Shown here piece by piece: positions 1-64,000 of a stretch of 64,000 nucleotides of DNA (its first letter is position 1; every line of letters starts with the position of its first letter). The stretch comes from Syntrophaceae bacterium (GTDB lineage Bacteria; Desulfobacterota; Syntrophia; Syntrophales; Smithellaceae): contig PLMQ01000015.1 in the NCBI GenBank assembly GCA_003142535.1, positions 56,693 to 120,692 of the forward strand, written 5' to 3'. A program made the translations under genes and the position numbers. The notes beneath the pieces were generated by a model that saw nothing but the letters and a program-made list of their open reading frames with translations, did no database searches and was not told the DNA's origin.

Positions 1-126
1 AATTGGTAAGTTGAATCCGCCTGCGGCGGACTACGTAATACCGCGCAGCGGAGGGTATAATACCGCGTAGCGAGCTCGCGAATAAGTTTCCAAAACTTGC
101 TTTGGGGTTCATACCCGTGATTGAGA
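1..126. repeat. Dispersed repeat family A, copy 1 (left end at window edge)
   Basis: The stretch shares blocks with 4306-4446 and 49490-49605: a GAATCCGCCTGCGG block (14-27), a GCGGAGGGTATAATACC block (49-65) and a TTGCTTTGGGGTTCATACC block (98-116). No reading frame of note runs through it. It may begin before the window. Directly after it, at 122-131, lies the 10-bp palindrome GAGACGTCTC. Confidence 0.7.
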
Positions 127-184
127 CGTCTCTTGTAAAATCAAAGGATGTATTATAGAATAAATCAAGAAATGGATGTGAATT

Positions 185-940
185 GTGAAAAGATACTACA
201 ATTTATTTAAAACATTTAACAACTGGTGGCTTTACCTTGCGTACAAATATGGTTTTGCCAATGTTGAAACGCTTGTTTTTGAAACACGCAATGGCGTGAT
301 TGTGGAAGTGCCCGAAAGGCTTTTGCAAACGTTCAAAGAGATATTTATGGATGAATGCTATTTAGCCGGTCTGGAGCGTGATATTCAGTCAGATTCCACA
401 ATTATTGATATTGGGGCGAACGCCGGTTATTTTACGCTTTTTATAGCCTCACTTCGTCAGTGCGCTAAATTGTATTCCTTTGAGCCGGTGCCGGTTAATT
501 ATGCTCAACTTAAACGCCATCGTGATTTAAATAGCACCAGGGAAATAAAATGTTTTCCCCAGGCAGTAGCCGGACAAACCGGCGAAATCAGCCTGGCCTT
601 TGATTCCAGTGATTCTTTTACCACCAGTGCCACAATATTTACACAGACCGATATTCAAAAAGAACATATTAAAGTTCCGTGCATTACATTGCAGCAGGTG
701 ATGGAAGAAAATGGAATTAAAAAGTGCGACCTGCTGAAAATGGACTGTGAAGGGGCTGAGTATGACATCCTATATAATTGTCCAAAGGAATATCTGCAAT
801 GCATTGACCAGATTGCCATGGAAGTTCATCGCGGCTTAAGAGAAGATCAGAATATTGATGCTCTAGAGAAATTTTTGCGGCAGAGCGGCTTTTTTACCCG
901 CCGTCGTCCGGTCGGTATGCTCTGGGCCTGGCGCCTCTAA
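185..940 (+). CDS. FkbM-family SAM-dependent methyltransferase
   Basis: Likely O-methylates a sugar of a surface glycan in the cytoplasm; the acceptor is unknown. The SAM-binding loop DIGANAGYF is at residues 75-83, an acidic FEPVP strand end at 99-103, and the FkbM signature KMDCEGAEYDIL at 185-196. The length of 251 aa is normal for the family. The start is GTG with only a weak purine run upstream, so the exact start is uncertain. It sits alone on the plus strand, tail to tail with the O-antigen ligase-like gene (43 bp between them). The methyltransferase fold is secure from the motifs; the glycan role is inferred from the neighbours. Confidence 0.85.
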   Translation: MKRYYNLFKTFNNWWLYLAYKYGFANVETLVFETRNGVIVEVPERLLQTFKEIFMDECYLAGLERDIQSDSTIIDIGANAGYFTLFIASLRQCAKLYSFEPVPVNYAQLKRHRDLNSTREIKCFPQAVAGQTGEISLAFDSSDSFTTSATIFTQTDIQKEHIKVPCITLQQVMEENGIKKCDLLKMDCEGAEYDILYNCPKEYLQCIDQIAMEVHRGLREDQNIDALEKFLRQSGFFTRRRPVGMLWAWRL

Positions 941-982
941 GAAATATTTTTAAACTATATCCTTTCTGTAGGCGGACGGGAA

Positions 983-2272
983 CTATCTATTTTCTTTATC
1001 TTTTTCCATTTCCTTCTGAACAAGATTCCACAATATAGTTATCATGGCCAGAATTGTATAAGACACGACCACTCGGGGGCCGAATGTTGTATCGGCCACC
1101 GCAGCCGGAATAAAAAAAGACATAAAGGAAGCGAAAAGACATATTGCCCATGATTTAAAATATTCAATTTTTGTAGACTTTAATATCTTCCAAATCAACA
1201 TAAGTGATGTAAAAAGGATATAAAAAAACAATACCAGCCCGATGATTCCGGTGCGGACAGCTATGTCTAAAAATGTATTGTGCGGAGAAGGAATAATCAT
1301 TTGTCGTTGATAATCATCAAATAATTTGCTTTTTAATGTTTTTAAATCAACGAGCTTTTCATTGCTGTAAATTTGCATGCCGAAACCAATGCCGGTAATC
1401 GGGTGTTCTTTAATTATTTCCAAGGTAAGCCGGTTTATTTTATTTCTTTCATTGTGCACCAGTCCTTGGTGATTGAATCTGTCTTTTATTCCTGGCATAG
1501 CCAATACCAGTAAAATGGTTATAATCAGAACAGCAAGGATTTTTTTGTTATTGAAACATAAAATAATGAGCGAAATAAGCAGACCGATCAGAGAGCCTCT
1601 CGATTGCGTCAGTAATGTGGCTGTGCAGATAATTAAAAAACAAATTATAAATAATACTTTGTAAGGCATTTCTTTGCTTTTATAAAAATTATTTAAAGAA
1701 AGAGTACCGGCAAAAACTGTGACAAACCCTATGTAGTCTACATGCATTTCTTTAAAAGTGCCGCCCAAGCGGGCGGTAAAGGGGAAGCCTTCAATAAAAT
1801 AGAAAACAATAATTGCTCCAATGGAAAAAATTGTTGCGGAAGCAATGACTATCCAGGAAAGGATTTCCAATCTTTTTTGTGAATTAAAATAATTAACCAA
1901 TAAATAAAAAATAACTATGTATTCCAGGAAATGACCACGTAAATCATGGACACTGTTTTTTAAGTCCAGCGCAAAGAACAAACCGAAAACAGCCCAGAGG
2001 AAAAACAAAAGAAAGGGCAAGGTCAATGAGAATCGTAAGGTAAAGGAAGTTTTCCTAAAGCAGACCAAAATCACCAGCACTATGAGAGATAGATAATATG
2101 TGAATTCATTTATCACAGACATGGGTAGGGGGTTGAAAAATATATACATCCCCGTGAATAGGAAAAGTAAAAAATTCAAAACATGGAATATTTTTTCTTT
2201 GTTCTCCGCCTCTGGTGGTAGAATTGCTTTCCAACAATTTTTTAGCGTCGATTCAGCTTCCTTTATTATCAT
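983..2272 (-). CDS. O-antigen ligase / polymerase-type membrane protein (WaaL/Wzy, Wzy_C family)
   Basis: A 429-aa protein with about ten to twelve hydrophobic segments. The large loop ends in SPHNTFLDIAVRTGIIGL (about residues 325-345), the hallmark of the Wzy_C/O-antigen ligase family, in which a loop histidine is needed for glycan transfer. A second conserved patch, HPITGIGFGM, lies just before it. Such proteins act on the periplasmic face, joining undecaprenyl-linked glycan to lipid A-core (WaaL) or polymerising repeat units (Wzy). Sequence alone does not separate the two. Ligase is slightly favoured because the window also holds a complete core/lipid A locus and an ABC export route that needs no Wzy. 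It is divergent from the glycosyltransferase at 2482, so promoters for both must lie in 2273-2481; I could not assign them. Confidence 0.8.
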   Translation of the reverse strand: MIIKEAESTLKNCWKAILPPEAENKEKIFHVLNFLLFLFTGMYIFFNPLPMSVINEFTYYLSLIVLVILVCFRKTSFTLRFSLTLPFLLFFLWAVFGLFFALDLKNSVHDLRGHFLEYIVIFYLLVNYFNSQKRLEILSWIVIASATIFSIGAIIVFYFIEGFPFTARLGGTFKEMHVDYIGFVTVFAGTLSLNNFYKSKEMPYKVLFIICFLIICTATLLTQSRGSLIGLLISLIILCFNNKKILAVLIITILLVLAMPGIKDRFNHQGLVHNERNKINRLTLEIIKEHPITGIGFGMQIYSNEKLVDLKTLKSKLFDDYQRQMIIPSPHNTFLDIAVRTGIIGLVLFFYILFTSLMLIWKILKSTKIEYFKSWAICLFASFMSFFIPAAVADTTFGPRVVVSYTILAMITILWNLVQKEMEKDKENR

Positions 2273-2481
2273 ACAAAAGCCATATCATTTGATTATTAAA
2301 TAATCATCAAAAAAGTGATTAAAGTTTGCGCAGGCTTAAAAATTATGATTTACAAAAAAATTCGTGTGAAAAATTTAATGCGTGATTGATAATGCCGGGT
2401 ATGATATCAGTAACTTTAACAGAAAATGGCAAACATTGATTTGTTGTCATAATATATTTCCTGTAATGAAATGGCCGGATA

Positions 2482-3255
2482 ATGGAAAAAATTCCTCTTG
2501 CCGTAGCAATTATCACAAAAAATGAAGAAGAAAATATTCGTCAGTGCCTGCAAAGCATTGCCTTTGCAGCGCAAATTGTTCTTGTTGATTCCGGAAGTAC
2601 CGATACAACTTTGCGAATTGCCGCGGAGTTCGGCTGTGAAATTTATAGTGAAGCGTGGCGGGGTTTCGGACCGCAGAAACAGCTGGCCATTGATAAGTGC
2701 CACCAACCTTGGATATTAGTGCTTGATGCCGACGAACGTATTCCTCCGGATACGGCGGATATTATAAAAAAAATAGTCACTGACTCTAATGTAAAAGAAG
2801 CAGGGTTCAGCTTTCCCCGCAAGAATTATTTTCAAGGGCGATGGATCAAGCACGCCGGCTGGTGGCCGGATCGCATCATCCGTCTATTCCGCAAAGAAGC
2901 AGGCCGGATGACCACGGCAATCGTCCACGAATCTGTGGAAGTTCAGGGGACGGCCGGGATGCTGGATGTCGCCATTGAGCATTATACGGAAAGTCGGTTA
3001 AGCAAAAACATTCAAAAAATTGATAAATATTCAACTTTGGGCGCTGAAGCCGCTTTCCGGGAGGGAAAGAGCTCTTCCACATTTTCAGCCTTTATGCGGG
3101 CATTTTTTACTTTTATTCAGGGTTACTTTCTGAGAGGCGGTATCTTTGACGGGATGCCGGGCTTGACCTTGGCCGTTACTGATTCCGTCAATAAATTTTT
3201 TAAATATGCAAAACTAAGTGAACTGCAAAAAATCAACCGTGGCGGCAAACAGTAA
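2482..3255 (+). CDS. Glycosyltransferase family 2, WaaE/KdtX-like (LPS core type)
   Basis: A 257-aa GT-A enzyme. After the N-terminal strand come ITKNEEENIRQCL (11-23), DSGSTD (36-41) and the metal/nucleotide motif LDADER (81-86). The WxxFGxQK-like patch WRGFGPQK (59-66) is typical of WaaE/LgtF-type core glucosyltransferases. The C-terminal half has an amphipathic to hydrophobic stretch (FMRAFFTFIQGYFLRGG), consistent with peripheral membrane attachment. It probably adds a hexose to the inner core; donor and acceptor cannot be read from the sequence. The next gene starts 4 bp after its stop, so the two are co-transcribed. Confidence 0.85.
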   Translation: MEKIPLAVAIITKNEEENIRQCLQSIAFAAQIVLVDSGSTDTTLRIAAEFGCEIYSEAWRGFGPQKQLAIDKCHQPWILVLDADERIPPDTADIIKKIVTDSNVKEAGFSFPRKNYFQGRWIKHAGWWPDRIIRLFRKEAGRMTTAIVHESVEVQGTAGMLDVAIEHYTESRLSKNIQKIDKYSTLGAEAAFREGKSSSTFSAFMRAFFTFIQGYFLRGGIFDGMPGLTLAVTDSVNKFFKYAKLSELQKINRGGKQ

Positions 3256-3259
3256 ATGA

Positions 3260-4207
3260 ATGAAGGCTATGACGATAACCAATTCAAAGATATTAATTAA
3301 TATATCCGTAATTGTTGTTAACTGGAACACAAAAGATCTGCTGAAAAAATGTCTGGACTCGGTTTACCGGACAATCGATAATCTTATTATCGAAGTTATA
3401 GTTGTTGATAACGCTTCCACAGACGGCTCACTGGCCATGCTGGAGAATGATTTTCCGCTTGCCATAAAAATTAACAATCAGGAAAACAAGGGATTTGGCG
3501 CGGCTAATAATCAGGCCTTGGCTGTCATGCAAGGCAAGTATACCCTGCTTTTAAATACGGATACGATATTGCAGCCGCAGACAGTAAACAAATTATGGGA
3601 TTTTTGTGAGGCAAATGACAAGGCCGCAATTGTGTGCGGACAGCTTTTAAATATCGACGGCACCAAACAAAACTCCATTGCTTCATTTCCAAGTTTACTT
3701 ACGCTTGCCGCCAACACTTCGCTTCTGGAATACCTGTTTCCCCAATACTATCCCAGCAAAAGATACGAATATAGCGCGCCGATTGAAGTAGATTCCGCGA
3801 TCGGCGCCTGCATAATGATCAGAAAAAAAGCTTTGGATGAAACCGGTTTTTTTGATGAGCGATACTTTTTCTTTTTTGAAGAAACCGATTTGGCTTATAC
3901 AATGCGCCTTCAAGGGTGGAAAATTTATCAGGTGCCTGATGCTCTTGTCTTTCATTTACAGGGACAAAGCGTTGGACACAATATAAACTCACGAATTGAG
4001 TTTTACCGCTCACGTTATCAATTTTTAAAAAAATGGCACAGCCGGGAATATTTTTATTCGGCTGTTGCTGTAATATTTCTTCGGCTTTTAGTTAATTGGT
4101 TGTTCAGTTGTGCGGCCAATGTTCTCACTTTTGGTTTGGTTAAAAAAATGCGTCAAAAATTGATTGTTTATTCCCTACTAATTTTTTGGCATTTAAAAAG
4201 ACAATAA
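3260..4207 (+). CDS. Glycosyltransferase family 2, rhamnosyltransferase-like
   Basis: A 315-aa GT2 of the WbbL/rhamnosyltransferase type: VVNWNTKD (19-26), VDNASTD (49-55), NKGFGAANNQA (76-86) and the DxD-equivalent LLNTDT (97-102). These are followed by the acceptor-side FDERYFFFFEETDL, which holds the catalytic-base region. A hydrophobic C-terminal segment suggests membrane association. It probably transfers a deoxyhexose in O-antigen or core assembly; the substrate is inferred from family resemblance only. ATG codons at 3260 and 3269 are both possible starts. The small gap after the preceding GT2 gene indicates a two-gene operon, which ends here before a promoter for the next gene. Confidence 0.85.
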   Translation: MKAMTITNSKILINISVIVVNWNTKDLLKKCLDSVYRTIDNLIIEVIVVDNASTDGSLAMLENDFPLAIKINNQENKGFGAANNQALAVMQGKYTLLLNTDTILQPQTVNKLWDFCEANDKAAIVCGQLLNIDGTKQNSIASFPSLLTLAANTSLLEYLFPQYYPSKRYEYSAPIEVDSAIGACIMIRKKALDETGFFDERYFFFFEETDLAYTMRLQGWKIYQVPDALVFHLQGQSVGHNINSRIEFYRSRYQFLKKWHSREYFYSAVAVIFLRLLVNWLFSCAANVLTFGLVKKMRQKLIVYSLLIFWHLKRQ

Positions 4208-4238
4208 TCAGCAGAATCATAATTGGCTTACTAATTCG

Positions 4239-4267
4239 TTGACAGGCAGTAAATATTTTAGTATTAA
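4239..4267 (+). promoter_or_regulatory. Sigma-70-type promoter for the DUF218 gene
   Basis: TTGACA at 4239-4244 and TATTAA at 4262-4267 are separated by 17 bp. An almost identical arrangement with the same TTTTAG before the -10 box lies at 8616-8644, so the site looks conserved by descent. The start codon is about 300 bp downstream because a repeat lies in between. Confidence 0.65.
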
Positions 4268-4305
4268 CTTATATTTATCTGCTTAGGCATGTTTCTATTT
4301 GTGAA

Positions 4306-4446
4306 ACACCAATTCTGCAAGCGAAGCGCATAACCTAACCACCTGAAGGTGGCAAGAGGTCACAGGTCGGAATTGGTGAGTTGAATCCGCCTGCGGTGGA
4401 CTACGCAATCTGTTTCCAAAGTTTGCTTTGGGGTTTATACCAGTGA
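4306..4446. repeat. Dispersed repeat family A, copy 2, inserted between promoter and gene
   Basis: It shares the GAATCCGCCTGCGG block (4384-4397) and the TTTGCTTTGGGGTTTATACC block (4422-4441) with copies 1 and 3. It also contains a short hairpin, CCACCTGAAGGTGG (4340-4353). The paralogous leader at 8645-8677 lacks this ~140-bp block, so it behaves like an insertion. Together with the flanking sequence it accounts for the gene-free stretch 4208-4578. Confidence 0.65.
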
Positions 4447-4473
4447 TTCATGTAACTGAGAGGGCGGAGCTGT
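4447..4473 (+). repeat. 27-nt conserved leader block, copy 1
   Basis: A 27-nt block starting TTCATGTAACTGAGAGGGCG is identical at 8678-8704. It sits between the promoter and the gene in both places, so a regulatory role in the leader (protein site or RNA element) is possible. Confidence 0.6.
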
Positions 4474-4578
4474 AAAAGGAATTAGTTGCTTTTTTGTATA
4501 TTATTAAACGAAATTATTTTCTAATTTTTTTTCCTGTTTTAAATTTTAAAAAATAAGCTACAGTAAGGAGCTGAGTAA

Positions 4579-5337
4579 ATGATGGAAGAGATATGCGCTA
4601 TCTTAAAAGGATTTCTTGATCCTGTATTTTTTGTGCTTCTTCTGCTCCTGCTTTCTTTATTTGTCGTGATAATCAAAAACAAGAAAAGAAGCGGCGCGTT
4701 AATTTTGTTTTTATCTATTGTTATGCTTTACGGCGCCAGTATTTTTCCTGTGGCCAATCACCTTTGTTATTATTTAGAAAGGGACTATATTAACAACCCC
4801 TCGGCTGGAGATAAAAACATTGATGTCATCGTCGTTTTAGGGAATGGGGCGAAAGATATCAACTTCTTACAAAATACTTTTAATACAGAGATGGGATCTG
4901 TCAGGCTGCTACATGCTGTTTTGGTTTATAATAAAACCGGTGCGAAGTATTTTGTTTGTTCCGGCAAGGGATATGGTAAAGCATCAGAAGCAGAAGTAAT
5001 GGCAAGATTGGCGGAAAAATTAGGAGTTCCCAAAGAAAAAATCAGAATTGAGTCCAATTCCAGAAACACTTGGGAGAATGCCATCGAGTTGAATAAAATG
5101 TTCGTCAATAAGAATATTAATGTCGGTCTTGTCACTTCGGCTTTCCACATGAAGAGGAGCGAGCGGGAATTTAAAAAATATTTTAATAATGTGCTGCCGC
5201 TACCTGCTCATTATTTATATTCATCGCCTATGGGAAACGCCGTTATGAGATATATACCACAGACAGAAGAACTTCATAAAACTTCCATAGCCGTTAAAGA
5301 GATTGTCGGACAATTGTGGTACAATATAAAAAGTTAA
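4579..5337 (+). CDS. DUF218 / YdcF-ElyC-SanA family membrane protein
   Basis: 252 aa with two N-terminal membrane segments (about 15-32 and 40-58) and a periplasmic or cytoplasmic DUF218 domain. The domain shows DVIVVLGNG (82-90), then SGKGYGKASEAEVM, the IESNSRNTWENA block with its conserved Ser-x-Asn-Thr-x-Glu-Asn pattern, and VTSAFHMKRS, matching the family's usual order. Members affect envelope or polysaccharide integrity (ElyC, SanA); the biochemical activity is not settled. The RBS AAGGAGC lies at 4565-4571, giving ATG 4579 (ATG 4582 is equally possible). The gene has its own leader with an inserted repeat. A decayed copy of its 3' end survives at 8781-8888. Confidence 0.85.
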   Translation: MMEEICAILKGFLDPVFFVLLLLLLSLFVVIIKNKKRSGALILFLSIVMLYGASIFPVANHLCYYLERDYINNPSAGDKNIDVIVVLGNGAKDINFLQNTFNTEMGSVRLLHAVLVYNKTGAKYFVCSGKGYGKASEAEVMARLAEKLGVPKEKIRIESNSRNTWENAIELNKMFVNKNINVGLVTSAFHMKRSEREFKKYFNNVLPLPAHYLYSSPMGNAVMRYIPQTEELHKTSIAVKEIVGQLWYNIKS

Positions 5338-5496
5338 TCTGCCTGCGCGTTCGCTTCGGCGGAAGAGAAGGTGCCGGTAAAATTCCCCGCAGCTTGCTTA
5401 AGGGATTGTGTATGGTTTTAATATATGAGCTGAAGCTGCTCAGTATAAGGGAAGCATTTTCAATATAATGAAAATAAAAAAGGATTTTGCTTTAAT

Positions 5497-7401
5497 ATGA
5501 ATATGTATTCCCAAATAAAAAACCCCCAAATATATTTGATGATTGTCAGCGATGCATTTATTTTCGCACTAGCTATTGTTACGGCTTATTTATTTCGCTT
5601 CGATTTTTCGCTCAATCAAGTTAATATTTATCAGATAATAACTATTTTGATCTGGATAGTTCCTTTGAAGTTGGTTGTTTTTTTATCTTCCGGAATTTAC
5701 AGGGGTATGTGGCGTTATACCAGCATCCGAGATTTTTTTACTTTGGCAAAAGCCTGCTTGTTATCCACCTTATTGATATTGGTAGCAATCCTTTACGTGA
5801 GCGATTTTCAGGGATATTCGCGGGTCATTTTCGTTGTCGACGGCATATTAACTTTCCTGTTTGTCGGCGGAAAGCTTATCATTATTCGTTCATATTTCGT
5901 CCATTACACTAATCCAGATCAAAATAAAGATATTTTCTCCAGAAGCCATTTCAAAAAGGTACTGATTATCGGAGCCGGAGATGCGGGAGAAAAAATTCTG
6001 CGGGAGATTATTGAAAATAACCAACTGCATTACATGGTTGTGGGATTCATAGATGATGATCCCGTAAAGCAGGGCAGATCCATTCATGGGATCCCGGTAT
6101 TGGGTAAAGTTAAAAATATTTCGGATGTATTAGATAAAGAAGAAGTGCAGGAAATTCTCATTGCTATTCCATCCGCCAATGGCGAAGCAATCAGGCAGAT
6201 AGTTGAAACATGTAAGAACTGTAATGTGTCCTATAAAATATTGCCCGGAATTGGTGAACTGATTGACGGCCGGGTCAGCGTAAAAATACTCAGGGATATA
6301 AGTTATGAAGATTTGTTGGGAAGGTTGCCTGTAAAATTAGATGTATCAGGTATTCGCAGTTATCTTGACGGAAAATGTGTGTTAGTTACCGGATGCGGTG
6401 GTTCTATCGGCTCCGAGTTGTGCCGGCAGGTGATTAAATTCCAGCCCAGAAATCTCATTTTGCTTGATGCCAGTGAAACAAGTCTCTTCAATATCCAAAT
6501 GGAGTTGCAAAACGAAAAATATTTCCGTAAGTGCGAAGCTGTGCTGGGGCAGGTGCAAAGTGATGATTTGATGAATGACCTATTTCGGAAATTCAAGCCG
6601 CAGATAGTTTTTCACGCTGCGGCATATAAGCATGTGCCTATGCTCGAAAAAAATCCTTGGGAAGCTGTATTTAATAATATAATCGGCGGGCGCGTTATTA
6701 TTGATATGTCCATCAAGTATCATGTTGAGCGTTTTGTTTTTGTGTCCACGGACAAGGCTGTGCGTCCGGCAAACGTGATGGGTGCCAGCAAAAGAGTTAC
6801 AGAATTGATTATGCAGACGGCACAGGGTAACGGTACACGCTTAATGGCCGTAAGATTCGGCAATGTAATCGGGTCTTCCGGCTCGGTAGTGCCCGTTTTC
6901 CGCCGGCAAATAGAAAGAGGAGGTCCGCTGACCGTTACTCATCCGGAAGTGAGCCGATATTTTATGACTATTCCCGAATCGTCGCAGTTGATTTTGCAGG
7001 CGGCGGCCATGGGGGAAGGCGGCGAAGTCTTTGTTTTAAAGATGGGCACTCCTGTTAAAATTGCCGACATGGCCCGTGACTTAATCCGCCTTTCGGGAAA
7101 AGACCCTGATATTGATATAGAAATGATTTATACCGGTTTACGCGAAGGAGAAAAATTATACGAAGAATTGATCACGGAGGGAGAGGATATTTTACCGACT
7201 CGGCATGAAAAAATAATGGTGCTGAGATCCAATGGCCATGAAAATGGGGCAAATTATTTACAAATTATGAGACAAAAATTGGATGAAGATATTGAAGAAT
7301 TAATAAAATATTCTTTGTGTCACGATGCAGGGGCGATCAAGAAAAAACTCAAAGAAATGGTTCCTGAATATACGCCGCAGGATAATGAAGCTGTTCTTTA
7401 A
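5497..7401 (+). CDS. Membrane-bound nucleotide-sugar 4,6-dehydratase (CapD/FlaA1/PglF family)
   Basis: 634 aa, the usual length for the membrane form. There are four N-terminal transmembrane segments (about 10-135), a first Rossmann domain (IIGAGDAGEK, 157-166) and a catalytic SDR domain with TGCGGSIGSE (298-307), STDKAVRP (417-424) and MGASKR (428-433). In this family the SxxxK-type MGASKR replaces YxxxK. The enzyme converts UDP-GlcNAc (or a close relative) to a 4-keto-6-deoxy sugar, the entry to bacillosamine, FucNAc or QuiNAc units. TAATG at 7399-7403 couples its stop to the start of the following GT9 gene. The intergenic part 5338-5496 holds a partial family-A fragment (CCCCGCAGCTTGCTT, 5384-5398). 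Confidence 0.9.
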   Translation: MNMYSQIKNPQIYLMIVSDAFIFALAIVTAYLFRFDFSLNQVNIYQIITILIWIVPLKLVVFLSSGIYRGMWRYTSIRDFFTLAKACLLSTLLILVAILYVSDFQGYSRVIFVVDGILTFLFVGGKLIIIRSYFVHYTNPDQNKDIFSRSHFKKVLIIGAGDAGEKILREIIENNQLHYMVVGFIDDDPVKQGRSIHGIPVLGKVKNISDVLDKEEVQEILIAIPSANGEAIRQIVETCKNCNVSYKILPGIGELIDGRVSVKILRDISYEDLLGRLPVKLDVSGIRSYLDGKCVLVTGCGGSIGSELCRQVIKFQPRNLILLDASETSLFNIQMELQNEKYFRKCEAVLGQVQSDDLMNDLFRKFKPQIVFHAAAYKHVPMLEKNPWEAVFNNIIGGRVIIDMSIKYHVERFVFVSTDKAVRPANVMGASKRVTELIMQTAQGNGTRLMAVRFGNVIGSSGSVVPVFRRQIERGGPLTVTHPEVSRYFMTIPESSQLILQAAAMGEGGEVFVLKMGTPVKIADMARDLIRLSGKDPDIDIEMIYTGLREGEKLYEELITEGEDILPTRHEKIMVLRSNGHENGANYLQIMRQKLDEDIEELIKYSLCHDAGAIKKKLKEMVPEYTPQDNEAVL

Positions 7402-8498
7402 TGATTATTGCCGCTCAGCATAAAATAAATATTCCCATCACGAAAATATTAATTATTCAATTAGGCGACATCGGCGATGTTGTCTGGGCGATACCGGCGT
7501 TTTGGGCTGTAAAAAATGCTTTTCCGCACGCTGATATTTCGGTTCTGACCAGAAAACCAAATGGTGATCTGCTTTTGGATGACCCTCATATCAACAAAGT
7601 GTTCCAAGTAAGTAAACAAACAGTTTGGGATGGATTGAAATTATTAAGGTCAATACGCCGCGAAAAATTTGATTTAATCTTTGACCTACGTGCCGATGAC
7701 CGTGGTGCATTTACTTCTTTTTTTGCCGGGGCAAAAATGCGTGCCGCGCTTTATTATCCGGGGCTTAACTGGCGCAATAAAATGTTTACGCATCTTGTAG
7801 ATCCGCCGCCGGCAGTAACCAGGACTTATGGCGCCGCTGAACAATCGCTCAAAATTATCAGAAGTTTTGGAATAAAAGAAACAACTTCCATTCCGCAAAT
7901 TTTTGTTTCAGAAAAAATAAAATCAATAATAATAAAAAATTTGATTGCCGAGAATATTGCATCTCTAAAACGCTATGTCACAATCAATCCGTTTTCGCGT
8001 TGGTCTTATAAAGAATGGGGAATTGATAAATGGCGACAGCTCATATCTTTCATTTGGCAAAAATATAAAATGCCTGTACTGATCCTGGGATCAGAAGAGG
8101 AAAGAGGGCGGGCTGATGAATTGACAGTCGCCAGCCCCTCTCTAACATATAATCTGGCCGGTAAAACCACCCTTCGAGAAATGGCCTGCCTTTTACAATC
8201 GAGTCGTTTGCACATTGGCGTTGATAGCGCCGCGCCGCAAATAGCCGCGGCCGTAGGCACGCCGGCGATTACTATTTACGGACCGTCTGATTGGCGTGAG
8301 TGGGCACCGCCGGGAGAGAAAAATAAAGTTATATTGCCGGATATGGATTGTTCACCCTGTTATAAAAAAGGATGTGATGGCAGTGGTAGAAGCGAGTGTC
8401 TGGAAACCTTAGATGTTACTAAGGTACAGGCGGTTGTAGAAACAATGATGAATAATAATTTGGCCATAGCAACGAAGCCTGCGGAGGTGCTCCAGTGA
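7401..8498 (+). CDS. Glycosyltransferase family 9 (heptosyltransferase-like)
   Basis: 365 aa. The N-terminal domain opens with ILIIQLGDIGDVVWAIPAF, where the Gly-Asp-Ile-Gly-Asp loop is typical of ADP-heptose:LPS heptosyltransferases. The C-terminal nucleotide-binding domain has LHIGVDSAAPQIAAAVGTP and YGPSDWREWAPPG. A late Cys-rich patch (CSPCYKKGC) recurs in the WaaC/WaaF homologues at 49588 and 51218. It probably adds a heptose or similar residue in the core or a glycan. The start overlaps the dehydratase stop by one base, so expression is coupled. The canonical inner-core enzymes are in the minus-strand locus, so this one likely has a different acceptor. Confidence 0.85.
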   Translation: MIIAAQHKINIPITKILIIQLGDIGDVVWAIPAFWAVKNAFPHADISVLTRKPNGDLLLDDPHINKVFQVSKQTVWDGLKLLRSIRREKFDLIFDLRADDRGAFTSFFAGAKMRAALYYPGLNWRNKMFTHLVDPPPAVTRTYGAAEQSLKIIRSFGIKETTSIPQIFVSEKIKSIIIKNLIAENIASLKRYVTINPFSRWSYKEWGIDKWRQLISFIWQKYKMPVLILGSEEERGRADELTVASPSLTYNLAGKTTLREMACLLQSSRLHIGVDSAAPQIAAAVGTPAITIYGPSDWREWAPPGEKNKVILPDMDCSPCYKKGCDGSGRSECLETLDVTKVQAVVETMMNNNLAIATKPAEVLQ

Positions 8499-8615
8499 AT
8501 ACTCAGGCAATGCAATCAACGTCTTCCGTGTCTTTGTTGCGCAGCCTCCGGCGCAAGCGGTCCGGTCATTTTTATAAAACACAATAGACAACAGCAAGGT
8601 TTGCGCACTAAAGTA

Positions 8616-8644
8616 TTGACAGGACAATATGATTTTAGTATTAA
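8616..8644 (+). promoter_or_regulatory. Sigma-70-type promoter upstream of the type II secretion operon
   Basis: TTGACA (8616-8621), 17-bp spacer, TATTAA (8639-8644). It is paralogous to the promoter at 4239-4267. It is the best candidate to drive gspG onward, with a leader of roughly 310 nt that runs through a gene remnant. The gene-free stretch 8499-8964 holds this site, the 27-nt block and that remnant. Confidence 0.6.
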
Positions 8645-8677
8645 ATAAAGTTCCCTTAGTCGGTTACATCTTGATTG

Positions 8678-8704
8678 TTCATGTAACTGAGAGGGCGGAG
8701 CTGT
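8678..8704 (+). repeat. 27-nt conserved leader block, copy 2
   Basis: Identical over 27 nt to 4447-4473 although the neighbouring sequence has diverged. It ends at the same kind of position, after GGGCGGAGCTGT, shortly after the promoter. Confidence 0.6.
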
Positions 8705-8780
8705 GAGATGAGTTCTTCAATCATGAAGAATATAAACAGCATGATTCTCCCTGTCCATCCTGAGAAAAAATCGGGACATC

Positions 8781-8888
8781 AATCACCCTGCCGCTATCAG
8801 GTTTATTCCCCAGGCACGGTAGCTTTATAAAACTTCTATTGCTCTAAATGAAATTGTCGGTCAGTGGTGGTATAGTATAAAGAGCTGA
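8781..8888 (+). pseudogene. Remnant of the 3' end of a second DUF218/YdcF gene
   Basis: Read in one frame, the remnant gives NHPAAIRFIPQAR, a stop codon (8820-8822), then LYKTSIALNEIVGQWWYSIK and a Ser before TGA at 8886-8888. This aligns without gaps to the last ~34 residues of the intact protein encoded at 4579-5337 (AVMRYIPQTEELHKTSIAVK and onward). The internal stop replaces a Glu. The rest of the gene is gone. With the shared promoter and 27-nt block this shows an old duplication with an internal deletion, now serving as the leader of the secretion operon. Confidence 0.8.
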
Positions 8889-8964
8889 TAATAAAGATTA
8901 TCTTTTTTTAGTCCCGGCATAATTTAGAAAAGTTTTATAAGTCAATCAGTAGTGGAGCCAAAAT

Positions 8965-9378
8965 ATGATGCAATTCAATCAAAATAAACAGCGGAAAAGA
9001 TATCAAAAAGGCTTTACTCTCATCGAGATTCTCATCGTTGTAATTATCATTGGCCTCATCGCCTCACTTGTTGCTCCCAATTTGATTGGCCGTTATGAAC
9101 GGTCAAAAGAAGAAATCGGCAAAGCCCAGGTGGAAATGCTTTCTTCCGGTGTATTGTCTTTCAAACTGGATGTCGATAGATATCCGGTAAGTCTTGAGGA
9201 AATGGTGAAATCAACAGATCCTAAATGGCGAGGACCTTACCTTTCCAAGCAGACTATCCCCAAGGATCCCTGGGGACAGGATTATCAATATAAGGTTCCC
9301 GGCGAGCATGGTCCCTTTGATCTTTATTCTCTGGGGGCAACCGGCAAGTTTGACGATAAATCTCCCCATAACTGGTAA
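8965..9378 (+). CDS. gspG: Type II secretion major pseudopilin GspG
   Basis: 137 aa. A class III prepilin leader ends at Gly16 before Phe17, with the conserved Glu at mature position 5 (Glu21), followed by a ~20-residue hydrophobic helix. The globular domain carries the GspG pattern WRGPYLSK, PKDPWGQDYQY and YSLGATGKFD, which holds the calcium-binding loop. The subunit forms the pseudopilus that pushes exoproteins through the secretin; a prepilin peptidase, not in this window, would process it. The RBS is GGAG at 8953-8956. It is the first gene of a tight operon, with gspE starting 2 bp after its stop. Placing G first is unusual against the enterobacterial C-to-M order. Confidence 0.95.
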   Translation: MMQFNQNKQRKRYQKGFTLIEILIVVIIIGLIASLVAPNLIGRYERSKEEIGKAQVEMLSSGVLSFKLDVDRYPVSLEEMVKSTDPKWRGPYLSKQTIPKDPWGQDYQYKVPGEHGPFDLYSLGATGKFDDKSPHNW

Positions 9379-9380
9379 AT

Positions 9381-11057
9381 ATGTCCTTAGGAAAAATTCT
9401 ACAAGATCGTTACGGCTTTCAAGATGAAGAACTGCAGAAGGCTTTGAATCTTCAGCAGGAACTGGGCGGACAAATCGGCCAGATCCTTATTCAAATAGGT
9501 TCGATTACCGAAAGCCAGCTCATCGAGGCGTTGTCCAGTCATTTGAACATACCTCTTTTCACGGATGAATGGCAGGAGGAGGAGACTCTGCGGACTTATC
9601 TGAATGAAAGACTCTCTTACGATTTCTTAATTAAAAACAAATTCCTCCCTTTGAAGATCGATCACGCCAACAAAATTATCACCGGTATTGTCAGTGATCC
9701 TTTCAATTACCAGATTTTTGACTATGTGGTAAACAAAACCGGGTACACCATGAAATTGCATTTGGCCACCGAGCAGACGATCAAGGAATTTTCCCGGGAT
9801 TACCTGCAGGCGGACGGGAAAGATTTTGTTTCCCTCACGATAGAAGACGATACGGAAAAACTAAAAGAGATGGCCTTTGAGGCGCCGGTTATCAAATTTC
9901 TCAACAATCTTTTGAGTCAAGCCGTTGAGGAAAGGGCGTCTGATATTCATATTGATTCCTCGGAAAAGGTCTTTCGTGTCCGGTTTAGGATTGATGGAAT
10001 TCTTCATGATATTGACACTCTGGAAGAAGCATTTTATCTGGCTACTGTATCCAGAATAAAGCTTCTTTCGGGCCTGGATATTGCCGAAAACAGATTGCCC
10101 CAGGACGGAAAATTCACTACGAAGATAGCATCCCGCTTACTGGATATCCGTGTGTCCACGATGCCGACAATCGGCGGCGGCGGCGTGGTTATGAGGCTGC
10201 TCTATCGGGAAAAAATTTCTTTTGATCTCGAATATCTGGGATTTGAGGCCGATCATAAGGAAATCGCCCTCAAACTGATCTCCCAGCCTTATGGCATCCT
10301 TCTGGTAACCGGGCCCACCGGGTCGGGCAAGACGACGACTCTTTATTCGATGCTCACCAAGCTCAACAGCAGCGAGCGTAAAATTATTACTGTTGAGGAC
10401 CCTGTGGAATATCAATTGGAACGAATCAGCCAGATTCAGGTTAAAAGTGAAATTGGATTGACTTTTGCCAATGCCCTTCGTTCCATATTGAGGCATGATC
10501 CGGACATTATCATGGTCGGTGAAATCCGGGACAGGGAAACTGCCGAGATATCAATACAATCGGCGTTAACGGGCCATCTTGTATTATCAACATTGCATAC
10601 CAACGATGCCCCCAGCAGCCTCTTTCGGCTCATAGAAATGAATATCGCCGATTATCTGATGAATGCATCGGTTATTGGCGTTCTGGCCCAGCGCATTGTC
10701 AGGAAAAATTGCACTTTTTGCAGCGAGCCCGATACACTTCCGGATTATTTGCTCAAAGAGTACGGTATCTATGAAATTGCTGAGCGTTTCAGCGGGTTAT
10801 TTGCAGGGAAGCCGGCCTTTTTGAAGGGGAAGGGATGTTCTCACTGCTCCAACACGGGATACAGAGGTCGGATAGCCATTTTTGAAATATTTCAATATAC
10901 CGACGATCTGAAGGAAGTATTTCTCAAGAAAATGTCTTTAGAATCATTGCGGGAAGCACTGCGGAAAGATAAAAATTTCCGTGTTCTCCGGGAAGATGGA
11001 ATGCTCAAAGTAGCCAAGGGATTAACGACACTGGAAGAGGTATTGCGGGTATGCTGA
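9381..11057 (+). CDS. gspE: Type II secretion ATPase GspE
   Basis: 558 aa hexameric cytoplasmic ATPase. The N-terminal MshEN/T2SSE_N domain is at about 1-150. The catalytic domain has Walker A GPTGSGKTT (311-319), the Asp box TVEDPVEYQLE, Walker B DIIMVGEIRDRETAEI and a His box around STLHTND. A C-terminal zinc-binding module has Cys444, Cys447, Cys486 and Cys489 (the tetracysteine motif of GspE/PilB). It drives pseudopilus assembly with GspF and GspL. Family length is normal. The gene overlaps gspF by 7 bp. Confidence 0.95.
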   Translation: MSLGKILQDRYGFQDEELQKALNLQQELGGQIGQILIQIGSITESQLIEALSSHLNIPLFTDEWQEEETLRTYLNERLSYDFLIKNKFLPLKIDHANKIITGIVSDPFNYQIFDYVVNKTGYTMKLHLATEQTIKEFSRDYLQADGKDFVSLTIEDDTEKLKEMAFEAPVIKFLNNLLSQAVEERASDIHIDSSEKVFRVRFRIDGILHDIDTLEEAFYLATVSRIKLLSGLDIAENRLPQDGKFTTKIASRLLDIRVSTMPTIGGGGVVMRLLYREKISFDLEYLGFEADHKEIALKLISQPYGILLVTGPTGSGKTTTLYSMLTKLNSSERKIITVEDPVEYQLERISQIQVKSEIGLTFANALRSILRHDPDIIMVGEIRDRETAEISIQSALTGHLVLSTLHTNDAPSSLFRLIEMNIADYLMNASVIGVLAQRIVRKNCTFCSEPDTLPDYLLKEYGIYEIAERFSGLFAGKPAFLKGKGCSHCSNTGYRGRIAIFEIFQYTDDLKEVFLKKMSLESLREALRKDKNFRVLREDGMLKVAKGLTTLEEVLRVC

Positions 11058-12256
11058 CCGAGTTTGCCTACAATTCGCTTGATGCCGCAGGACATGAAAG
11101 CAGAGGATTAATCTCCGCCAATGATAGAGCTCAGGCGATTTCAACGCTGAGAGCCCGGGGATTGACTGTAACCGATCTGGTGGAAAGGGAGGCGAAAAGC
11201 GGCACCAAATTTGTTTTCCGCAAGAATTTTAATGATACCGATATCTACAATGTGGCGCGGGAATTAAGCACATTGTTGCGCTCCGGGATGCGCATAGATA
11301 AAGCCTTTGAACTTTTGATCACGGCAACCACCAAGGAGAGTTTAAGAGAGATTCTTTCCACAGTGCTGTCGGATATCAAATCAGGAAAAGGTGTTGCTCA
11401 GTCTTTCGACAATACAGGCCGGTTCAATTCGCTTTTTATCAGCATGATTTCCATCAGCGAAGCGGTCGGCGAACTGCAGACGGCTTTTGAAAATATCGCC
11501 CAGTATTTGAAGTTTCAGATCCAGTTCAAGGCCGAAATCCGCAATACCCTGACCTATCCTGTCTTTCTTGTATTAGCCAGTATTGTTACTTTTCTTGTTA
11601 TCTTCCAATTTATTGTGCCGCGGTTCTTCAGCATTTTCGGCTCCGACAGCAGCCAGCTTCCCCTGCCGGCCAAAATTCTTTATGCCTTAAGCGGGTGGCT
11701 TAATTTTTATACTCTGGGAATTATTGCCGGGATCGTGGCTGTTTTTTTTGTTGCCAGAAAACTTTATCCAACCAGAGTGAAGCTCCCCAATATTTATAAC
11801 TCTCTTGCGCATTTGCCCGGTATTCGTAATCTCATTCTGGATCTGGAGCTCTCCCGGTTTTCCTATTCCATGTATGCGGTTTTGCAAAGCGGTGTCGAAT
11901 TTATTAAGGCTCTTAAATTATCGGCATCACTTATTCAAAATGAAAACTACCGTGGCCCTATTGCGTCCCTGGTCGGACAGATCAAAGAAGGCAGAAAGAT
12001 TGCCGATGTTTTTGCACAGGTGCATTTTTTACCGCAGATTGTTCCCAATATGTTGAGAGTTGGTGAAGAAAGCGGAAATCTTAAAGACATGTTTTTTGAG
12101 CTTTATCAGATATTCGATGAACGCTTCAAAAACGGCATCAAAAGGGTGCTGGTTCTGGTGGAGCCGATGATTATCATTATAATGGGGCTGATTGTGGGTT
12201 TCATTGTCATTACTTTGATTCTCACGGTCATGAGTGTGAGCAGCATTAAATTATGA
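11051..12256 (+). CDS. gspF: Type II secretion inner-membrane platform protein GspF
   Basis: 401 aa with two T2SSF domains and three transmembrane helices (about 165-190, 215-235 and the C-terminal LVEPMIIIIMGLIVGFIVIT segment). The family hallmarks ELSTLLRSGMRIDKAFELL and LRVGEESGNLKDMF are present. It forms the polytopic platform that couples GspE to pseudopilin assembly. The start lies within gspE and the stop overlaps gspH by 4 bp (ATGA), so the three genes are translationally coupled. Confidence 0.95.
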   Translation: MLTEFAYNSLDAAGHESRGLISANDRAQAISTLRARGLTVTDLVEREAKSGTKFVFRKNFNDTDIYNVARELSTLLRSGMRIDKAFELLITATTKESLREILSTVLSDIKSGKGVAQSFDNTGRFNSLFISMISISEAVGELQTAFENIAQYLKFQIQFKAEIRNTLTYPVFLVLASIVTFLVIFQFIVPRFFSIFGSDSSQLPLPAKILYALSGWLNFYTLGIIAGIVAVFFVARKLYPTRVKLPNIYNSLAHLPGIRNLILDLELSRFSYSMYAVLQSGVEFIKALKLSASLIQNENYRGPIASLVGQIKEGRKIADVFAQVHFLPQIVPNMLRVGEESGNLKDMFFELYQIFDERFKNGIKRVLVLVEPMIIIIMGLIVGFIVITLILTVMSVSSIKL

Positions 12257-12660
12257 GAAATCAACACGGGTTCAGCCTGATCGAGCTCCTTATTGTAGTG
12301 TCGATTATCGGTTTGATGATGACCGTGACTCTGCCTATCTCCTTCAATATGTATGCCCGGTACAAAGCTTCGCTGACGGCCCAGGAAGTGATGGTCGCCG
12401 TTGCCGATTTAAGGCGGGAATCTTTTCTTTACAGTGAAAACAAAGTCATATCCTCCGCCAGCGATAAGATGACGATAAACGGGGAAACAAAGATATTTAC
12501 TGATACTCGTATTCGTATTGATTTACCCATTCAATTTTATAAAAACGGTACCACATCCGGGGGCAGCATCAACCTGATTATTGGGGGATATGCTTTTAAG
12601 TTAAACGTGAAAGCACCCCTGGGCGATTTGAGTTTAGACGGAGGATCACAGGCAACATGA
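12253..12660 (+). CDS. gspH: Minor pseudopilin, GspH-like
   Basis: 135 aa prepilin-like protein. It has a very short leader (cleavage after Gly6, mature Phe1), Glu at +5 (Glu11), a hydrophobic helix, then a small beta-rich domain. By position between GspF and GspI, and by type, it is the GspH minor pseudopilin, which in known systems links the tip complex I-J-K to the GspG shaft. The globular part is too divergent to place by motif, so the H assignment rests on order and size. It overlaps the next gene by ATGA. Confidence 0.8.
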   Translation: MRNQHGFSLIELLIVVSIIGLMMTVTLPISFNMYARYKASLTAQEVMVAVADLRRESFLYSENKVISSASDKMTINGETKIFTDTRIRIDLPIQFYKNGTTSGGSINLIIGGYAFKLNVKAPLGDLSLDGGSQAT

Positions 12661-13091
12661 AAAAACAGCAGGAGAAGGGATTTCTGGTACTGGAAATTCT
12701 TATCGCCGGCCTGATTCTGACTGCAAGTATTGCCGCCACCATGTACCTTTTCCAGTTGGGTTATGGTTATCTCGAAAAGACACGGCTCTCCAACGTTTTG
12801 TCCTCGAAGCTGATTCAGGCCGGTGGTCTGTTCAAAACTCTGGAACTTGATCGCGAGTCGGGAACAGAAGATATCGGTGACGGAGTTAAGCTGAAATGGA
12901 AATCCCAGCTTTTGGGTACTTCAATCTCGAAGTCCGGGGGAGGCGGGTCTACAATTCAATTTGCCTACGAACTCTTTATTTACAGGGTAGATTTTACAAT
13001 GCTGTACCAGGGGATGGACAGAGATTATCAAATTAATGTGTTCAGATATAAATCATCATTTTCCAACACCAACAAGAAAATGCCCAGCTAA
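12657..13091 (+). CDS. gspI: Minor pseudopilin, GspI-like
   Basis: 144 aa. The leader ends at Gly8 (KGF), with Glu13 at mature +5 in FLVLEILIAG, followed by a single hydrophobic helix and a compact domain. The pattern after the helix (LEKTRLSNVLSSKLIQAG) resembles GspI, where the first minor pseudopilin of the tip complex has an Ala/Ser-rich stalk. It overlaps both neighbours: 4 bp with gspH and 56 bp with gspJ. Tip assembly with J and K is inferred from order. Confidence 0.8.
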   Translation: MKKQQEKGFLVLEILIAGLILTASIAATMYLFQLGYGYLEKTRLSNVLSSKLIQAGGLFKTLELDRESGTEDIGDGVKLKWKSQLLGTSISKSGGGGSTIQFAYELFIYRVDFTMLYQGMDRDYQINVFRYKSSFSNTNKKMPS

Positions 13092-13743
13092 AGGTTACAC
13101 GCTGATCGAAGTCCTGGTGGCAATGGCCATCTTTACTTCCATGCTGGTTCTGGCCGGAATGGCGCTTAATCAGGGGCTCCGGCAATATCATGGTCTGGTC
13201 GCCAGAGGTCTCGGATTTTGGGACCATGCTAAAAAAATCTGGATCGATAAGAGTTTTAACTCCATTATTGATTACTATGTAAACACAAGGAGTAATGGAT
13301 GGTTTCCTTATTTTAAGGGAAATTCCGACAGTGTTTCCTATGTATCGCTGGCGCCCTTTGCTGATGAAGTTCCCGTCGTGGTTTGGATAAAAAGCGAAAC
13401 GCAGGAAAACGGGAAAAGCGCCTTGCGGTATTATGAGCTTCCTGTTTATGCCCAAACGTTTGAGGATATTGATCGGGATGAGGTATTCGGGGATTATAAA
13501 AAAGGGAAATCCTTTAACCTGCTTACGGATGTTGAAGGCATCTCTTTTGAGTATTATGGTTGCAGCATCATTGACCAGCAATGCCGGTGGCTGACTCTGT
13601 ATGACGGGGGCAATATGAAGGTGCTTCCGTCATCAGTAAAGATAGAATACAAGCTAAATGGCGAAAAAGGCTCTTTCCTTTTCGATATTCATGTCAATTC
13701 CCGGATGAAGATGCATTATAATGACTTATATTACAAACAATAA
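13036..13743 (+). CDS. gspJ: Minor pseudopilin, GspJ-like
   Basis: 235 aa. The start ATG lies inside gspI, giving a 20-residue leader that ends KG before mature Tyr1; Glu25 is at +5 in YTLIEVLVAMAIF. This is the best of the minor pseudopilin signals here. The length is typical for GspJ, the largest of the H-I-J set. No ATG nearer to the prepilin site was seen, which supports the long overlap with gspI. In characterised systems GspJ recruits GspK in the pseudopilus tip. Confidence 0.85.
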   Translation: MCSDINHHFPTPTRKCPAKGYTLIEVLVAMAIFTSMLVLAGMALNQGLRQYHGLVARGLGFWDHAKKIWIDKSFNSIIDYYVNTRSNGWFPYFKGNSDSVSYVSLAPFADEVPVVVWIKSETQENGKSALRYYELPVYAQTFEDIDRDEVFGDYKKGKSFNLLTDVEGISFEYYGCSIIDQQCRWLTLYDGGNMKVLPSSVKIEYKLNGEKGSFLFDIHVNSRMKMHYNDLYYKQ

Positions 13744-14644
13744 AGGTTCGACAACCATTCTGATCATACTGATTGCCGGGGTCATCATGACCGTTGGCCT
13801 GGGATTTAACTGGCTGGTCAGGGAACATATCAAGGCGTCAACGGGATTAAAGAACAAGGCGGAAGCAATTTTAAAGGCCAGATCTGCTTATGACACCCTG
13901 ATTTATCTCATGCTCAACGGGCAACTGGCTGAAAATGCGATGATATTCTCCGGCGTTCAGGATTTGACGAAGCTTACGTCCATTCCGCTGAATGGGAAAG
14001 AAGTATCATTAGCGGATGACCTTTACGTCAAGGTTCAGGAGAGCAACGGCCTTTTATCTCTGACTAATATTAACTCACAAGCGATAGAAAGATTAATCAA
14101 AAACGTAGCCCAGGTGGAAAATCCCTCCATTCCCGTCAATAGTCTTCTGGACTGGATTGACACCAGTGGTTTAACCAGGATAAATGGCGCCGGCAAGTCT
14201 TATTATCGGGAACAGCAGTTGCCATATCAGACGAGGAACTATGCCTTGCAGTACAAGGAAGAAATAACATTTGTCAGGGGTATCGGCCGTGATATTTATA
14301 TGAAGATTGAACCGTATCTGACCATGCTGCCTTCTTCAGGTTTTAACCCGAATACGGCTGATGATGAAGTTTTGAAAGCCTATCTGAATATCGAAACGGA
14401 ATCTCTCAATGCCCTGAAAGATTATATGTCCAAGACGCCACTAACCTCGTCTGCGGCATTGTTTTTCTTAACCGGTCGCCAGTTGACTTCAACTCCGGAA
14501 GTATCGTATTTTTCTCCATCGCGATTCATGGAAATGACGGTCAGAGCGGGTTCACCGCGAAGCCTTTGCACTATCAAGGCGGGATTGTACTTTATTAGTA
14601 ATAACATTACTCCATACAGCGTTCTTTACTGGCGTGAAGAGTAG
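13721..14644 (+). CDS. gspK: Type II secretion tip pseudopilin GspK
   Basis: 307 aa. A short leader ends at Gly9, with a non-acidic residue at mature +5 (Ile14), as in GspK, which caps the pseudopilus. The helix is followed by the GspK pattern: KAEAILKARSAYDTLIYLML, a LLDWIDTSG block (loop region), and two helix-hairpin-helix-like stretches, the second beginning FNPNTADDEVLKAYL. The gene overlaps gspJ by 23 bp. Calcium-binding residues cannot be verified by eye. Confidence 0.88.
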   Translation: MTYITNNKGSTTILIILIAGVIMTVGLGFNWLVREHIKASTGLKNKAEAILKARSAYDTLIYLMLNGQLAENAMIFSGVQDLTKLTSIPLNGKEVSLADDLYVKVQESNGLLSLTNINSQAIERLIKNVAQVENPSIPVNSLLDWIDTSGLTRINGAGKSYYREQQLPYQTRNYALQYKEEITFVRGIGRDIYMKIEPYLTMLPSSGFNPNTADDEVLKAYLNIETESLNALKDYMSKTPLTSSAALFFLTGRQLTSTPEVSYFSPSRFMEMTVRAGSPRSLCTIKAGLYFISNNITPYSVLYWREE

Positions 14645-14648
14645 GTCT

Positions 14649-15830
14649 ATGAAAAAAATAATGGCGGCATACTGGCATAAAGACGGCCTGGATATTTATT
14701 CATACGCAGGCCAGGTGCCGTTCAAGTATGCTTCGGGCACACTGGAGGGTATTGAACCCATTAAAAGAGGTTGGGGCATAAAAGCCCTGATTGTCGGGAA
14801 AGACCGGCTGATGCATGTGCGCAAGCGTTATCCGCCGGCGCCGCTGGAAAAACTGACCAAAGCCGTCGCCCTGGAAATAGGAGAAATATTTCCCATTGCC
14901 CAACCGGCATTTTATTGCCGTATCTTCAAATCCATCAGTAATTATGTCGAGCTGGATATCTGGGCATGGGAAACCGCTGCCTATGAAAAGCTGAAAGATG
15001 TTTTCCCCTTCAGTCATGTTATCCCGGAAGACGTTCTTTTTACAGCCAGCGATCCTGAAGTTTGGATCTTTCAGCAGCGGGATTTGATCCATATGGTGGC
15101 GCATGCTCGCGGAAGATTTCTCGATAGCGCCTCCGTTCCCCTTGCCGATTTCGATTATGAACAGATCAACCGCTTTCTTCTGAACCTGAGTCAGACCGGG
15201 GAAGAAATTAAAAAAATCAGTATCTATGGATTGAGGCAAATCCAGATAAAAAACATACCTGGCCTGCAAATGGTCCGCACCGAAGAGAAAACTTACCCTC
15301 CTTGCGTAGCGACCATGGCTCAGATAGATCTCCGGGAATTCAAGATCAGAGGCGAACATAGTTTCCTTTCCCATTTGCCTCTGGCTATGCGTCTGTGTTT
15401 GTATCTGGCTGTCGGTTACGCGTTCATGCTTTTTTTGACAGTGACGAATTACGACCGGGCGGCAACGGAGATCAGGCAGAAGATAGCGGCTATGGATAAA
15501 ACAACCGCCGGCCTGGAGGCAGCAAAGCCTGCCGTGGATTACTCTGATGTTGTTCAGGAGATCAATGCCCGGCTGCAGAAGTCTCCGGCGCCTGTAAAAA
15601 TTATGAATATGCTGGCGCAGACACTACCCGAAGGCAGTTATATCAATAGAATCATATTTGCCGAAAACCATCTGGAACTCAATGTTGCGTCTAAAAATCC
15701 TCTGGCGCTGGTTAAAGCGCTGAGCAGCGGAGATGGTGTTCAAAAGGTAACGATCAAGGGGACGCTTTCCCGGGATAAAAGAACGGGCTTCTATACCTGT
15801 ACTGTGATTATGGAGCTTTTGGCGAAATAA
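14649..15830 (+). CDS. gspL: GspL-like inner-membrane protein (PilN-like periplasmic part)
   Basis: About 393 aa. A cytoplasmic N-terminal domain is followed by one transmembrane helix (about 240-262, LAMRLCLYLAVGYAFMLFL), a short coiled coil and a C-terminal ferredoxin-like domain as in GspL/PilN. GspL anchors GspE to the membrane. I chose ATG 14649, which has GAGTAGG just upstream; a GTG at 14634 would add five residues and overlap gspK. The cytoplasmic domain is weakly conserved, so identity rests on topology and on position between K and M. Confidence 0.8.
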   Translation: MKKIMAAYWHKDGLDIYSYAGQVPFKYASGTLEGIEPIKRGWGIKALIVGKDRLMHVRKRYPPAPLEKLTKAVALEIGEIFPIAQPAFYCRIFKSISNYVELDIWAWETAAYEKLKDVFPFSHVIPEDVLFTASDPEVWIFQQRDLIHMVAHARGRFLDSASVPLADFDYEQINRFLLNLSQTGEEIKKISIYGLRQIQIKNIPGLQMVRTEEKTYPPCVATMAQIDLREFKIRGEHSFLSHLPLAMRLCLYLAVGYAFMLFLTVTNYDRAATEIRQKIAAMDKTTAGLEAAKPAVDYSDVVQEINARLQKSPAPVKIMNMLAQTLPEGSYINRIIFAENHLELNVASKNPLALVKALSSGDGVQKVTIKGTLSRDKRTGFYTCTVIMELLAK

Positions 15831-15837
15831 AAATATT

Positions 15838-16380
15838 ATGTGGAAGATGATTGAACCAAAAATATTTAAAATGATGGGGGTCTATGTGATCATTATCCTG
15901 GGCCTGATCAGGTTTATATTATATCCTCTCCAGGATTCTGTCGCCAAAAAGAAAATCATTTTTAATGAACTGTATGAAACCTGTGAACTCAAAGAGCAGC
16001 ATTTTGCAAGACGGAATCTGGATCAGCAAAAACCGCTTAAAAGCAGAATGGATAAGGAGACGATTGCTCCTTATCTTTATGAAAAAGAAATTCCTTTTTC
16101 CTCCATTCATGCCGGCATCCTGGAGGGCATAATTAAGGTTGCGGAGAAAAAAGGATTGGTTGTGCAGAATTTTGAAATGCTGGAACCGGCCACCGGTAAG
16201 ACAGTTAGCGAAGTACCGGTTCTGCTCAGGATGTCCGGAAAACCTCAGAATATGCTGGATATGCTTAAAATCATTACTGCCCAGAAGAAAATCATTCAGA
16301 TCAAGAGCCTGGAGATAAATAATAGAAGCGGGGAAATTGCGTTTTCCATGACCCTGGTGGCTTTCCGGATGGAAAAATGA
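15838..16380 (+). CDS. gspM: GspM/PilO-like inner-membrane protein
   Basis: 180 aa. A short cytoplasmic N-terminus and one transmembrane helix (about 14-32) are followed by a periplasmic region with a coiled coil (about 35-75) and a ferredoxin-like fold of PilO/GspM type. It pairs with GspL in the inner-membrane platform. It follows gspL after 7 bp and overlaps gspC by 4 bp. Sequence conservation is low in this family, so the call comes mainly from size, topology and order. Confidence 0.75.
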   Translation: MWKMIEPKIFKMMGVYVIIILGLIRFILYPLQDSVAKKKIIFNELYETCELKEQHFARRNLDQQKPLKSRMDKETIAPYLYEKEIPFSSIHAGILEGIIKVAEKKGLVVQNFEMLEPATGKTVSEVPVLLRMSGKPQNMLDMLKIITAQKKIIQIKSLEINNRSGEIAFSMTLVAFRMEK

Positions 16381-17183
16381 TTAAAAAGTATATGCCCAAT
16401 ATATCTGCCGTTCTTCACCGCCTTTCCGACAGGAAAGTGATTAAAGAATATATTTTGGATGTATCTGCTGTTCTTCTGATTACGCTAATGGCCTTCATTA
16501 TTGCCGGCCGGCCCGGAATAAATTCCCAGGTAAGACCGGCTTCCCCATATCCGGTTAAAACATTGTCTGCGGGGCCACCGCAGGAATCGAAAGAATCAAA
16601 TGGAATTATTCGGGCGATTGTGTCGGATCAGGCCGGCAAAGACATAAAAAAAAGGAATATTTTTATGGAAAGCGGTGTTTATACGGACTCCACAGGGCAG
16701 ATAGTACCGGATAATCCTTACGCTCTCATCGCTGTTTTGCAAGGTAAAGAGAGAAAGGCCGTTTTTCGCGATTACCAAGGTAAAGTGCTGACCTTGCCGG
16801 CAGGGGGAAAGCTGATTGATGGATTTGTGATTACCGGTATCGATGCTATGTCGGTGCGTCTTCAGAGAAGAAATGAACAAAAGAACTTGCGGCTTTTTAA
16901 TGCAGGGGGTAGTGTGCCTTCGTCTGCTATTGATAAAGACGGCGCTGTTCCCAAGAATCTTTACACATTGATCGGTATTCTTACCGGCAAAGAAAAGAAA
17001 GCGGTATTCAAAGATTACAAAGGTTCGGTTTCCATCCTCGGCGTTGGGACAAAACTTATTGATGGTGCTGTTATTACGGGGATTGATCCTACCGCTGTCC
17101 ACATTAAAAAAGATGGAGAAAAAAGCGAGTTGAAAATATTCAATTTCCATAATAGTGAAGAGGAAATAAGAAATAAGAAGTAG
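16377..17183 (+). CDS. gspC: GspC-like protein with two tandem homology-region domains
   Basis: 268 aa. A cytoplasmic N-terminus and one transmembrane helix (29-44) are followed by a Pro/Ser-rich linker and two copies of a 64-residue domain (about 112-175 and 193-256). The copies align without gaps; about 34 of 64 positions are identical by hand count, including GKE, KAVF, KLIDG and VITGID. The domain resembles the GspC/PilP homology region that docks to the secretin N0 domain. No PDZ domain follows. GspC links the inner-membrane platform to the secretin; here the link may have two docking heads. It overlaps gspM by ATGA. Confidence 0.75.
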   Translation: MIKKYMPNISAVLHRLSDRKVIKEYILDVSAVLLITLMAFIIAGRPGINSQVRPASPYPVKTLSAGPPQESKESNGIIRAIVSDQAGKDIKKRNIFMESGVYTDSTGQIVPDNPYALIAVLQGKERKAVFRDYQGKVLTLPAGGKLIDGFVITGIDAMSVRLQRRNEQKNLRLFNAGGSVPSSAIDKDGAVPKNLYTLIGILTGKEKKAVFKDYKGSVSILGVGTKLIDGAVITGIDPTAVHIKKDGEKSELKIFNFHNSEEEIRNKK

Positions 17184-17190
17184 GGCCGGC

Positions 17191-17811
17191 ATGAAAATGG
17201 GTACTAAAATATTTAGGAGTTTGTGGATTCTTTTCCCGGTCATTCTCCTGGCTTTGTGGGGCGGCAGAGTGTCGGCGGCAGATGTCTATTGTTTTCGGGA
17301 CAATGGCGGTGTAAATTATTATACCAATGTACCCGGACCGGGACGCACAAAGGTCCGTCTTCCCCTGATTGGCGAAAAAAGACACAAGGCTAAATTAAAT
17401 CCTGACCAGGGGGATATGACTTATGAACCGGTGATCAGTTCCGCCAGCCGGTATTTTGTTGTTGATGCGGATATTGTCCGGGCGGTGATCAAGGCGGAAT
17501 CCAATTACAATCACCGGGCCGTCTCTCCTAAAGGCGCCATGGGGTTGATGCAGCTTATGCCGGACACAGCAAGAGAAATGGGAGTGGCTGATCCTTTTGA
17601 TCCCGAAGCTAACATCCACGGAGGAGTAAAATATTTGAGTCAGCTTCTGGGATTGTTAAATGGCGAGCTTCCTCTGGCCCTGGCTGCTTATAATGCCGGT
17701 CCGTCGAGAGTTGTCGGCAAGAACAAAATCCCCCCCATTCCAGAGACCCGTAACTATGTGGAGAGGGTGTTGAAGTACTATAATAATCTTAAAGGAAGGA
17801 ACACCTTATGA
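17191..17811 (+). CDS. Periplasmic lytic transglycosylase (SLT domain) in the secretion operon
   Basis: 206 aa. The signal peptide is MKMGTKIFRSLWILFPVILL through about residue 29 (cleavage near VSA-AD). An N-terminal DUF4124-like segment (VYCFRDNGGVNYYTN) precedes an SLT/goose-lysozyme-type domain with catalytic Glu103 (KAESNYN), then GAMGLMQLMPDTA and the AYNAGP motif. It cleaves peptidoglycan between MurNAc and GlcNAc. It lies 7 bp after gspC and overlaps gspD by 4 bp, so it is probably made with the secretion machine to open the wall for the secretin or pseudopilus. That role is inferred from context. Confidence 0.9.
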   Translation: MKMGTKIFRSLWILFPVILLALWGGRVSAADVYCFRDNGGVNYYTNVPGPGRTKVRLPLIGEKRHKAKLNPDQGDMTYEPVISSASRYFVVDADIVRAVIKAESNYNHRAVSPKGAMGLMQLMPDTAREMGVADPFDPEANIHGGVKYLSQLLGLLNGELPLALAAYNAGPSRVVGKNKIPPIPETRNYVERVLKYYNNLKGRNTL

Positions 17812-19913
17812 GGTCAAAGCAATTAACCCTCCTGCCGGATATGAACCGGGCGAGCCGGGAAGGAATAAGCAAAAAGGTTTATATTCTATATTTACTCATA
17901 GGCCTGTTTTTTATCGGCTGTGCCGAAAAACAGATTGTCTATAAGCCTACCACCTTGCAAAAATCTGTTCAGGCAGCAAAGGATACTGCGGAAAAAACCC
18001 CGGTTACTGCGAAGAAAGAAGTGAAAAGCTATGAAGCTCTCCAATCACCGGATTATGAAAAATCAAAGGCTCCTTTGGCCGAAAAGCTGATTCCGGCGGC
18101 GGAAAAGATCGACTTAAAGCGCATCACCGTAACCAAGGGATCTGTCCTGATCAATGTGGAAAATATGCCTCTTTCCGACTTTGTTATCTACGCCCTGGGC
18201 GAAACCATGAAAATTACATTTGTTATGGATGAGAAGGTCATGAGCAACAAACAGCTCGTGACGTTACGGATGCCGCAGGCCATGGCTGCGGATAAGGCAC
18301 TGGAAATAGTCGTCGGATTATTGGAAAAATACGGTATATATCTGGAGGAAAAGGCCAACTCTCTCTATATATTAAGCAACCCCCCGCAGGCGCCGCCGCC
18401 TGAAGCCTATCAAATTCAATATGGTCGGGCACTGAACAGTAATTCCCGTAATATTTTGCAAATCGTTCCTCTGCGGTACACAACGCCCGCCGAAATACAG
18501 CAAGTTTTAACTGATGTTTCGAAAACAACGGTTCAGATCAAGCCTTATGCCCGGGGGAATGTTATGCTTATTTACGGACAGGCTGATCAGATTAAAAAAG
18601 TTCTGGATGTCCTGGAAACATTTGATGTCCCCTACTTTGAGAATAAAAAGATATATTTGTTAAATCTCACTTATATGCGGGCCGCGGATTTCATCACTGA
18701 AATTAAATCAATTTTATCTGGTCTCGGCTTTCGTGTGAGTTCTCAGTTCAATGAACCAGGCCCTCTCTTAATCCCGATAAAACAGTTGAATGCCGTTCTT
18801 TTAGTTGCTCCTGACGAAAAAACAGCAAGACTGATCATTGAATGGAAGGAAAAGCTCGATACGGCGGAATCGGCCGGTGCGGAAGAACGGGCATTCTCTT
18901 TTTTTCCCCGCTATTCTAAAGCTTCGGATTTGGTGAAGTCGATTCAAAACCTCTATGGCGTTTCACCTATAACGGAAACAGCGGCAGGTACGACAACTGC
19001 CGCCGCAAAAACCACCACAACTGTTGCCGGCGTCATGCCCTCCGGCATGAAAATATCGGCTGATGACGGCAAAAATGTCATCCTCATTATCTCTACACCG
19101 GCTTTATATAAAATTATCAATCGCCTGCTCACTGATCTGGATACGCCGCCCAAGCAGGTTCTCATTGAAGCGACGATTGTTGAGCTCACTCTCACGGGTG
19201 AGTTAAAATACGGTGTGGAATGGTTTCTTAAAAATTCCCAGTCGGGAGGCCAGTACACCCTGGGTACATTGGGCAACCTGGGGCTGACGACTATGGGGCT
19301 TTCCTATACGTTCATCAGTGATACAGCGAATTTAGCAGCCACAATAAGTGCGATGGCCACTACGAACAAAGCAAATATTCTTTCGACTCCCCGTCTTATG
19401 GTCCTGGACAATAAAGAGGCGACAATCCAGGTCGGTTCCGACATACCGACAGTAACGGGACAGATGACCACCACTGGTTCTACCTCAACGACGCCCAGTG
19501 TTCTCCAGAATATTACCTATCGCAGTACGGGAATTATGCTGAAAGTAAAGCCGAACATCAATACGGAAGGGCTCCTGACTTTGGAAATCAGCCAGGAGGT
19601 TTCCCAGCCGGGAGCTAACGGTGTTGGCGATTCGCCGATTATTCTGACGCGGCGGATTAGTACAACAGTTGTTGTCGGACACGGGCAGACCGTCGCTTTG
19701 GGTGGCTTATTCTCGGACACCGAAGGGGAGGCGGAAACTAAAGTGCCGCTTCTGGGTGATATTCCTCTGCTGGGAAATCTTTTTAAGTATACAGACAAGA
19801 CCACTGAAAAGACGGAATTACTCATACTGGTTACGCCGACTATTCTGACCAGCACGGAGGAGGCAGTTCAAATAACGGACGAATTAAAAAAACAATTAAA
19901 ATGGTTTAAATAG
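17808..19913 (+). CDS. gspD: Type II secretion outer-membrane secretin GspD (lipoprotein type)
   Basis: 701 aa. A long N-terminus ends in a lipobox-like LFFIGC with Cys38, suggesting that the secretin itself is lipidated. N0 is at about 105-195, N1-N3 at about 205-400, and a Thr/Ala-rich loop at about 392-412. The secretin domain follows with VEATIVELTLTGELKYGVEW, ILSTPRLMVLDNKEATIQVG, VALGGLF and VPLLGDIPLLGNLF. It forms the outer-membrane channel. No separate pilotin gene is seen, which fits a self-targeting lipoprotein. It is last in the operon; a palindromic repeat begins about 30 bp after the stop. Confidence 0.93.
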   Translation: MRSKQLTLLPDMNRASREGISKKVYILYLLIGLFFIGCAEKQIVYKPTTLQKSVQAAKDTAEKTPVTAKKEVKSYEALQSPDYEKSKAPLAEKLIPAAEKIDLKRITVTKGSVLINVENMPLSDFVIYALGETMKITFVMDEKVMSNKQLVTLRMPQAMAADKALEIVVGLLEKYGIYLEEKANSLYILSNPPQAPPPEAYQIQYGRALNSNSRNILQIVPLRYTTPAEIQQVLTDVSKTTVQIKPYARGNVMLIYGQADQIKKVLDVLETFDVPYFENKKIYLLNLTYMRAADFITEIKSILSGLGFRVSSQFNEPGPLLIPIKQLNAVLLVAPDEKTARLIIEWKEKLDTAESAGAEERAFSFFPRYSKASDLVKSIQNLYGVSPITETAAGTTTAAAKTTTTVAGVMPSGMKISADDGKNVILIISTPALYKIINRLLTDLDTPPKQVLIEATIVELTLTGELKYGVEWFLKNSQSGGQYTLGTLGNLGLTTMGLSYTFISDTANLAATISAMATTNKANILSTPRLMVLDNKEATIQVGSDIPTVTGQMTTTGSTSTTPSVLQNITYRSTGIMLKVKPNINTEGLLTLEISQEVSQPGANGVGDSPIILTRRISTTVVVGHGQTVALGGLFSDTEGEAETKVPLLGDIPLLGNLFKYTDKTTEKTELLILVTPTILTSTEEAVQITDELKKQLKWFK

Positions 19914-19940
19914 AGAATAGTTTATCATTATGTATTCCAA

Positions 19941-20230
19941 TGTCATTGACTTAAGGACGTTCATAAAATCCACCCTAACCCTCCTTTAGAAAAGGAGGGC
20001 ACAAGAAAAAGGTTCAAGTTGTTTAAGTCCCCCTTTTTAAGGGGGGAGGAAGACTGCTTTACTTCCCCCTTTTCCTTGTGCCCTTCAGGGTACTTGTGCC
20101 CTTTAGGGTAAAGAGGGTACTCCCCCAATTTTTCCCCCTTTTTTAAAGGGGGATTGAGGGGGATTTTGAGTATGTTCATAAAATCCTCCCTAACCCTCCT
20201 TTAAAAAGGAGGGCAAAAGAAAAAGGGGGA
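19941..20230. repeat. Palindromic dispersed repeat, family C (gene-free copy)
   Basis: Two ~50-bp direct copies starting GTTCATAAAATCC (19959 and 20174) each hold a hairpin of the form CCCTCCTTT/AAAGGAGGG. Between them lie poly-C/poly-G hairpins (CCCCCTTTTTAAGGGGGG type). The left border TGTCATTGACTTAAG (19941-19955) recurs inverted at about 25883-25897. The hairpins could also stop transcription from gspD. Between this and the promoter at 20471, I see nothing beyond two more TTGACA boxes (20368, 20393) with poor -10 partners. Confidence 0.7.
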
Positions 20231-20470
20231 AAAGTTTTGATTATCAACGGTGTATCAGGTTGTGGCACCAGGGGAAATCTTCCCGGACAATTCGGGAAAA
20301 TTTTTTTCTGCCCTCATTTTTTGTTGACTTACCGGGCAGAAGAGTTTAAAAAAGTGTAAAAAATAATTTGACATCACCTTTATTTTTATATATTGACATT
20401 ATACAAAATATATGAATTAAGGAAACTAAACTGTAAGGAAATCATAAATATCGTTACCCTAAATAAGTAG

Positions 20471-20499
20471 TTGACACTTGAATGATCAGGTGGTAATAT
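20471..20499 (+). promoter_or_regulatory. Strong sigma-70-type promoter of the exported-protein gene
   Basis: Consensus TTGACA (20471-20476), an exact 17-bp spacer and TAATAT (20494-20499). Transcription should start near 20506, leaving a ~205-nt leader before ATG 20711. It is the best promoter match in the window. Confidence 0.75.
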
Positions 20500-20595
20500 G
20501 AGAAATAAATATACAATTAAAGCGATAGACGACTCGTAAACCGGGTTAATGAGGGGGTGGTAGGGTTAATTTAATGTAAAAGAAGTTAAAAAAAG

Positions 20596-20627
20596 CTTGA
20601 TTAATTCACAATAATCAAGTTAAGTTT
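20596..20627 (+). promoter_or_regulatory. Leader stem-loop with T-run
   Basis: CTTGATTA (20596-20603) pairs perfectly with TAATCAAG (20612-20619) around an 8-nt loop, and TTAAGTTTTT follows. The stem is AT-rich, so as a terminator it would be weak. An attenuator or mRNA-stability element is possible. Confidence 0.4.
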
Positions 20628-20697
20628 TTCCGAGATACACTGATAATAGAATGATAGAAAATGATAGAACAGGTAATATAAGTAATTCAACTTTTTT

Positions 20698-20704
20698 AAG
20701 GAGG
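20698..20704 (+). promoter_or_regulatory. Strong Shine-Dalgarno site fixing the start at 20711
   Basis: AAGGAGG lies 6 nt before ATG 20711. It decides against an upstream in-frame ATG at 20651, which would place a charged extension before the signal peptide. Confidence 0.85.
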
Positions 20705-20710
20705 AGTAAA

Positions 20711-22492
20711 ATGAAGAGAATTTTAAGTACATTTATTGTTGTGATTGCCTTTGCATTGCTGGCAAGTGGAGCACAGGCCACGCCGACTGTGACTTGGCTT
20801 GATATCGCACCGGGAACTACATTTAGCCAAGGTCCGGCTTTGGCGACTTATGGGCAACCTTATATCATCGGCTATGAGTATCTGCAATCCCTGCCCGCGA
20901 ATACGCCTATACAAATTGACCTCGGCTCGTCAGCGTTAATGGAAAGCCCGGGTGATTGCTCTACATCAGCAACGACCGGGGCGTTCGGTAATATTTTATA
21001 TTCACCGATGATTTCTATCAGCGTTGGCAGTACCGTGGTTATGACCGCGAACAATGGTGCGCTAAAGAATGCCCAATACGCTTTATGGAACTTGGGTAAT
21101 CCTAGCGGTTCCCCAGAGAGTCAAGCCCTGTTTGCCCTTGGTGGCACGCTGTGTGCGAATATGAACGCCAGTTCAGCTTCTGGTATTACTGGTGGCCTCT
21201 CGTCGATCACGCTCCAGTTCACTAACGCTTATAATGTAATATCTACTGCCCCAGTGGGTACGCCGGCTGTGGAGGCGGGAGATATAGTAGTATTGCTTAA
21301 TAACACTCAGGCACCTTTTATCGGCGGGACAGGAACCCACGTGAGTGCTACTCCTAACGAACCCGTGATTCTTATTACCCCGGCAACATTGGGTCTCGGC
21401 CTTCCCGGCATGACCCTTCAGGTAACATCTGGTAGAGATACCACCGGAACCCCATTAACTCAACTGTACACAGCTCCCGCCACAATTGTCGAGGCTGTCA
21501 ATCAGTCGAGCGTCGTCTGGATAGGATATCCGCCTTCAGTCTCAATGACGCCTACCACTTCTGTAATTGATGTAAACGCAGGCGCCGGCCGGATGAGCTT
21601 CGTTCCTAACGCACCAACTACGGCTGCACATTATTCCAGGTTCGAACTTGAGCTTATACCTCCGACATCAACAGTTAACTGGGGTATCAATGTTTGTACA
21701 TCCAACTACACCCTGACCCTTGCTGACGATACATTAGAACCAGCTATTACTACTGTAACCATTGGAACGGGAACGTCCCCGTTTACGCCGATGGTTACTC
21801 CTCCAGCCGGTTACATGCAAGGATGGACATCTACGGGAACTGCCGGTAACCTTCTGACAACACAAACAATTACGATTACTGTCAACGGCACGACAATATT
21901 GAACACTGGTAAGTTTTATTTAAAATTGGTTCTTGCCCCAGTGACAGTACCGCCAATGTCACCACTGACAGTAATGGATTTCACGCTTGCCGACCAATGG
22001 GTTCTCAACAACACGTCAATCAGAGTTCCTTATATGTTGATTGATGCCAGAACAGCACTCAACTCTGGTTACGTCAGCTTCATCGAGCTCGTGAACAGGT
22101 CTGGTGATGATGTATGCGTAGACTTGGATGCGAATATTTCCGATGCGGCCGCCGCCCCTCTTCCTACAGAGACACCCGGTGTTTTTGCGCTCAGCACGAA
22201 CGGCCCGAACTTAACCTGTGCTTTTACTCTGGCTGCCCACGCTGTTACCATAGTTCAGCCGACGGATATTGTTGGTTATTTCCCCGGTAGTCTGACCAAC
22301 ACAAAGTTGTATCGTGTTGGTTTAACGCTGTACGTGGCTGCACCCCAGAATTCAGTGGATGCTACCGCATTCCAGATTGCACCGGATGGCAACAGAACAA
22401 ACGTCCCCGTGCTCTATAATCTGAATACCACCAGCATCAACATAGGTGGTACTCCTATCCTCAACGGTATCGGTAGACAGTGGCTGCAATAA
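20711..22492 (+). CDS. Exported surface-type protein of unknown family
   Basis: 593 aa. A classic signal peptide starts MKRILSTFIVVIAFALLASG and is cleaved after AQA (about residue 23). The mature part is rich in Thr, Pro, Ala, Gly and Val with alternating hydrophobic patterns, suggesting beta-sandwich domains. It has five cysteines and no transmembrane anchor, LPXTG, PEP-CTERM or OmpA-like tail. I recognise no family. Its own consensus promoter, perfect RBS and strong terminator point to high expression as a single-gene unit. Position directly after the type II operon makes it a candidate exoprotein or S-layer-like surface protein; that is inference. It ends GIGRQWLQ. Confidence 0.8.
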   Translation: MKRILSTFIVVIAFALLASGAQATPTVTWLDIAPGTTFSQGPALATYGQPYIIGYEYLQSLPANTPIQIDLGSSALMESPGDCSTSATTGAFGNILYSPMISISVGSTVVMTANNGALKNAQYALWNLGNPSGSPESQALFALGGTLCANMNASSASGITGGLSSITLQFTNAYNVISTAPVGTPAVEAGDIVVLLNNTQAPFIGGTGTHVSATPNEPVILITPATLGLGLPGMTLQVTSGRDTTGTPLTQLYTAPATIVEAVNQSSVVWIGYPPSVSMTPTTSVIDVNAGAGRMSFVPNAPTTAAHYSRFELELIPPTSTVNWGINVCTSNYTLTLADDTLEPAITTVTIGTGTSPFTPMVTPPAGYMQGWTSTGTAGNLLTTQTITITVNGTTILNTGKFYLKLVLAPVTVPPMSPLTVMDFTLADQWVLNNTSIRVPYMLIDARTALNSGYVSFIELVNRSGDDVCVDLDANISDAAAAPLPTETPGVFALSTNGPNLTCAFTLAAHAVTIVQPTDIVGYFPGSLTNTKLYRVGLTLYVAAPQNSVDATAFQIAPDGNRTNVPVLYNLNTTSINIGGTPILNGIGRQWLQ

Positions 22493-22528
22493 GAAGTTTT
22501 AACAATCAACCGGTCTAACTGACCATAA

Positions 22529-22559
22529 CGCCCCCGCTTCTGTGGCGGGGGCGTTTTTT
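22529..22559 (+). terminator. Rho-independent terminator of the exported-protein gene
   Basis: CGCCCCCGC (22529-22537) pairs perfectly with GCGGGGGCG (22545-22553) around a 7-nt loop, followed by six T. It lies 37 bp after the stop codon. Confidence 0.95.
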
Positions 22560-22636
22560 CACTATAATCCCCCTTGTTGTTTAGTCTGAAGTTTGCTTTT
22601 GACAAATTCGCGGAATTTTTTAAAGAATAAAAAGAA

Positions 22637-23143
22637 ATGAAACTCAACATCGGCTGCGGGCTGGACTACCGTGATGGTTTTATCAATATAGACGGCAGAG
22701 AGGATCTGCCGAGGATTGATAAGATCATCAACATCAGCAAGAATTCACTCCTCGATTATTTTGCCGTAGGTTCGATTGATTATCTCCTGGCCAATGATTT
22801 TATCGAGCATCATTTTCACTGGCAGGCAGTCAGCCTCCTCACGGAGTTCTTTTCGCTGCTGAAGTCCGGCGGAGCATTGGAGATGAGGTTGCCTGATTGT
22901 AATTACATTGTTAATGCTCAGCATATAACTATCGAGGAAAAAATCACTCTGCTCTTCGGAGGGCAGGATATTCCTCAGGGCGAGGCGGACCCTCTCTCCC
23001 GGAAAAAGTTTCCGGAGTTTTTCTGTCATAAATACGGATATACTCGAGAAACGATGCAGCGGGAACTTCAGGCTGTGGGCTTTATTGATATTCAAACATC
23101 CGCTGCCGGCACAAATTTCCTAATCATCGCTAAAAAACCTTAA
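22637..23143 (+). CDS. Small class I SAM-dependent methyltransferase-like protein
   Basis: 168 aa. It begins with the SAM loop LNIGCGLDYRDGFINID (3-19). A DYLLANDFIEHHF motif (helix before the acceptor site), LKSGGALEMRLPD and a C-terminal Tyr-rich region match the short methyltransferases of glycan clusters, often annotated as methyltransferase type 11 or SAM-dependent. The natural substrate may be a nucleotide sugar or lipid-linked sugar. It is the first gene after the terminator and is followed 9 bp later by the pyruvyl transferase gene, so the two are co-transcribed. Confidence 0.75.
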   Translation: MKLNIGCGLDYRDGFINIDGREDLPRIDKIINISKNSLLDYFAVGSIDYLLANDFIEHHFHWQAVSLLTEFFSLLKSGGALEMRLPDCNYIVNAQHITIEEKITLLFGGQDIPQGEADPLSRKKFPEFFCHKYGYTRETMQRELQAVGFIDIQTSAAGTNFLIIAKKP

Positions 23144-23152
23144 GGCCATTTT

Positions 23153-24214
23153 TTGAAAAATCCCGGTATTTTTAAATTTTCTGAATCACGATCAGCCCTT
23201 TGCGGTCCATTGAATATTTTATTTTCATCAACACGACAATGGAATCCGGGCGATGAGTTCATTTTTTTTGGTATTCGCCATCTTTTCGAGGAAATCATCA
23301 GGGATAGAAAGATTAACTGGGTGCTCTATGACCGAAATCCTGATTTAAATATTAACGGGTTTATCGACCGGGCTCATAAAGAGAATATCCGGGGTAATTC
23401 CTTCCAGCAGGGCGATCCGGGATCAATCAATATAGCCCTTATTGCCGGTACACCGGAATGGTTTGATCGGCCCCTGACAAATTTTTACAGAGCCGTGCAG
23501 AATGAACAATTGCCTCTTTTTCTGATTGGTCTTGGTTATATCGACGCCCCTGTTAATTTCAGCGAAAATGAACTTTATTGCCTGAAAAATCTATCCCCAG
23601 TGATTACGGCAAGAGATGAATATGCATCCCGGGAATTGGCCAAGGAAGGCATTCTCTCGGAGTTACTTCCCTGCCCGGCGCTTTTTGCTTCATCAACAGA
23701 AAAAATTCCGACAAAGATTCGCCGGATAGGGTTCATTCTGCAAACGAGTAAAACAATAAATCAGTTGATACCACAAGCTCTTACGGAAACTTGTATTAAT
23801 ACGATTAAAAAACTGAGAACGGCAAAACGACAAGTTGATGTCATTTGTCACTATATTGATGAATTTACGGAATTTTCCCGAACGTTACCTCCTGTCCGTT
23901 ATTCTTACGATGCCCGTGACTATATAGAAATATTAGCTGATTATGATCTGATCATTTCCACCCGGCTTCATGGCGCCATATTGGCTAATTCCGTGGGTAA
24001 ACCGGCTATTTTGTTAAATGTAAATGATGCCAGATGTAATGGCGCCGCAGCTCTCTTCCCCTGTATTTATTCCGCGCCACCGGATCATGACATCTTAATC
24101 AACTTGATCGATTCGCTTCAGGTAAGTCATTGGCAAAGATTGCCAAAATGGAAAGCTGATATGAAAAGTCAGTATTTAAATATTTTAAGAAATGCCTTGT
24201 TAAAATTGATGTGA
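23153..24214 (+). CDS. Polysaccharide pyruvyl transferase family protein
   Basis: 353 aa with a GT-B-like fold. The N-terminal RQWNPGDEFIFFGIRHLF is typical of the family (CsaB/WcaK group), as are NIALIAGTPEWFD, FLIGLGYI, ITARDEYASREL and the late ISTRLHGAILANSVGKPAILL, whose Arg-Leu-His motif marks the active site. Members add a ketal-pyruvate from phosphoenolpyruvate to a glycan sugar. The start is TTG 23153; no better ATG is in frame. Its TGA stop touches the left end of the MITE-like element. Removing that element leaves the stop 6 bp from the wzm ATG, so the two genes were once adjacent in one operon. Confidence 0.85.
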   Translation: MKNPGIFKFSESRSALCGPLNILFSSTRQWNPGDEFIFFGIRHLFEEIIRDRKINWVLYDRNPDLNINGFIDRAHKENIRGNSFQQGDPGSINIALIAGTPEWFDRPLTNFYRAVQNEQLPLFLIGLGYIDAPVNFSENELYCLKNLSPVITARDEYASRELAKEGILSELLPCPALFASSTEKIPTKIRRIGFILQTSKTINQLIPQALTETCINTIKKLRTAKRQVDVICHYIDEFTEFSRTLPPVRYSYDARDYIEILADYDLIISTRLHGAILANSVGKPAILLNVNDARCNGAAALFPCIYSAPPDHDILINLIDSLQVSHWQRLPKWKADMKSQYLNILRNALLKLM

Positions 24215-24400
24215 GAGCTTTGCACAACCCCTCTAATCGTCATACCGGTTTATGACCTTTAGGTTACGAAGGCCGGCGAAGTACCCTTTAGGGTGTATCC
24301 AGGAAACACTTGATAATACTGGATTCCGGTTTTCATAACCTAAAGGTCACAAGACCGGAATGACAAAATTCGTGGTTTTATACAGTTGTGCAAAGGTCTC
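24213..24400. mobile_element. 188-bp MITE-like element, copy 1, with target-site duplication
   Basis: The termini are GAGAGCTTTGCACAAC (24213-24228) and GTTGTGCAAAGGTCTC (24385-24400), inverted repeats matching at 15 of 16 positions. GATGT stands on both sides (24208-24212 and 24401-24405) as a 5-bp target duplication. The inside is roughly palindromic, with ACCTTTAGGTTA (24257) mirrored by TAACCTAAAGGT (24341). It carries no gene and needs an outside transposase. Confidence 0.9.
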
Positions 24401-24413
24401 GATGTGAGCACAA

Positions 24414-25199
24414 ATGATATTCAGCATCTGGAAATATAGAAAATTTATCTGGAAGAGCGCGGCACGGGATCTCTGGTATCGCTATGCGGGTTCATCAATA
24501 GGATTTCTCTGGAATGTAATTAATCCGCTTTGCCAGATTATGATATACACAATAGTGTTTTCTCAACTGATGGTTATCCGGATACCCAATCTGCCGTCAG
24601 GCTTTGGTTTTGCCATTTATCTTTGCTCCGGTCTGATTCCGTGGCTTGGATTCAGTGAGACAGTGAGTCGCTGTACTAACTCCTTTGTGGAAAATGCTAA
24701 CTATTTACGCAAACTGGCGATACCGGAACAGGTGTTTGTGGCGCAGAATGCGGGAAGCAGTTTTTTCAGTCTGATGATAGGTATGGCGCTGCTGGTAGCT
24801 ATCTGCTTTATTTTAGGCCATTACCCTGCGTGGTCCTGGATCAGTCTGCCCCTGGTCCTTATTTTGCTTCAAGGATTTGGCTTTGGTCTTGGTCTCCTGT
24901 TCGGAGTACTGAATGCATTCTTTCGGGATATCGGCCAGGTTGTTAATCTTTTCCTCCAGTTGTGGTTTTGGGCAACCCCCATTGTTTATACCGAAAATAT
25001 TTTACCGGAAAGTTTGAAAAGCTGGCTGTTTTTAAATCCGGCGTATCCTTTTATTCATTCATTGCAAGCTATCATAGTTGATCAGGTCTGGCCTGCCGGA
25101 AATATGTGGGCGGCAATGATTTTGCTGGCCTTTGTTTTTCCTTTATTGGGTTATCTCCTGCTCAGGAAACTCAGGCCTGAACTGCGTGATGTTCTGTAA
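24414..25199 (+). CDS. wzm: O-antigen ABC transporter permease Wzm
   Basis: 261 aa ABC-2 type permease with six hydrophobic segments. The N-terminal SAARDLWYRYAGSSIGFLWN is the hallmark of polysaccharide exporters (KpsM/Wzm/TagG), and the C-terminal half has FFRDIGQVVNLFLQLWFWAT and YTENILPE. It moves undecaprenyl-linked or lipid-linked O-polysaccharide across the inner membrane with Wzt. The gene is boxed in by two near-identical 185-bp elements. Its wzt partner lies 1 kb downstream, beyond a nuclease gene. Confidence 0.92.
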   Translation: MIFSIWKYRKFIWKSAARDLWYRYAGSSIGFLWNVINPLCQIMIYTIVFSQLMVIRIPNLPSGFGFAIYLCSGLIPWLGFSETVSRCTNSFVENANYLRKLAIPEQVFVAQNAGSSFFSLMIGMALLVAICFILGHYPAWSWISLPLVLILLQGFGFGLGLLFGVLNAFFRDIGQVVNLFLQLWFWATPIVYTENILPESLKSWLFLNPAYPFIHSLQAIIVDQVWPAGNMWAAMILLAFVFPLLGYLLLRKLRPELRDVL

Positions 25200-25238
25200 T
25201 TGACGGCAATTTCCTGTCAGGAGTGAGACAATATCATT

Positions 25239-25423
25239 GAGAGCTTTGCACAACCCCTCTAATCGTCATACCGGTTTATGACCTTTAGGTTACGAAGGCC
25301 GGCGAAGTACCCTTTAGGGTGTATCCAGGAAACACTTGATAATACTGGATTCCGGTTTTCATAACCTAAAGGTCACAAGACCGGAATGACAAAATTCGTG
25401 GTTTTATACAGTTGTGCAAAGGT
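25239..25423. mobile_element. 185-bp MITE-like element, copy 2, right end truncated
   Basis: It appears identical to copy 1 over 185 nt by eye. It has the left terminus GAGAGCTTTGCACAAC but breaks off after GTTGTGCAAAGGT, where copy 1 has three more bases. No target duplication is visible. Family C sequence begins directly after, so the end was probably lost by a later rearrangement. Confidence 0.85.
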
Positions 25424-25491
25424 TTAGGAGGGTAAAAGGGTACTCCCCAATTTTCCCCCTTTTTAAAGGGGGAGTAAGGGGGATTTATTAA
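25424..25491. repeat. Family C palindrome, left of the DUF559 gene
   Basis: A GGAGGGTAAAAGGGTACTCC block is followed by the hairpin CCCCCTTTTTAAAGGGGG (25456-25473) and the tail GTAAGGGGGATTTATTAA, which runs straight into ATG 25492. The same block occurs at 20110-20165. Confidence 0.75.
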
Positions 25492-25860
25492 ATGCTGCCC
25501 TTCAATAAGAAACTCAAAGCGTTCGCCCGGAATTTAAGAAGCAACATGACCGATGCCGAGCGGCTTATCTGGTCGAAGATCAGGAAGAAACAGATTGGCG
25601 ATTTACAGTTTTATCGGCAGAAAAATATCGGCAATTACATCGTGGATTTTTACTGCCCAAAGGGGAAACTCATTGTGGAGATAGATGGCGGGCAACATTA
25701 TGAGAGTGATGGGATGAAGAAAGATCGGGAAAGGGATCGATATCTTCAGATGCTTGGATTTGTCGTGTTGCGCTTTTCCGACATAGACGTGCTCAAAAAC
25801 ATTGATGGAGTGGTTGAAAGAATCCATGGACATTTAAAATCTCCCCCAACCCCTCTTTAA
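25492..25860 (+). CDS. DUF559 endonuclease-like protein (Vsr/PD-(D/E)xK fold)
   Basis: 122 aa, the normal size for DUF559. Conserved elements in order are MTDAERLIWSKIR (19-31), FYRQKNIGNYIVDFYC (40-55, with Asp52) and IVEIDGGQHYESD (61-73, with Glu63, Asp65 and His69 of the nuclease centre). The C-terminal LGFVVLRFSDIDVLKN resembles Vsr-like nucleases. Its DNA target is unknown. The start codon follows a family C palindrome. The last codons (SPPTPL) and stop lie inside another, so the gene is bounded by repeats on both sides. It interrupts the wzm-wzt pair and has no link to glycan assembly. Confidence 0.88.
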   Translation: MLPFNKKLKAFARNLRSNMTDAERLIWSKIRKKQIGDLQFYRQKNIGNYIVDFYCPKGKLIVEIDGGQHYESDGMKKDRERDRYLQMLGFVVLRFSDIDVLKNIDGVVERIHGHLKSPPTPL

Positions 25861-26108
25861 AAAGAGGGGAGGCATGGTGCTTAAGTCAGTGACATTGACT
25901 ATACACTGGAAATGATTTTTTCGATTCCATGTTTTTCAGAATCTCCCCCTTTTCTGAAGAGGGAGTGAACTTCTTGTAATGTCCAGGCCCCCTTTTCCTT
26001 GTGCCCTTTAGGGCAAAAGGGTACTCCCCAATTTTCCCCCTTTTTAAAGGGCACAACTGCTGACTTCCCCCTTTTTTAAGGGGGGATTGAGGGGGATTTT
26101 GAGGATGT
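25843..26108. repeat. Family C palindromes, right of the DUF559 gene
   Basis: CCCCTCTTT/AAAGAGGGG hairpin (25851-25869), then the border CTTAAGTCAGTGACATTGAC (25881-25900, the inverse of 19940-19955). Poly-C and poly-G hairpins follow to 26102, with an embedded GTGCCCTTTAGGGCA mini-palindrome (26001-26015). This fills the gene-free stretch 25861-26169; nothing coding was seen in it. Confidence 0.7.
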
Positions 26109-26169
26109 TCAAACTTCAGGGTTCAGATTACAGATCGGAACCAACATTATAAATAAAAGCTGATTAATA

Positions 26170-27474
26170 ATGATTAAAGTTAACGGTCTTTCCAAAAAAT
26201 TCAAGATATACTCCAATCCATGGTATCGTGGCCTGGAATGGGTGACATTTGGGCGCAAGAAGCTTCATCAGGAATTCTGGGCCCTGCGGGATATATCTTT
26301 TGCAGTTAACGGCGGAGAGTGCCTGGGAATTATTGGCCCGAATGGAGCCGGCAAGAGTACCCTGCTGAAGATATTGACCCGTGCTCTTTACCCAACCGCC
26401 GGTAAATTTGAAATTCAAGGCAGAGTGCTGTCTTTACTGGAACTGGGAACCGGCTTTAATTCCGCACTGACCGGCCGGCAAAATCTATACAACAGTGTTC
26501 ATCTCCTTGGACTGCCGAGAGAATATCTGGAAGATCGCATAGGTGATATCGAGAACTTTGCAGGATTGGGCGATTTCTTTGACCGGCCCGTCAGGATATA
26601 CTCTTCAGGAATGTATATCCGTTTGGCATTTTCTCTGTTCGTTTTTTTAAAACCGGAGGTATTGATTATCGATGAGACGTTGAGTGTCGGCGATGTTTTT
26701 TTCCAGCAAAAATCCTTTGCCAAAATGCGGGAAATAATATCCGGCGGTACGACGTGCCTTTTTGTTTCTCACGATACGGCGGCTGTGCAAAACATCTGCC
26801 AGCGGGCGATACTTCTGGAAAAAGGAGAGATGACCTTTATAGGCGATGCTGTGGAAACGGTAAGCCGATATTTTGGGACAATAGGGTCAAACCGCAAGAA
26901 CAGAGTTTCCCTGGAGAAGAAAGACAAAACAGTTGATGAGCTGGACGATATCCTCATGGAACCGACAGAGATTATGACCCATAATATTCTTTCCGGACGT
27001 GATAATCGTCATGGTACCGGCGAACTGGAGATTGTTGCTGCCCGGATTACGGACAAAATGGGACAAGATACCATGCAAGTGGAGATGCTGGAATATCTGA
27101 CTTTTTATTTGCTGTTGCGGGCTAATGATGAGATTGCATCCCCCAGTGCCGGCATTCACTTGTTTGATCGACTCGGCAATGTTGTTTTTGCCACAGGGAC
27201 CAGACAATTGCGTAAAACTCTGCCTGATCTTCATGCCGGTGATGAAATCATAGTGAAAATTGAACTCAAATTAAATGTTCAACCAGGAGAATACACATTC
27301 AGTCTCGGTACGGCGGAAGCACTTCCGGAAGAAAGCCCGAATGTTGCCTTGATCCATGATCGACACAATCTTCTGGGGCCAATAGTTGTAACTGCCGATT
27401 ACAATGAACTGATGCCATTTTACGGTATTGCTCAATTGCCAATGGACGTTGAATTTTCTAAAGTGAAAAAATGA
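26170..27474 (+). CDS. wzt: O-antigen ABC transporter ATPase Wzt with C-terminal glycan-binding domain
   Basis: 434 aa. The nucleotide-binding domain (about 1-235) has Walker A GPNGAGKST (56-64), the signature YSSGMYIRLAFSL and Walker B EVLIIDETLSVGD (near 160-173). A linker is followed by a Wzt_C beta-sandwich (about 275-430) with LSGRDNRHGTGELEIVAARI. This extended form is the kind that recognises the finished, often end-capped, O-polysaccharide before export. It overlaps the next gene by 4 bp (ATGA). The ATPase carrying its own recognition domain implies chain-end selection. Confidence 0.92.
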   Translation: MIKVNGLSKKFKIYSNPWYRGLEWVTFGRKKLHQEFWALRDISFAVNGGECLGIIGPNGAGKSTLLKILTRALYPTAGKFEIQGRVLSLLELGTGFNSALTGRQNLYNSVHLLGLPREYLEDRIGDIENFAGLGDFFDRPVRIYSSGMYIRLAFSLFVFLKPEVLIIDETLSVGDVFFQQKSFAKMREIISGGTTCLFVSHDTAAVQNICQRAILLEKGEMTFIGDAVETVSRYFGTIGSNRKNRVSLEKKDKTVDELDDILMEPTEIMTHNILSGRDNRHGTGELEIVAARITDKMGQDTMQVEMLEYLTFYLLLRANDEIASPSAGIHLFDRLGNVVFATGTRQLRKTLPDLHAGDEIIVKIELKLNVQPGEYTFSLGTAEALPEESPNVALIHDRHNLLGPIVVTADYNELMPFYGIAQLPMDVEFSKVKK

Positions 27475-29060
27475 CAAACATTGATAAAAAAGTAATTGAT
27501 ATTAAAAAATTCCGGAATATTTTGATTCCCCGCCTGGATACGTTTGGCGACATCGTCTTGTTGCAGGGGTTTATTCAAGCGCTTCTTGATTTTCTACCGG
27601 AGGCCCGAATCACTATTCTGGTCCGCCAGGGATATGAACAACTGGCATCTGTGTTTCCCAATCGGCTGATCTGGAAAACCACGCGAATTCATCCCTATAA
27701 AGAACCACCTGATATACCCGCGATAAAATTGTTGTCGTATGAACTCAGGCAGGAATCCTATGATCTGCTACTAACAACCACATACAATCGTGCCTGGTCG
27801 GATGAATTAATTGCTGCTGTATTGATTTCTACGCACCGAGTAGCACTGGGAGATGCAAATGATGATCATGAAATTCTGACAAAGATATTACCGGAGCTCG
27901 GCGCCGTAATGCCTGAACATCTTTACGATCAATATATCCCTGTCGAAGAGAAAATTCACGAGACAGAAAAATATCAGTTATTCTGGAACAAAATTACCTC
28001 GGAAAAGAAAAATATACCTCCGCCGCAACTGGTAATTCCGGAAATAGAAAGCACAAGAGCCGGGGATGTGCTTACCCGCGCCGGTTTGAAAAAAGGTAAA
28101 TTTGTTTTTTGTTTTCCTGCCGGTGTGTCTAATGTTTCTCTCAAAACCTGGCCGGAAGAAAACTTTGCACAAGTTGTTGCCCACCTGGAAAAAAAATATT
28201 CATTAAGGACTCTGATTGCTGCCCATGAATCGGAAAAAGAGATTGTTGACAAAGTAGTGGACCTCGCCAGGAAGAAAGGGGCAAATCCGGAAATATGGCT
28301 GGGAAAGGACGGCGATGTTCCTCTGGCCTGTGCCCTGGCTGCGCAGTCTTATTTCTATCTCGGCAATGATACCGGTATGATGCATATGGCCGCCGCCTTA
28401 GGGAAGCCAATTATCGCGATATTCGGTGGAGGGACATGGCCACGGTTTTTACCATGTACAAATGTCGGACGTATTTTTGTGACATTACTGCCCTGTTTTT
28501 ATTGCAGGTGGAATTGTATTTTTAACGAGCCTTTTTGCATAAATTTTGTAAGTGCTGATGCAGTAAAAAATGAAATTGAGGCCATGTTAAATGATTTAAA
28601 TAGAGGAACCGAAGTATTTAAGGTTGTTGAATGTGTGCCAGACCCAGAGCGATTATATAAAGTACTTGAAAATATTTTTGAGCAGATTGATAAATTGACC
28701 GGTTTGCTTAAGAAATCCGAGGCTGATCGTGTCTCACGGCTTGGACAGATCGATGAACTGACCCGCATGCTGAAGGAGTCCGAGGCTGATCGTGCTGCTC
28801 GTCTTGAGCAGATTATGGAATTGACCAATGTTTTGAAGGAATCCGAGGCGGATCGCGCGGCACGGCTGGAAGTGATTCATGGTTTAGAGGAAAAAATAAA
28901 CCAGATACAAAACGAATTGGTTCAAGAAAAGAAAAGGGCAGACGATTCGGAACAGGGATGGAGAGAACTGGAGAGTGCCTTTGCCGTGCGGCAGGCTAGG
29001 CGGATCGGTCTTATTAAAGCCCGAAAATTTGCCAGTCGTGAATTTACAAATGAGGATTAG
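27471..29060 (+). CDS. GT9-type glycosyltransferase with a C-terminal coiled-coil repeat tail
   Basis: 529 aa. The first ~370 residues are a heptosyltransferase-like GT-B fold: LIPRLDTFGDIVLLQGFIQA at the start, then FCFPAGVSNVSLKTWPEENF, FYLGNDTGMMHMAAALGKP and a CFYCRWNC patch. The tail from about 395 is a coiled coil built on three exact 21-residue units (405-425, 426-446, 447-467), each around QIxxLTxxLKxSEADR. Translation is coupled to wzt by ATGA. The tail resembles in principle the length-setting coiled coil of WbdD in ABC-exported O-antigens; whether it measures chain length here is inference. Confidence 0.82.
   Translation: MTNIDKKVIDIKKFRNILIPRLDTFGDIVLLQGFIQALLDFLPEARITILVRQGYEQLASVFPNRLIWKTTRIHPYKEPPDIPAIKLLSYELRQESYDLLLTTTYNRAWSDELIAAVLISTHRVALGDANDDHEILTKILPELGAVMPEHLYDQYIPVEEKIHETEKYQLFWNKITSEKKNIPPPQLVIPEIESTRAGDVLTRAGLKKGKFVFCFPAGVSNVSLKTWPEENFAQVVAHLEKKYSLRTLIAAHESEKEIVDKVVDLARKKGANPEIWLGKDGDVPLACALAAQSYFYLGNDTGMMHMAAALGKPIIAIFGGGTWPRFLPCTNVGRIFVTLLPCFYCRWNCIFNEPFCINFVSADAVKNEIEAMLNDLNRGTEVFKVVECVPDPERLYKVLENIFEQIDKLTGLLKKSEADRVSRLGQIDELTRMLKESEADRAARLEQIMELTNVLKESEADRAARLEVIHGLEEKINQIQNELVQEKKRADDSEQGWRELESAFAVRQARRIGLIKARKFASREFTNED
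28683..28871 (+). repeat. Three tandem 63-bp units inside the GT9 gene
   Basis: Units start at 28683, 28746 and 28809, each with CAGAT as its first bases, keeping frame and spacing exactly. Each encodes 21 residues (three heptads). A partial fourth begins at 28872. Copy number could change by slippage without breaking the frame. Confidence 0.85.
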
Positions 29061-29082
29061 CACCTGCTTGCATTATTTGCTG

Positions 29083-29172
29083 TGCCATTTCGAAGTGACT
29101 GAGAAATCTTGGGGAACTATGAAAAAAGATTTCTTCCGGAGTATTACCCGCCGCGACGGGGCCGAAATGGCA
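29083..29172. repeat. Nested-palindrome element between GT9 and epimerase genes (family D)
   Basis: The outer arms TGCCATTTCG (29083-29092) and CGAAATGGCA (29163-29172) are inverted. The inner arms AGAAATCTT (29102-29110) and AAGATTTCT (29126-29134) are too. A ~90-nt cruciform or hairpin can form. Only one copy lies in the window. Confidence 0.65.
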
Positions 29173-29230
29173 TACCATGAACTTTTGCAAGTAGGTATTA
29201 GTTTCCAGTAGGGTTTGGGGAGTACTTGAT

Positions 29231-30190
29231 ATGAATAAATACTTAATCACGGGCTTTTCCGGTTTTGTCGGGCGGCATTTTGTTGAATATCTGGAAAAGC
29301 ATGATCGTATCTGCCAGGTAAAAGGATTAGATATTCAGCATCCCAATTTTAGGTTTGATCATTATAAAAACGTACAGATCAGCTTTGAAAAAATTGATCT
29401 GTTGTCGAAAGATAAGGTTGAATATGTTATTCATGAATTTCAGCCCAACTATATTTTACATTTAGCCTCATACAGCAGCGTGGCCTTCAGTTGGAAGGAA
29501 CCTGTTCAAAGTTTCCAGAATAATACGAATATTTTTCTGAATTTAATTGACGCCGCCAGAAAATTAAATATAGACACTCGCATTCTTTCTATTGGCTCAT
29601 CAGAGGAATATGGCAACGTGAACGATGATGATCTGCCGTTAAAGGAAGACCATAAATTAAATCCGGTCAGCCCTTACGCCGTGGCGAGAATGGCACAAGA
29701 ATATTTATCAGGGGTTTATATTGGTGGCTACGGGATGGATATTGTTTTGACTAGATCTTTCAATCATATCGGCCCGATGCAAAGCAGTGTCTTTGTTGTA
29801 TCATCTTTGGCCAAGCAGTTGGTTGAATTAAAAAAATCCGGAAAGGATCGTGGCAGCATGGTTACGGGCGATGTTTCCATTGTCCGTGATTTCACGGATG
29901 TCAGAGATGTCGTCCGTGCCTATTATTTGCTTTTGCAGCAAGGCCGCAAAGGTAATGTTTATAATGTATGCAGCGGCAAGGGTTTGCCCCTGAAAGACAT
30001 CATTGATATTATGGCTAAGCAGTTAAATATGGAAGTGGATATTCATGTTGATCCGCGTTTGATCAGACCGGCAGATAACAGAATTATTATTGGCTCCAAC
30101 GAGAAAATCAGACGGGAATTAGGGTGGGAAAATACGATTCCTCTCGAGCAAAGCTTGAGGGATGTCATTAATTACTGGGAATCGAATTGA
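29231..30190 (+). CDS. GDP-6-deoxy-D-mannose reductase-like SDR
   Basis: 319 aa extended SDR. The NAD(P) loop GFSGFVG is at 8-14. SIGSSEEYG (120-128) is the Ser side of the active site, and the Tyr block is SPYAVAR (147-153). Resemblance in FNHIGPMQSSVFVVSSLAKQ and DFTDVRDVVRAYYLL points to the Rmd/GMD group, which supplies GDP-rhamnose or GDP-6-deoxy-talose. The usual YxxxK lysine is an arginine here (Tyr149, Arg153); either a family variant or altered chemistry. The start follows the family D element by 58 bp. Confidence 0.78.
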   Translation: MNKYLITGFSGFVGRHFVEYLEKHDRICQVKGLDIQHPNFRFDHYKNVQISFEKIDLLSKDKVEYVIHEFQPNYILHLASYSSVAFSWKEPVQSFQNNTNIFLNLIDAARKLNIDTRILSIGSSEEYGNVNDDDLPLKEDHKLNPVSPYAVARMAQEYLSGVYIGGYGMDIVLTRSFNHIGPMQSSVFVVSSLAKQLVELKKSGKDRGSMVTGDVSIVRDFTDVRDVVRAYYLLLQQGRKGNVYNVCSGKGLPLKDIIDIMAKQLNMEVDIHVDPRLIRPADNRIIIGSNEKIRRELGWENTIPLEQSLRDVINYWESN

Positions 30191-30216
30191 TCTAAAAATA
30201 AAAGTTGGTACATTGC

Positions 30217-32559
30217 ATGAAAATCGGCGTAAATTTATATTCTCTGGAACTGGGTAAGATCGGCGGAATGGAACAATATGTTCGAAATCTGATCTGGTAT
30301 GTGTCTAATCATTTTTCCGGGTTTGAATTGTTTCTTGTGTTGAATCCCCGTAATGAAGGCAGCTTTTCGGAAGGGAATCAAGTGAGGAAGGTCGTTGTTC
30401 CGGAAAATGAAACAAAGGAAATCAAAATGTACCGGTTAATACAGGAAGAGAAGCTTGATTTGTGGTTCTGTCCGCTGCTTGTTTTGGAACCGAGATATGT
30501 CACAATTCCTACTGTATTTACAATACCAGACCTCCAGCATGAGTATTTTTCGCATTTTTTCCCCGGGGATGTTATAGAATGGCGAAATAAAAACTTTGCA
30601 GACTCAGCGCGAAAGGCTGATGCAATACTCACACTGTCAAATTTTTCCAAGAAGTCAATAGTTGATATCTATGATATCCCGGAGAGTAAAGTTTATGGTA
30701 TTTATTTAGATGCTTCCAAAGAATTTAATGGTGCCTACAACGAACGGGAAAAGGAAAGGATTCGGTTCAAGTATTCACTGCCGGAACAGTATTGTTTTTA
30801 TCCCGCAAATACTTGGCCGCACAAAAATCATCAAAAACTATTAGAAGCATTGGTCATATTGAGATCTGACTATAATATGAAGATAAATCTGGTGTTGACT
30901 GGTAGTGAGCAGCAGGCACAAAGTGGTATTCGTGAATTTATAAAAAAACATGATTTGACAGATCAGGTGACCTTCCTGGGGTATATTGATCAAGATGATA
31001 TGCCTTACATCTATTTAAACAGCCAAATGTTGGTTTTCCCGTCACTCTTTGAGGGTTTCGGTATACCTCTTGTTGAAGCTATGAAGACGCATATACCTAT
31101 TGTCTGTTCGAATAGTGGTAGCATTCCGGAGGTGGTCGAAGATGCCGCGCTTATGTTTGATCCGGAAAACGCATTCGATATTGCGCGGCAGATAGCCAAA
31201 GCTACGGAAACGCAAACAAGAGAGACCTTAATCGAGAAAGGAAAAATACGCGGTGCCAGTTTCTCATGGGAAAAGTGTGTTAATGATACGCTGTCAGTTT
31301 TCAGAGGTATAGTTAAAGATCCGGAGGTTATTGTTCAACCTTTAGTGACGGTTGTAACTCCTTCCTATAATCAAGGTAAGTTCATAAGAGAGACCATTGA
31401 AAGTGTCTTAAATCAGGATTATCCCAACATTGAGTATATTGTAATGGATGGCGGCTCCAATGATGAAACGGTCGAGATACTCAGAAGTTACGGTGACCGG
31501 ATAAAATGGGTATCCCGTAAGGATGAAGGACAGGCTGACGCAGTAAATCAAGGGATACTTGTAGCTTCGGGCGACATAATCGGCTGGCTCAACTCTGATG
31601 ATACCTATCTTCCCGGGGCAATTTCCCAAGCAGTCAGATTATTAATGAAGCATAACGATTTGGCCATGGTGTACGGAGAGGGTTACTATACAACAGAAAC
31701 AGGAGCGATTATTGAGAGATACCCGACCGAAGTATTTAACTACAATCGTTTAGCCGAGAATTGCTTTATTTGCCAGCCAACGGGTTTCATAAAGAAACAA
31801 GCGTTGATAGATGTGGGGCTTTTGAAAAAAGAATTGCACCTATGTATGGATTATGAACTGTGGATGCGGCTGGGGCAGAAACATCAAATTGCCTATTTAC
31901 CATATTTCATGGCCACATCACGGTTGTATCAAGGCAACAAAACACTTTCACAAAGGACAGAAGTTTTCAAGGAAACCATCTGTACCGTTAAAAACCACTA
32001 TAATTATGTGCCGATCTCCTGGGTGTATGGCCTTGTCGATTATAAATATGGTTCGGCAAGGAACGTCAGATTTTATTTCATGCTCTATTTTTACTTTTTC
32101 TATTACAATCGCGATAATATCGCCTATTTGAAGAATGCTTATAAACAAATACTGATAGCAAAAATAAAGCATCATGTTCAAGGCTCAAAGTTTTATTATA
32201 AGTATGAAGATGGTTGGGTATCAAAACAATACAGGACAAAACTTTCTTTTAACAATGCTGGAAGGCTGCAGATTCATGGCAGGAACTTGTCGCCATTCCG
32301 CGGAGCGCTGAAGATCACTATCTTGATCAATAACAAACTTGTAAAGACTGTTGCCATAAAAGAGAAGGGAGCATTTATTATTGACGTGGATCTCCGCATT
32401 TATAATTTTCGCGGCGATCTTAATGTGGAGTTTCTTGCCAACCGTGTATTTGGTCCGCGACATTTCGGCTCAAGTGACGATACCAGGCAGTTAGCTTATA
32501 TCATCGATAATCTGGAATTGATCCGGGGAGAAAACTATGACGAATTGGCCGTTGGTTAG
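30217..32559 (+). CDS. Bifunctional GT4-GT2 glycosyltransferase with C-terminal beta domain
   Basis: 780 aa. Residues 1-365 are a GT4 (mannosyltransferase-like): YPANTWPHKNHQKLLEAL and the EX7E motif LFEGFGIPLVEAMK. Residues about 372-620 are a GT2: VVTPSYNQGKFIRETIESVL, MDGGSNDETVEIL and WLNSDDTYLPGAI. The last ~130 residues form a separate beta-rich domain. Two transferases in one chain suggest two sequential sugar additions. I start at ATG 30217; an in-frame TTG at 30205 would add four residues. The following GT2 gene is a close relative of the second domain and overlaps by 23 bp. Confidence 0.85.
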   Translation: MKIGVNLYSLELGKIGGMEQYVRNLIWYVSNHFSGFELFLVLNPRNEGSFSEGNQVRKVVVPENETKEIKMYRLIQEEKLDLWFCPLLVLEPRYVTIPTVFTIPDLQHEYFSHFFPGDVIEWRNKNFADSARKADAILTLSNFSKKSIVDIYDIPESKVYGIYLDASKEFNGAYNEREKERIRFKYSLPEQYCFYPANTWPHKNHQKLLEALVILRSDYNMKINLVLTGSEQQAQSGIREFIKKHDLTDQVTFLGYIDQDDMPYIYLNSQMLVFPSLFEGFGIPLVEAMKTHIPIVCSNSGSIPEVVEDAALMFDPENAFDIARQIAKATETQTRETLIEKGKIRGASFSWEKCVNDTLSVFRGIVKDPEVIVQPLVTVVTPSYNQGKFIRETIESVLNQDYPNIEYIVMDGGSNDETVEILRSYGDRIKWVSRKDEGQADAVNQGILVASGDIIGWLNSDDTYLPGAISQAVRLLMKHNDLAMVYGEGYYTTETGAIIERYPTEVFNYNRLAENCFICQPTGFIKKQALIDVGLLKKELHLCMDYELWMRLGQKHQIAYLPYFMATSRLYQGNKTLSQRTEVFKETICTVKNHYNYVPISWVYGLVDYKYGSARNVRFYFMLYFYFFYYNRDNIAYLKNAYKQILIAKIKHHVQGSKFYYKYEDGWVSKQYRTKLSFNNAGRLQIHGRNLSPFRGALKITILINNKLVKTVAIKEKGAFIIDVDLRIYNFRGDLNVEFLANRVFGPRHFGSSDDTRQLAYIIDNLELIRGENYDELAVG

Positions 32560-33373
32560 CATTATCACTCCTTCCTATAATCAAGGTAAATTTATCGCGG
32601 CCACTATCGAAAGTGTTATAAACCAGGGGTATCCAAATTTAGAGTATATTATTGTCGATGGAGGTTCGACCGACGATAGCCTTTCGATAATTCAAAAATA
32701 TAATGGGCAGCTAACGTGGGTTTCGGAGAGGGATAAAGGACAATCGAACGCTATCAATAAAGGGTTTCGTATGGCAGAGGGGGAGATTGTTGCATGGTTG
32801 AACTCGGATGATACTTATGAGCCTGGAGCTATTCATGAGGCGGTTGAATACTTTAAGCACCATAACGTTGCCCTCGTATATGGTGAGGGTGACATTATAA
32901 ATGAATATGGTCAGAAAGTTAAAAGGTTCGAAGCGACGCAAAGCTTCGACCTATGGACATTAATAAATGTCTGGGATTATATTATGCAGCCAACCACTTT
33001 TTTCAGAAAGGATGCACTGGCAAATGTTGGATATCTTAATGAAGATTTACATTGGACTATGGATTGGGACATTTGGATTAAACTCGCGAAGAAATATGAA
33101 GTCGGATATATAAATAAGGTTCTGGCAAATTCGAGAGAATATGGGGATTCCAAGACAAGTACCGGTGGCTGGAAAAGGTTTGGTGAGATTTGTACTATAT
33201 TACGCAAATATGGGGAGAAACGGTTTCCCCCGGGATATTTTATCTATGGTGCCAGCACCTTATACACCAATAATGCTCACTATCGTCTAGGCAGGTTTAT
33301 TACATCGAATATTTTATACTGGGTTCAAATCTATTTTCAACGGAAACTTCGGACCAGACATAATGCCATGTAA
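32537..33373 (+). CDS. Glycosyltransferase family 2, tandem paralogue of the preceding GT2 domain
   Basis: 278 aa. IITPSYNQGKFIAATIESVI, VDGGSTDDSL, KGQSNAINKGF, WLNSDDTYEPGAI and the late DWDIWIKLAKK follow the same order as the GT2 half of the previous protein. DNA is also similar at the motif (CCTTCCTATAATCAAGGTAA in both). Likely adds the next sugar of the repeat unit. It starts inside the previous gene, so the two are made together. Confidence 0.85.
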   Translation: MTNWPLVSIITPSYNQGKFIAATIESVINQGYPNLEYIIVDGGSTDDSLSIIQKYNGQLTWVSERDKGQSNAINKGFRMAEGEIVAWLNSDDTYEPGAIHEAVEYFKHHNVALVYGEGDIINEYGQKVKRFEATQSFDLWTLINVWDYIMQPTTFFRKDALANVGYLNEDLHWTMDWDIWIKLAKKYEVGYINKVLANSREYGDSKTSTGGWKRFGEICTILRKYGEKRFPPGYFIYGASTLYTNNAHYRLGRFITSNILYWVQIYFQRKLRTRHNAM

Positions 33374-33456
33374 CATTGTGTTGTTCGTATTTATAGAAAA
33401 AATGATGTACTGGCGACAACGCGATTTAATATTCATACTTTCAGAAACGGTAAATT

Positions 33457-34449
33457 ATGAAAAAAAGGAAAGTTGATTCATATATGGGAAAACAGCAGAG
33501 AGTTCTTGTGCTGGGCGGCCTGGGTTTCATTGGCAGCTATCTCAGCCGGTTGTTGCTGAAGGAAGATTATCAGGTAAGGATTTTTGACAAACTGTATGGC
33601 TCCCGCAATTTAATAGCAGACATACAGGAAAAAGTTGAAATAGAAGAGGGCGATGCCGAAAGACCGGAAGATATTTTACGGTCACTGCGAGATGTTGATA
33701 TCGCCATAGATCTCATTCATACCACGGTTCCCGGAGCGTCAATGCAGGATCCGGCCTACGATGTGCAGACCAACGTCGCGGCTCATGCCGGTTGGTTATC
33801 TCAGCTCCATAAAGCCAGGCTGCGTCGAATAATATATGTTTCCTCCGGCGGCACTGTTTATGGTATTCCGCAAAAAAATCCAATAGGGGAAGACCATCCC
33901 ACTGAACCCATAAGTTCATACGGTATTACCAAGCTGGCTATTGAAAAATATATAGCCATGTATGCAAACATCCAGGGGATTGATTATCGGATTTGCCGGC
34001 CGGCCAATGTCTATGGAGAAGGACAACACCTCCATGTCGGGCAGGGGGCTATCGGCGTCTTTCTGGAACAGTGCCTGAAAAAGCAACCGATAGAAATCTG
34101 GGGTGACGGTACAGTCAGCCGGGATTATATTTATGTGGCCGATATGGTGCAGGCGATTGTTCAGTTAATCGCTCATCAGGGGGTAAGCAGGGTTTTTAAT
34201 ATTTCCAGCGGCGTCGGGCATTCTTTAAATGATATAATTACAATCATCCAGGATGATTTGCAAATACCGGTAAAAGTAAATTATGCAAAAGCCAGAAAGT
34301 TTGATGTTCCGGTTAATATTCTGGATAGCTCACGCCTTATGCGGGAAACGGGCTGGAAACCGCAGATAGATATGGTGGATGGGATGCGTATAGTTTATAA
34401 TTATTTTAAAACTTCATTACAAACAAATGCCAGTAGTGATATGCCATGA
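33457..34449 (+). CDS. NAD-dependent sugar epimerase/dehydratase (extended SDR)
   Basis: 330 aa. The Gly-rich loop LVLGGLGFIGSYL lies near 16-28, YVSSGGTVYG carries the active Ser/Thr, and SYGITKLAIEKYI holds Tyr and Lys. PANVYGEGQ and DYIYVADMVQAI are typical of UDP-glucose 4-epimerase relatives. It supplies a modified nucleotide sugar to the surrounding GTs; the substrate is not readable. ATG 33457 is used; ATG 33484 is a possible alternative without the basic extension. Confidence 0.85.
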   Translation: MKKRKVDSYMGKQQRVLVLGGLGFIGSYLSRLLLKEDYQVRIFDKLYGSRNLIADIQEKVEIEEGDAERPEDILRSLRDVDIAIDLIHTTVPGASMQDPAYDVQTNVAAHAGWLSQLHKARLRRIIYVSSGGTVYGIPQKNPIGEDHPTEPISSYGITKLAIEKYIAMYANIQGIDYRICRPANVYGEGQHLHVGQGAIGVFLEQCLKKQPIEIWGDGTVSRDYIYVADMVQAIVQLIAHQGVSRVFNISSGVGHSLNDIITIIQDDLQIPVKVNYAKARKFDVPVNILDSSRLMRETGWKPQIDMVDGMRIVYNYFKTSLQTNASSDMP

Positions 34450-34518
34450 TGCAACTATGTAAACGGATATTGCATTATTAATAAAAAATATGAATAAACA
34501 TTGTTTAGGAAAATGTGT

Positions 34519-35451
34519 ATGAAAGAATTATTGCATAGCATCATTGTCCCTGTTTACCAATCACGGTCTTCCCTCGAAACACTGGTGAGGCGGGTTTCAA
34601 CGGTTATGAATGGTTCGGGGATTCAATTTGAACTCATTCTTGTGGATGACGGAAGTCAGGATGACTCCTTCACCGAAATCAGGCGACTCTCGTCAATTCA
34701 CCCGTTTATCCGAGGGGTTCGTCTCTCCAGGAATTTCGGGCATCAGGCGGCGGTGACCGTCGGGTTACAAAAATGTAATGGAGAAATCATTGCCATTGTT
34801 GACGATGACCTGCAAGACCCACCGGAAATCCTTCCCCATTTCTTCGAATGCCTGCATCAAGGGACAGATGTTGTTTACGGTGTCAGAAAAAAAAGGAAAG
34901 AGAATATCTTCAAACGGGCTATCTTTTCATCTTTCTACCGGATCATCAATGCCGTTTCCAGTATTCATATACCGGAAGATTCAGGTGATTTCTGTGCCAT
35001 GCGGCGGTGTGTTGTCAATGCCATGCTGCAGATGCCCGATGCTAATCCGTTCTTGCGGGGTACCCGGGCCTGGGCAGGATTTAGGCAGGTCGGCTTCGAG
35101 TACGAACGGGATGCGCGCTTTCACGGTGAGTCCGGCTATACGCTGTCAAAATATTTCAAACTGGCGTTGACCGGTATATTAATGTTTTCTCACATCCCGC
35201 TTCGATTGGCGACTATCTTCGGCGTAATTACATCCTTGCTTTCTTTTTTCCTTGCCTTTTATACTATTATCAAATGGCTTATCAAGCCTTTCGACGTTCC
35301 GGGTTACCTTTCTACCTTTATTGTCATTTGTCTATTGGGCGGTATTCAGCTTATCGCTATCGGCATCATCGGTCATTATCTCGGATACCTGATTGACAAC
35401 AACCGGCGCTGGCCGGTAGCGTTTATCGCTGAGACTACGGATGAGAGATAA
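34519..35451 (+). CDS. Polyprenyl-phosphate glycosyltransferase (GtrB/ArnC/DPM1-like GT2)
   Basis: 311 aa. SIIVPVYQSRSSLETLV, LILVDDGSQDDSF, NFGHQAAVTVGL and IVDDDLQDPPE are the motifs of undecaprenyl-phosphate hexose synthases. Two C-terminal transmembrane helices follow (about 230-255 and 265-290), as in GtrB. It charges undecaprenyl phosphate with a sugar on the cytoplasmic face. AGGA 9 nt upstream favours ATG 34519 over the upstream TTG 34501. It heads the GC-richer cassette 34519-40695, whose membrane proteins could flip and use its product. Confidence 0.88.
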   Translation: MKELLHSIIVPVYQSRSSLETLVRRVSTVMNGSGIQFELILVDDGSQDDSFTEIRRLSSIHPFIRGVRLSRNFGHQAAVTVGLQKCNGEIIAIVDDDLQDPPEILPHFFECLHQGTDVVYGVRKKRKENIFKRAIFSSFYRIINAVSSIHIPEDSGDFCAMRRCVVNAMLQMPDANPFLRGTRAWAGFRQVGFEYERDARFHGESGYTLSKYFKLALTGILMFSHIPLRLATIFGVITSLLSFFLAFYTIIKWLIKPFDVPGYLSTFIVICLLGGIQLIAIGIIGHYLGYLIDNNRRWPVAFIAETTDER

Positions 35452-35485
35452 TTGTGCAGGTCATTATCCTTCTATGAAACTATGA

Positions 35486-35632
35486 ACCAGACTCAAGAAG
35501 TTAATAGATGCTCGTTGTTACTCAATGGGAGAAGACGATGCGACATCTTGGAAAGTTCGCCTTGCGCAGAACTATGTTGCCCAAAAGGGCCAACTCATAG
35601 TCCTCCAATATTCAGATTTTTGGCAATCCTGA
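35486..35632 (+). pseudogene. Possible gene remnant (48-codon open frame, no start)
   Basis: Between two stops (35483, 35630) one frame reads like normal protein, with the string YSMGEDDATSWKVRLAQNYV followed by AQKGQLIVLQYSDFWQS. No family was recognised and no RBS is present. The other frames are compositionally odd, so this is the most protein-like reading of 35452-35679. It may be the last piece of a deleted gene at the cassette boundary. Confidence 0.3.
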
Positions 35633-35679
35633 GACTCGCTACGCGAAAAGCATTACCATGAAAAATTTTAAGATCGTTG

Positions 35680-36732
35680 ATGGCTTTGTCGATGCTGAAT
35701 GCTGATTCAGCAGGGCCGGCAGCAACGGGCTATTGGAAAAACTGGAGAAGAAATCTCTTCGGCATAGCCATTTCGTGCGCGTGTTTAGGATTTATCGCGT
35801 GGCGGATTGATCTGGATGATGTCCTGCAGGCAATCTCACATTTTCGATGGCCTTATCTATTTTGGGGTCTTCTTTCATTGACTGGCGGCTACATAGTGCG
35901 AATCGTTCGCTGGTCTACCATATTGCGGGCAGCCGGCGCGGATGTTTCATCGGTAGCCTGTGCTTCTCCCTATCTGGGATCGATCGCTCTCAACAATGTT
36001 CTCCCCATACGCCTGGGTGATGTAGTAAGGGCCCTGGTATTTCCGTCCGCCATTGGTGTTGGTAAGGCAATGGCAACGGGCAGTCTGGTGATGGAGCGAC
36101 TGCTCGATCTTATGACTCTGCTGGCGTGCCTTGTGATTGGGCTTGTGATCAGTTCCAAAGTCCAACTCCCGGACTGGCTGGCAAATGCGGCTGTTAGCCT
36201 CGCCGTTTTGAGTGGGATTGCGCTTGCGCTTGTCTTTTTTTTCAGCGGCATACTCTCCCGGTGGTGCAATCGCTTGATTGATGGATCGTGTGTGAGAGGG
36301 CATGATAGACGCGTACGCTTAGTCACTGCGCTTCGAAACTTACTGGGCAGTTTCGAAGCAATGTCGCGCATACCGGTACTAATCTCGCTTTTTGTCTTGT
36401 CCATGCTGATTTGGATGGGTGAAGCAGGTCTTTTCTGGGCTCTGTTATATGGGTTTGGGTTGGAGGCCGGGCCGGAAACAGCTGTGGTCGTCATGGCGAT
36501 CGCAACACTCTCAACGATGGTCCCCTCATCTCCCGGCTATATCGGCCCTTTCCATCTTGCAGCTTACATCGCAATCTCGATGTTGGGAGGCACGCCGGGA
36601 CAGGCGGCAAGTTTTGCTGTCTTGTCTCATCTTGGGTTGTGGCTGCCAACTACATTGGCGGGGGCTGTGGCTATCTTGATCAACCCTCAACTCTTCAGTC
36701 GTGTAAGATCCGGAACTGCAACGAGCCAATAA
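35680..36732 (+). CDS. UPF0104 / LPG_synthase_TM family membrane protein (flippase-like)
   Basis: About 350 aa with eight or so transmembrane segments. The family's conserved features are visible: FIAWRIDLDDVLQAI after TM1, YIVRIVRWSTIL, and the NNVLPIRLGDVVRAL motif (Asn, Pro, Arg, Gly, Asp and Arg conserved). The late segment is PSSPGYIGPFHLAAYIA. Relatives include the lysyl-PG flippase domain and proteins beside polyprenyl-phosphate GTs, so lipid-linked sugar translocation is plausible. ATG 35680 or 35692 are the likely starts (a TTG at 35677 is also in frame). It is clearly richer in GC than genes before 34500. Confidence 0.82.
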   Translation: MALSMLNADSAGPAATGYWKNWRRNLFGIAISCACLGFIAWRIDLDDVLQAISHFRWPYLFWGLLSLTGGYIVRIVRWSTILRAAGADVSSVACASPYLGSIALNNVLPIRLGDVVRALVFPSAIGVGKAMATGSLVMERLLDLMTLLACLVIGLVISSKVQLPDWLANAAVSLAVLSGIALALVFFFSGILSRWCNRLIDGSCVRGHDRRVRLVTALRNLLGSFEAMSRIPVLISLFVLSMLIWMGEAGLFWALLYGFGLEAGPETAVVVMAIATLSTMVPSSPGYIGPFHLAAYIAISMLGGTPGQAASFAVLSHLGLWLPTTLAGAVAILINPQLFSRVRSGTATSQ

Positions 36733-36755
36733 TTTATCAGGACGAGTCTGTTTTT

Positions 36756-38081
36756 ATGGGCACAAACAAATACGATGTGGTTATTGTCGGTGGCGGGTTC
36801 ACTGGATTGACGGCGGCCTATGTGCTTTCCAAACAAGGGCACAAGGTGCGAGTTATCGAGTCCGATTCCACTGCAGGTGGGCTTGCGGGGACTTTCGAAT
36901 TTGCCGATGGCGTGAAAATTGAGAAGTTCTACCACCACTGGTTCAACAACGACGTTTATGTCCCCGAATTGGTCAAGGAATTGGGGATGGAGAGTGACTT
37001 GATTACCTTGCCATCGCGGACCGGCATGTATTTCAACGGGCGGATGTGGAAGCTCTCCACGCCAATGGACTTGCTTCGCTTTACGGCCCTCTCTTTCATC
37101 GACCGAATCCGGCTTGGTCTTTTAGTGCTTCAAGTTCGCCGGATCAAGGATTGGCGAACAATCGAACACCTCAGCATTCGCGAGTGGTTGGAGTCGCTTT
37201 GCGGAAGGAACGTTTATCGCGTGGTGTGGGAGCCGCTGATAGCGGCGAAATTCTCAATCTATGCGGAAGCGGTTAATGCTGCCTGGATGTGGAAGAAACT
37301 CGTGCTCCGCGGCAGCACGCGTAACGAGAAAGGCGGCGAGGAGCTTGCATACTTTAAGGGCGGATTTGGCAGTCTTATAGAGGCAATGGTTTCGACGATT
37401 AAACGCTGTGATGGGGAAGTAAGTTTCGGCGAAAAAGTGACGGGAGTGCGCACGGAGGGCAATCGACTTTTGGCTTTGCATACTAATCGCGGCGAAATAG
37501 TTGGCCGCCAGTTTCTCTTCACACCTGCATTTTCGATCATTGCTGATATCTTTGAGGGAGCTGCTGATTCCGAATGGCTGGCGAGCCTGCGCAAAGTTCG
37601 CTATCTCGCTAATATGTGCCTGGTGCTTCGCCTTAAACACAGTTTATCCGATACCTACTGGCTTAACGTCAACGACCCTGGCTTTCCCTTTGTTGGGGTA
37701 ATCGAACACACCAACTTTGACACGCCTGATAACTACAAGGGAACGCACATCGCTTTTCTCTCTCGCTATCTCGCTGTGGAGGATCCTGTGTGGTACTATA
37801 GCGACGAACAGTATGTCGACTTTGCCTTTGAACACCTCAAGCGCATGTTCCCGGAGATAGATCGCTCCGGGGTCATTGAACACCGCGTTATGCGAGCCCA
37901 ATATGCTCAACCGGTCACCGAACGAAATTACTCGCAGTATATGCCGGGCAGAGGAACTCCGTTTGCCAATGCTTCTATATCCACTATGGCGCAGATCTAT
38001 CCGGAAGATCGGGGCACAAACTATGCTATCAGGGATGGTCGCGCAGTGGCCGAGCATATTTCGAAATTACTTGCAAAATAA
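36756..38081 (+). CDS. FAD-dependent oxidoreductase (protoporphyrinogen oxidase / UDP-galactopyranose mutase-like)
   Basis: 441 aa. The dinucleotide-binding start is DVVIVGGGFTGLTAAYVLSK (7-26) with the acidic strand end RVIESDSTAGGLAGTF. The YHHWF patch and PVTERNYSQYMPGRGTPFAN with a final FAD-contact region (DRGTNYAIRDGRAVAEHI) are as in amine-oxidase-like enzymes of glycan loci. It may oxidise, isomerise or reduce a lipid-linked or nucleotide sugar. An open frame extends upstream to 36639, but AGGA at 36739-36742 and the start of homology favour ATG 36756. It follows the flippase-like gene by 23 bp. Confidence 0.8.
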   Translation: MGTNKYDVVIVGGGFTGLTAAYVLSKQGHKVRVIESDSTAGGLAGTFEFADGVKIEKFYHHWFNNDVYVPELVKELGMESDLITLPSRTGMYFNGRMWKLSTPMDLLRFTALSFIDRIRLGLLVLQVRRIKDWRTIEHLSIREWLESLCGRNVYRVVWEPLIAAKFSIYAEAVNAAWMWKKLVLRGSTRNEKGGEELAYFKGGFGSLIEAMVSTIKRCDGEVSFGEKVTGVRTEGNRLLALHTNRGEIVGRQFLFTPAFSIIADIFEGAADSEWLASLRKVRYLANMCLVLRLKHSLSDTYWLNVNDPGFPFVGVIEHTNFDTPDNYKGTHIAFLSRYLAVEDPVWYYSDEQYVDFAFEHLKRMFPEIDRSGVIEHRVMRAQYAQPVTERNYSQYMPGRGTPFANASISTMAQIYPEDRGTNYAIRDGRAVAEHISKLLAK

Positions 38082-38087
38082 AAAGGT

Positions 38088-40382
38088 ATGACAAACATCC
38101 TAGGAACAGGAATTTTCTGGACGACATTAGCAGCTATTGCCGCTATTTTGTCTTTAGCGACCTTCATCGGACGGTCATGGAGTTTGTTCCTTCCCTATCG
38201 CTTTAGGGCGCAGGCAAGCTTTTATCTGGCGCCTGCACTTGGTTTGGCCTCATTGACGGTCATCGCCAGCCTCGTCGGTCGTTTTTTACCACTGGGCGAT
38301 TCGGTCGTTGTGCCATGCCTGGTTATCGCACTGCTTGTTTGGGTGATCATCCGTGAGCAGCACATAAGTCGGGCATTTCGTCATGCCCTTATGGTAAGTG
38401 TTTTCGGAATCATTTGTGGTGCGAGCATATTGGGCCCACTCTTCATCTACGGCGGATTCAATGCTCATAACGATGCCTTCACCTACTTGGCACATGGTAA
38501 CTGGTTGCAGAATTACGCGTTCAGGGATATCATTCCGATCGATGCGGTTACACCCCTAACCACCCAGATCTCCCTGTATCAGCAAGGGGGCTTACGTATG
38601 GGCGCCAGCTTTTTGCTCGCCCTATTGCAGGCGTTTCTCAATTTACGTTGGTCATATGAGGTATATCCTGCCGTAATGGTTTCGGCTCTGACGGCCTGTT
38701 GTCTAGCGATCGGATTTCCCTTAGCGGTGATCATGCGAGCCATGCCACGTGGCATCCGGCTGGCGTTGCTGGCCTTGCCCGCGTTCAGCTTGGGTGGGCT
38801 GATGTTTGGCGCGAATATGGGGTTCTTACCGCAAACCGTCGGTCTTGCCTTAGGGGCAAGTTTGCTGTTCACGGTTGGCCCCTTGTTTCGGTGGGTTACC
38901 ACTGCAAAAACCAATTGGTTGGCTATTGGGAAAGCGGCACTTCCGGGTGCAGTGCTCTTTACGGGAGCGTTCTTTGCCTATTCGGAGATTGCACCATTCC
39001 TGCTAATGGCAGTTATTGGCAGTGGATTTATTCTGGCCTTTCGCTTTCATGCGTGGAAGAACATGCTGGTGCATGGTGGTGTGTTGCTCGGCCTTTCAAT
39101 TCTTCTACTCAATACGGAGCTGATACGGGCTTATGCCGCGCTACGAATGCAATCCGGGGCTGTTGTCGGCGGGGCAGTTAATTGGTCATTACTTGGCTAT
39201 GCGGCACATGCTTTTGGTTTGCATGGCGGGGTTTGGGATGGTTTTCAATGGACTACCCCGGAAAACATTGGGTCTCGGTCTTTTGTCTTTGGTTTAATCC
39301 TTCTTGGGTTAGCGATTGGGACAGTCCTTGCCGGGTCGCGTTCCGTATGGCGCACCACGATGAGAGGCATACTCATGCCAGCCGTTGCGGTACTGATTAT
39401 TTTTGCCTCCGGTATCCTGTATTTCCGCTATTTTGTTCCGTCACCCTTCCCGAAAGGGGTAGGGCAGAGTTGGAGCCAGTTTAAACTGGCCGAGTGGGCG
39501 CATCCGTTCGTGATGGCCTTCGTTTTGTTTGCCGTTGCCGGTTTGCGATCGCGATGGGGAAAATTATTCAATAGTGTCATGCTGGCGCTCTTCGCGATCG
39601 GCCTGGTAAGCGCCACTCTCATCGGTGTGGCGCGCGTCACGCCACTCATGCACTACTACCGTGGGGTGAGCGACCTCAATCGGTTCTATCTCCAATTCCG
39701 GGACACGGTGCTTGCCACCTGTCCCCGTAGCGCGCCCATCTATCTGGCTCTTGGGGGGCCACACCACAAATTCAGACAAATGGCGGTGCTTTACCTGTAT
39801 GACCGGGAAGTCACTTCGGACTGGATGGATGATGATTACATCTGTAATATATTGCCAGTTGAGCGCAAGACGCAGGAATTGACACCGGGTAGCTGTGTAG
39901 TGGAGCCCCTTGGGCAGAATAGTTCGTTGAGTCAAGGCACGATAGTCGGTCCGTTTCACGTAGGTCTTTTCGACGTTTATCACGGAGAAATCAGGATTGC
40001 ATCGGTGGCCGGCGCCTACGACCGTGAAAGCGACGGGAAGAATTGGTGGCATTGGGTGGAGCGCAAGGTGAGTTTCAAATTACAGCCCCGATTCGTTCCC
40101 GAGGATGCGACTAAGACGAAACTGCGCTTCGAATATGGAACACGCGGGAAGCAGACGTTAGCTTTGCGGATCATCAAGCGCAATGGAACGAGCCGGGAAG
40201 TTTTACTGCGAACTAATGGCGATGCGCCTGCGATGTTCGATCAGGTTATTGACGTGCTGCCGATTGAGCTTGCCGAAATAAGCATTGAAACCGATGGCAA
40301 GGCATCCCCCCTTGGAGACAGGGATCATCGGATGGCAGCCTGGATCGTTCGCAATGTAAATATCACTCCGGTCTCACCCTGA
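38088..40382 (+). CDS. Large polytopic membrane protein, GT-C-like
   Basis: 764 aa with about twelve or more transmembrane helices in the first ~510 residues, then a soluble C-terminal domain (~250 residues). The first large loop has NAHNDAFTYLAHGNWLQNYA, with acidic and aromatic residues placed as in GT-C glycosyltransferases, which use polyprenyl-phosphate sugars. I do not recognise a named family. Beside a GtrB-like GT2 and a flippase-like protein it would fit the transferase that moves the sugar onto a glycan in the periplasm; this is inference. It starts 6 bp after the FAD gene and is distinctly GC-rich. Confidence 0.7.
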   Translation: MTNILGTGIFWTTLAAIAAILSLATFIGRSWSLFLPYRFRAQASFYLAPALGLASLTVIASLVGRFLPLGDSVVVPCLVIALLVWVIIREQHISRAFRHALMVSVFGIICGASILGPLFIYGGFNAHNDAFTYLAHGNWLQNYAFRDIIPIDAVTPLTTQISLYQQGGLRMGASFLLALLQAFLNLRWSYEVYPAVMVSALTACCLAIGFPLAVIMRAMPRGIRLALLALPAFSLGGLMFGANMGFLPQTVGLALGASLLFTVGPLFRWVTTAKTNWLAIGKAALPGAVLFTGAFFAYSEIAPFLLMAVIGSGFILAFRFHAWKNMLVHGGVLLGLSILLLNTELIRAYAALRMQSGAVVGGAVNWSLLGYAAHAFGLHGGVWDGFQWTTPENIGSRSFVFGLILLGLAIGTVLAGSRSVWRTTMRGILMPAVAVLIIFASGILYFRYFVPSPFPKGVGQSWSQFKLAEWAHPFVMAFVLFAVAGLRSRWGKLFNSVMLALFAIGLVSATLIGVARVTPLMHYYRGVSDLNRFYLQFRDTVLATCPRSAPIYLALGGPHHKFRQMAVLYLYDREVTSDWMDDDYICNILPVERKTQELTPGSCVVEPLGQNSSLSQGTIVGPFHVGLFDVYHGEIRIASVAGAYDRESDGKNWWHWVERKVSFKLQPRFVPEDATKTKLRFEYGTRGKQTLALRIIKRNGTSREVLLRTNGDAPAMFDQVIDVLPIELAEISIETDGKASPLGDRDHRMAAWIVRNVNITPVSP

Positions 40383-40383
40383 A

Positions 40384-40695
40384 ATGATATTCACCACGTC
40401 ATTCTTTCTTAAAGCCTGTATGGCGGTGAGCGCCTATCTGGCGTTAAAACTGTTCGTGGTTCTGTTCGTAGTCAAACTCATACGACCAAAATGGGCATTC
40501 GATCAAGTTTCTAGCCTGATCGCAGGTTGGTTGCTGATTCAAACGCTGCAGTCCGGGATTATTCTCGGTCTCTCAGCAGTCGGCCTATTGCACCGACCCT
40601 ATTTCCTGGCCTTCTCGCTCCTATCTGCTTCTTTGGTTTATTGGCGAACACGATCATTGCAATTCGGTTCTTGGCCAGATCATAAGTTGTGGTGA
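40384..40695 (+). CDS. Truncated membrane protein (N-terminal part only)
   Basis: 103 aa with three hydrophobic segments. Spacing of 1 bp after the GT-C-like gene shows that it belonged to the same operon. The frame ends abruptly in GSWPDHKLW and a stop at the point where a transposase remnant begins, so the 3' part of the gene was likely lost when the insertion sequence arrived or left. The first residues (MIFTTSFFLKACMAVSAYLA) look like a genuine start. Confidence 0.6.
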   Translation: MIFTTSFFLKACMAVSAYLALKLFVVLFVVKLIRPKWAFDQVSSLIAGWLLIQTLQSGIILGLSAVGLLHRPYFLAFSLLSASLVYWRTRSLQFGSWPDHKLW

Positions 40696-40718
40696 AATCA
40701 TGCGTAATCATCCATACC

Positions 40719-40880
40719 CGGCAGCATCTCATGGAGCGTTCGTTTGCCCGCGCAACGCGATACGGCTTCAAGCGAGCGCGGTGGCGAAGACTTTGGCGAG
40801 TCCGTCTCGCCAAAGATGGAATTCTCATCGAGGGGACTGAGAATGTTTTGGAGGTTACTAAGAAAATTAAGGAAAGCAAA
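40719..40880 (+). pseudogene. Transposase remnant (C-terminal end, IS1182/DDE-like)
   Basis: One frame gives RQHLMERSFARATRYGFKRA and then RWRRLWRVRLAKDGILIEGTENV. This is laid out like the end of DDE transposases of the IS1182 type, in which MERSF follows the last acidic residue and a basic Arg-rich stretch precedes an Asn near the end. No start, no upstream catalytic residues and no terminal repeats are left. The frame runs on into the next gene's leader. Confidence 0.6.
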
Positions 40881-40905
40881 ACCAGAATAACAAAGGAGAA
40901 TGAAC

Positions 40906-41643
40906 ATGGGCCTGAGCAAGGAAGAACTATTAGAAAAGGTAAATCAGCACACTTGGTACCATAATATCGATTTGGGAAATGGAATCATTACTCCAGGAAG
41001 AGGCTGGAATCGCATATGGGAGCCGAGTGCAAAATTCCTGGAAAGAGTGGAGTTCTCAGGGAAAACGGTCCTTGAAATTGGCACCTGGGATGGGTACTTC
41101 AGTTTTAAGGCAGAAGCCCTGGGTGCGGGCAAAGTTACGGCAACGGACATAAAGCTTTGGGAAACGTTCGTACTGGCCAGGGACATCTTAAATTCAAAAG
41201 TGGAATTTAAAGCTGCCTCAATTTATAGCTTAGATGAGAGTTTTCCGGAGACTCTATTCGATGTGATTATCTGTTATGGTATTTATTATCATCTCCTCTT
41301 CCCAAATCTGGCATTCACAAAAATGAACAGGGTGCTGAGACCCGGCGGAACCCTTCTCCTAGAAGGAGCGTATTATCCAAAATACGAAGGCCAGTCCATT
41401 TTGTACTTTTCTTATGGAGAAGATAGACTTGTTTCAAACGATCCCACATTCTGCACGTGTCCTACACTGAAATGTCTGCGGAATATGCTTCATGCTTCTC
41501 TCTTCGAGGTGACGGAGGAAAATCCGTATCTTAGGGAAAAAAATACCGGGCGGGTTCTAATTATGGCGAGAAAGCGGGAGAAGAATGAAAATGATCTCTT
41601 GTATGAGCACACTTATCCCAATAATCTGCTTCGTAAATATTGA
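40906..41643 (+). CDS. Class I SAM-dependent methyltransferase (DUF1698/CmoB-like)
   Basis: 245 aa. ITPGRGWNRIWEPSAKFLER (24-43) precedes the SAM loop VLEIGTWDGYFSFKAEALGA, then TATDIKLWE. DVIICYGIYYHLLFPNLAFT and VLRPGGTLLLEGAYYP follow. The layout is that of the CmoB/DUF1698 group, but in glycan clusters such proteins are usually sugar methylases; the acceptor is unknown. AAGGAG (40893-40898) fits ATG 40906 (8-nt spacing) better than ATG 40900 (2-nt spacing). It begins the second glycan cluster after the transposase scar. Confidence 0.82.
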   Translation: MGLSKEELLEKVNQHTWYHNIDLGNGIITPGRGWNRIWEPSAKFLERVEFSGKTVLEIGTWDGYFSFKAEALGAGKVTATDIKLWETFVLARDILNSKVEFKAASIYSLDESFPETLFDVIICYGIYYHLLFPNLAFTKMNRVLRPGGTLLLEGAYYPKYEGQSILYFSYGEDRLVSNDPTFCTCPTLKCLRNMLHASLFEVTEENPYLREKNTGRVLIMARKREKNENDLLYEHTYPNNLLRKY

Positions 41644-41770
41644 GTTGGAAGGTGAATTCCAGTTCAAAGTGCACCACTTCTAGCTTGACAGAAGACCTCA
41701 TGAGGTGTCTGGTCGTTGAGACACTTTCTGGACCGATTCAGAAATTTAATGTGAAAAGACGTCTTTGATA

Positions 41771-42910
41771 ATGCGCATTGGAATTATTGCTTTGAATTTT
41801 CAACCGGGAACAATAGGTGGGGTTGAAACATATTTTAGAACTCTCATCACTCAATTGCAGATTATTGATAAACGTAATGAATATATAATTGTTCTTCCCG
41901 AAGGCCAGAAGGCGGAAATTCCAATTACGAATTCGCAATTCAGTATATTGGAATTAAAGATTGGCCGGGATATAATCAGTAAAATAATACAAAAAAATAC
42001 GTTCACTCCCAAAATTGGTTACAGAAGTAAACTTGCCCGGCAAATTGATGATTTACAGTGTGACCTGTTGCATTTTCCCATCCAGATCATGTTGCCCTAT
42101 GATGTAAGAACACCCAGCATAGTAAGCTGCATGGACATCCAACACGAATACTTACCGTCATTCTTCACAGCAAAACAGTTGCTTGCGCGCCGAATGATCT
42201 ATAAACAATCTCTTCTGCGTGCAAAACATACGATTGCCATTTCCGATTTTGTAAAAGACTCTTTGCATGAAAAATATCAAATAGATAATGCCAAAATGAC
42301 AACTGTTCACTTATGTGTTAACGAAAAACTGTTTAATAGTGAAAGGCGTGAAAAGTTGCCCCTCAAAAAAATGCCGGATAAATACCTATATTACCCCGCC
42401 GCAACATGGCCCCATAAAAATCATGAAAGGTTGTTGCGAGCTTTTTCTTTAGTGGCGAAGCAATTTTCAGATATATCTCTGGTTTTATCCGGCATTGCAG
42501 TGCAGAAAAAATCTAATATAGAAAAACTCATCAACGAGCTTAACCTGAGTAAAAAAGTTCATGTATTGGGATATCTCGAATATGATGAAATTCCATTGAT
42601 CTATCAAAATGCTTATGCGCTCATCTTTCCTTCTCTCTATGAAGGTTTTGGTATCCCGGTTATCGAAGCCATGTATGCCGGCTGTCCGGTAATTTGTTCC
42701 AACGGCACATCTTTACCGGAAATAGCTGGAAAAGCGGCGATATATTTCAATCCCTTAGATGCTGACGATATTGCCCGCTCGGCTATATACATTCTGAATA
42801 ATCCTGATAAACGGGCTGACTTAATTATTGAAGGTAAAAAAAATGCTTTAAGATTTTCCGGGAGTTCGCTGGCGAGAGAAACTATAGCGGTTTATGAAAA
42901 AAATAAATAA
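41771..42910 (+). CDS. Glycosyltransferase family 4 (mannosyltransferase-like)
   Basis: 379 aa GT-B enzyme. N-terminal GIIALNFQPGTIGGVETYFR binds the acceptor side. MDIQHEYLPSFFTAKQL and YPAATWPHKNHERLLRAF follow, with the EX7E motif LYEGFGIPVIEAMY. It is a paralogue of the GT4 half of the fusion at 30217 (shared WPHKNH, LGY, PSL-EGFGIP). Start ATG 41771 is preferred to TTG 41765. It overlaps the next gene by 17 bp. Donor is probably GDP-mannose or a similar sugar, by family. Confidence 0.87.
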   Translation: MRIGIIALNFQPGTIGGVETYFRTLITQLQIIDKRNEYIIVLPEGQKAEIPITNSQFSILELKIGRDIISKIIQKNTFTPKIGYRSKLARQIDDLQCDLLHFPIQIMLPYDVRTPSIVSCMDIQHEYLPSFFTAKQLLARRMIYKQSLLRAKHTIAISDFVKDSLHEKYQIDNAKMTTVHLCVNEKLFNSERREKLPLKKMPDKYLYYPAATWPHKNHERLLRAFSLVAKQFSDISLVLSGIAVQKKSNIEKLINELNLSKKVHVLGYLEYDEIPLIYQNAYALIFPSLYEGFGIPVIEAMYAGCPVICSNGTSLPEIAGKAAIYFNPLDADDIARSAIYILNNPDKRADLIIEGKKNALRFSGSSLARETIAVYEKNK

Positions 42911-43793
42911 TATACAGCATCCTCGGGTTGCCGTAGTAACGCCTGTATTTAATGATCTCGATCATACACTGGTGTTTTTGGCATCGCTAAAGAAACAGGT
43001 CTTTCAGGATTTCACTACCATTGTTGTCGATATGGGTACTGATAATACTCGGGCCGTGATCGAGAAAGTTTACCCAGAAGCTATAGTATTAAAAGAAGGC
43101 GATTTCTTCTGGTCTGGTGGTACCAATGCCGGTGTTAAATATGCAATAGAACACAACTATGAGTATGTATATACCGTCAATAATGATGTAAAACTCGACA
43201 AAAATTGTCTTCAGAGCGTGGTTGAATTTGCTGACACTCATCCTAGGTCATTGGTAGGTTCAATGATTTGCTACGAAAGTGATCTCGATCGTGTGTGGTA
43301 TTTTGGCGGATATATTTCTCTTATCGGTAATATGCCGCATGCTGAGGGAAGTTTGAAAGATTTCACCACACCAGCACAGCCGGAGTGGCTGACAGGCATG
43401 GGCGCTCTAATACCGGTACAAGCTTACAAAGACGTTGGCTTGTATGATGCAAAGCATTTTCCTCATTATTTGGCAGATGCTGATTTTTCCTTGCGAGCTA
43501 AAAATGATGGTGGATATAACCTGTGGGTAACACCTGATGCCCGACTCGTTTTTGACGAGGCGTCTTCATGGTTCGGTAACTGCAGGCGCAGGCCTAAACT
43601 TGGATATATGTATGAATTGCTGTTTGACGTCAAATCACCTATGAATCTCAAATCTCGATATGTTTTTTATAAAAAACATTTGAAATTATTTAGATTAAAG
43701 TTTGTTATTTATAATATAAGATATATTCCGCGAGTATTCTTAAGCTTTATAAGTTCGTATTTGGTGTCCATCTTCAAACACCGCTTTAAATGA
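42894..43793 (+). CDS. Glycosyltransferase family 2 (rhamnosyltransferase-like)
   Basis: 299 aa. VAVVTPVFNDLDHTLVFLAS and VDMGTDNTRAVIEKVYP begin the GT-A fold. GDFFWSGGTNAGVKYAI and YVYTVNNDVKLDKNCL hold the nucleotide and metal contacts (NND in place of DXD), and YDAKHFPHYLADADFSLRAK the base region. This resembles the rhamnosyl/galactofuranosyl GT2 branch. A basic, hydrophobic C-terminus suggests membrane contact. It starts within the GT4 gene. Confidence 0.83.
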   Translation: MKKINNIQHPRVAVVTPVFNDLDHTLVFLASLKKQVFQDFTTIVVDMGTDNTRAVIEKVYPEAIVLKEGDFFWSGGTNAGVKYAIEHNYEYVYTVNNDVKLDKNCLQSVVEFADTHPRSLVGSMICYESDLDRVWYFGGYISLIGNMPHAEGSLKDFTTPAQPEWLTGMGALIPVQAYKDVGLYDAKHFPHYLADADFSLRAKNDGGYNLWVTPDARLVFDEASSWFGNCRRRPKLGYMYELLFDVKSPMNLKSRYVFYKKHLKLFRLKFVIYNIRYIPRVFLSFISSYLVSIFKHRFK

Positions 43794-43946
43794 TGTTGAT
43801 ATTAACTGAATATCGCCATATTTCTATTGTTCCATCTTATTTCGCCAGACCCAAGATAAAAATATCAATCAAATGTCTTGATCAGTGCAATTGGCCGTTG
43901 CTGGATTTTAGCGGATAATTGGCCTTATAACTGACGAGCACAGTAA

Positions 43947-43972
43947 GAACAAGGGGTTGCAACCCCTTGTTC
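43947..43972. repeat. 26-bp perfect palindrome
   Basis: GAACAAGGGGTTG (43947-43959) is immediately followed by its reverse complement CAACCCCTTGTTC (43960-43972), with no spacer. There is no T-run, so it is not a standard terminator. It lies between two GT genes, 32 bp before the next start. The rest of 43794-44003 shows nothing coding. Confidence 0.85.
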
Positions 43973-44003
43973 AGTTAATGGATTTCAGCGGGAAACTTAC
44001 TTC

Positions 44004-44855
44004 ATGATTCAATATTTACCGGAGAAAAATTTGCATTCCAATAACAAAATTATCGGAGGAACGAGACAGAAAGGACACATCAAGAAATCTGTACCGGGGC
44101 TTCCGTTAATCAGTATAATTACAACTGTTTTCAATGCGAAAAACGAAATTGAAAAGAATATTGAAGCGGTTCAGTTTCAGAGCTATACCAACAAGGAACA
44201 TATCATTATCGACGGCGGGTCCACCGACGGTACTCTGGAAGTTTTACAGAGAAAAGATGCCGAAGTGGATTACTGGTTATCTGAGACCGATGCCGGTATT
44301 TATGACGCCATGAACAAGGGCATTGATGCCACAACTGGTGAGTGGATTTATTTTTCAGGGGTGGATGATTATTTTTATAGAAATAATACCTTGGTATCTG
44401 TTATGGAAAGCAAAAAAATAGCTGATGATGTTACTTTAGTATTGGGGAATATTATCTATCCTGACGGAAAAATATTCCGGAGCAGATTGGATAAAACAAT
44501 CTATCTAAAAAATACAATACATCATCAAGGTGCGTTTTACCGGCGCAGCGTATTTGATAAGTTTCGCTATGGTCGGACTATATCGTCAGGATTGAAAAAG
44601 AATTTCATCATTTCCGGAGACTACCAGTTGAATCTGCACTTGTTTACCGGAAAGGCAAAACATATTTATGTTGATGAAATTATAGCAAGATGTGGCCGAG
44701 GTATTTCCATGGAAGGAAGATTTGCCGGATACCTCGAGGAAATAAATATCCGGCATTTATACATAAATTTTTTTAGAGCCGTTTTTTTTGATATATTGAC
44801 ATTGCTCAGATATGGATGGAAAAAAGTTGATTTCCGTAATCATAGTAAACTTTAA
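44004..44855 (+). CDS. Glycosyltransferase family 2 (WcaA/colanic-type)
   Basis: 283 aa. ISIITTVFNAKNEIEKNIEA, IIDGGSTDGTLEVL, SETDAGIYDAMNKGID and FSGVDDYFYRNNTL are the motifs of GT2 enzymes with a short processive-like core. HHQGAFYRRSVFD and FIISGDYQLNLHLF follow. It likely adds an amino- or neutral sugar in the repeat unit. The last 44 bp overlap the next GT2 gene. Confidence 0.84.
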   Translation: MIQYLPEKNLHSNNKIIGGTRQKGHIKKSVPGLPLISIITTVFNAKNEIEKNIEAVQFQSYTNKEHIIIDGGSTDGTLEVLQRKDAEVDYWLSETDAGIYDAMNKGIDATTGEWIYFSGVDDYFYRNNTLVSVMESKKIADDVTLVLGNIIYPDGKIFRSRLDKTIYLKNTIHHQGAFYRRSVFDKFRYGRTISSGLKKNFIISGDYQLNLHLFTGKAKHIYVDEIIARCGRGISMEGRFAGYLEEINIRHLYINFFRAVFFDILTLLRYGWKKVDFRNHSKL

Positions 44856-45714
44856 CAGCAAAGATTATTTAGTAAAATGTGTAAATTCGGTATTAACCTC
44901 GACTACTCCCATTGAGGTGTTTGTTGTGGACAATGGTTCGGAAGACAGGAGCTTATCTTTATTAAAAGAGACTATCCATAATGAACCACGCGTACAGATC
45001 ATCGAAAATAAAATCAACACCGGTTTTGCACGGGCCAATAACCAGGCCATTCCCCTGACAAAAGGAGATTATATCCTTTTTTTGAATCCGGATTGTCTTA
45101 TTGATAAAGATGCCCTGGAGACGTTATTGGCCTGCATTAAATCATTGCCGCAAGCGGGAATGGCCGGGCCGCTGATTCTCAACCCCGATGGCACAGAGCA
45201 AGAAGGGGGGCGACGTGCCGTACCAACGCCATGGCGGTCTTTCGTTCGCGCCTTTGGCCTGTCCAGACTTCGTGAACGTTATCCCCGCCTCTTCTCGGAT
45301 TTTCTGCTGCACCACCAACCCCTTCCGGACTGCCCAGTTGAGGTTGAGGCCATTTCCGGCTCCTGCATGTTGGTAAAACACGACGCGTTGTTGGATGTCG
45401 GTCCCTTGGACGAGGGTTATTTCATGCACTGTGAAGATTTGGACTGGTGCATGCGTTTTCGCCAGCGGGGCTGGAAAATCATGTTTGTGCCGGAAGCAGA
45501 CGTAGTTCATTACCAGGGAACATGCAGTAAAGCAAAGCTGATTTTTGTGGAATGGCATAAACACAAAGGAATGCTGCGTTTTTATGGAAAATTTTTTCGC
45601 TATCAGTATCCCGGCGTTTTATTCTGGATTGTCGGAGCCGGCGTGTGGTTGAGATTTACTATGGTGGCTATTTATTATGGTATACAAAAAATCAAACAAA
45701 AGCTGAAAACATGA
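44812..45714 (+). CDS. Glycosyltransferase family 2 (rhamnosyltransferase-like), composition-mosaic gene
   Basis: 300 aa. VIIVNFNSKDYLVKCVNSVL, VVDNGSEDRSLSLL, NTGFARANNQAI and LFLNPDCLIDKD are WbbL-type motifs; GSCMLVKHDALLDVGPLDEG and YFMHCEDLDWCMRFRQRG hold the acceptor-side residues. A C-terminal membrane segment follows. The gene is AT-rich at its 5' end (14 G+C of 60 at 44821-44880) and GC-rich from about 45150 (39 of 60 at 45181-45240). The frame is intact across the change, which suggests a recombination joint within a functional gene. It overlaps the next gene by 4 bp. Confidence 0.85.
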   Translation: MDGKKLISVIIVNFNSKDYLVKCVNSVLTSTTPIEVFVVDNGSEDRSLSLLKETIHNEPRVQIIENKINTGFARANNQAIPLTKGDYILFLNPDCLIDKDALETLLACIKSLPQAGMAGPLILNPDGTEQEGGRRAVPTPWRSFVRAFGLSRLRERYPRLFSDFLLHHQPLPDCPVEVEAISGSCMLVKHDALLDVGPLDEGYFMHCEDLDWCMRFRQRGWKIMFVPEADVVHYQGTCSKAKLIFVEWHKHKGMLRFYGKFFRYQYPGVLFWIVGAGVWLRFTMVAIYYGIQKIKQKLKT

Positions 45715-46613
45715 CCACTTTTACAGGGCGTGTAGGAGTCATCGGCGCGACCAGTCTCGTTGGGGAATGTCTGCTGCCCCTGCTGATTGAGAGGGGATGG
45801 GAGGTCGTGGCATTTTCACGCCGGATGCAAGATACACAGCACCGCTTGAAAAATCTACTTGTCGACTGGCAACTTCTTCGGCAAGAAGAGTCTTCTGACG
45901 ACGGTAATATTCCCACTACGGAGAAACAGATATCGCATTGGATTTGTCTGGCGCCGATCTGGGTTTTACCGGAATACTTTCCGTTGCTTTCGCTTTACGG
46001 GGCCAAACATGTTGTGGCTATCTCCTCGACGAGCCGCTTTACTAAAGATAATTCTTCAGATCCCGCTGAACAGGCACTGGCAGAACGGCTGGTAGATGGC
46101 GAGCAGCTTTTTATCGGCTGGGCGGAAAAAAATCAAGTGCTCTGGACAATTTTGCGGCCGACGCTTATTTACGGTCTGGGGCGTGATAAGAATATCGGTG
46201 TGATTGCCCGCTTTATCCAGCGTTTTGCTTTTTCCCCGTTGCTTGGAGAGGCGCAGGGGCTACGGCAGCCAGTGCATGCGCACGATGTGGCATTAGGCTG
46301 TCTGGCCGCGCTGAACGCAGAAAAGGCATTTAATCGCTCCTATAATATTTCCGGCGGGGAAACACTTCCCTATCGGGCGATGGTCGAACGAATTTTTTTG
46401 GTACTTGGCAGGAAACCGCGCTTTGTAACGTTGCCCCTTTGGATTTTCCGTGGTACTGTATTTTGCTTGCGTGTATTGCCGCGTTTTCGCCACTGGTCGG
46501 TCGCTATGGCCGAAAGAATGAATCAGGATCTCGTGTTCGATCATGAAGATGCATCCAGGGATTTGGGTTTCTGCCCCCGTCCCTTCCTGCTGACCCGGGA
46601 GGATATATCTTGA
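45711..46613 (+). CDS. NAD(P)-dependent nucleotide-sugar epimerase-like protein
   Basis: 300 aa. GRVGVIGATSLVGECLLPLL holds a variant Gly-rich loop (GxxxxxG). VVAISSTSRFTKD follows, then TILRPTLIYGLGRDKNIGVI, LRQPVHAHDVALGCLAAL and YNISGGETLPYRAMV. Extended-SDR character is clear, but the Tyr-x3-Lys pair is not obvious, so catalysis may differ. ATGA overlap with the GT2 stop fixes the start at 45711 rather than an upstream in-frame start. GC-rich like the 3' half of the preceding gene. Confidence 0.75.
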   Translation: MTTFTGRVGVIGATSLVGECLLPLLIERGWEVVAFSRRMQDTQHRLKNLLVDWQLLRQEESSDDGNIPTTEKQISHWICLAPIWVLPEYFPLLSLYGAKHVVAISSTSRFTKDNSSDPAEQALAERLVDGEQLFIGWAEKNQVLWTILRPTLIYGLGRDKNIGVIARFIQRFAFSPLLGEAQGLRQPVHAHDVALGCLAALNAEKAFNRSYNISGGETLPYRAMVERIFLVLGRKPRFVTLPLWIFRGTVFCLRVLPRFRHWSVAMAERMNQDLVFDHEDASRDLGFCPRPFLLTREDIS

Positions 46614-46741
46614 TAATGCGATTCGCATGGTCCTGTTTGAAGTCGCGGAGAAATCAGTTAAAATGAATTCTTTTACCTTTTGAGCATGGCAACATCGTTC
46701 TTTGCACATTCATTTCACCATTCAAACAGGACAGGGGATTT

Positions 46742-47014
46742 GTGAGGAGCCTGTTGCCGTGCGGCAGATTTATTGAAATCTATATTCGCTGCAATGTTGA
46801 TGAATACTTGAAGCGTGACCCCAACGGATTGTACAAAAAAGCGCTATCAGGTTTAATAAAAGATTTTACCGGGCTATCTTCGCCCTATGAAGCTCCGGAA
46901 ACGCCAGAATTGATTATAGATACTGAAAGTTACACCGTGCAGATATGCGTTAATATGATAGAGAAATATCTAATCAGTAATTCCATCATCCCCGATAAAA
47001 ATATTTCCCGGTGA
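46742..47014 (+). pseudogene. APS kinase (CysC) remnant, C-terminal part only
   Basis: About 90 codons reading FIEIYIRCNVDEYLKRDPNG, LYKKALSGLIKDFTGLSSPY and EAPETPELIIDT match the C-terminal half of adenylylsulfate kinase. The N-terminal P-loop (GLSGSGKST) half is missing and no coding trace of it was seen in 46614-46741. A GTG could start translation but the product would lack ATP binding. In some glycan loci CysC supplies PAPS for sulfation. Confidence 0.8.
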
Positions 47015-47059
47015 TTCTGATCATGTCAATCAAAACGAGGTACTCCGAGGCCGTCTATT

Positions 47060-48583
47060 ATGAGTCTGCTCAAACAAAATATTAGCGCAAATTTATTCGG
47101 GAATAGTTGGCATGCCCTCATGGCGCTTGTGTTCGTACCCCTTTATATAAAATTTATGGGGGTGGAATCCTACGGGCTGATCGGTATTTTTGTCATGCTC
47201 CAGGTGATGACCGGACTTTTAGATATGGGACTGAGCGGTACATTGAACCGTGAAATGGCGCGGCTTTCCGTGCTGCCGGGCAGGGAACAGGAAGTACGCA
47301 ATCTGGTCCGTACGCTGGAAATTATTTACTGGTGCATGGCATTGGTTATCGGAATTGCGGTCATAGCGATATCGCCTTTCATTGCTCATCACTGGATCAG
47401 AGCAGAGCAATTATCATCCTCAACTATTGAACAGGCAGTTTTAATAATAGGATTTATATTGATGCTGGAATGGCCTAGCGGTTTCTACGCTGGCGGGCTT
47501 ATGGGGCTTCAACGCCAGATTATATTAAATGTGATTAATATAAGCACAAGCACTTTACGCGGCGTCGGTGCTGTTATGGTTTTGTGGCTGATTTCTCCCA
47601 CGATTCAGGCATTTTTTTTATGGCAGATCGTTATCAGTGTAATACATACTTTCCTTTTGACGCTTTTTTTCTGGCTAAGTCTGCCACAGGCAGGGAATCG
47701 GGCGGTTTTCCAAAAGCAGTTGCTAAAAGGCATCTGGCGGTTTGCCGCCGGGATGGGCGGCACCACTATGCTGGCAATAATTCTGACTCAAATGGATAAA
47801 TTGATCTTAAGTAAAATGCTTTCGCTGGAAATGTTTGGTTATTACGCGCTGGCCAGCTTAATTGCCATGAGTCCGCTGCGTTTGAGCGGGCCGATGTTTT
47901 TCAGTATTTATCCCCGATTCACCCAATTGGTTTCTCTAAACGAGCAGGAAGGCTTAAGGAAACTTTATCATAAAGGCTGTCAGCTTATGGCTGTTCTAAT
48001 TTTACCTGCTTCCATTGTTGTCGCTCTGTATTCTTATGAAATCATTTTGCTCTGGACGCAAAATCCTATAACTGCGGAAAGATCGCACTTGCTGGTTAGT
48101 ATTCTCATTTGCGGGACCGCCCTTAACGCTCTTATGGATCTTCCCCATGCGCTGCAATGGTCATTCGGCTGGACCAGATTATCATTTTTCAGAAATTTGG
48201 TGGCCGTTGGCCTGCTTGTGCCGTTGATAGTTTATATGACGACCAACTATGGCGCCGTCGGGGCAGCAAGTGTCTGGCTAATTTTAAACGTAGGTTATGT
48301 GCTTTTTGAAGTTCCGCTGATGCACCGCCGATTATTGCGGGAAGAAAAGTGGCGCTGGTATTGGCAGGATGTATTGATCCCGCTTGCTGCGGCTTTAGTA
48401 ATTGCCGCTTCCGGGAAATTATTTATCAACTCCTCAATGTCGCAATTTACGTTGCTGATTTATTTGTCGATAATTTCAGCCTTAACGCTGGGAATAACAG
48501 CCATTATCACACCGGTAACAAGAGACTGGCTTTTTGGGCAGTTGTTGAAAATTAAATCGGCATGTGGAGTAGTCAATACATAA
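47060..48583 (+). CDS. Polysaccharide flippase Wzx-like (MOP/MATE superfamily)
   Basis: 507 aa with about 12-14 transmembrane helices. It begins LLKQNISANLFGNSWHALMA, then PLYIKFMGVESYGLIGIFVM and DMGLSGTLNREMARL, the standard opening of Wzx/PST proteins. A second half repeats the fold (FGYYALASLIAMSPLRLSGP). It flips undecaprenyl-linked repeat units to the periplasm. This is the second export route in the window beside Wzm/Wzt. The sugar-phosphate transferase follows. Confidence 0.88.
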   Translation: MSLLKQNISANLFGNSWHALMALVFVPLYIKFMGVESYGLIGIFVMLQVMTGLLDMGLSGTLNREMARLSVLPGREQEVRNLVRTLEIIYWCMALVIGIAVIAISPFIAHHWIRAEQLSSSTIEQAVLIIGFILMLEWPSGFYAGGLMGLQRQIILNVINISTSTLRGVGAVMVLWLISPTIQAFFLWQIVISVIHTFLLTLFFWLSLPQAGNRAVFQKQLLKGIWRFAAGMGGTTMLAIILTQMDKLILSKMLSLEMFGYYALASLIAMSPLRLSGPMFFSIYPRFTQLVSLNEQEGLRKLYHKGCQLMAVLILPASIVVALYSYEIILLWTQNPITAERSHLLVSILICGTALNALMDLPHALQWSFGWTRLSFFRNLVAVGLLVPLIVYMTTNYGAVGAASVWLILNVGYVLFEVPLMHRRLLREEKWRWYWQDVLIPLAAALVIAASGKLFINSSMSQFTLLIYLSIISALTLGITAIITPVTRDWLFGQLLKIKSACGVVNT

Positions 48584-48627
48584 GATTTAAAAACCAGTTG
48601 GGAAGAAACGATACGAAAGATAAGGAT

Positions 48628-49188
48628 ATGAAGAAGATATTTGATTTGCTGCTTTCCCTTTGCTTAATTATAGTCTTGTCGGTTCCAATTTTTATCATTG
48701 CAGTTTTAGTCAGGCTGACTTCAAGGGGCCCTGCGCTGTACTGGTCTGATCGGGTAGGTTTGGGTAATAAGATTTTTAAAATGCCGAAATTCAGAACGAT
48801 GCGTATCGATACGCCTGCTGTTGCGACGCACTTATTGAAAGAGCCCGATGTTTATCTGACGCCGATAGGTCACTTTATGAGAAAAACGAGCCTGGATGAA
48901 TTGCCGCAATTGTGGAGCGTTTTAAGGGGGGATATGAGTTTTGTAGGTCCCAGGCCTGCTTTGTTCAATCAAGAGGATCTGGTTGCTTTGCGGACGGAGA
49001 AAGGGGTCCACCAATTAATTCCAGGGATCACGGGATGGGGGCAGATTAATGGCCGAGACGATATTCTGATTCCTAAAAAAGTGGAATATGATGCGTATTA
49101 TTTAAATAACAGATCATTTATTTTTGACTTGAAAATATTGTTATTGACAATACTAAAGGTTATTCGTGCAGAAAATGTCAGTCACTAA
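48628..49188 (+). CDS. Undecaprenyl-phosphate sugar-1-phosphate transferase (PglC/WcaJ-type)
   Basis: About 186 aa from ATG 48628; an in-frame ATG at 48562 adds 22 residues and overlaps wzx by 22 bp. One N-terminal re-entrant/membrane helix (FDLLLSLCLIIVLSVPIFII) is followed by the bacterial sugar transferase domain: SRGPALYWSDRVG, KMPKFRTMRIDT, TSLDELPQLWSVLRGDMSFV, GPRPAL and ITGWGQINGRD. The enzyme starts repeat units by transferring sugar-1-phosphate to undecaprenyl phosphate. Being short, it is the monotopic PglC type. It ends the plus-strand cluster just before a terminator. Confidence 0.9.
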   Translation: MKKIFDLLLSLCLIIVLSVPIFIIAVLVRLTSRGPALYWSDRVGLGNKIFKMPKFRTMRIDTPAVATHLLKEPDVYLTPIGHFMRKTSLDELPQLWSVLRGDMSFVGPRPALFNQEDLVALRTEKGVHQLIPGITGWGQINGRDDILIPKKVEYDAYYLNNRSFIFDLKILLLTILKVIRAENVSH

Positions 49189-49250
49189 AAATGATCAGTT
49201 GCCCATTATTCGTGAAACTCAAATTTCAAAACAAAGCATATTGAAATTTT

Positions 49251-49299
49251 GGCTTAATATCAATTTTAAGCCCTAAAAATTGATATTAAGCCTTTTTTT
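49251..49299 (+). terminator. Rho-independent terminator ending the plus-strand glycan cluster
   Basis: GGCTTAATATCAATTTT (49251-49267) pairs perfectly over 17 bp with AAAATTGATATTAAGCC (49276-49292) around an 8-nt loop, then seven T. The minus-strand side has no T-run, so it works for plus-strand transcripts only. Confidence 0.93.
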
Positions 49300-49300
49300 A

Positions 49301-49471
49301 CTATGACAGTTTTTTTGCCTCTTCTATCAGCATAATCGGTATATTATTAACAATCGCAAAAAGTAATTTACAGCGCTCACAAACCAAGCCTTCCAGCTTT
49401 TCATCAAATCTCACATTGCCCTTGCATTGCGGGCAGGCCAGAATTTCCAGCAGTTTCTCATTTAAAGCCAT
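49301..49471 (-). CDS. Trm112/UPF0434 (YcaR-like) small zinc-ribbon protein
   Basis: 56 aa, starting MALNEKLLEILACPQCKGNV. Cys13, Cys16, Cys31 and Cys34 form a zinc ribbon, and the tail is NNIPIMLIEEAKKLS. AAGGAGG stands 4-5 nt before the ATG. Family members bind and support methyltransferases; YcaR in Enterobacteria lies beside lpxK and kdsB. Here it is last in the lipid A operon direction, after waaC and a repeat, which agrees with that old linkage. The stop codon abuts the plus-strand terminator. Confidence 0.92.
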   Translation of the reverse strand: MALNEKLLEILACPQCKGNVRFDEKLEGLVCERCKLLFAIVNNIPIMLIEEAKKLS

Positions 49472-49489
49472 TGTTCCCTCCTTTTAATT

Positions 49490-49605
49490 GTGAAACTCCA
49501 ATTTCCATAACGCAGTGTAGGGAAATTGGCAAGGTGAACAATCCCGCGCAAGCGGAGGGTATAATACCCCGCAGCTTGCTTTGGGGTTCATACCCGTGAT
49601 TTTTC
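49490..49605. repeat. Dispersed repeat family A, copy 3, at the 3' end of waaC
   Basis: Shares ATCCCGCGCAAGCGGAGGG..TATAATACC and TTGCTTTGGGGTTCATACCCG with copy 1 (1-126). GCGGAGGGTATAATACCCCGC (49551-49572) is nearly palindromic. The last codons and stop of waaC (49588-49602) are made of repeat sequence, so the insertion replaced the gene's natural end. Confidence 0.75.
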
Positions 49606-50613
49606 TGCGATTACTGCAAATACCTGCTCGGGAGAAATATCTTGCATGCACTTTTTTGTCGAACATTTTTTCAGAAAGCAAGGACTGCAGGGCAAGCCTG
49701 CTCTGATTATTGTGTGTCCTGTACCATATGGCCCCGTTCGTGCCGGGTCGGTTGGGCCGAATAGGGCGATCACCGGAGCTCCTGCGGCTGCGGCCAGATG
49801 CATCGGTCCGGAGTCGGTTGTAATAACCATCATTGCCCGCTTGTAAAGATAGGCAAGGTCAAGCAAGGAAGTATTCCCGCCCAAATTAACAGGTCTTGAT
49901 TTTGCGAGCGCAATTATCTTTTCTATTGGTTCCTTTTCACTCCCGGTAAAAACAACGTTAATATGCAGATTGGCAGCAATTAAATCGGCCAGCTGCGCAA
50001 ATTTATCATCATCCCAGAGTTTTGTTTCCCAGTAGGCTACCGGATTAATAGCAATAAACTTTTTATTCCCCAGCCCATACTGATTAAATAAAAGTTGCCC
50101 CTCTGTTTCCGATTCGTTGGTTAAAGGAAGAGTAAATTCAGCATCATTGATATTTGCCCCCAAATAACGTGGAAAGTCCAGATAACGGTCGACAGCGTGC
50201 TTATTCATATCTTCGGGAATCTTCTCATTAAGAAACAAGTAGCTTAATTCCTGTAGCGAATCATAACCTAGCTTTCTTTTCCCGCCGCTGAGCAGAACAA
50301 TAATGGAGCTTTTCAGCAAACCGTGAAAATCAATAACCAGATCATAAGGGTGTTTTCGCAGTTTTTTCAGGAAAGACCTGATTTCCCGCAGCGGACGCCG
50401 TATTTGGCCTTTTTGCAAATCCTTAGCCCAGCTTTTACGGCGGGAAATAATAACCTCATTCAGGTAAGGGTGATTAGTGACTAATTCCGCAGCCGCTTCT
50501 TCGACTACCCAGGTTATGTGCGCATCTGGATAAAGTTTGCGCAATGCTGCCAGTGAAGGCAGGGTGTGAATTACATCACCAATGGCGCTGAGCTTGACAA
50601 TCATAATATTCAT
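49588..50613 (-). CDS. waaC: Heptosyltransferase I-like (WaaC), GT9
   Basis: 341 aa. It starts MNIMIVKLSAIGDVIHTLPS, the typical WaaC opening with the loop that binds ADP-heptose. DLVIDFHGLLKSSIIVLLSG, AINPVAYWETKLWDDDKFAQ, TTDSGPMHLAAAAGAPVIAL and FGPTDPARTGPYG follow. It adds the first heptose to Kdo in the inner core. It overlaps gmhB by 4 bp. Its C-terminal residues after AEK are coded by a dispersed repeat. Confidence 0.88.
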   Translation of the reverse strand: MNIMIVKLSAIGDVIHTLPSLAALRKLYPDAHITWVVEEAAAELVTNHPYLNEVIISRRKSWAKDLQKGQIRRPLREIRSFLKKLRKHPYDLVIDFHGLLKSSIIVLLSGGKRKLGYDSLQELSYLFLNEKIPEDMNKHAVDRYLDFPRYLGANINDAEFTLPLTNESETEGQLLFNQYGLGNKKFIAINPVAYWETKLWDDDKFAQLADLIAANLHINVVFTGSEKEPIEKIIALAKSRPVNLGGNTSLLDLAYLYKRAMMVITTDSGPMHLAAAAGAPVIALFGPTDPARTGPYGTGHTIIRAGLPCSPCFLKKCSTKKCMQDISPEQVFAVIAEKSRV

Positions 50614-51206
50614 TTATTGTCCTGCTTATCTTTTAGAATCCAACGGACGGCATCCAGTATATCCGCGGCGATAAAATTCGGCTTGTTTCCCGGCGTTGCC
50701 GCAGCGGGCCCATCATCCTGCAGCAAGTCTTCGCCATACCCTGTTTTTACTAATATTCCTTTTACTCCCACCTTCTTTGCCGTTTCCATATCCAGAAATC
50801 TGTCTCCGATAAGATAAGAGGCGGTAAGATCAATGCGCAATTCTTGGGCTGCATTTAACAACATGCCAGGTGCCGGTTTACGGCAGTTGCAATTCTGCAA
50901 ATATATTCCTTTCCCTTCTGTAGGATGATGCGGGCAGTAATAGAATTTATCTATGATTGCCCCTCGTTTATTTAAATCCGCCTGAATTAACTCATTTACA
51001 GACGCTACAAATTCCTCCGTAAAAAAACCTCTGGCCACACCGGCCTGATTACTGACCACCACGGTCTTCATGCCGCTGACATTAATCAATCTGATTGCTT
51101 CGTAGGCATTGGGAAATATTTTCAGTTTCTCGATGCTGTCGAGATAACCCACTTCTTCATTAATAGTTCCATCTCTATCCAGAAAAACGGCAACATTCTT
51201 TTTCAT
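50610..51206 (-). CDS. gmhB: D-glycero-beta-D-manno-heptose 1,7-bisphosphate 7-phosphatase GmhB
   Basis: 198 aa HAD phosphatase. Catalytic DRDGT is at 10-14, VVVSNQAGVARGFF is the second motif with substrate contacts, and GDRFLDMETA the last acidic motif. The zinc site is made by CPHHP and CNC (CRKP follows). It makes heptose-1-phosphate on the route to ADP-heptose. Lies between waaF and waaC, which use the final product; the gap to waaF is 11 bp. Confidence 0.92.
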   Translation of the reverse strand: MKKNVAVFLDRDGTINEEVGYLDSIEKLKIFPNAYEAIRLINVSGMKTVVVSNQAGVARGFFTEEFVASVNELIQADLNKRGAIIDKFYYCPHHPTEGKGIYLQNCNCRKPAPGMLLNAAQELRIDLTASYLIGDRFLDMETAKKVGVKGILVKTGYGEDLLQDDGPAAATPGNKPNFIAADILDAVRWILKDKQDNK

Positions 51207-51217
51207 AATTATACAGG

Positions 51218-52267
51218 TTAAACCTTTTTCAAAATATTTTGTACGGCGGCAAAAACATCTTCCACGGAAATGAGTTTCATGCAGTTAAAATCAGTTGGGC
51301 ACTTTGTCTTAAAGCATGGACTGCACGGCACGTCTTTTCGGACTATTACAGACTGGTATCCTGCCGGTGCGGTTGTGACAGGATTAGTTGAACCGAATAT
51401 TGCGATAGTCGGAATGTTGAGAGCTCCGGCAACATGCATTAGTCCGGAGTCATTGCTGATAAACAGGTGGCATTGTGATATTAAATAGATTGCCTCCTGC
51501 AGCGTTGTTTGGCCGGCAAGATTAATTAATTTAGTCCGCGAATTATTTTTAACTTCTTCGGCAACAAGTTGATCGGATTTGCCGCCCAGCAAAATAATCT
51601 GACAGGAGTAAGTGTCGGCAATTTTATCCGCCAACGCGGCAAATCTCTCCGGGAACCATCTTTTAGCCGGTCCGTACGTTGCTCCCGGAGCAATACCGAT
51701 AACAGCTTTTTGCCGATCAGGTATATACTTTTCTAAAACTGCCTGAGCATCGGCGCGATTAATTTTTGTTTCCAGATGGATTATTTTGCTGACGGAGGCA
51801 CAACCAAGAGCTTTAACCATCTCCAGATAGTAGTCAATCTGGTGGACTTTTCTTATTTCTCTAGTGCGTCTTACGCTGTGAGTTAAAAAAATACCGCGGC
51901 CGTCGGAATCATAACCGGCACGAATAGGGATGCGGGCAAACAGGGTGATAATTGCTGCTTCAATCGCATTTTGCAGTAAAATGGCTGCATCAAAATTCCT
52001 TTTTCTCAATAGTTTTGCCAGTAAAAACACACCGAACGCATTATCAAATTTGTTTTTATAGATGATTACTTCATTGGCGGTAGAAAAATATTTATAAATA
52101 TCAGCTACCGCCGGCTTTGCCAGTACTACAATGTGCGCCCGCGGGAATGTTGCGCGAATAGATTCCACTGCGGGCAAAGTCATTATGGCGTCGCCAATCC
52201 AGTTAGTTCCCCGTATCAATATTTTGGTTATATTTTTTTGCGGTAATGTTTTATTCTTACTCAGCAT
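51218..52267 (-). CDS. waaF: Heptosyltransferase II-like (WaaF), GT9
   Basis: 349 aa. KILIRGTNWIGDAIMTLPAV is the standard WaaF opening. GIAPGATYGPAKRWFPERFA, LINLAGQTTLQEAIYLISQC and SNDSGLMHVAGALNIPTIAI follow, with the FGSTNPVTTAPAG contact loop and CSPCFKTKCP near the end. It adds the second heptose of the inner core. It follows lpxL by 8 bp in the minus-strand operon. Confidence 0.92.
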   Translation of the reverse strand: MLSKNKTLPQKNITKILIRGTNWIGDAIMTLPAVESIRATFPRAHIVVLAKPAVADIYKYFSTANEVIIYKNKFDNAFGVFLLAKLLRKRNFDAAILLQNAIEAAIITLFARIPIRAGYDSDGRGIFLTHSVRRTREIRKVHQIDYYLEMVKALGCASVSKIIHLETKINRADAQAVLEKYIPDRQKAVIGIAPGATYGPAKRWFPERFAALADKIADTYSCQIILLGGKSDQLVAEEVKNNSRTKLINLAGQTTLQEAIYLISQCHLFISNDSGLMHVAGALNIPTIAIFGSTNPVTTAPAGYQSVIVRKDVPCSPCFKTKCPTDFNCMKLISVEDVFAAVQNILKKV

Positions 52268-52275
52268 AGATGAAC

Positions 52276-53151
52276 TTAACCTTTATATTTTGCCTGGCAA
52301 AGTTTTGTCTTCCAGCGCTGATGCATCCACAAATATTGTTCCGGATACTTGCGAATATGTTCCTCAATAATCTTAGTGAAGTTTTGTGTATTGATCAAGA
52401 CATCATTATCATGGCTTTCCGAACGGATAATCTCCACCTTCCTGCCGATTTCCAATACATATTTACCATTGGGCAGGCGGCGGGTGAAAGCAGGAAGAAC
52501 CGGCGCTTCAGTATGCAAAGCAATCAGTGCCAAACCTGATGTAGTGCAAGCCGGGCGTCCGAAAAAATCAACAAATACACCTTCGTACCAGGCGATATTC
52601 TGGTCTATGAGCAGATTAATTGTTGTGCCGTTTTTCAACAGGCGAAGCATTGACCGCATGGCTTTTTCCTTAGGCAGAGAAATGTTGCCATAAGAAGCAC
52701 GCGCTCCGGTGATATGTGTTTCTAAAAAAAAGCTGTCCAGACCGCGGTAAATAAAAACAAACGGCTTTGTTGTAATGGCCAGGGCTGCATTTCCCAGTTC
52801 CCAGCAGCCGAAATGAGCGCCAAATAACAATACTCCCTTGCCTTCCCGGCCGGCATCCCGGTAATTATCCAGGCCTTCTATAGAAATCCATTCGTGCAGA
52901 TTATCTTTGGTTAAATAAAAGATATCAGCAAATTCGGCGGTCAACAAAGCGAAACTCCGGAATGATTGCCAGGAAATGCTCTTGATTTCGTCAATTGATT
53001 TTTCAGGAAATGAGCGCAGCAGATTATGCAGGGTAATAAGGCGATGCTTTAGAAAAAGATGGTATAAGATTCTGACCATGGAAACTACAAATACTCTTCT
53101 CCAGTTCAGGGGGATATGTTTTACCAGAATAACAATAAATTTTTTCTTCAT
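52276..53151 (-). CDS. lpxL: Lipid A late acyltransferase (LpxL/HtrB-like)
   Basis: 291 aa. One N-terminal membrane-contact region (FVVSMVRILYHLFL) is followed by the acyltransferase motif FGAHFGCWELGN, in which His and Glu form the HX4E pair. IYRGLDSFF, LLKNGTTINLLIDQNIAWYE and YPEQYLWMHQRWKT match the LpxL family. It adds a secondary acyl chain to Kdo-lipid A from acyl-ACP. It sits 14 bp after lpxK. One copy only is seen, so the other late acyl transfer must be encoded elsewhere or not occur. Confidence 0.88.
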   Translation of the reverse strand: MKKKFIVILVKHIPLNWRRVFVVSMVRILYHLFLKHRLITLHNLLRSFPEKSIDEIKSISWQSFRSFALLTAEFADIFYLTKDNLHEWISIEGLDNYRDAGREGKGVLLFGAHFGCWELGNAALAITTKPFVFIYRGLDSFFLETHITGARASYGNISLPKEKAMRSMLRLLKNGTTINLLIDQNIAWYEGVFVDFFGRPACTTSGLALIALHTEAPVLPAFTRRLPNGKYVLEIGRKVEIIRSESHDNDVLINTQNFTKIIEEHIRKYPEQYLWMHQRWKTKLCQAKYKG

Positions 53152-53165
53152 CGAATTTTTACCTG

Positions 53166-54263
53166 TTATTGCCTGACGGTGGCAAGCTTCTGTAGAATGA
53201 AATCTTCCAATAAACTTTTGTCCGGCAATATTTCCATTTCCATGCGCAGTAAATATACTGTATCCAATATATCTTTAAACTCCGAGAGGCGCATCCCGTC
53301 TTTTTCAGTGGTTATAAGAAAATCAGCACCCTTCTCCAGGAAATTATTTTTGATTTGATCCAGTTCTTTCCGGTTATAACGGTAATGATCCGGGAAAACA
53401 TCAAATGATACAATTTGTGCTTCAGCTTCCAGAAGTGTATTGCGGAAAGACTGAGGTTGCGCAATCCCGGAAAACACACAGACTTTTTTCCCTTTAAGCG
53501 AGGCAAGAGGCAAGGGCTTAGTGTAATTACCGGGAACAATATCTTTAGCCTTATGGCTGCTTCTAAAAAGCGGAATTTCCTTAAGCCATGCTTCTTTATC
53601 CATAAAGTTATTCGACTCACTGGATTCATTGGATCTTGTAAGAATAATGGCGCTGGCACGGCGCAGCTCAGTCCACGGTTCACGCAAACTGCCCCGCGGC
53701 AAAATATGGCCGTTTCCCCAAGGCCGCTGGCTGTCTAACAAAACTATATTGATATCCCGAAATATCTGCCGGTGTTGAAAGGCATCATCGCAAATAAGAA
53801 TGTCGGCCCCGAATTTATTAATCGCTGTTTGGCCGGTTAATATTCTTCGCGGGCCAGTGATTACCGAAACGCCTTTAAGAGATTGGGCGATCAAAAGAGG
53901 TTCATCACCGGCAAGTTTGCCGGGAAGCAAGACTTTGCTGCCGTCCGCAATAATATTAACAGGCTCAGTGCTTTTACTGCCATAGCCGCGGCTTAAAACT
54001 GCCGGTTTAAAACCGTGCTCTTTCAGCATTTGCGCCAGCATTATCACGCAGGGTGTTTTCCCTGTGCCGCCGACAGTAAGATTCCCAACGCTGATTACCG
54101 GGCAGGAAAGCTTCACTTCCTTGAGTATTTGATGATCGTAAAGCCAATTGCGGGAATTGATAATCAGACGATAAAGCAAAGAAAGCGTATATGCAATAGC
54201 TTTTACCGGGCTGAAACAGCTGATGCTTCCATCATCATTCCAGATCCTTTGCCAGTCGTTCAT
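53166..54263 (-). CDS. lpxK: Tetraacyldisaccharide 4'-kinase LpxK
   Basis: 365 aa. A short N-terminal membrane helix precedes PVISVGNLTVGGTGKTPCVI, the LpxK P-loop (Gly-Gly-Thr-Gly-Lys-Thr). AVLSRGYGSK, GDEPLLIAQ and ADILICDDAFQHRQIFRDIN are further family blocks, and the C-terminal SFDVFPDHYRY and LITTEKDGMRL close the domain. It phosphorylates lipid A precursor at the 4' position. Its start overlaps the msbA end by 29 bp. Confidence 0.93.
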   Translation of the reverse strand: MNDWQRIWNDDGSISCFSPVKAIAYTLSLLYRLIINSRNWLYDHQILKEVKLSCPVISVGNLTVGGTGKTPCVIMLAQMLKEHGFKPAVLSRGYGSKSTEPVNIIADGSKVLLPGKLAGDEPLLIAQSLKGVSVITGPRRILTGQTAINKFGADILICDDAFQHRQIFRDINIVLLDSQRPWGNGHILPRGSLREPWTELRRASAIILTRSNESSESNNFMDKEAWLKEIPLFRSSHKAKDIVPGNYTKPLPLASLKGKKVCVFSGIAQPQSFRNTLLEAEAQIVSFDVFPDHYRYNRKELDQIKNNFLEKGADFLITTEKDGMRLSEFKDILDTVYLLRMEMEILPDKSLLEDFILQKLATVRQ

Positions 54264-55998
54264 TTTTTATATCGTTTCCTTCATCTTTGAACTGCAAATT
54301 ATAAAGCCGGAAATATTCGCCCTTTTTTGCCATGAGCGTTTCGTGGCTTCCTTCTTCCACGATTTCTCCGTTAACCAACGCGATGATTCTATCGGCATTG
54401 CGGATTGTGGAAAGTCTGTGGGCGATAACCAGAGTAGTACGGCCTTTCATGAGGTTATCCAGAGCATCCTGTACTTCAATTTCGGCTTCCGTATCCAGTG
54501 ATGATGTGGCCTCATCCAGAATCAAGATGGGTGCGTCTTTGAGTAGCGCCCGGGCAATGGATATTCTTTGCTTTTCTCCGCCGGAAAGTTTAGTGCCCAA
54601 TTCACCGATATTGCTATCATATCCGTTGGGCAGCTTCATAATAAAATCATGTGCGTTGGCAGCTTTGGCCGCGCTGATGATTTCATCTTCCGTGCGGTCG
54701 ATATCTCCATAAGCAATATTGTTTCTTACAGTATCATTAAAGAGAATTGTCTGTTGTGTGACAATAGCCATTTGGCCGCGCAGAGATTGTACAGTTAAGT
54801 CGCGAATATCATAACCATCAATGAGGATGCGACCGCTGGCGACATCATAAAAACGAGGAATTAAATTTACCAGCGATGTTTTGCCACCGCCGCTCATACC
54901 CACAAAAGCGACAACCTCTCCCGCTTTTATGGACAGGTTAATATTTTTTAATACCGGTGTTTGTTCATAGCAGAACGTAACGTTTTCAATATCAATCCCA
55001 CGGCTGACATGCGGAAGATTGATGGCATCGGATTTATCTTTAATATCGGGAACCAGATCGATTATACTAAAAACACGATCAGCACCGGCAATTCCCTGCT
55101 GGATAGTGTTATTGACATTAGTGAGCCTTTTTACTGGCTCGTAAAGCATTAAGGCAGCAGCAAGAAATGTAACAAACGTACCAGGTGTTGAGTATCCCTG
55201 AACAACACGATATCCGCCATAAAAAATAATGGCAGCGATACCAAGGCCAGCCAGAAAATCCATAAGAGGACTGGAGATGGCGTTAATAGAAACTGTTTTC
55301 ATATTTAATTTAAACAGACGTTCATTTTCGGCTGCGAATCTATTGCTTTCATACTTTTCCATACAGAAAGCTTTGACAATACGGGTTCCGGAAATTGTTT
55401 CCTGCAAAAGAGAGCTCAATGTTCCCATGGTTATTTGTGTGGATTTAGTTACCGTCCTCATTTTTTTACCAAATTTGGAAATTGGATAAATGGTAAAAGG
55501 GAAAACTATGAGCGCGATAAGTGCGAGTTTCCAATCGGTATAAAAAATTACACAAACTAAAGAAATAAGTGTAACAGGGTCTTTAATCAGGCTGGTAACA
55601 GCTTCCGAAGAAGCAGATTGAATAGCCATAACATCATTCATAATTCGTGACATGAGAATACCAGTCGGATGTTGTGTAAAAAAAGCCAGAGATTGCTTCT
55701 GTATTTGCTCGTAAAGACGATTGCGCAAATCAGCAACAATTCTCAGGCCAATATAATTCATTAAAATTGTCTGTCCGTAATTGCAGGCAGCCTTGAGAAA
55801 GAAAATACCAACGACAGCGAAGGGTATCCATTGTAGTGTATTAACGTCTTTTTTCAAAAAAACGTCATCTAGGACTGGTTTGAATAAAAGAGCTAGTGAC
55901 GATTGCATCGCTCCGGCTATCACCATGCAAATCATGGCCATCGCTAATCGCGTACTATATGGTTTGGCAAGTCTTAAAAGGCGTTTAAATGCTTCCAT
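54235..55998 (-). CDS. msbA: Lipid A exporter MsbA (ABC transporter, fused permease-ATPase)
   Basis: 587 aa. Six transmembrane helices (about 15-310) are followed by an ATPase domain with Walker A GMSGGGKTS, Q-loop VTQQTILFNDTV, signature LSGGEKQRISIARAL and Walker B PILILDEATSSLD. Homodimer; flips core-lipid A across the inner membrane. Placement between lpxB and lpxK matches the lipid A role rather than drug export. Length is normal for MsbA. Confidence 0.92.
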   Translation of the reverse strand: MEAFKRLLRLAKPYSTRLAMAMICMVIAGAMQSSLALLFKPVLDDVFLKKDVNTLQWIPFAVVGIFFLKAACNYGQTILMNYIGLRIVADLRNRLYEQIQKQSLAFFTQHPTGILMSRIMNDVMAIQSASSEAVTSLIKDPVTLISLVCVIFYTDWKLALIALIVFPFTIYPISKFGKKMRTVTKSTQITMGTLSSLLQETISGTRIVKAFCMEKYESNRFAAENERLFKLNMKTVSINAISSPLMDFLAGLGIAAIIFYGGYRVVQGYSTPGTFVTFLAAALMLYEPVKRLTNVNNTIQQGIAGADRVFSIIDLVPDIKDKSDAINLPHVSRGIDIENVTFCYEQTPVLKNINLSIKAGEVVAFVGMSGGGKTSLVNLIPRFYDVASGRILIDGYDIRDLTVQSLRGQMAIVTQQTILFNDTVRNNIAYGDIDRTEDEIISAAKAANAHDFIMKLPNGYDSNIGELGTKLSGGEKQRISIARALLKDAPILILDEATSSLDTEAEIEVQDALDNLMKGRTTLVIAHRLSTIRNADRIIALVNGEIVEEGSHETLMAKKGEYFRLYNLQFKDEGNDIKNERLAKDLE

Positions 55999-56006
55999 AG
56001 TTCCTT

Positions 56007-57170
56007 CTATAGCATATCATAGGCTAGTTGTGCAGCTCTTATCGCCGCACCAGGATTGCCCAGTTTAGAGCGAATTGCTGTCAGTTCTTCTATTATCTGT
56101 TTCCTTCTTTCCGCATTATTCAATATAGCTAAGGCTTCCTGCGCAATATTTTCACCGCTTGCTTCATTTTGAATCAACTCCGGGACCACAGTTTTACCGG
56201 CAATAATATTGGCAAGACCGATGTTTTTTACATTTACGATCAATTTGCCGATAAAATAAGAAAGTGGAGAAATCTTATAGATAATAATCATTGGTACTCC
56301 CAACAAAGCAGTTTCCAACGTTGCCGTTCCGGAGGCAACTATTCCTAAATCCATACACGATATCACATCGTAAGTATGGCCGCCGATTACTTTCACCCGT
56401 ATCGTAAATCTGGAAATAATTTCATTAACCATATTTTCTTCCAGTGTGTCGGCTAAAGGTAAAACAAATTGGATGTCCGGGATTTTTTGTGCCAATATTT
56501 CCGCCGTTTTCAGCATTTCGGGCAATAGTTTTATTACTTCCGAAGTTCTGCTGCCGGGTAAAAGTCCGATTGTTGTTTTGCTCTCATCCAGATCGAATAT
56601 TTTTCGCGATTCTTGTTTTGAATAGGCTGGTTTCACTAAATCCAGCAAGGGGTGCCCCACATAATCAACCACAAACCCTTTTGCCGCGTATGTATCGACT
56701 TCAAAGGGAAGGATGACAGCCATTTTATCCACTAGTCTCTTAATTTTATTAATTCGGCTTTTGCGCCAGGCCCAGACTTGCGGACTGATATAATAAAATA
56801 TTTTTATATTTCTTTTTTTTGCTGCCGGTGCAACAAAATTCAAATTAAAATCCGGATAGTCGATTAAAATGACAAGTTCCGGCTTCATTTCGTCCAGAGA
56901 TTTTTTCACCTGCCGGATGATCCTGAATAAAGTACCAAATTTTGATATTACCTCGGTCAAGCCGACAACTGCTGTCTCAGCTGCATTAACCAGAAGCTTA
57001 ACTCCTGCATCCTGCATCCTGTTGCCGCCGATGCCATAAAAATTAAGTGACGGATCGATTCTTAACATTTCCCGGACCAGACTGGCACCATGCATGTCTC
57101 CGGAAGCTTCGCCGGCGATAATCATAATCGTCTTGGACTTGGCGTTCTGTTTTTTATTTTCAAGCGGCAT
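56007..57170 (-). CDS. lpxB: Lipid A disaccharide synthase LpxB
   Basis: 387 aa GT19. MIIAGEASGDMHGASLVREM opens the domain; FYGIGGNRMQDAG, LVILIDYPDFNLNFVAPAAK, FYYISPQVWAWRKSRINKIK and DYVGHPLLD are LpxB blocks, as is LLPGSRTSEVIKLLPEM. SGTATLETALLGVPMIIIYK is the C-terminal donor loop. It joins two acylated glucosamine (or diamino-glucose) units. Its start overlaps gnnB by 11 bp. Confidence 0.95.
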   Translation of the reverse strand: MPLENKKQNAKSKTIMIIAGEASGDMHGASLVREMLRIDPSLNFYGIGGNRMQDAGVKLLVNAAETAVVGLTEVISKFGTLFRIIRQVKKSLDEMKPELVILIDYPDFNLNFVAPAAKKRNIKIFYYISPQVWAWRKSRINKIKRLVDKMAVILPFEVDTYAAKGFVVDYVGHPLLDLVKPAYSKQESRKIFDLDESKTTIGLLPGSRTSEVIKLLPEMLKTAEILAQKIPDIQFVLPLADTLEENMVNEIISRFTIRVKVIGGHTYDVISCMDLGIVASGTATLETALLGVPMIIIYKISPLSYFIGKLIVNVKNIGLANIIAGKTVVPELIQNEASGENIAQEALAILNNAERRKQIIEELTAIRSKLGNPGAAIRAAQLAYDML

Positions 57171-58254
57171 TGTTGATTACATCCGCGATTAGATTAATTT
57201 CTTCTTTGGTTAATTCCGGAAACATAGGCAGAGATAATACTTCTTTTACACAGAGCTCGCTTTGCGGCAAAGCAGTTGAATGCGGAAATAATTTAGTAAA
57301 AACTTCCTGCTGATGGAGTGGTACAGGATAATAAACAGCAGAAGCTATGTCTTTGTCCTTCAATGCTTTGGCAATAGTATCGCGGTTTTTCGAACGTATC
57401 GTAAATTGGTGATAGATATGCTCACAGCCGGAAGCCACCGCAGGCAGAATAACATCTTTGTTATCAATTGCCACGCAATAAGTCGCAGCATTTTGCTGGC
57501 GCGCTGTGTTGAATTGATTAATTCTTTTGAGCTTAACCCGAATGATCGCTGCCTGAATTTCATCAAGCCGGCTGTTATAGCCGAGTTCCTGATGATAATA
57601 ACGCACCGAGCTGCCATGATTACGCAGCATTTTTATTTGCCGGGCGATATCTTCGCTTTTCGTGATAACCATACCGCCATCGCCATATCCACCTAAATTT
57701 TTACTGGGGAAAAAACTAAAACAGCCAACATCGCCCATCGTTCCCGCTAGTTGATCTCTATATTTTGCGCCGAAAGACTGCGCACAATCTTCAATAACTT
57801 TAAGAGTATATTTTTTAGCAATTTCCATAATTGGTTCCATGTCGGCCGGATGGCCGAATAAATGGACAGGAATAATAGCTTTAGTTTTTTTCGTTATCTT
57901 CTCCTCAATCAGTCGAGGATTAACGTTAAAGGTATCGGGGCAGATATCTACAAAAACAGGTTTGGCATTCAAAAGGGCGATCACTTCTGCCGTAGCAATA
58001 AAAGTAAAAGGGGTGGTGATCACCTCATCTCCGGCTTTAATTCCGCAGGCACGCAGTGCCAGTAGCAAAGCGTCAGTGCCGTTAGCAACACCGATAGCAT
58101 AAGGTAATCCGTGATAGGCGGCAACTTCTTCTTCCAGCTTACTGACGTTTGGTCCCAGGATGAATTGTGTCTGACTTAAGACATCGCTAATGGCTGCATC
58201 AATTTCTGTTTTTAAGGCATTATACTGCCTTTTTAAATCTACCATAGGAATCAT
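57160..58254 (-). CDS. gnnB: DegT/DnrJ/EryC1-type aminotransferase, probable GnnB
   Basis: 364 aa PLP enzyme. MVDLKRQYNALKTEIDAAI opens the family. NGTDALLLALRACGIKAGDE, VIEDCAQSFGAKYRDQLAGT and the PLP lysine in FFPSKNLGGYGDGGM are in place, followed by HGSSVRYYHQELGYNSRLDE. Resembles WbpE/GnnB 3-aminotransferases. In Acidithiobacillus ferrooxidans gnnA and gnnB lie between lpxA and lpxB and make UDP-GlcNAc3N; the same place and order here supports that role. The gap to gnnA is one base. Confidence 0.82.
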   Translation of the reverse strand: MIPMVDLKRQYNALKTEIDAAISDVLSQTQFILGPNVSKLEEEVAAYHGLPYAIGVANGTDALLLALRACGIKAGDEVITTPFTFIATAEVIALLNAKPVFVDICPDTFNVNPRLIEEKITKKTKAIIPVHLFGHPADMEPIMEIAKKYTLKVIEDCAQSFGAKYRDQLAGTMGDVGCFSFFPSKNLGGYGDGGMVITKSEDIARQIKMLRNHGSSVRYYHQELGYNSRLDEIQAAIIRVKLKRINQFNTARQQNAATYCVAIDNKDVILPAVASGCEHIYHQFTIRSKNRDTIAKALKDKDIASAVYYPVPLHQQEVFTKLFPHSTALPQSELCVKEVLSLPMFPELTKEEINLIADVINNAA

Positions 58255-58255
58255 T

Positions 58256-59203
58256 CTAGGGTACCTCAGCAGTTTTCATTTTTTTAATTATATCAATGGC
58301 CAGCTCCAGTGATAAGCGGGCATCTTCACCGGAAATGCGCGGTTTAGTACGGTTGCTCACTGCGTCAAGAAAAGACCGAACCTCTTCTTCCAGCGGATCA
58401 TGGTTGCCAATTTCAATGTTGTTTTGATAAATTTCCACCTGGCCCGCATCGTTTTTCCTTTTGCTCAACGATAATATTTCTCGTTTCTGACAATCTACCG
58501 AGTGATATCCCTCGGCTCCAAAAAAACGAATTTTCTGCATTGTTTTAGCGCTGATCCGGCTGGCAGTTATGTTGGCTACGCAGCCTGAGGTGAAAGAAAG
58601 CCTTACATTGGAAATATCAATTTTATTGGAAAGCACAGGGACGCCTACTGCTTCCATCGTGGCCAGTGGTGAGTTGACAAATTTTAAGATTATATCCAGA
58701 TCGTGAATCATTAAATCCAAAATTACATCCACATCCGTCCCCCGTTCAAAGAAGGGATGCAGTCTGTGAGCTTCAATAAACATCGGTTTTGCGATGACCT
58801 CCTCTAGTGCCATGATGGCCGGATTGAATCTTTCCACAAAACCAACCTGTAAAACTAAATTATTTTTTTGTGCCAATCCGATTAACTCATCGGCTTCTTC
58901 CAAAGTTGCACAGATGGGCTTTTCAATCAGCACATCCACTCCCGCAGCCAAAAAATCCCGGGCTACGCGATGGTGCTCTCCGGTCGGGACGGCAATACTT
59001 ACCGCATCAACTTTTTCGAGCAAGCTGCGATGGTCAGAGAAAGCAGAACATTTGTAAATGTTGGCTGCTTTCTCTGCTTTATCCATGAGGCTATCAGCCA
59101 CAGCAACAATTTCACAATTTTCAAGTTTCTGGTATTTTTGCAGATGATAATTCCCCAGATGGCCGATACCGACAACGCCTATTTTTATTATTTTTCTTTT
59201 CAT
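58256..59203 (-). CDS. gnnA: Gfo/Idh/MocA oxidoreductase, probable GnnA
   Basis: 315 aa. The NAD loop GVVGIGHLGNYHLQKY lies near 8-24. VDAVSIAVPTGEHHRVARDF, the conserved EKP (LIEKPICATLEEADEL) and QVGFVERFNPAI follow, as does DLMIHDLDIILKF with the catalytic His region. It would oxidise the 3-OH of UDP-GlcNAc to the keto sugar that GnnB aminates. It lies between lpxA and gnnB. Many Desulfobacterota have a Gfo/Idh gene beside lpxA alone; the presence of both makes the diamino-sugar route more likely. Confidence 0.82.
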   Translation of the reverse strand: MKRKIIKIGVVGIGHLGNYHLQKYQKLENCEIVAVADSLMDKAEKAANIYKCSAFSDHRSLLEKVDAVSIAVPTGEHHRVARDFLAAGVDVLIEKPICATLEEADELIGLAQKNNLVLQVGFVERFNPAIMALEEVIAKPMFIEAHRLHPFFERGTDVDVILDLMIHDLDIILKFVNSPLATMEAVGVPVLSNKIDISNVRLSFTSGCVANITASRISAKTMQKIRFFGAEGYHSVDCQKREILSLSKRKNDAGQVEIYQNNIEIGNHDPLEEEVRSFLDAVSNRTKPRISGEDARLSLELAIDIIKKMKTAEVP

Positions 59204-59215
59204 GCTTATGCTTTA

Positions 59216-59989
59216 TTAACGGCAAACGCCTCTTTTTGATTCTTTCAGGAATTGGATGAAATAGGTAACTTCAGGAATTGCTTCCACTTCAGCTTCCACT
59301 TTTTTAATTGCCGCATCGAGAAGAAGATGGGAGCGGAAAATAATTCGATATGTCTTGTTGAGTGCTTTAATTGTTTCTTCAGAAAAATTACGCCTCTTCA
59401 ACCCGATTGAATTCAAGCCGAAGAGATTGGCATGATTCCCTTGAGCTATCGTATAAGGCGGGATATCCCTGGTAACTGCCGAAGCTCCCCCAATTATACA
59501 GTGCGCCCCGATTCGTGTGAACTGGTGCACACCGGAAAGACCACCTACTATTGCAAAATCTTCAACATGAACATGGCCGGCCAGAGTTGCTCCGTTGGCC
59601 ATTACTATTCTATTGCCCAGCCTGCAATTATGAGCCACATGACAGTAAGCCATAAGCAGGTTGTAATCGCCAAGAATAGTAACCCCGATGTCAGCTGTTG
59701 TCGAGCGATTGATGGTTACAAATTCTCTGATAGTATTAAAATTGCCGATAACCACGCGGGTTTTTTCACCACCAAATTTCAAATCCTGCGGTGCGCCACC
59801 AATGGAACAAAATTGAAAAATATGGCAACTTTCGCCGATATGTGTAAAATTATCAATTACTGTGTGCGGACCAATTATCGTATTTTTACCAATTTTAACA
59901 TCAGCTCCAATTATCGTATAAGGCCCAATTTCAACTCCTTCGTCTAATTGCGCATCAGAGGCAATAATCGCTGTTGGATGAATCTTCAT
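59216..59989 (-). CDS. lpxA: UDP-GlcNAc (or GlcNAc3N) O/N-acyltransferase LpxA
   Basis: 257 aa from ATG 59989, the start of homology ([20 protein letters not shown]). An in-frame start at 60031 would overlap lpxD and adds only a Lys-rich string. Left-handed beta-helix hexapeptide repeats fill 1-190. The active histidines are in [10 protein letters not shown] (His117 and His120, equivalent to His122 and His125 of E. coli), followed by [20 protein letters not shown]. It adds the first acyl chain. With GnnA/GnnB beside it, the acceptor may be UDP-GlcNAc3N, giving an amide rather than ester at C3. Confidence 0.93.
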
Positions 59990-59993
59990 TTTC

Positions 59994-61046
59994 TTAACCT
60001 TTGCTTGTTTTCTTTTTTGTTTGCTGCTCAAGCGTTGCCACTTTCTTCTTCAGTTCTTCCACAGTTTTCTTTATTTCCGGAAGTTTCAGTTTACAGGCTT
60101 CAACTCTCAGAAATTGCTTATGTGGCAGTGGCGGCCTTCCACCAACAATTTGTCCGGATGCGATATCTTTATTGACTGCCGATCCGGCGGCAATTATGAC
60201 GTTATCTCCGATATTAATATGGCCCACAAATCCCGTTTGTCCGCCGACGATTACACTTTTACCAAGCCTAGTGCTTCCGGAAATACCAACTTGCGAGATA
60301 ATAACTGAATTTTCACCAATAACTACATTGTGGGCAATTTGCACAAGATTATCAATTTTAACATTACGCTGAATCCATGTTTTTTTCTGGGCGATGGTGG
60401 CGCGATCGATAGTGGTGTTGGCACCGATTTCCACATCATCATCTATTTGGACAAAACCCACCTGCGGGATTTTATTGTTACCTCTTCCGGGTGCCGCAAA
60501 CCCGAATCCATCGGAACCGACAACCGCCCCCGAATGAATGATCACCCGTTTGCCAATAACACAGCCGTGATAAATAGTAACATTAGCATAAAGAATCGAG
60601 TTTTCTCCGACAGATGCGTTGCGGCCAATAAAAACACCGGGGTAAAGCACTGCACCTTTTTCCACTTTAGCCCCGGTGCTGATATATGTGCGGGGAAATA
60701 TAACGGTCTCGGTTGATACTGAGGCTCCCTCTTCGATATAAGCATCAGCGCTTATACCTTTTTTACCGTGTTCCAATGGATAAAACAGCGCCAGAAGCTT
60801 CCCGAAATCGGCATAGGGATCACTCACAAGAACCAGATTTTTACCTTCCGCCTGCGTCTGGGGCGCTGCTAAAATTGCTGAAGCTTTGGTAGTCTTCAGT
60901 TTTTTTAGGGATTTATTGTTGGCAATAAAAGTGATATCACCTTCGCTTGCGTCATCAATTGGCCGGATATTTTCAATTACTATGTCCTCCCGGCCAATGA
61001 TTGTTCCGCCCAATATTTTAGCTATTTCTTTGAGCGTTAATTTCAC
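59994..61046 (-). CDS. lpxD: UDP-3-O-acylglucosamine N-acyltransferase LpxD
   Basis: 350 aa. An N-terminal LpxD uridine-binding domain ([29 protein letters not shown]) precedes the hexapeptide repeats, which contain [20 protein letters not shown], the catalytic His in [15 protein letters not shown], and [13 protein letters not shown]-terminal coiled coil ([18 protein letters not shown]) is longer and more charged than usual. It adds the N-linked chain. lpxA starts 5 bp after its stop; no fabZ lies between them, although fabZ is common there. Confidence 0.94.
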
Positions 61047-61055
61047 CAGAAGCCC

Positions 61056-61583
61056 CTATTTTTTAACTTTATTAAATTCTTCTACAACTTTACTGCTAAA
61101 ATCATTTTCCCTGGCATAGTAGGGCACAGGCATACTGGCAATATCAATAACCAGAGTATATTTTTCCTTCTCCCCGATCGCACGGACAACTTTCAATATT
61201 TCCGGAATGTATTTCTTGGCGAATTCCTGATCACGACCCTGGAGTTCTTCCTGTGTATCCTTAACCAGAAGTTGATAATCACGATATTTTTTCTGGAAAA
61301 CCGATTCTTTTTCTTTATAAGCGCTTTCCTTCATCACTGAACGCTGTTTGTCCAGTTCATCCTTCATCTTTTTAAGTTCGTTTTCCATTGCCATAAGGGT
61401 ATCTTTCTTTTTGTCGGCAATCTTTCTTATTTCGTCACCAGCTTTTTTACCCACAGTTGATTGCTGAATGATTTCCTGCATATTGATAAAACCAATTTTG
61501 ATGTCGGCAGCGGAAACATAGCTGCCGGTCAGAATAAAACAAAGCAGTGCAAATCCTGCAATCATGTAAATATTTTTTTTCAT
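61056..61583 (-). CDS. skp: Periplasmic chaperone Skp/OmpH
   Basis: 175 aa. A signal peptide of about 25 residues (cleavage near VSA-AD) is followed by IKIGFINMQEIIQQS, the family opening, and a long charged helical arm (KMKDELDKQRSVMKESAYKE). The C-terminal part has YTLVIDIASMPVPYYA. It holds unfolded outer-membrane proteins for BamA. bamA precedes it by 73 bp and lpxD follows by 9 bp, the conserved bamA-skp-lpxD order. Confidence 0.9.
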   Translation of the reverse strand: MKKNIYMIAGFALLCFILTGSYVSAADIKIGFINMQEIIQQSTVGKKAGDEIRKIADKKKDTLMAMENELKKMKDELDKQRSVMKESAYKEKESVFQKKYRDYQLLVKDTQEELQGRDQEFAKKYIPEILKVVRAIGEKEKYTLVIDIASMPVPYYARENDFSSKVVEEFNKVKK

Positions 61584-61656
61584 TGTAAAATCTCCTCTCT
61601 ATTTATTAGCGGCTATTTTGAGATAAATTATTTTATTTTTATCTTCCGCTTTGTGA

Positions 61657-64000
61657 TTACATAAACATACCTATAGTGAATTCTATGCGGCCTGACGGTT
61701 CATTGGTTTGGGGGTCAAGCACATATCCGTATTCTACTCTCAGGGGGCCGATGGGCGAATACCAGCGGATACCCGCTCCTACGGTATTCCGTAAACCAAA
61801 AAGATGATAATGACCGTCCCAAACATTTCCGGCATCATAAAAAATAACACCTTTCATGCCGGCGTCTTTAAGGAAAGGAAAGACTATTTCCAGATTAAAA
61901 TTGAGCATGCTCGTACCGCCCAGTGCATCAGTTGTCCCTGAGTTTTCTATTCCTATATAACGTAAACCGCGTAAAGAACTTATGCCACCTAATACAAATC
62001 TGTCATTAAACGGCACATCATATGGAGATGAAAAATCTTTATCATGACTATCAATGTATCCGATACGGCCTTTAGCTGCTATAACCATGTCCAGAGGCAA
62101 TGGATAATAAGCAAATAAAGCGCCAAAATATTTGGTGAATTGGGAGGTGCCGCCCAAAATTCCGCCTGTCTGCTGGATAGATATGGATGCTTTGGTACCT
62201 TTTGTCGGAAATATAAAATCATCTGTAGTATCGCGCCCTAAACCAACAGTTACAGAGCTAGTGCTACTCCTGTTATAATCACCTATCCAGTGGACAATAG
62301 AAGTCAATTGCGGGTCGGAATAACCAATAATATACCAGGGCGCCGTATCATAATTAACGTCCTGAATATTATTTATTGCAATCTGATAGCCGATGGAAGC
62401 ACTGATGTTTTTCCAGATAGGGTAAGAAAAAGAAAATCCCGTTCCAGTCGTATCCAAAGTAAAAGAATCGTATTGCTTCGTATATTTCCAAATATTGTAT
62501 TGAAAATATAATGGTATATCAAAAAGCCAGGGTTCAGTAAAAGATAATTCATACATATTGGTAGTTGAGCCTAAAGATGCCTTTAGACTTAAAATTTGTC
62601 CACGCCCTAGGAAGTTTTGTTGCGTTATCTGTGCCATGAGCATGGCCTGGTCGCTTGCGCTATAACCTGCTCCAACCATGAACATCCCGGTATTTTTTTC
62701 TTTGACCCTGATGTTCACATCCACTTTAGTCTTATCTTCTCCCTTTTCCGTTTGGAAATCCACTTCCTCAAAATAACGGAGCCGGCCTAAATTGGCATAA
62801 CTGGCCTTTAGTTTACTGCTGGAATATAAAGCGCCCTCAATTAATGACACCTGGCGGCGAATTACCTTGTCGCGAGTCACCGTATTACCGTAAATTGTAA
62901 TGTGGTTAATGTAAACCAGGCCTCCTTTATTAATCTGATAATTTATATCAACTAATTGTTCTTTTTCTTTTGTATCAATTTTAGGATTCACATCGGCATT
63001 CGCGTAGCCTTCATCATTGCAGGATTGAGTTAAAAATTCCATATCCTTCATGATAGCTTCACGGTCATAATTATTGCCTTCTTTTATTTTTAGAGATTGT
63101 ATTAACTCACCTCTCGGTTTTTCCAATAAATCGCCTGATATTTCCACCTTTCCCACTTTAAATCGTTTTCCTTCTTTAACCTGAATCTTAATATATATTC
63201 CTTTTGTATCATTGGTTATTTCCGGATCGCCGACTTGCGCATTGATAAATCCGTTATTAAAATAAAAAGCAGTTAATTTTGCGACATCCTGTTTCAGGAC
63301 ATCGCGCTTAAGCAGTCCGGAATCGGTAATTATATTAAGAAGGGTGTATTCATTGGAAGCCATCATGTTTTTGAGTTCTTTTGAGGAATAAGCCTCATTG
63401 CCTTCAAAAGTAATTGATTTAACATACAGCCGGTCATTTTCCTTAATATCCAGAACTATCCGAAAATCCTTTTCTCCGTCCTTTTCGACCTTATCGGTTA
63501 TCTCGGCATTGAAATAACCCTTGCTGTCGTAAAGAACTTTTACTTTTTCTATGTCGGTTTTAATCTTTTCCTGATTTAAAGTCTGCCTGGTTTTAATTGT
63601 CAGGACTTCCATGATATCATCTCTGCTCAGAGCCTTGTTGCCGTTAATTCTGATTTCTGAAATTAATCCCTTTTCCAGCACTACAAATGAGATAACTTTT
63701 CCTTCGGCCGTATCCGTAACTTCGGCTGTTACATCCTGAAAAAACCCCATTTTGAAGATAGCTTTGATATCAGCAGTGATATCCTCTTCGGAAAATGGTT
63801 TTCCTGCTTTGGTTTTTATTTGTTGAATGATAGCTGTAGCTTCAATCTTGCGGTTCCCTTTAATTTCAATTTTTGCTATTTTTTGAATCAACCCGGTTCT
63901 GGTGAGAATTTCCATTTTGAGTTGTGCGGCCACCGCAGCTAGGCCTTTTGAACTTTTACCCTGAACAGAAACAAGCGGCAGGGTATTCGCCGTATGGACG
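61657..64000 (-). CDS. bamA: Outer-membrane assembly factor BamA (5' end outside the window)
   Basis: At least 780 aa of a partial gene; the frame stays open from 63933 to the window end, so the GTG at 63933 is not the start. Five POTRA domains can be placed (starts near IAKIEIKGNRKIE, ISEIRINGNKALS, VKSITFEGNEAYS, VGKVEISGDLLEK, INHITIYGNTVTR), then a 16-strand barrel domain from about GMFMVGAGYSASDQ. The barrel ends RVEYGYVLDPQ and FTIGMFM. Upstream of the first POTRA the frame reads a TolB/CsgG-like strand-helix (NTLPLVSVQGKSSKGLAAVA). It folds beta-barrel proteins into the outer membrane. Confidence 0.93.
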   Translation of the reverse strand, partial: VHTANTLPLVSVQGKSSKGLAAVAAQLKMEILTRTGLIQKIAKIEIKGNRKIEATAIIQQIKTKAGKPFSEEDITADIKAIFKMGFFQDVTAEVTDTAEGKVISFVVLEKGLISEIRINGNKALSRDDIMEVLTIKTRQTLNQEKIKTDIEKVKVLYDSKGYFNAEITDKVEKDGEKDFRIVLDIKENDRLYVKSITFEGNEAYSSKELKNMMASNEYTLLNIITDSGLLKRDVLKQDVAKLTAFYFNNGFINAQVGDPEITNDTKGIYIKIQVKEGKRFKVGKVEISGDLLEKPRGELIQSLKIKEGNNYDREAIMKDMEFLTQSCNDEGYANADVNPKIDTKEKEQLVDINYQINKGGLVYINHITIYGNTVTRDKVIRRQVSLIEGALYSSSKLKASYANLGRLRYFEEVDFQTEKGEDKTKVDVNIRVKEKNTGMFMVGAGYSASDQAMLMAQITQQNFLGRGQILSLKASLGSTTNMYELSFTEPWLFDIPLYFQYNIWKYTKQYDSFTLDTTGTGFSFSYPIWKNISASIGYQIAINNIQDVNYDTAPWYIIGYSDPQLTSIVHWIGDYNRSSTSSVTVGLGRDTTDDFIFPTKGTKASISIQQTGGILGGTSQFTKYFGALFAYYPLPLDMVIAAKGRIGYIDSHDKDFSSPYDVPFNDRFVLGGISSLRGLRYIGIENSGTTDALGGTSMLNFNLEIVFPFLKDAGMKGVIFYDAGNVWDGHYHLFGLRNTVGAGIRWYSPIGPLRVEYGYVLDPQTNEPSGRIEFTIGMFM

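Follow-up and report, generated by a model that had tools for sequence, protein, structure and literature searches.

The BoxC/triplex class of repeats, known since the 1990s, is found in hundreds of genomes and has been linked with genome instability. The BoxC/PIT/TM motif is composed of a C-rich arm, a G-rich arm and a mirror-image G-rich third strand, and the Escherichia coli motif has been shown to form a triplex in vitro (PMC4666352). It has been identified in more than 260 genomes, with 23 sites in E. coli MG1655, is concentrated in intergenic regions and has also been noted as pairs in inverted configuration (PMC4666352). The survey published in 2015 detected no mobility gene in the vicinity of these sites, and both ycjD and DUF559 are absent from its main text (PMC4666352).

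The closest described architecture is that of the REPtron, in which a small gene for an HUH/Y1 tyrosine transposase (RAYT; PF01797) lies between facing palindromic REP repeats. These repeats carry a GTAG (or CGTC) tag at their foot, match the lineage of the enzyme and are dispersed over the genome, also as gene-free facing pairs. CGTC-tagged REPs are said to be without a dedicated transposase (PMC3733652), and they may be a further partner of DUF559.

The locus described here is centred on a DUF559 nuclease gene of a Syntrophaceae bacterium, within an analysed stretch of 64,000 nucleotides (hereafter, the window; contig PLMQ01000015.1). As in a REPtron, a small gene stands between facing palindromic repeats that are also dispersed genome-wide, gene-free facing pairs are scattered elsewhere and the repeats match the enzyme lineage. 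In contrast to the REPtron, the gene product is not an HUH/Y1 transposase (PF01797) but a predicted nuclease of the Vsr/EDxHD type, and the repeats consist of a hairpin with a mirror third strand, having GGGGGATTT-type tails in the window and its relatives and no GTAG head or CGTC tag. With HUH transposase and GTAG tag both absent, the system is REPtron-like in architecture but is not a member of that class; the parallel to RAYTs drawn in the original prediction fits the arrangement and does not extend to the enzyme.

The DUF559 gene and its repeats in the window

The gene (25492–25860, forward strand) encodes a protein of 122 amino acids that matches Pfam PF04480 with E=7e-37, DUF559 and MTES_1575 being its only Pfam matches, and it is the single DUF559 gene of the 2.93-Mb genome. 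Comparison of the DUF559 profile with the PDB returned 3HRL (E=9e-37) and the homing endonuclease I-Bth0305I (PDB code: 3R3P; E=2e-5). The fold model of the window protein has a mean pLDDT of 86, and Foldseek again placed 3HRL and 3R3P first, with Vsr following at weaker scores. The four residues proposed beforehand as a Vsr-like centre, Asp52, Glu63, Asp65 and His69, are all present and are invariant in an alignment of 37 diverse homologues, as are Thr20, Glu23, Trp27, Gln43, Gly66, Asp78, Arg81 and Arg94. The family profile, the fold and the conserved acidic/His active site of the DUF559 and Vsr-EDxHD nucleases are all found in this protein.

DUF559 is homologous to I-Bth0305I (EDxHD), the catalytic domains corresponding in sequence and fold, and more distantly to Vsr, which is also matched by the profile of YcjD (PMC1189080). 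I-Bth0305I may serve as an analogy, as a site-specific endonuclease driving the spread of its own gene; unlike it, DUF559 is a single small domain, is not intron-encoded and is tied to repeats instead of an intron target. The median dN/dS for clade I, the clade of the window gene, is 0.097 (39 pairs), which indicates that the protein has been kept functional. Within the open-licence literature, the experimental work found on DUF559 was limited to Caulobacter VsrA, which is SOS-linked and for which very-short-patch mismatch repair has been proposed (PMC12907096). Viral contigs yielded two distant DUF559 matches and no more.

As had been predicted, the gene starts directly after one hairpin repeat and ends within another. 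The upstream unit (25454–25486, forward strand) is composed of the hairpin TCCCCCTTTTTAAAGGGGGA (25454–25473), a linker and the mirror third strand GGGGGATTT (25478–25486), which stops 5 nt 5' of the DUF559 ATG. The facing downstream unit (25837–25869, reverse strand) has its third strand, AAATCTCCCCC, at 25837–25847 and its hairpin, CCCCTCTTTAAAAAGAGGGG, at 25850–25869, and encodes the last seven codons of DUF559 (KSPPTPL; six had been counted earlier) together with the stop. Additional, imperfect members of this repeat family lie downstream of the gene (25941–26099, including 26066–26096). Elsewhere in the window, a gene-free copy at 19938–19999 (forward strand) runs from a left MITE terminal repeat (19938–19955) through a third strand to the hairpin CCCTCCTTTAGAAAAGGAGGG (19979–19999), and a gene-free facing pair of units, arranged hairpin-tail ... 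tail-hairpin in a REPIN-like form, occupies 20133–20213. The DUF559 gene sits between a wzm-like ABC-2 transporter permease, its upstream operon partner (24414–25199, forward strand), and a Wzt-type ABC ATPase (26170–27474, forward strand). The distance from permease to ATPase is 970 bp in the window and, as estimated from alignment ends, roughly 10–100 bp in relatives in which both genes were found, with about 20 bp in the closest of them, L163.

In clade I repeats the stem end AAAGGGGG is followed by a tail of GGGGG-A-TTT, that is, by its mirror image with T opposite A. Among 123 distinct hairpins, mirror tails with T were counted 47 times, a mirror tail with A once and direct tails three times. 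Clade I repeats contain the C-rich arm, the G-rich arm and the mirror-image G-rich third strand, and as judged by this geometry the repeat flanking DUF559 is a BoxC/PIT/TM intrastrand-triplex motif. The window repeats are a sequence variant with a T-rich/A-rich stem foot, whereas the motif for which the triplex was demonstrated is that of E. coli.

Other palindromes are also present in the region. A second family, of the GTCATTCCGG...CCGGAATCCAG type, occurs upstream of DUF559 at 25262–25400 and at about 24240–24370, and in the livK-livH interval of relatives (loci L178, L179 and L189–L191); we take it to resemble Neisseria dRS3. Several hairpin repeat families that are not related to one another have in their loops a short palindromic sequence, CTTGTG[AC]CCTTTAGG[GT]T or the complementary form (window positions 20075–20110, 24353 and 25379; L211–L213; L017, L023 and L186), and L214 has an intact loop without the insert seen in L211–L213, as if this sequence targeted hairpin tips. 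Two PF01797 genes of the same genome were considered as mobilisers of the DUF559 repeats and rejected, being flanked by other sequence. One of them has its own palindrome, AACAAGGGGTTGC...CCCCTTGTTC; at L196 the palindrome flanking the RAYT-family gene, AACAAGGGGTTGCAACCCCTTGTTC, is also found in the window at 43947–43972.

Repeats flanking DUF559 genes across phyla

PF04480 was detected in 67 of 149 related genomes, and 80 further loci came from scanning named genomes with the profile; these represent many phyla and include Desulfobacterota, Alpha-, Beta- and Gammaproteobacteria, Chloroflexota, Aminicenantes, Melainabacteria and Chlamydiae. Under a strict rule, a full unit was a hairpin with its tail, facing the gene, on both sides, and other genes of the same contigs were used as controls. 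Such units flank 76 of 137 DUF559 genes and none of 574 control genes (p=1e-64). An independent measure, the presence of strong GC-rich hairpins on both sides, gave 87/142 for DUF559 versus 22/593 for controls (odds ratio 41, p=2e-53); for controls flanked on each side by 100 bp or more of intergenic DNA the figure was 7/181 (4%), compared to 61% for DUF559. The orientation of the nearest hairpin is also skewed, with tail-G only in 62 cases versus tail-C only in 14 upstream of the gene, and tail-C only in 69 versus tail-G only in 13 downstream. Reversed forms of the strict repeat patterns had zero matches in the 149 genomes, and this result, together with the 76/137 versus 0/574 comparison, argues that the window repeats did not arise by chance.

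Eight DUF559 genes scored nothing under the strict rule, and imperfect copies were recognised by eye at all of them, including the gonococcal gene that matches structure 3HRL and genes of Legionella at which the loops have long inserts. In one Legionella locus (L111) the two flanking units hold the same loop insert of about 30 nt in inverted orientation, the flanks being alike even in the loop, and in another (L110) the upstream unit has a similar long loop. Flanks are present in essentially all sampled loci, across phyla, where it might have been found that DUF559 homologues usually lack them. From these comparisons it appears close to certain that DUF559 is paired with a triplex-repeat family of its own, and the idea that the gene sits inside its own repeat family is borne out by both the strict counts and the matching of repeats to clades described below. 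No link between DUF559 and palindromic or triplex repeats was found in the open-licence literature.

The sequence of the repeat tracks the DUF559 clade. Repeats of clade I are of the CCCCCTTTnnAAAGGGGG type, those of clade II read CCCTCTCCC...GGGAGAGGG...GGGTGAGGG and those of clade III TCCTCCGCTGGCGGAGGTGTCACGAAGTGACGGAGGTGG. Protein identity predicts flank similarity over 9601 pairs in which the neighbouring genes are unrelated (Mantel rho 0.58; highest of 999 permutations 0.16). In genomes with genes of two clades, the flanks of the two are unrelated to one another (median score 11), versus a median score of 27 with flanks of their own clade in other genomes (p=3e-5). Nor are the repeats equally abundant where the gene is lacking: at least two strict clade I repeats are found in 17/21 genomes with a clade I gene versus 27/128 without (p=2e-7), and clade III repeats in 8/10 genomes with a clade III gene versus 12/139 without (p=1e-6), these p-values being indicative only because the genomes are drafts and mutually related. 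Some draft genomes contain many copies and no detected cognate gene (82 in G106, 59 in G118, 36 in G112 and 34 in G006), and repeats clearly persist or spread without cognate DUF559 in some genomes. For G106, G112 and G118, which have dozens of clade I repeats and in which clade I DUF559 was not detected, the gene may have been lost or left unassembled, or the repeats may have moved in trans.

The DUF559 gene of E. coli is ycjD. TM site no. 9 of MG1655 (1351204–1351239) is the copy between ycjD and fabI, with identical coordinates, and the 3' end of ycjD overlaps another, imperfect BoxC-like copy. With a 44-nt query, the median number of copies per E. coli genome was 19. In 60 genomes, evenly spaced down the ranking, BoxC-type copies had a median of 20 in those with ycjD (n=37) versus 7 in those without (n=23; p=3e-9), a difference that is only suggestive since it is confounded with phylogroup, which ycjD presence follows (PMC12817139).

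Terminal inverted repeats, empty sites and insertions

The border shared by the window unit and the gene-free copy, pointed out in the original prediction, is indeed present at both places, but it is a terminal inverted repeat of a separate MITE and not part of the DUF559 repeat. At 25880–25897 (forward strand) lies CTTAAGTCAGTGACATTG, the 18-bp right terminal inverted repeat, which departs once from the common form, and the border at 19938–19955, CAATGTCATTGACTTAAG, is the exact inverse of it; the 18-bp terminal inverted repeat of the MITE corresponds to CTTAAGTCA-TGACATTG. A possible eroded left terminal repeat at 25229–25241 (forward strand) is a weak candidate in which 11 of the first 13 bases match. 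The MITE is 147 bp long (range 135–168 bp), holds a facing triplex-repeat pair and is found in G102 and G010, and also in G067, G120 and others, with target duplications of about 10 bp that are perfect in several copies. Loci L204–L215 and L221–L250 belong to this family and have the 18-bp ends CAATGTCATTGACTTAAG.

Terminal inverted repeats and target duplications together bound the 147-bp repeat pairs of G102 and G010 and one 698-bp element bearing DUF559; for the window unit the right end alone is clear. With a facing repeat pair inside a 147-bp element, 18-bp inverted ends and 10-bp target duplications, the window lineage resembles the MITEs of DDE transposons, and the element is presumably moved by a DDE transposase. 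As the border belongs to a separate element with terminal repeats and target duplications, conventional transposition accounts for some of the spread in this lineage. No autonomous transposase sharing the MITE ends was recognised in 30 loci. Unlike such MITEs, other inspected DUF559 units are without these ends, for example the two remaining near-complete clade I copies in G102, L026 and L036, and the 18-mer occurs in 9 of 149 relatives.

Signs of movement are seen between livK and livH, where three relatives (G028, G029 and G033) have a 6-nt gap, G022 has one repeat, G007 has a gene-free facing repeat pair and four others (G034, G019, G001 and G037) have the full repeat-DUF559-repeat unit. 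The livH genes of G034 and G028 are 97% identical. By this comparison a single intergenic site is shown to occur both with and without the repeat-DUF559 unit.

In G102, the hairpin of a 147-bp MITE is split by a 529-bp unit bearing DUF559. The 23-bp hairpin TCCCCTCTTTTnTAAAGAGGGGT stands on both sides of the unit and is found once in intact MITEs, which provide the empty-site reference. A second element of this genome, 267 bp in length and bearing a clade III remnant, has a copy of TCTCCCTTTTnTAAAGGGAGA on either side, and other element ends of the same kind also adjoin hairpins. Read from its sequence, the case in this one genome looks like an insertion at a hairpin by which the entire hairpin was duplicated, and such a duplication looks like what a two-strand cut at the hairpin base by a nuclease would give. 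The clade I and clade III units of G102 have the same ends, which hints at mobilisation in trans. A third hairpin duplication, suspected at L304/L036, proved to be one element end read from both strands.

The E. coli sites hrpB-mrcB and alx-sstT are polymorphic for the presence of BoxC, with pairs collapsing into single hairpins, and no clean target duplication was found at either. A clean empty site for ycjD was sought in E. coli and rejected: in strains without ycjD the interval from sapF to fabI is occupied by the eef efflux operon (PMC12817139), and it is for this reason not a simple empty site.

Candidate mechanism and its alternatives

The genome comparisons show the gene between facing units, repeat and protein inherited and diverging together, and gene-free pairs and single repeats dispersed. 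DUF559 and its flanking triplex repeats are probably one selfish unit, REPtron-like with an unrelated enzyme. As the best-supported mechanism, we infer that DUF559 would drive the spread or homing of the repeats. The protein, a predicted single-domain nuclease of the Vsr/EDxHD type, would recognise its own repeat family via the hairpin or the triplex and cut at the base of this structure, and repair would then insert or copy repeats, or the entire repeat-gene-repeat unit, at palindromes already present or next to them. A single domain of the PD-(D/E)XK type cannot alone join DNA, and this mechanism therefore depends on host repair. The BoxC/PIT/TM repeats would be non-autonomous progeny of the DUF559 unit, and the G-rich sequence of the repeat tail suggests that it may supply the ribosome-binding site of the gene. 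A role of DUF559 in the spread or maintenance of these palindromes was the core of the original prediction. Neither of the two outcomes named there as speaking against it, homologues usually without flanks and repeats equally abundant without DUF559, was found; it has to be qualified in that part of the spread in the window's lineage is conventional transposition. It is conceivable, and proposed here tentatively, that this represents a bacteria-wide selfish class in which a Vsr/homing-type nuclease, rather than a transposase, would spread intrastrand-triplex repeats through cuts at hairpin bases, insertion there and duplication of whole hairpins, with E. coli BoxC and the many GC-rich triplex repeats of other bacteria as descendants.

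A fold related to Vsr, the match between the YcjD profile and Vsr (PMC1189080), the SOS link and proposed very-short-patch repair of Caulobacter VsrA (PMC12907096) and an upstream repeat unit that abuts the DUF559 start codon would also agree with a function in maintenance or repair, in which the Vsr-like protein nicks hairpins, triplexes or mismatches at its repeats and is regulated by those next to its own gene, the repeats being bound and maintained but not mobilised. This appears unlikely, as it leaves unexplained the two facing copies and the gene-free facing pairs, the presence or absence of whole units between operon genes and the insertion into a duplicated hairpin.

DUF559 could instead be a small cargo gene that is tolerated while other machinery spreads the repeats, either replication slippage or a DDE transposase that uses the MITE ends. 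The 147-bp MITE with its 18-bp inverted repeats and 10-bp target duplications is in keeping with this, as is the abundance of repeats in some genomes without the cognate gene. We regard it as rather improbable, given that the MITE ends are found in just 9 of 149 relatives while the pairing extends across many phyla, and that clade-specific matching of repeats within a genome and a dN/dS of 0.1 would not be expected of a passenger. An artefact, by which GC-rich palindromes are common in intergenic DNA, where such repeats do cluster (PMC4666352), and DUF559 genes just lie in large intergenic gaps, is refuted by the controls (4% among those with 100 bp or more of intergenic DNA on both sides versus 61%; facing units at 0/574) and can be given practically no weight.

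Through the pairing with triplex repeats, DUF559 gains an evolutionary context as a large family whose annotation has been confined to "domain of unknown function" or a possible part in mismatch repair. It becomes a candidate enzyme for the orphan BoxC/triplex repeat class, whose origin is testable in a laboratory strain through ycjD of E. coli K-12. The pairing suggests that a nuclease without joining activity can sustain a REP-like system.
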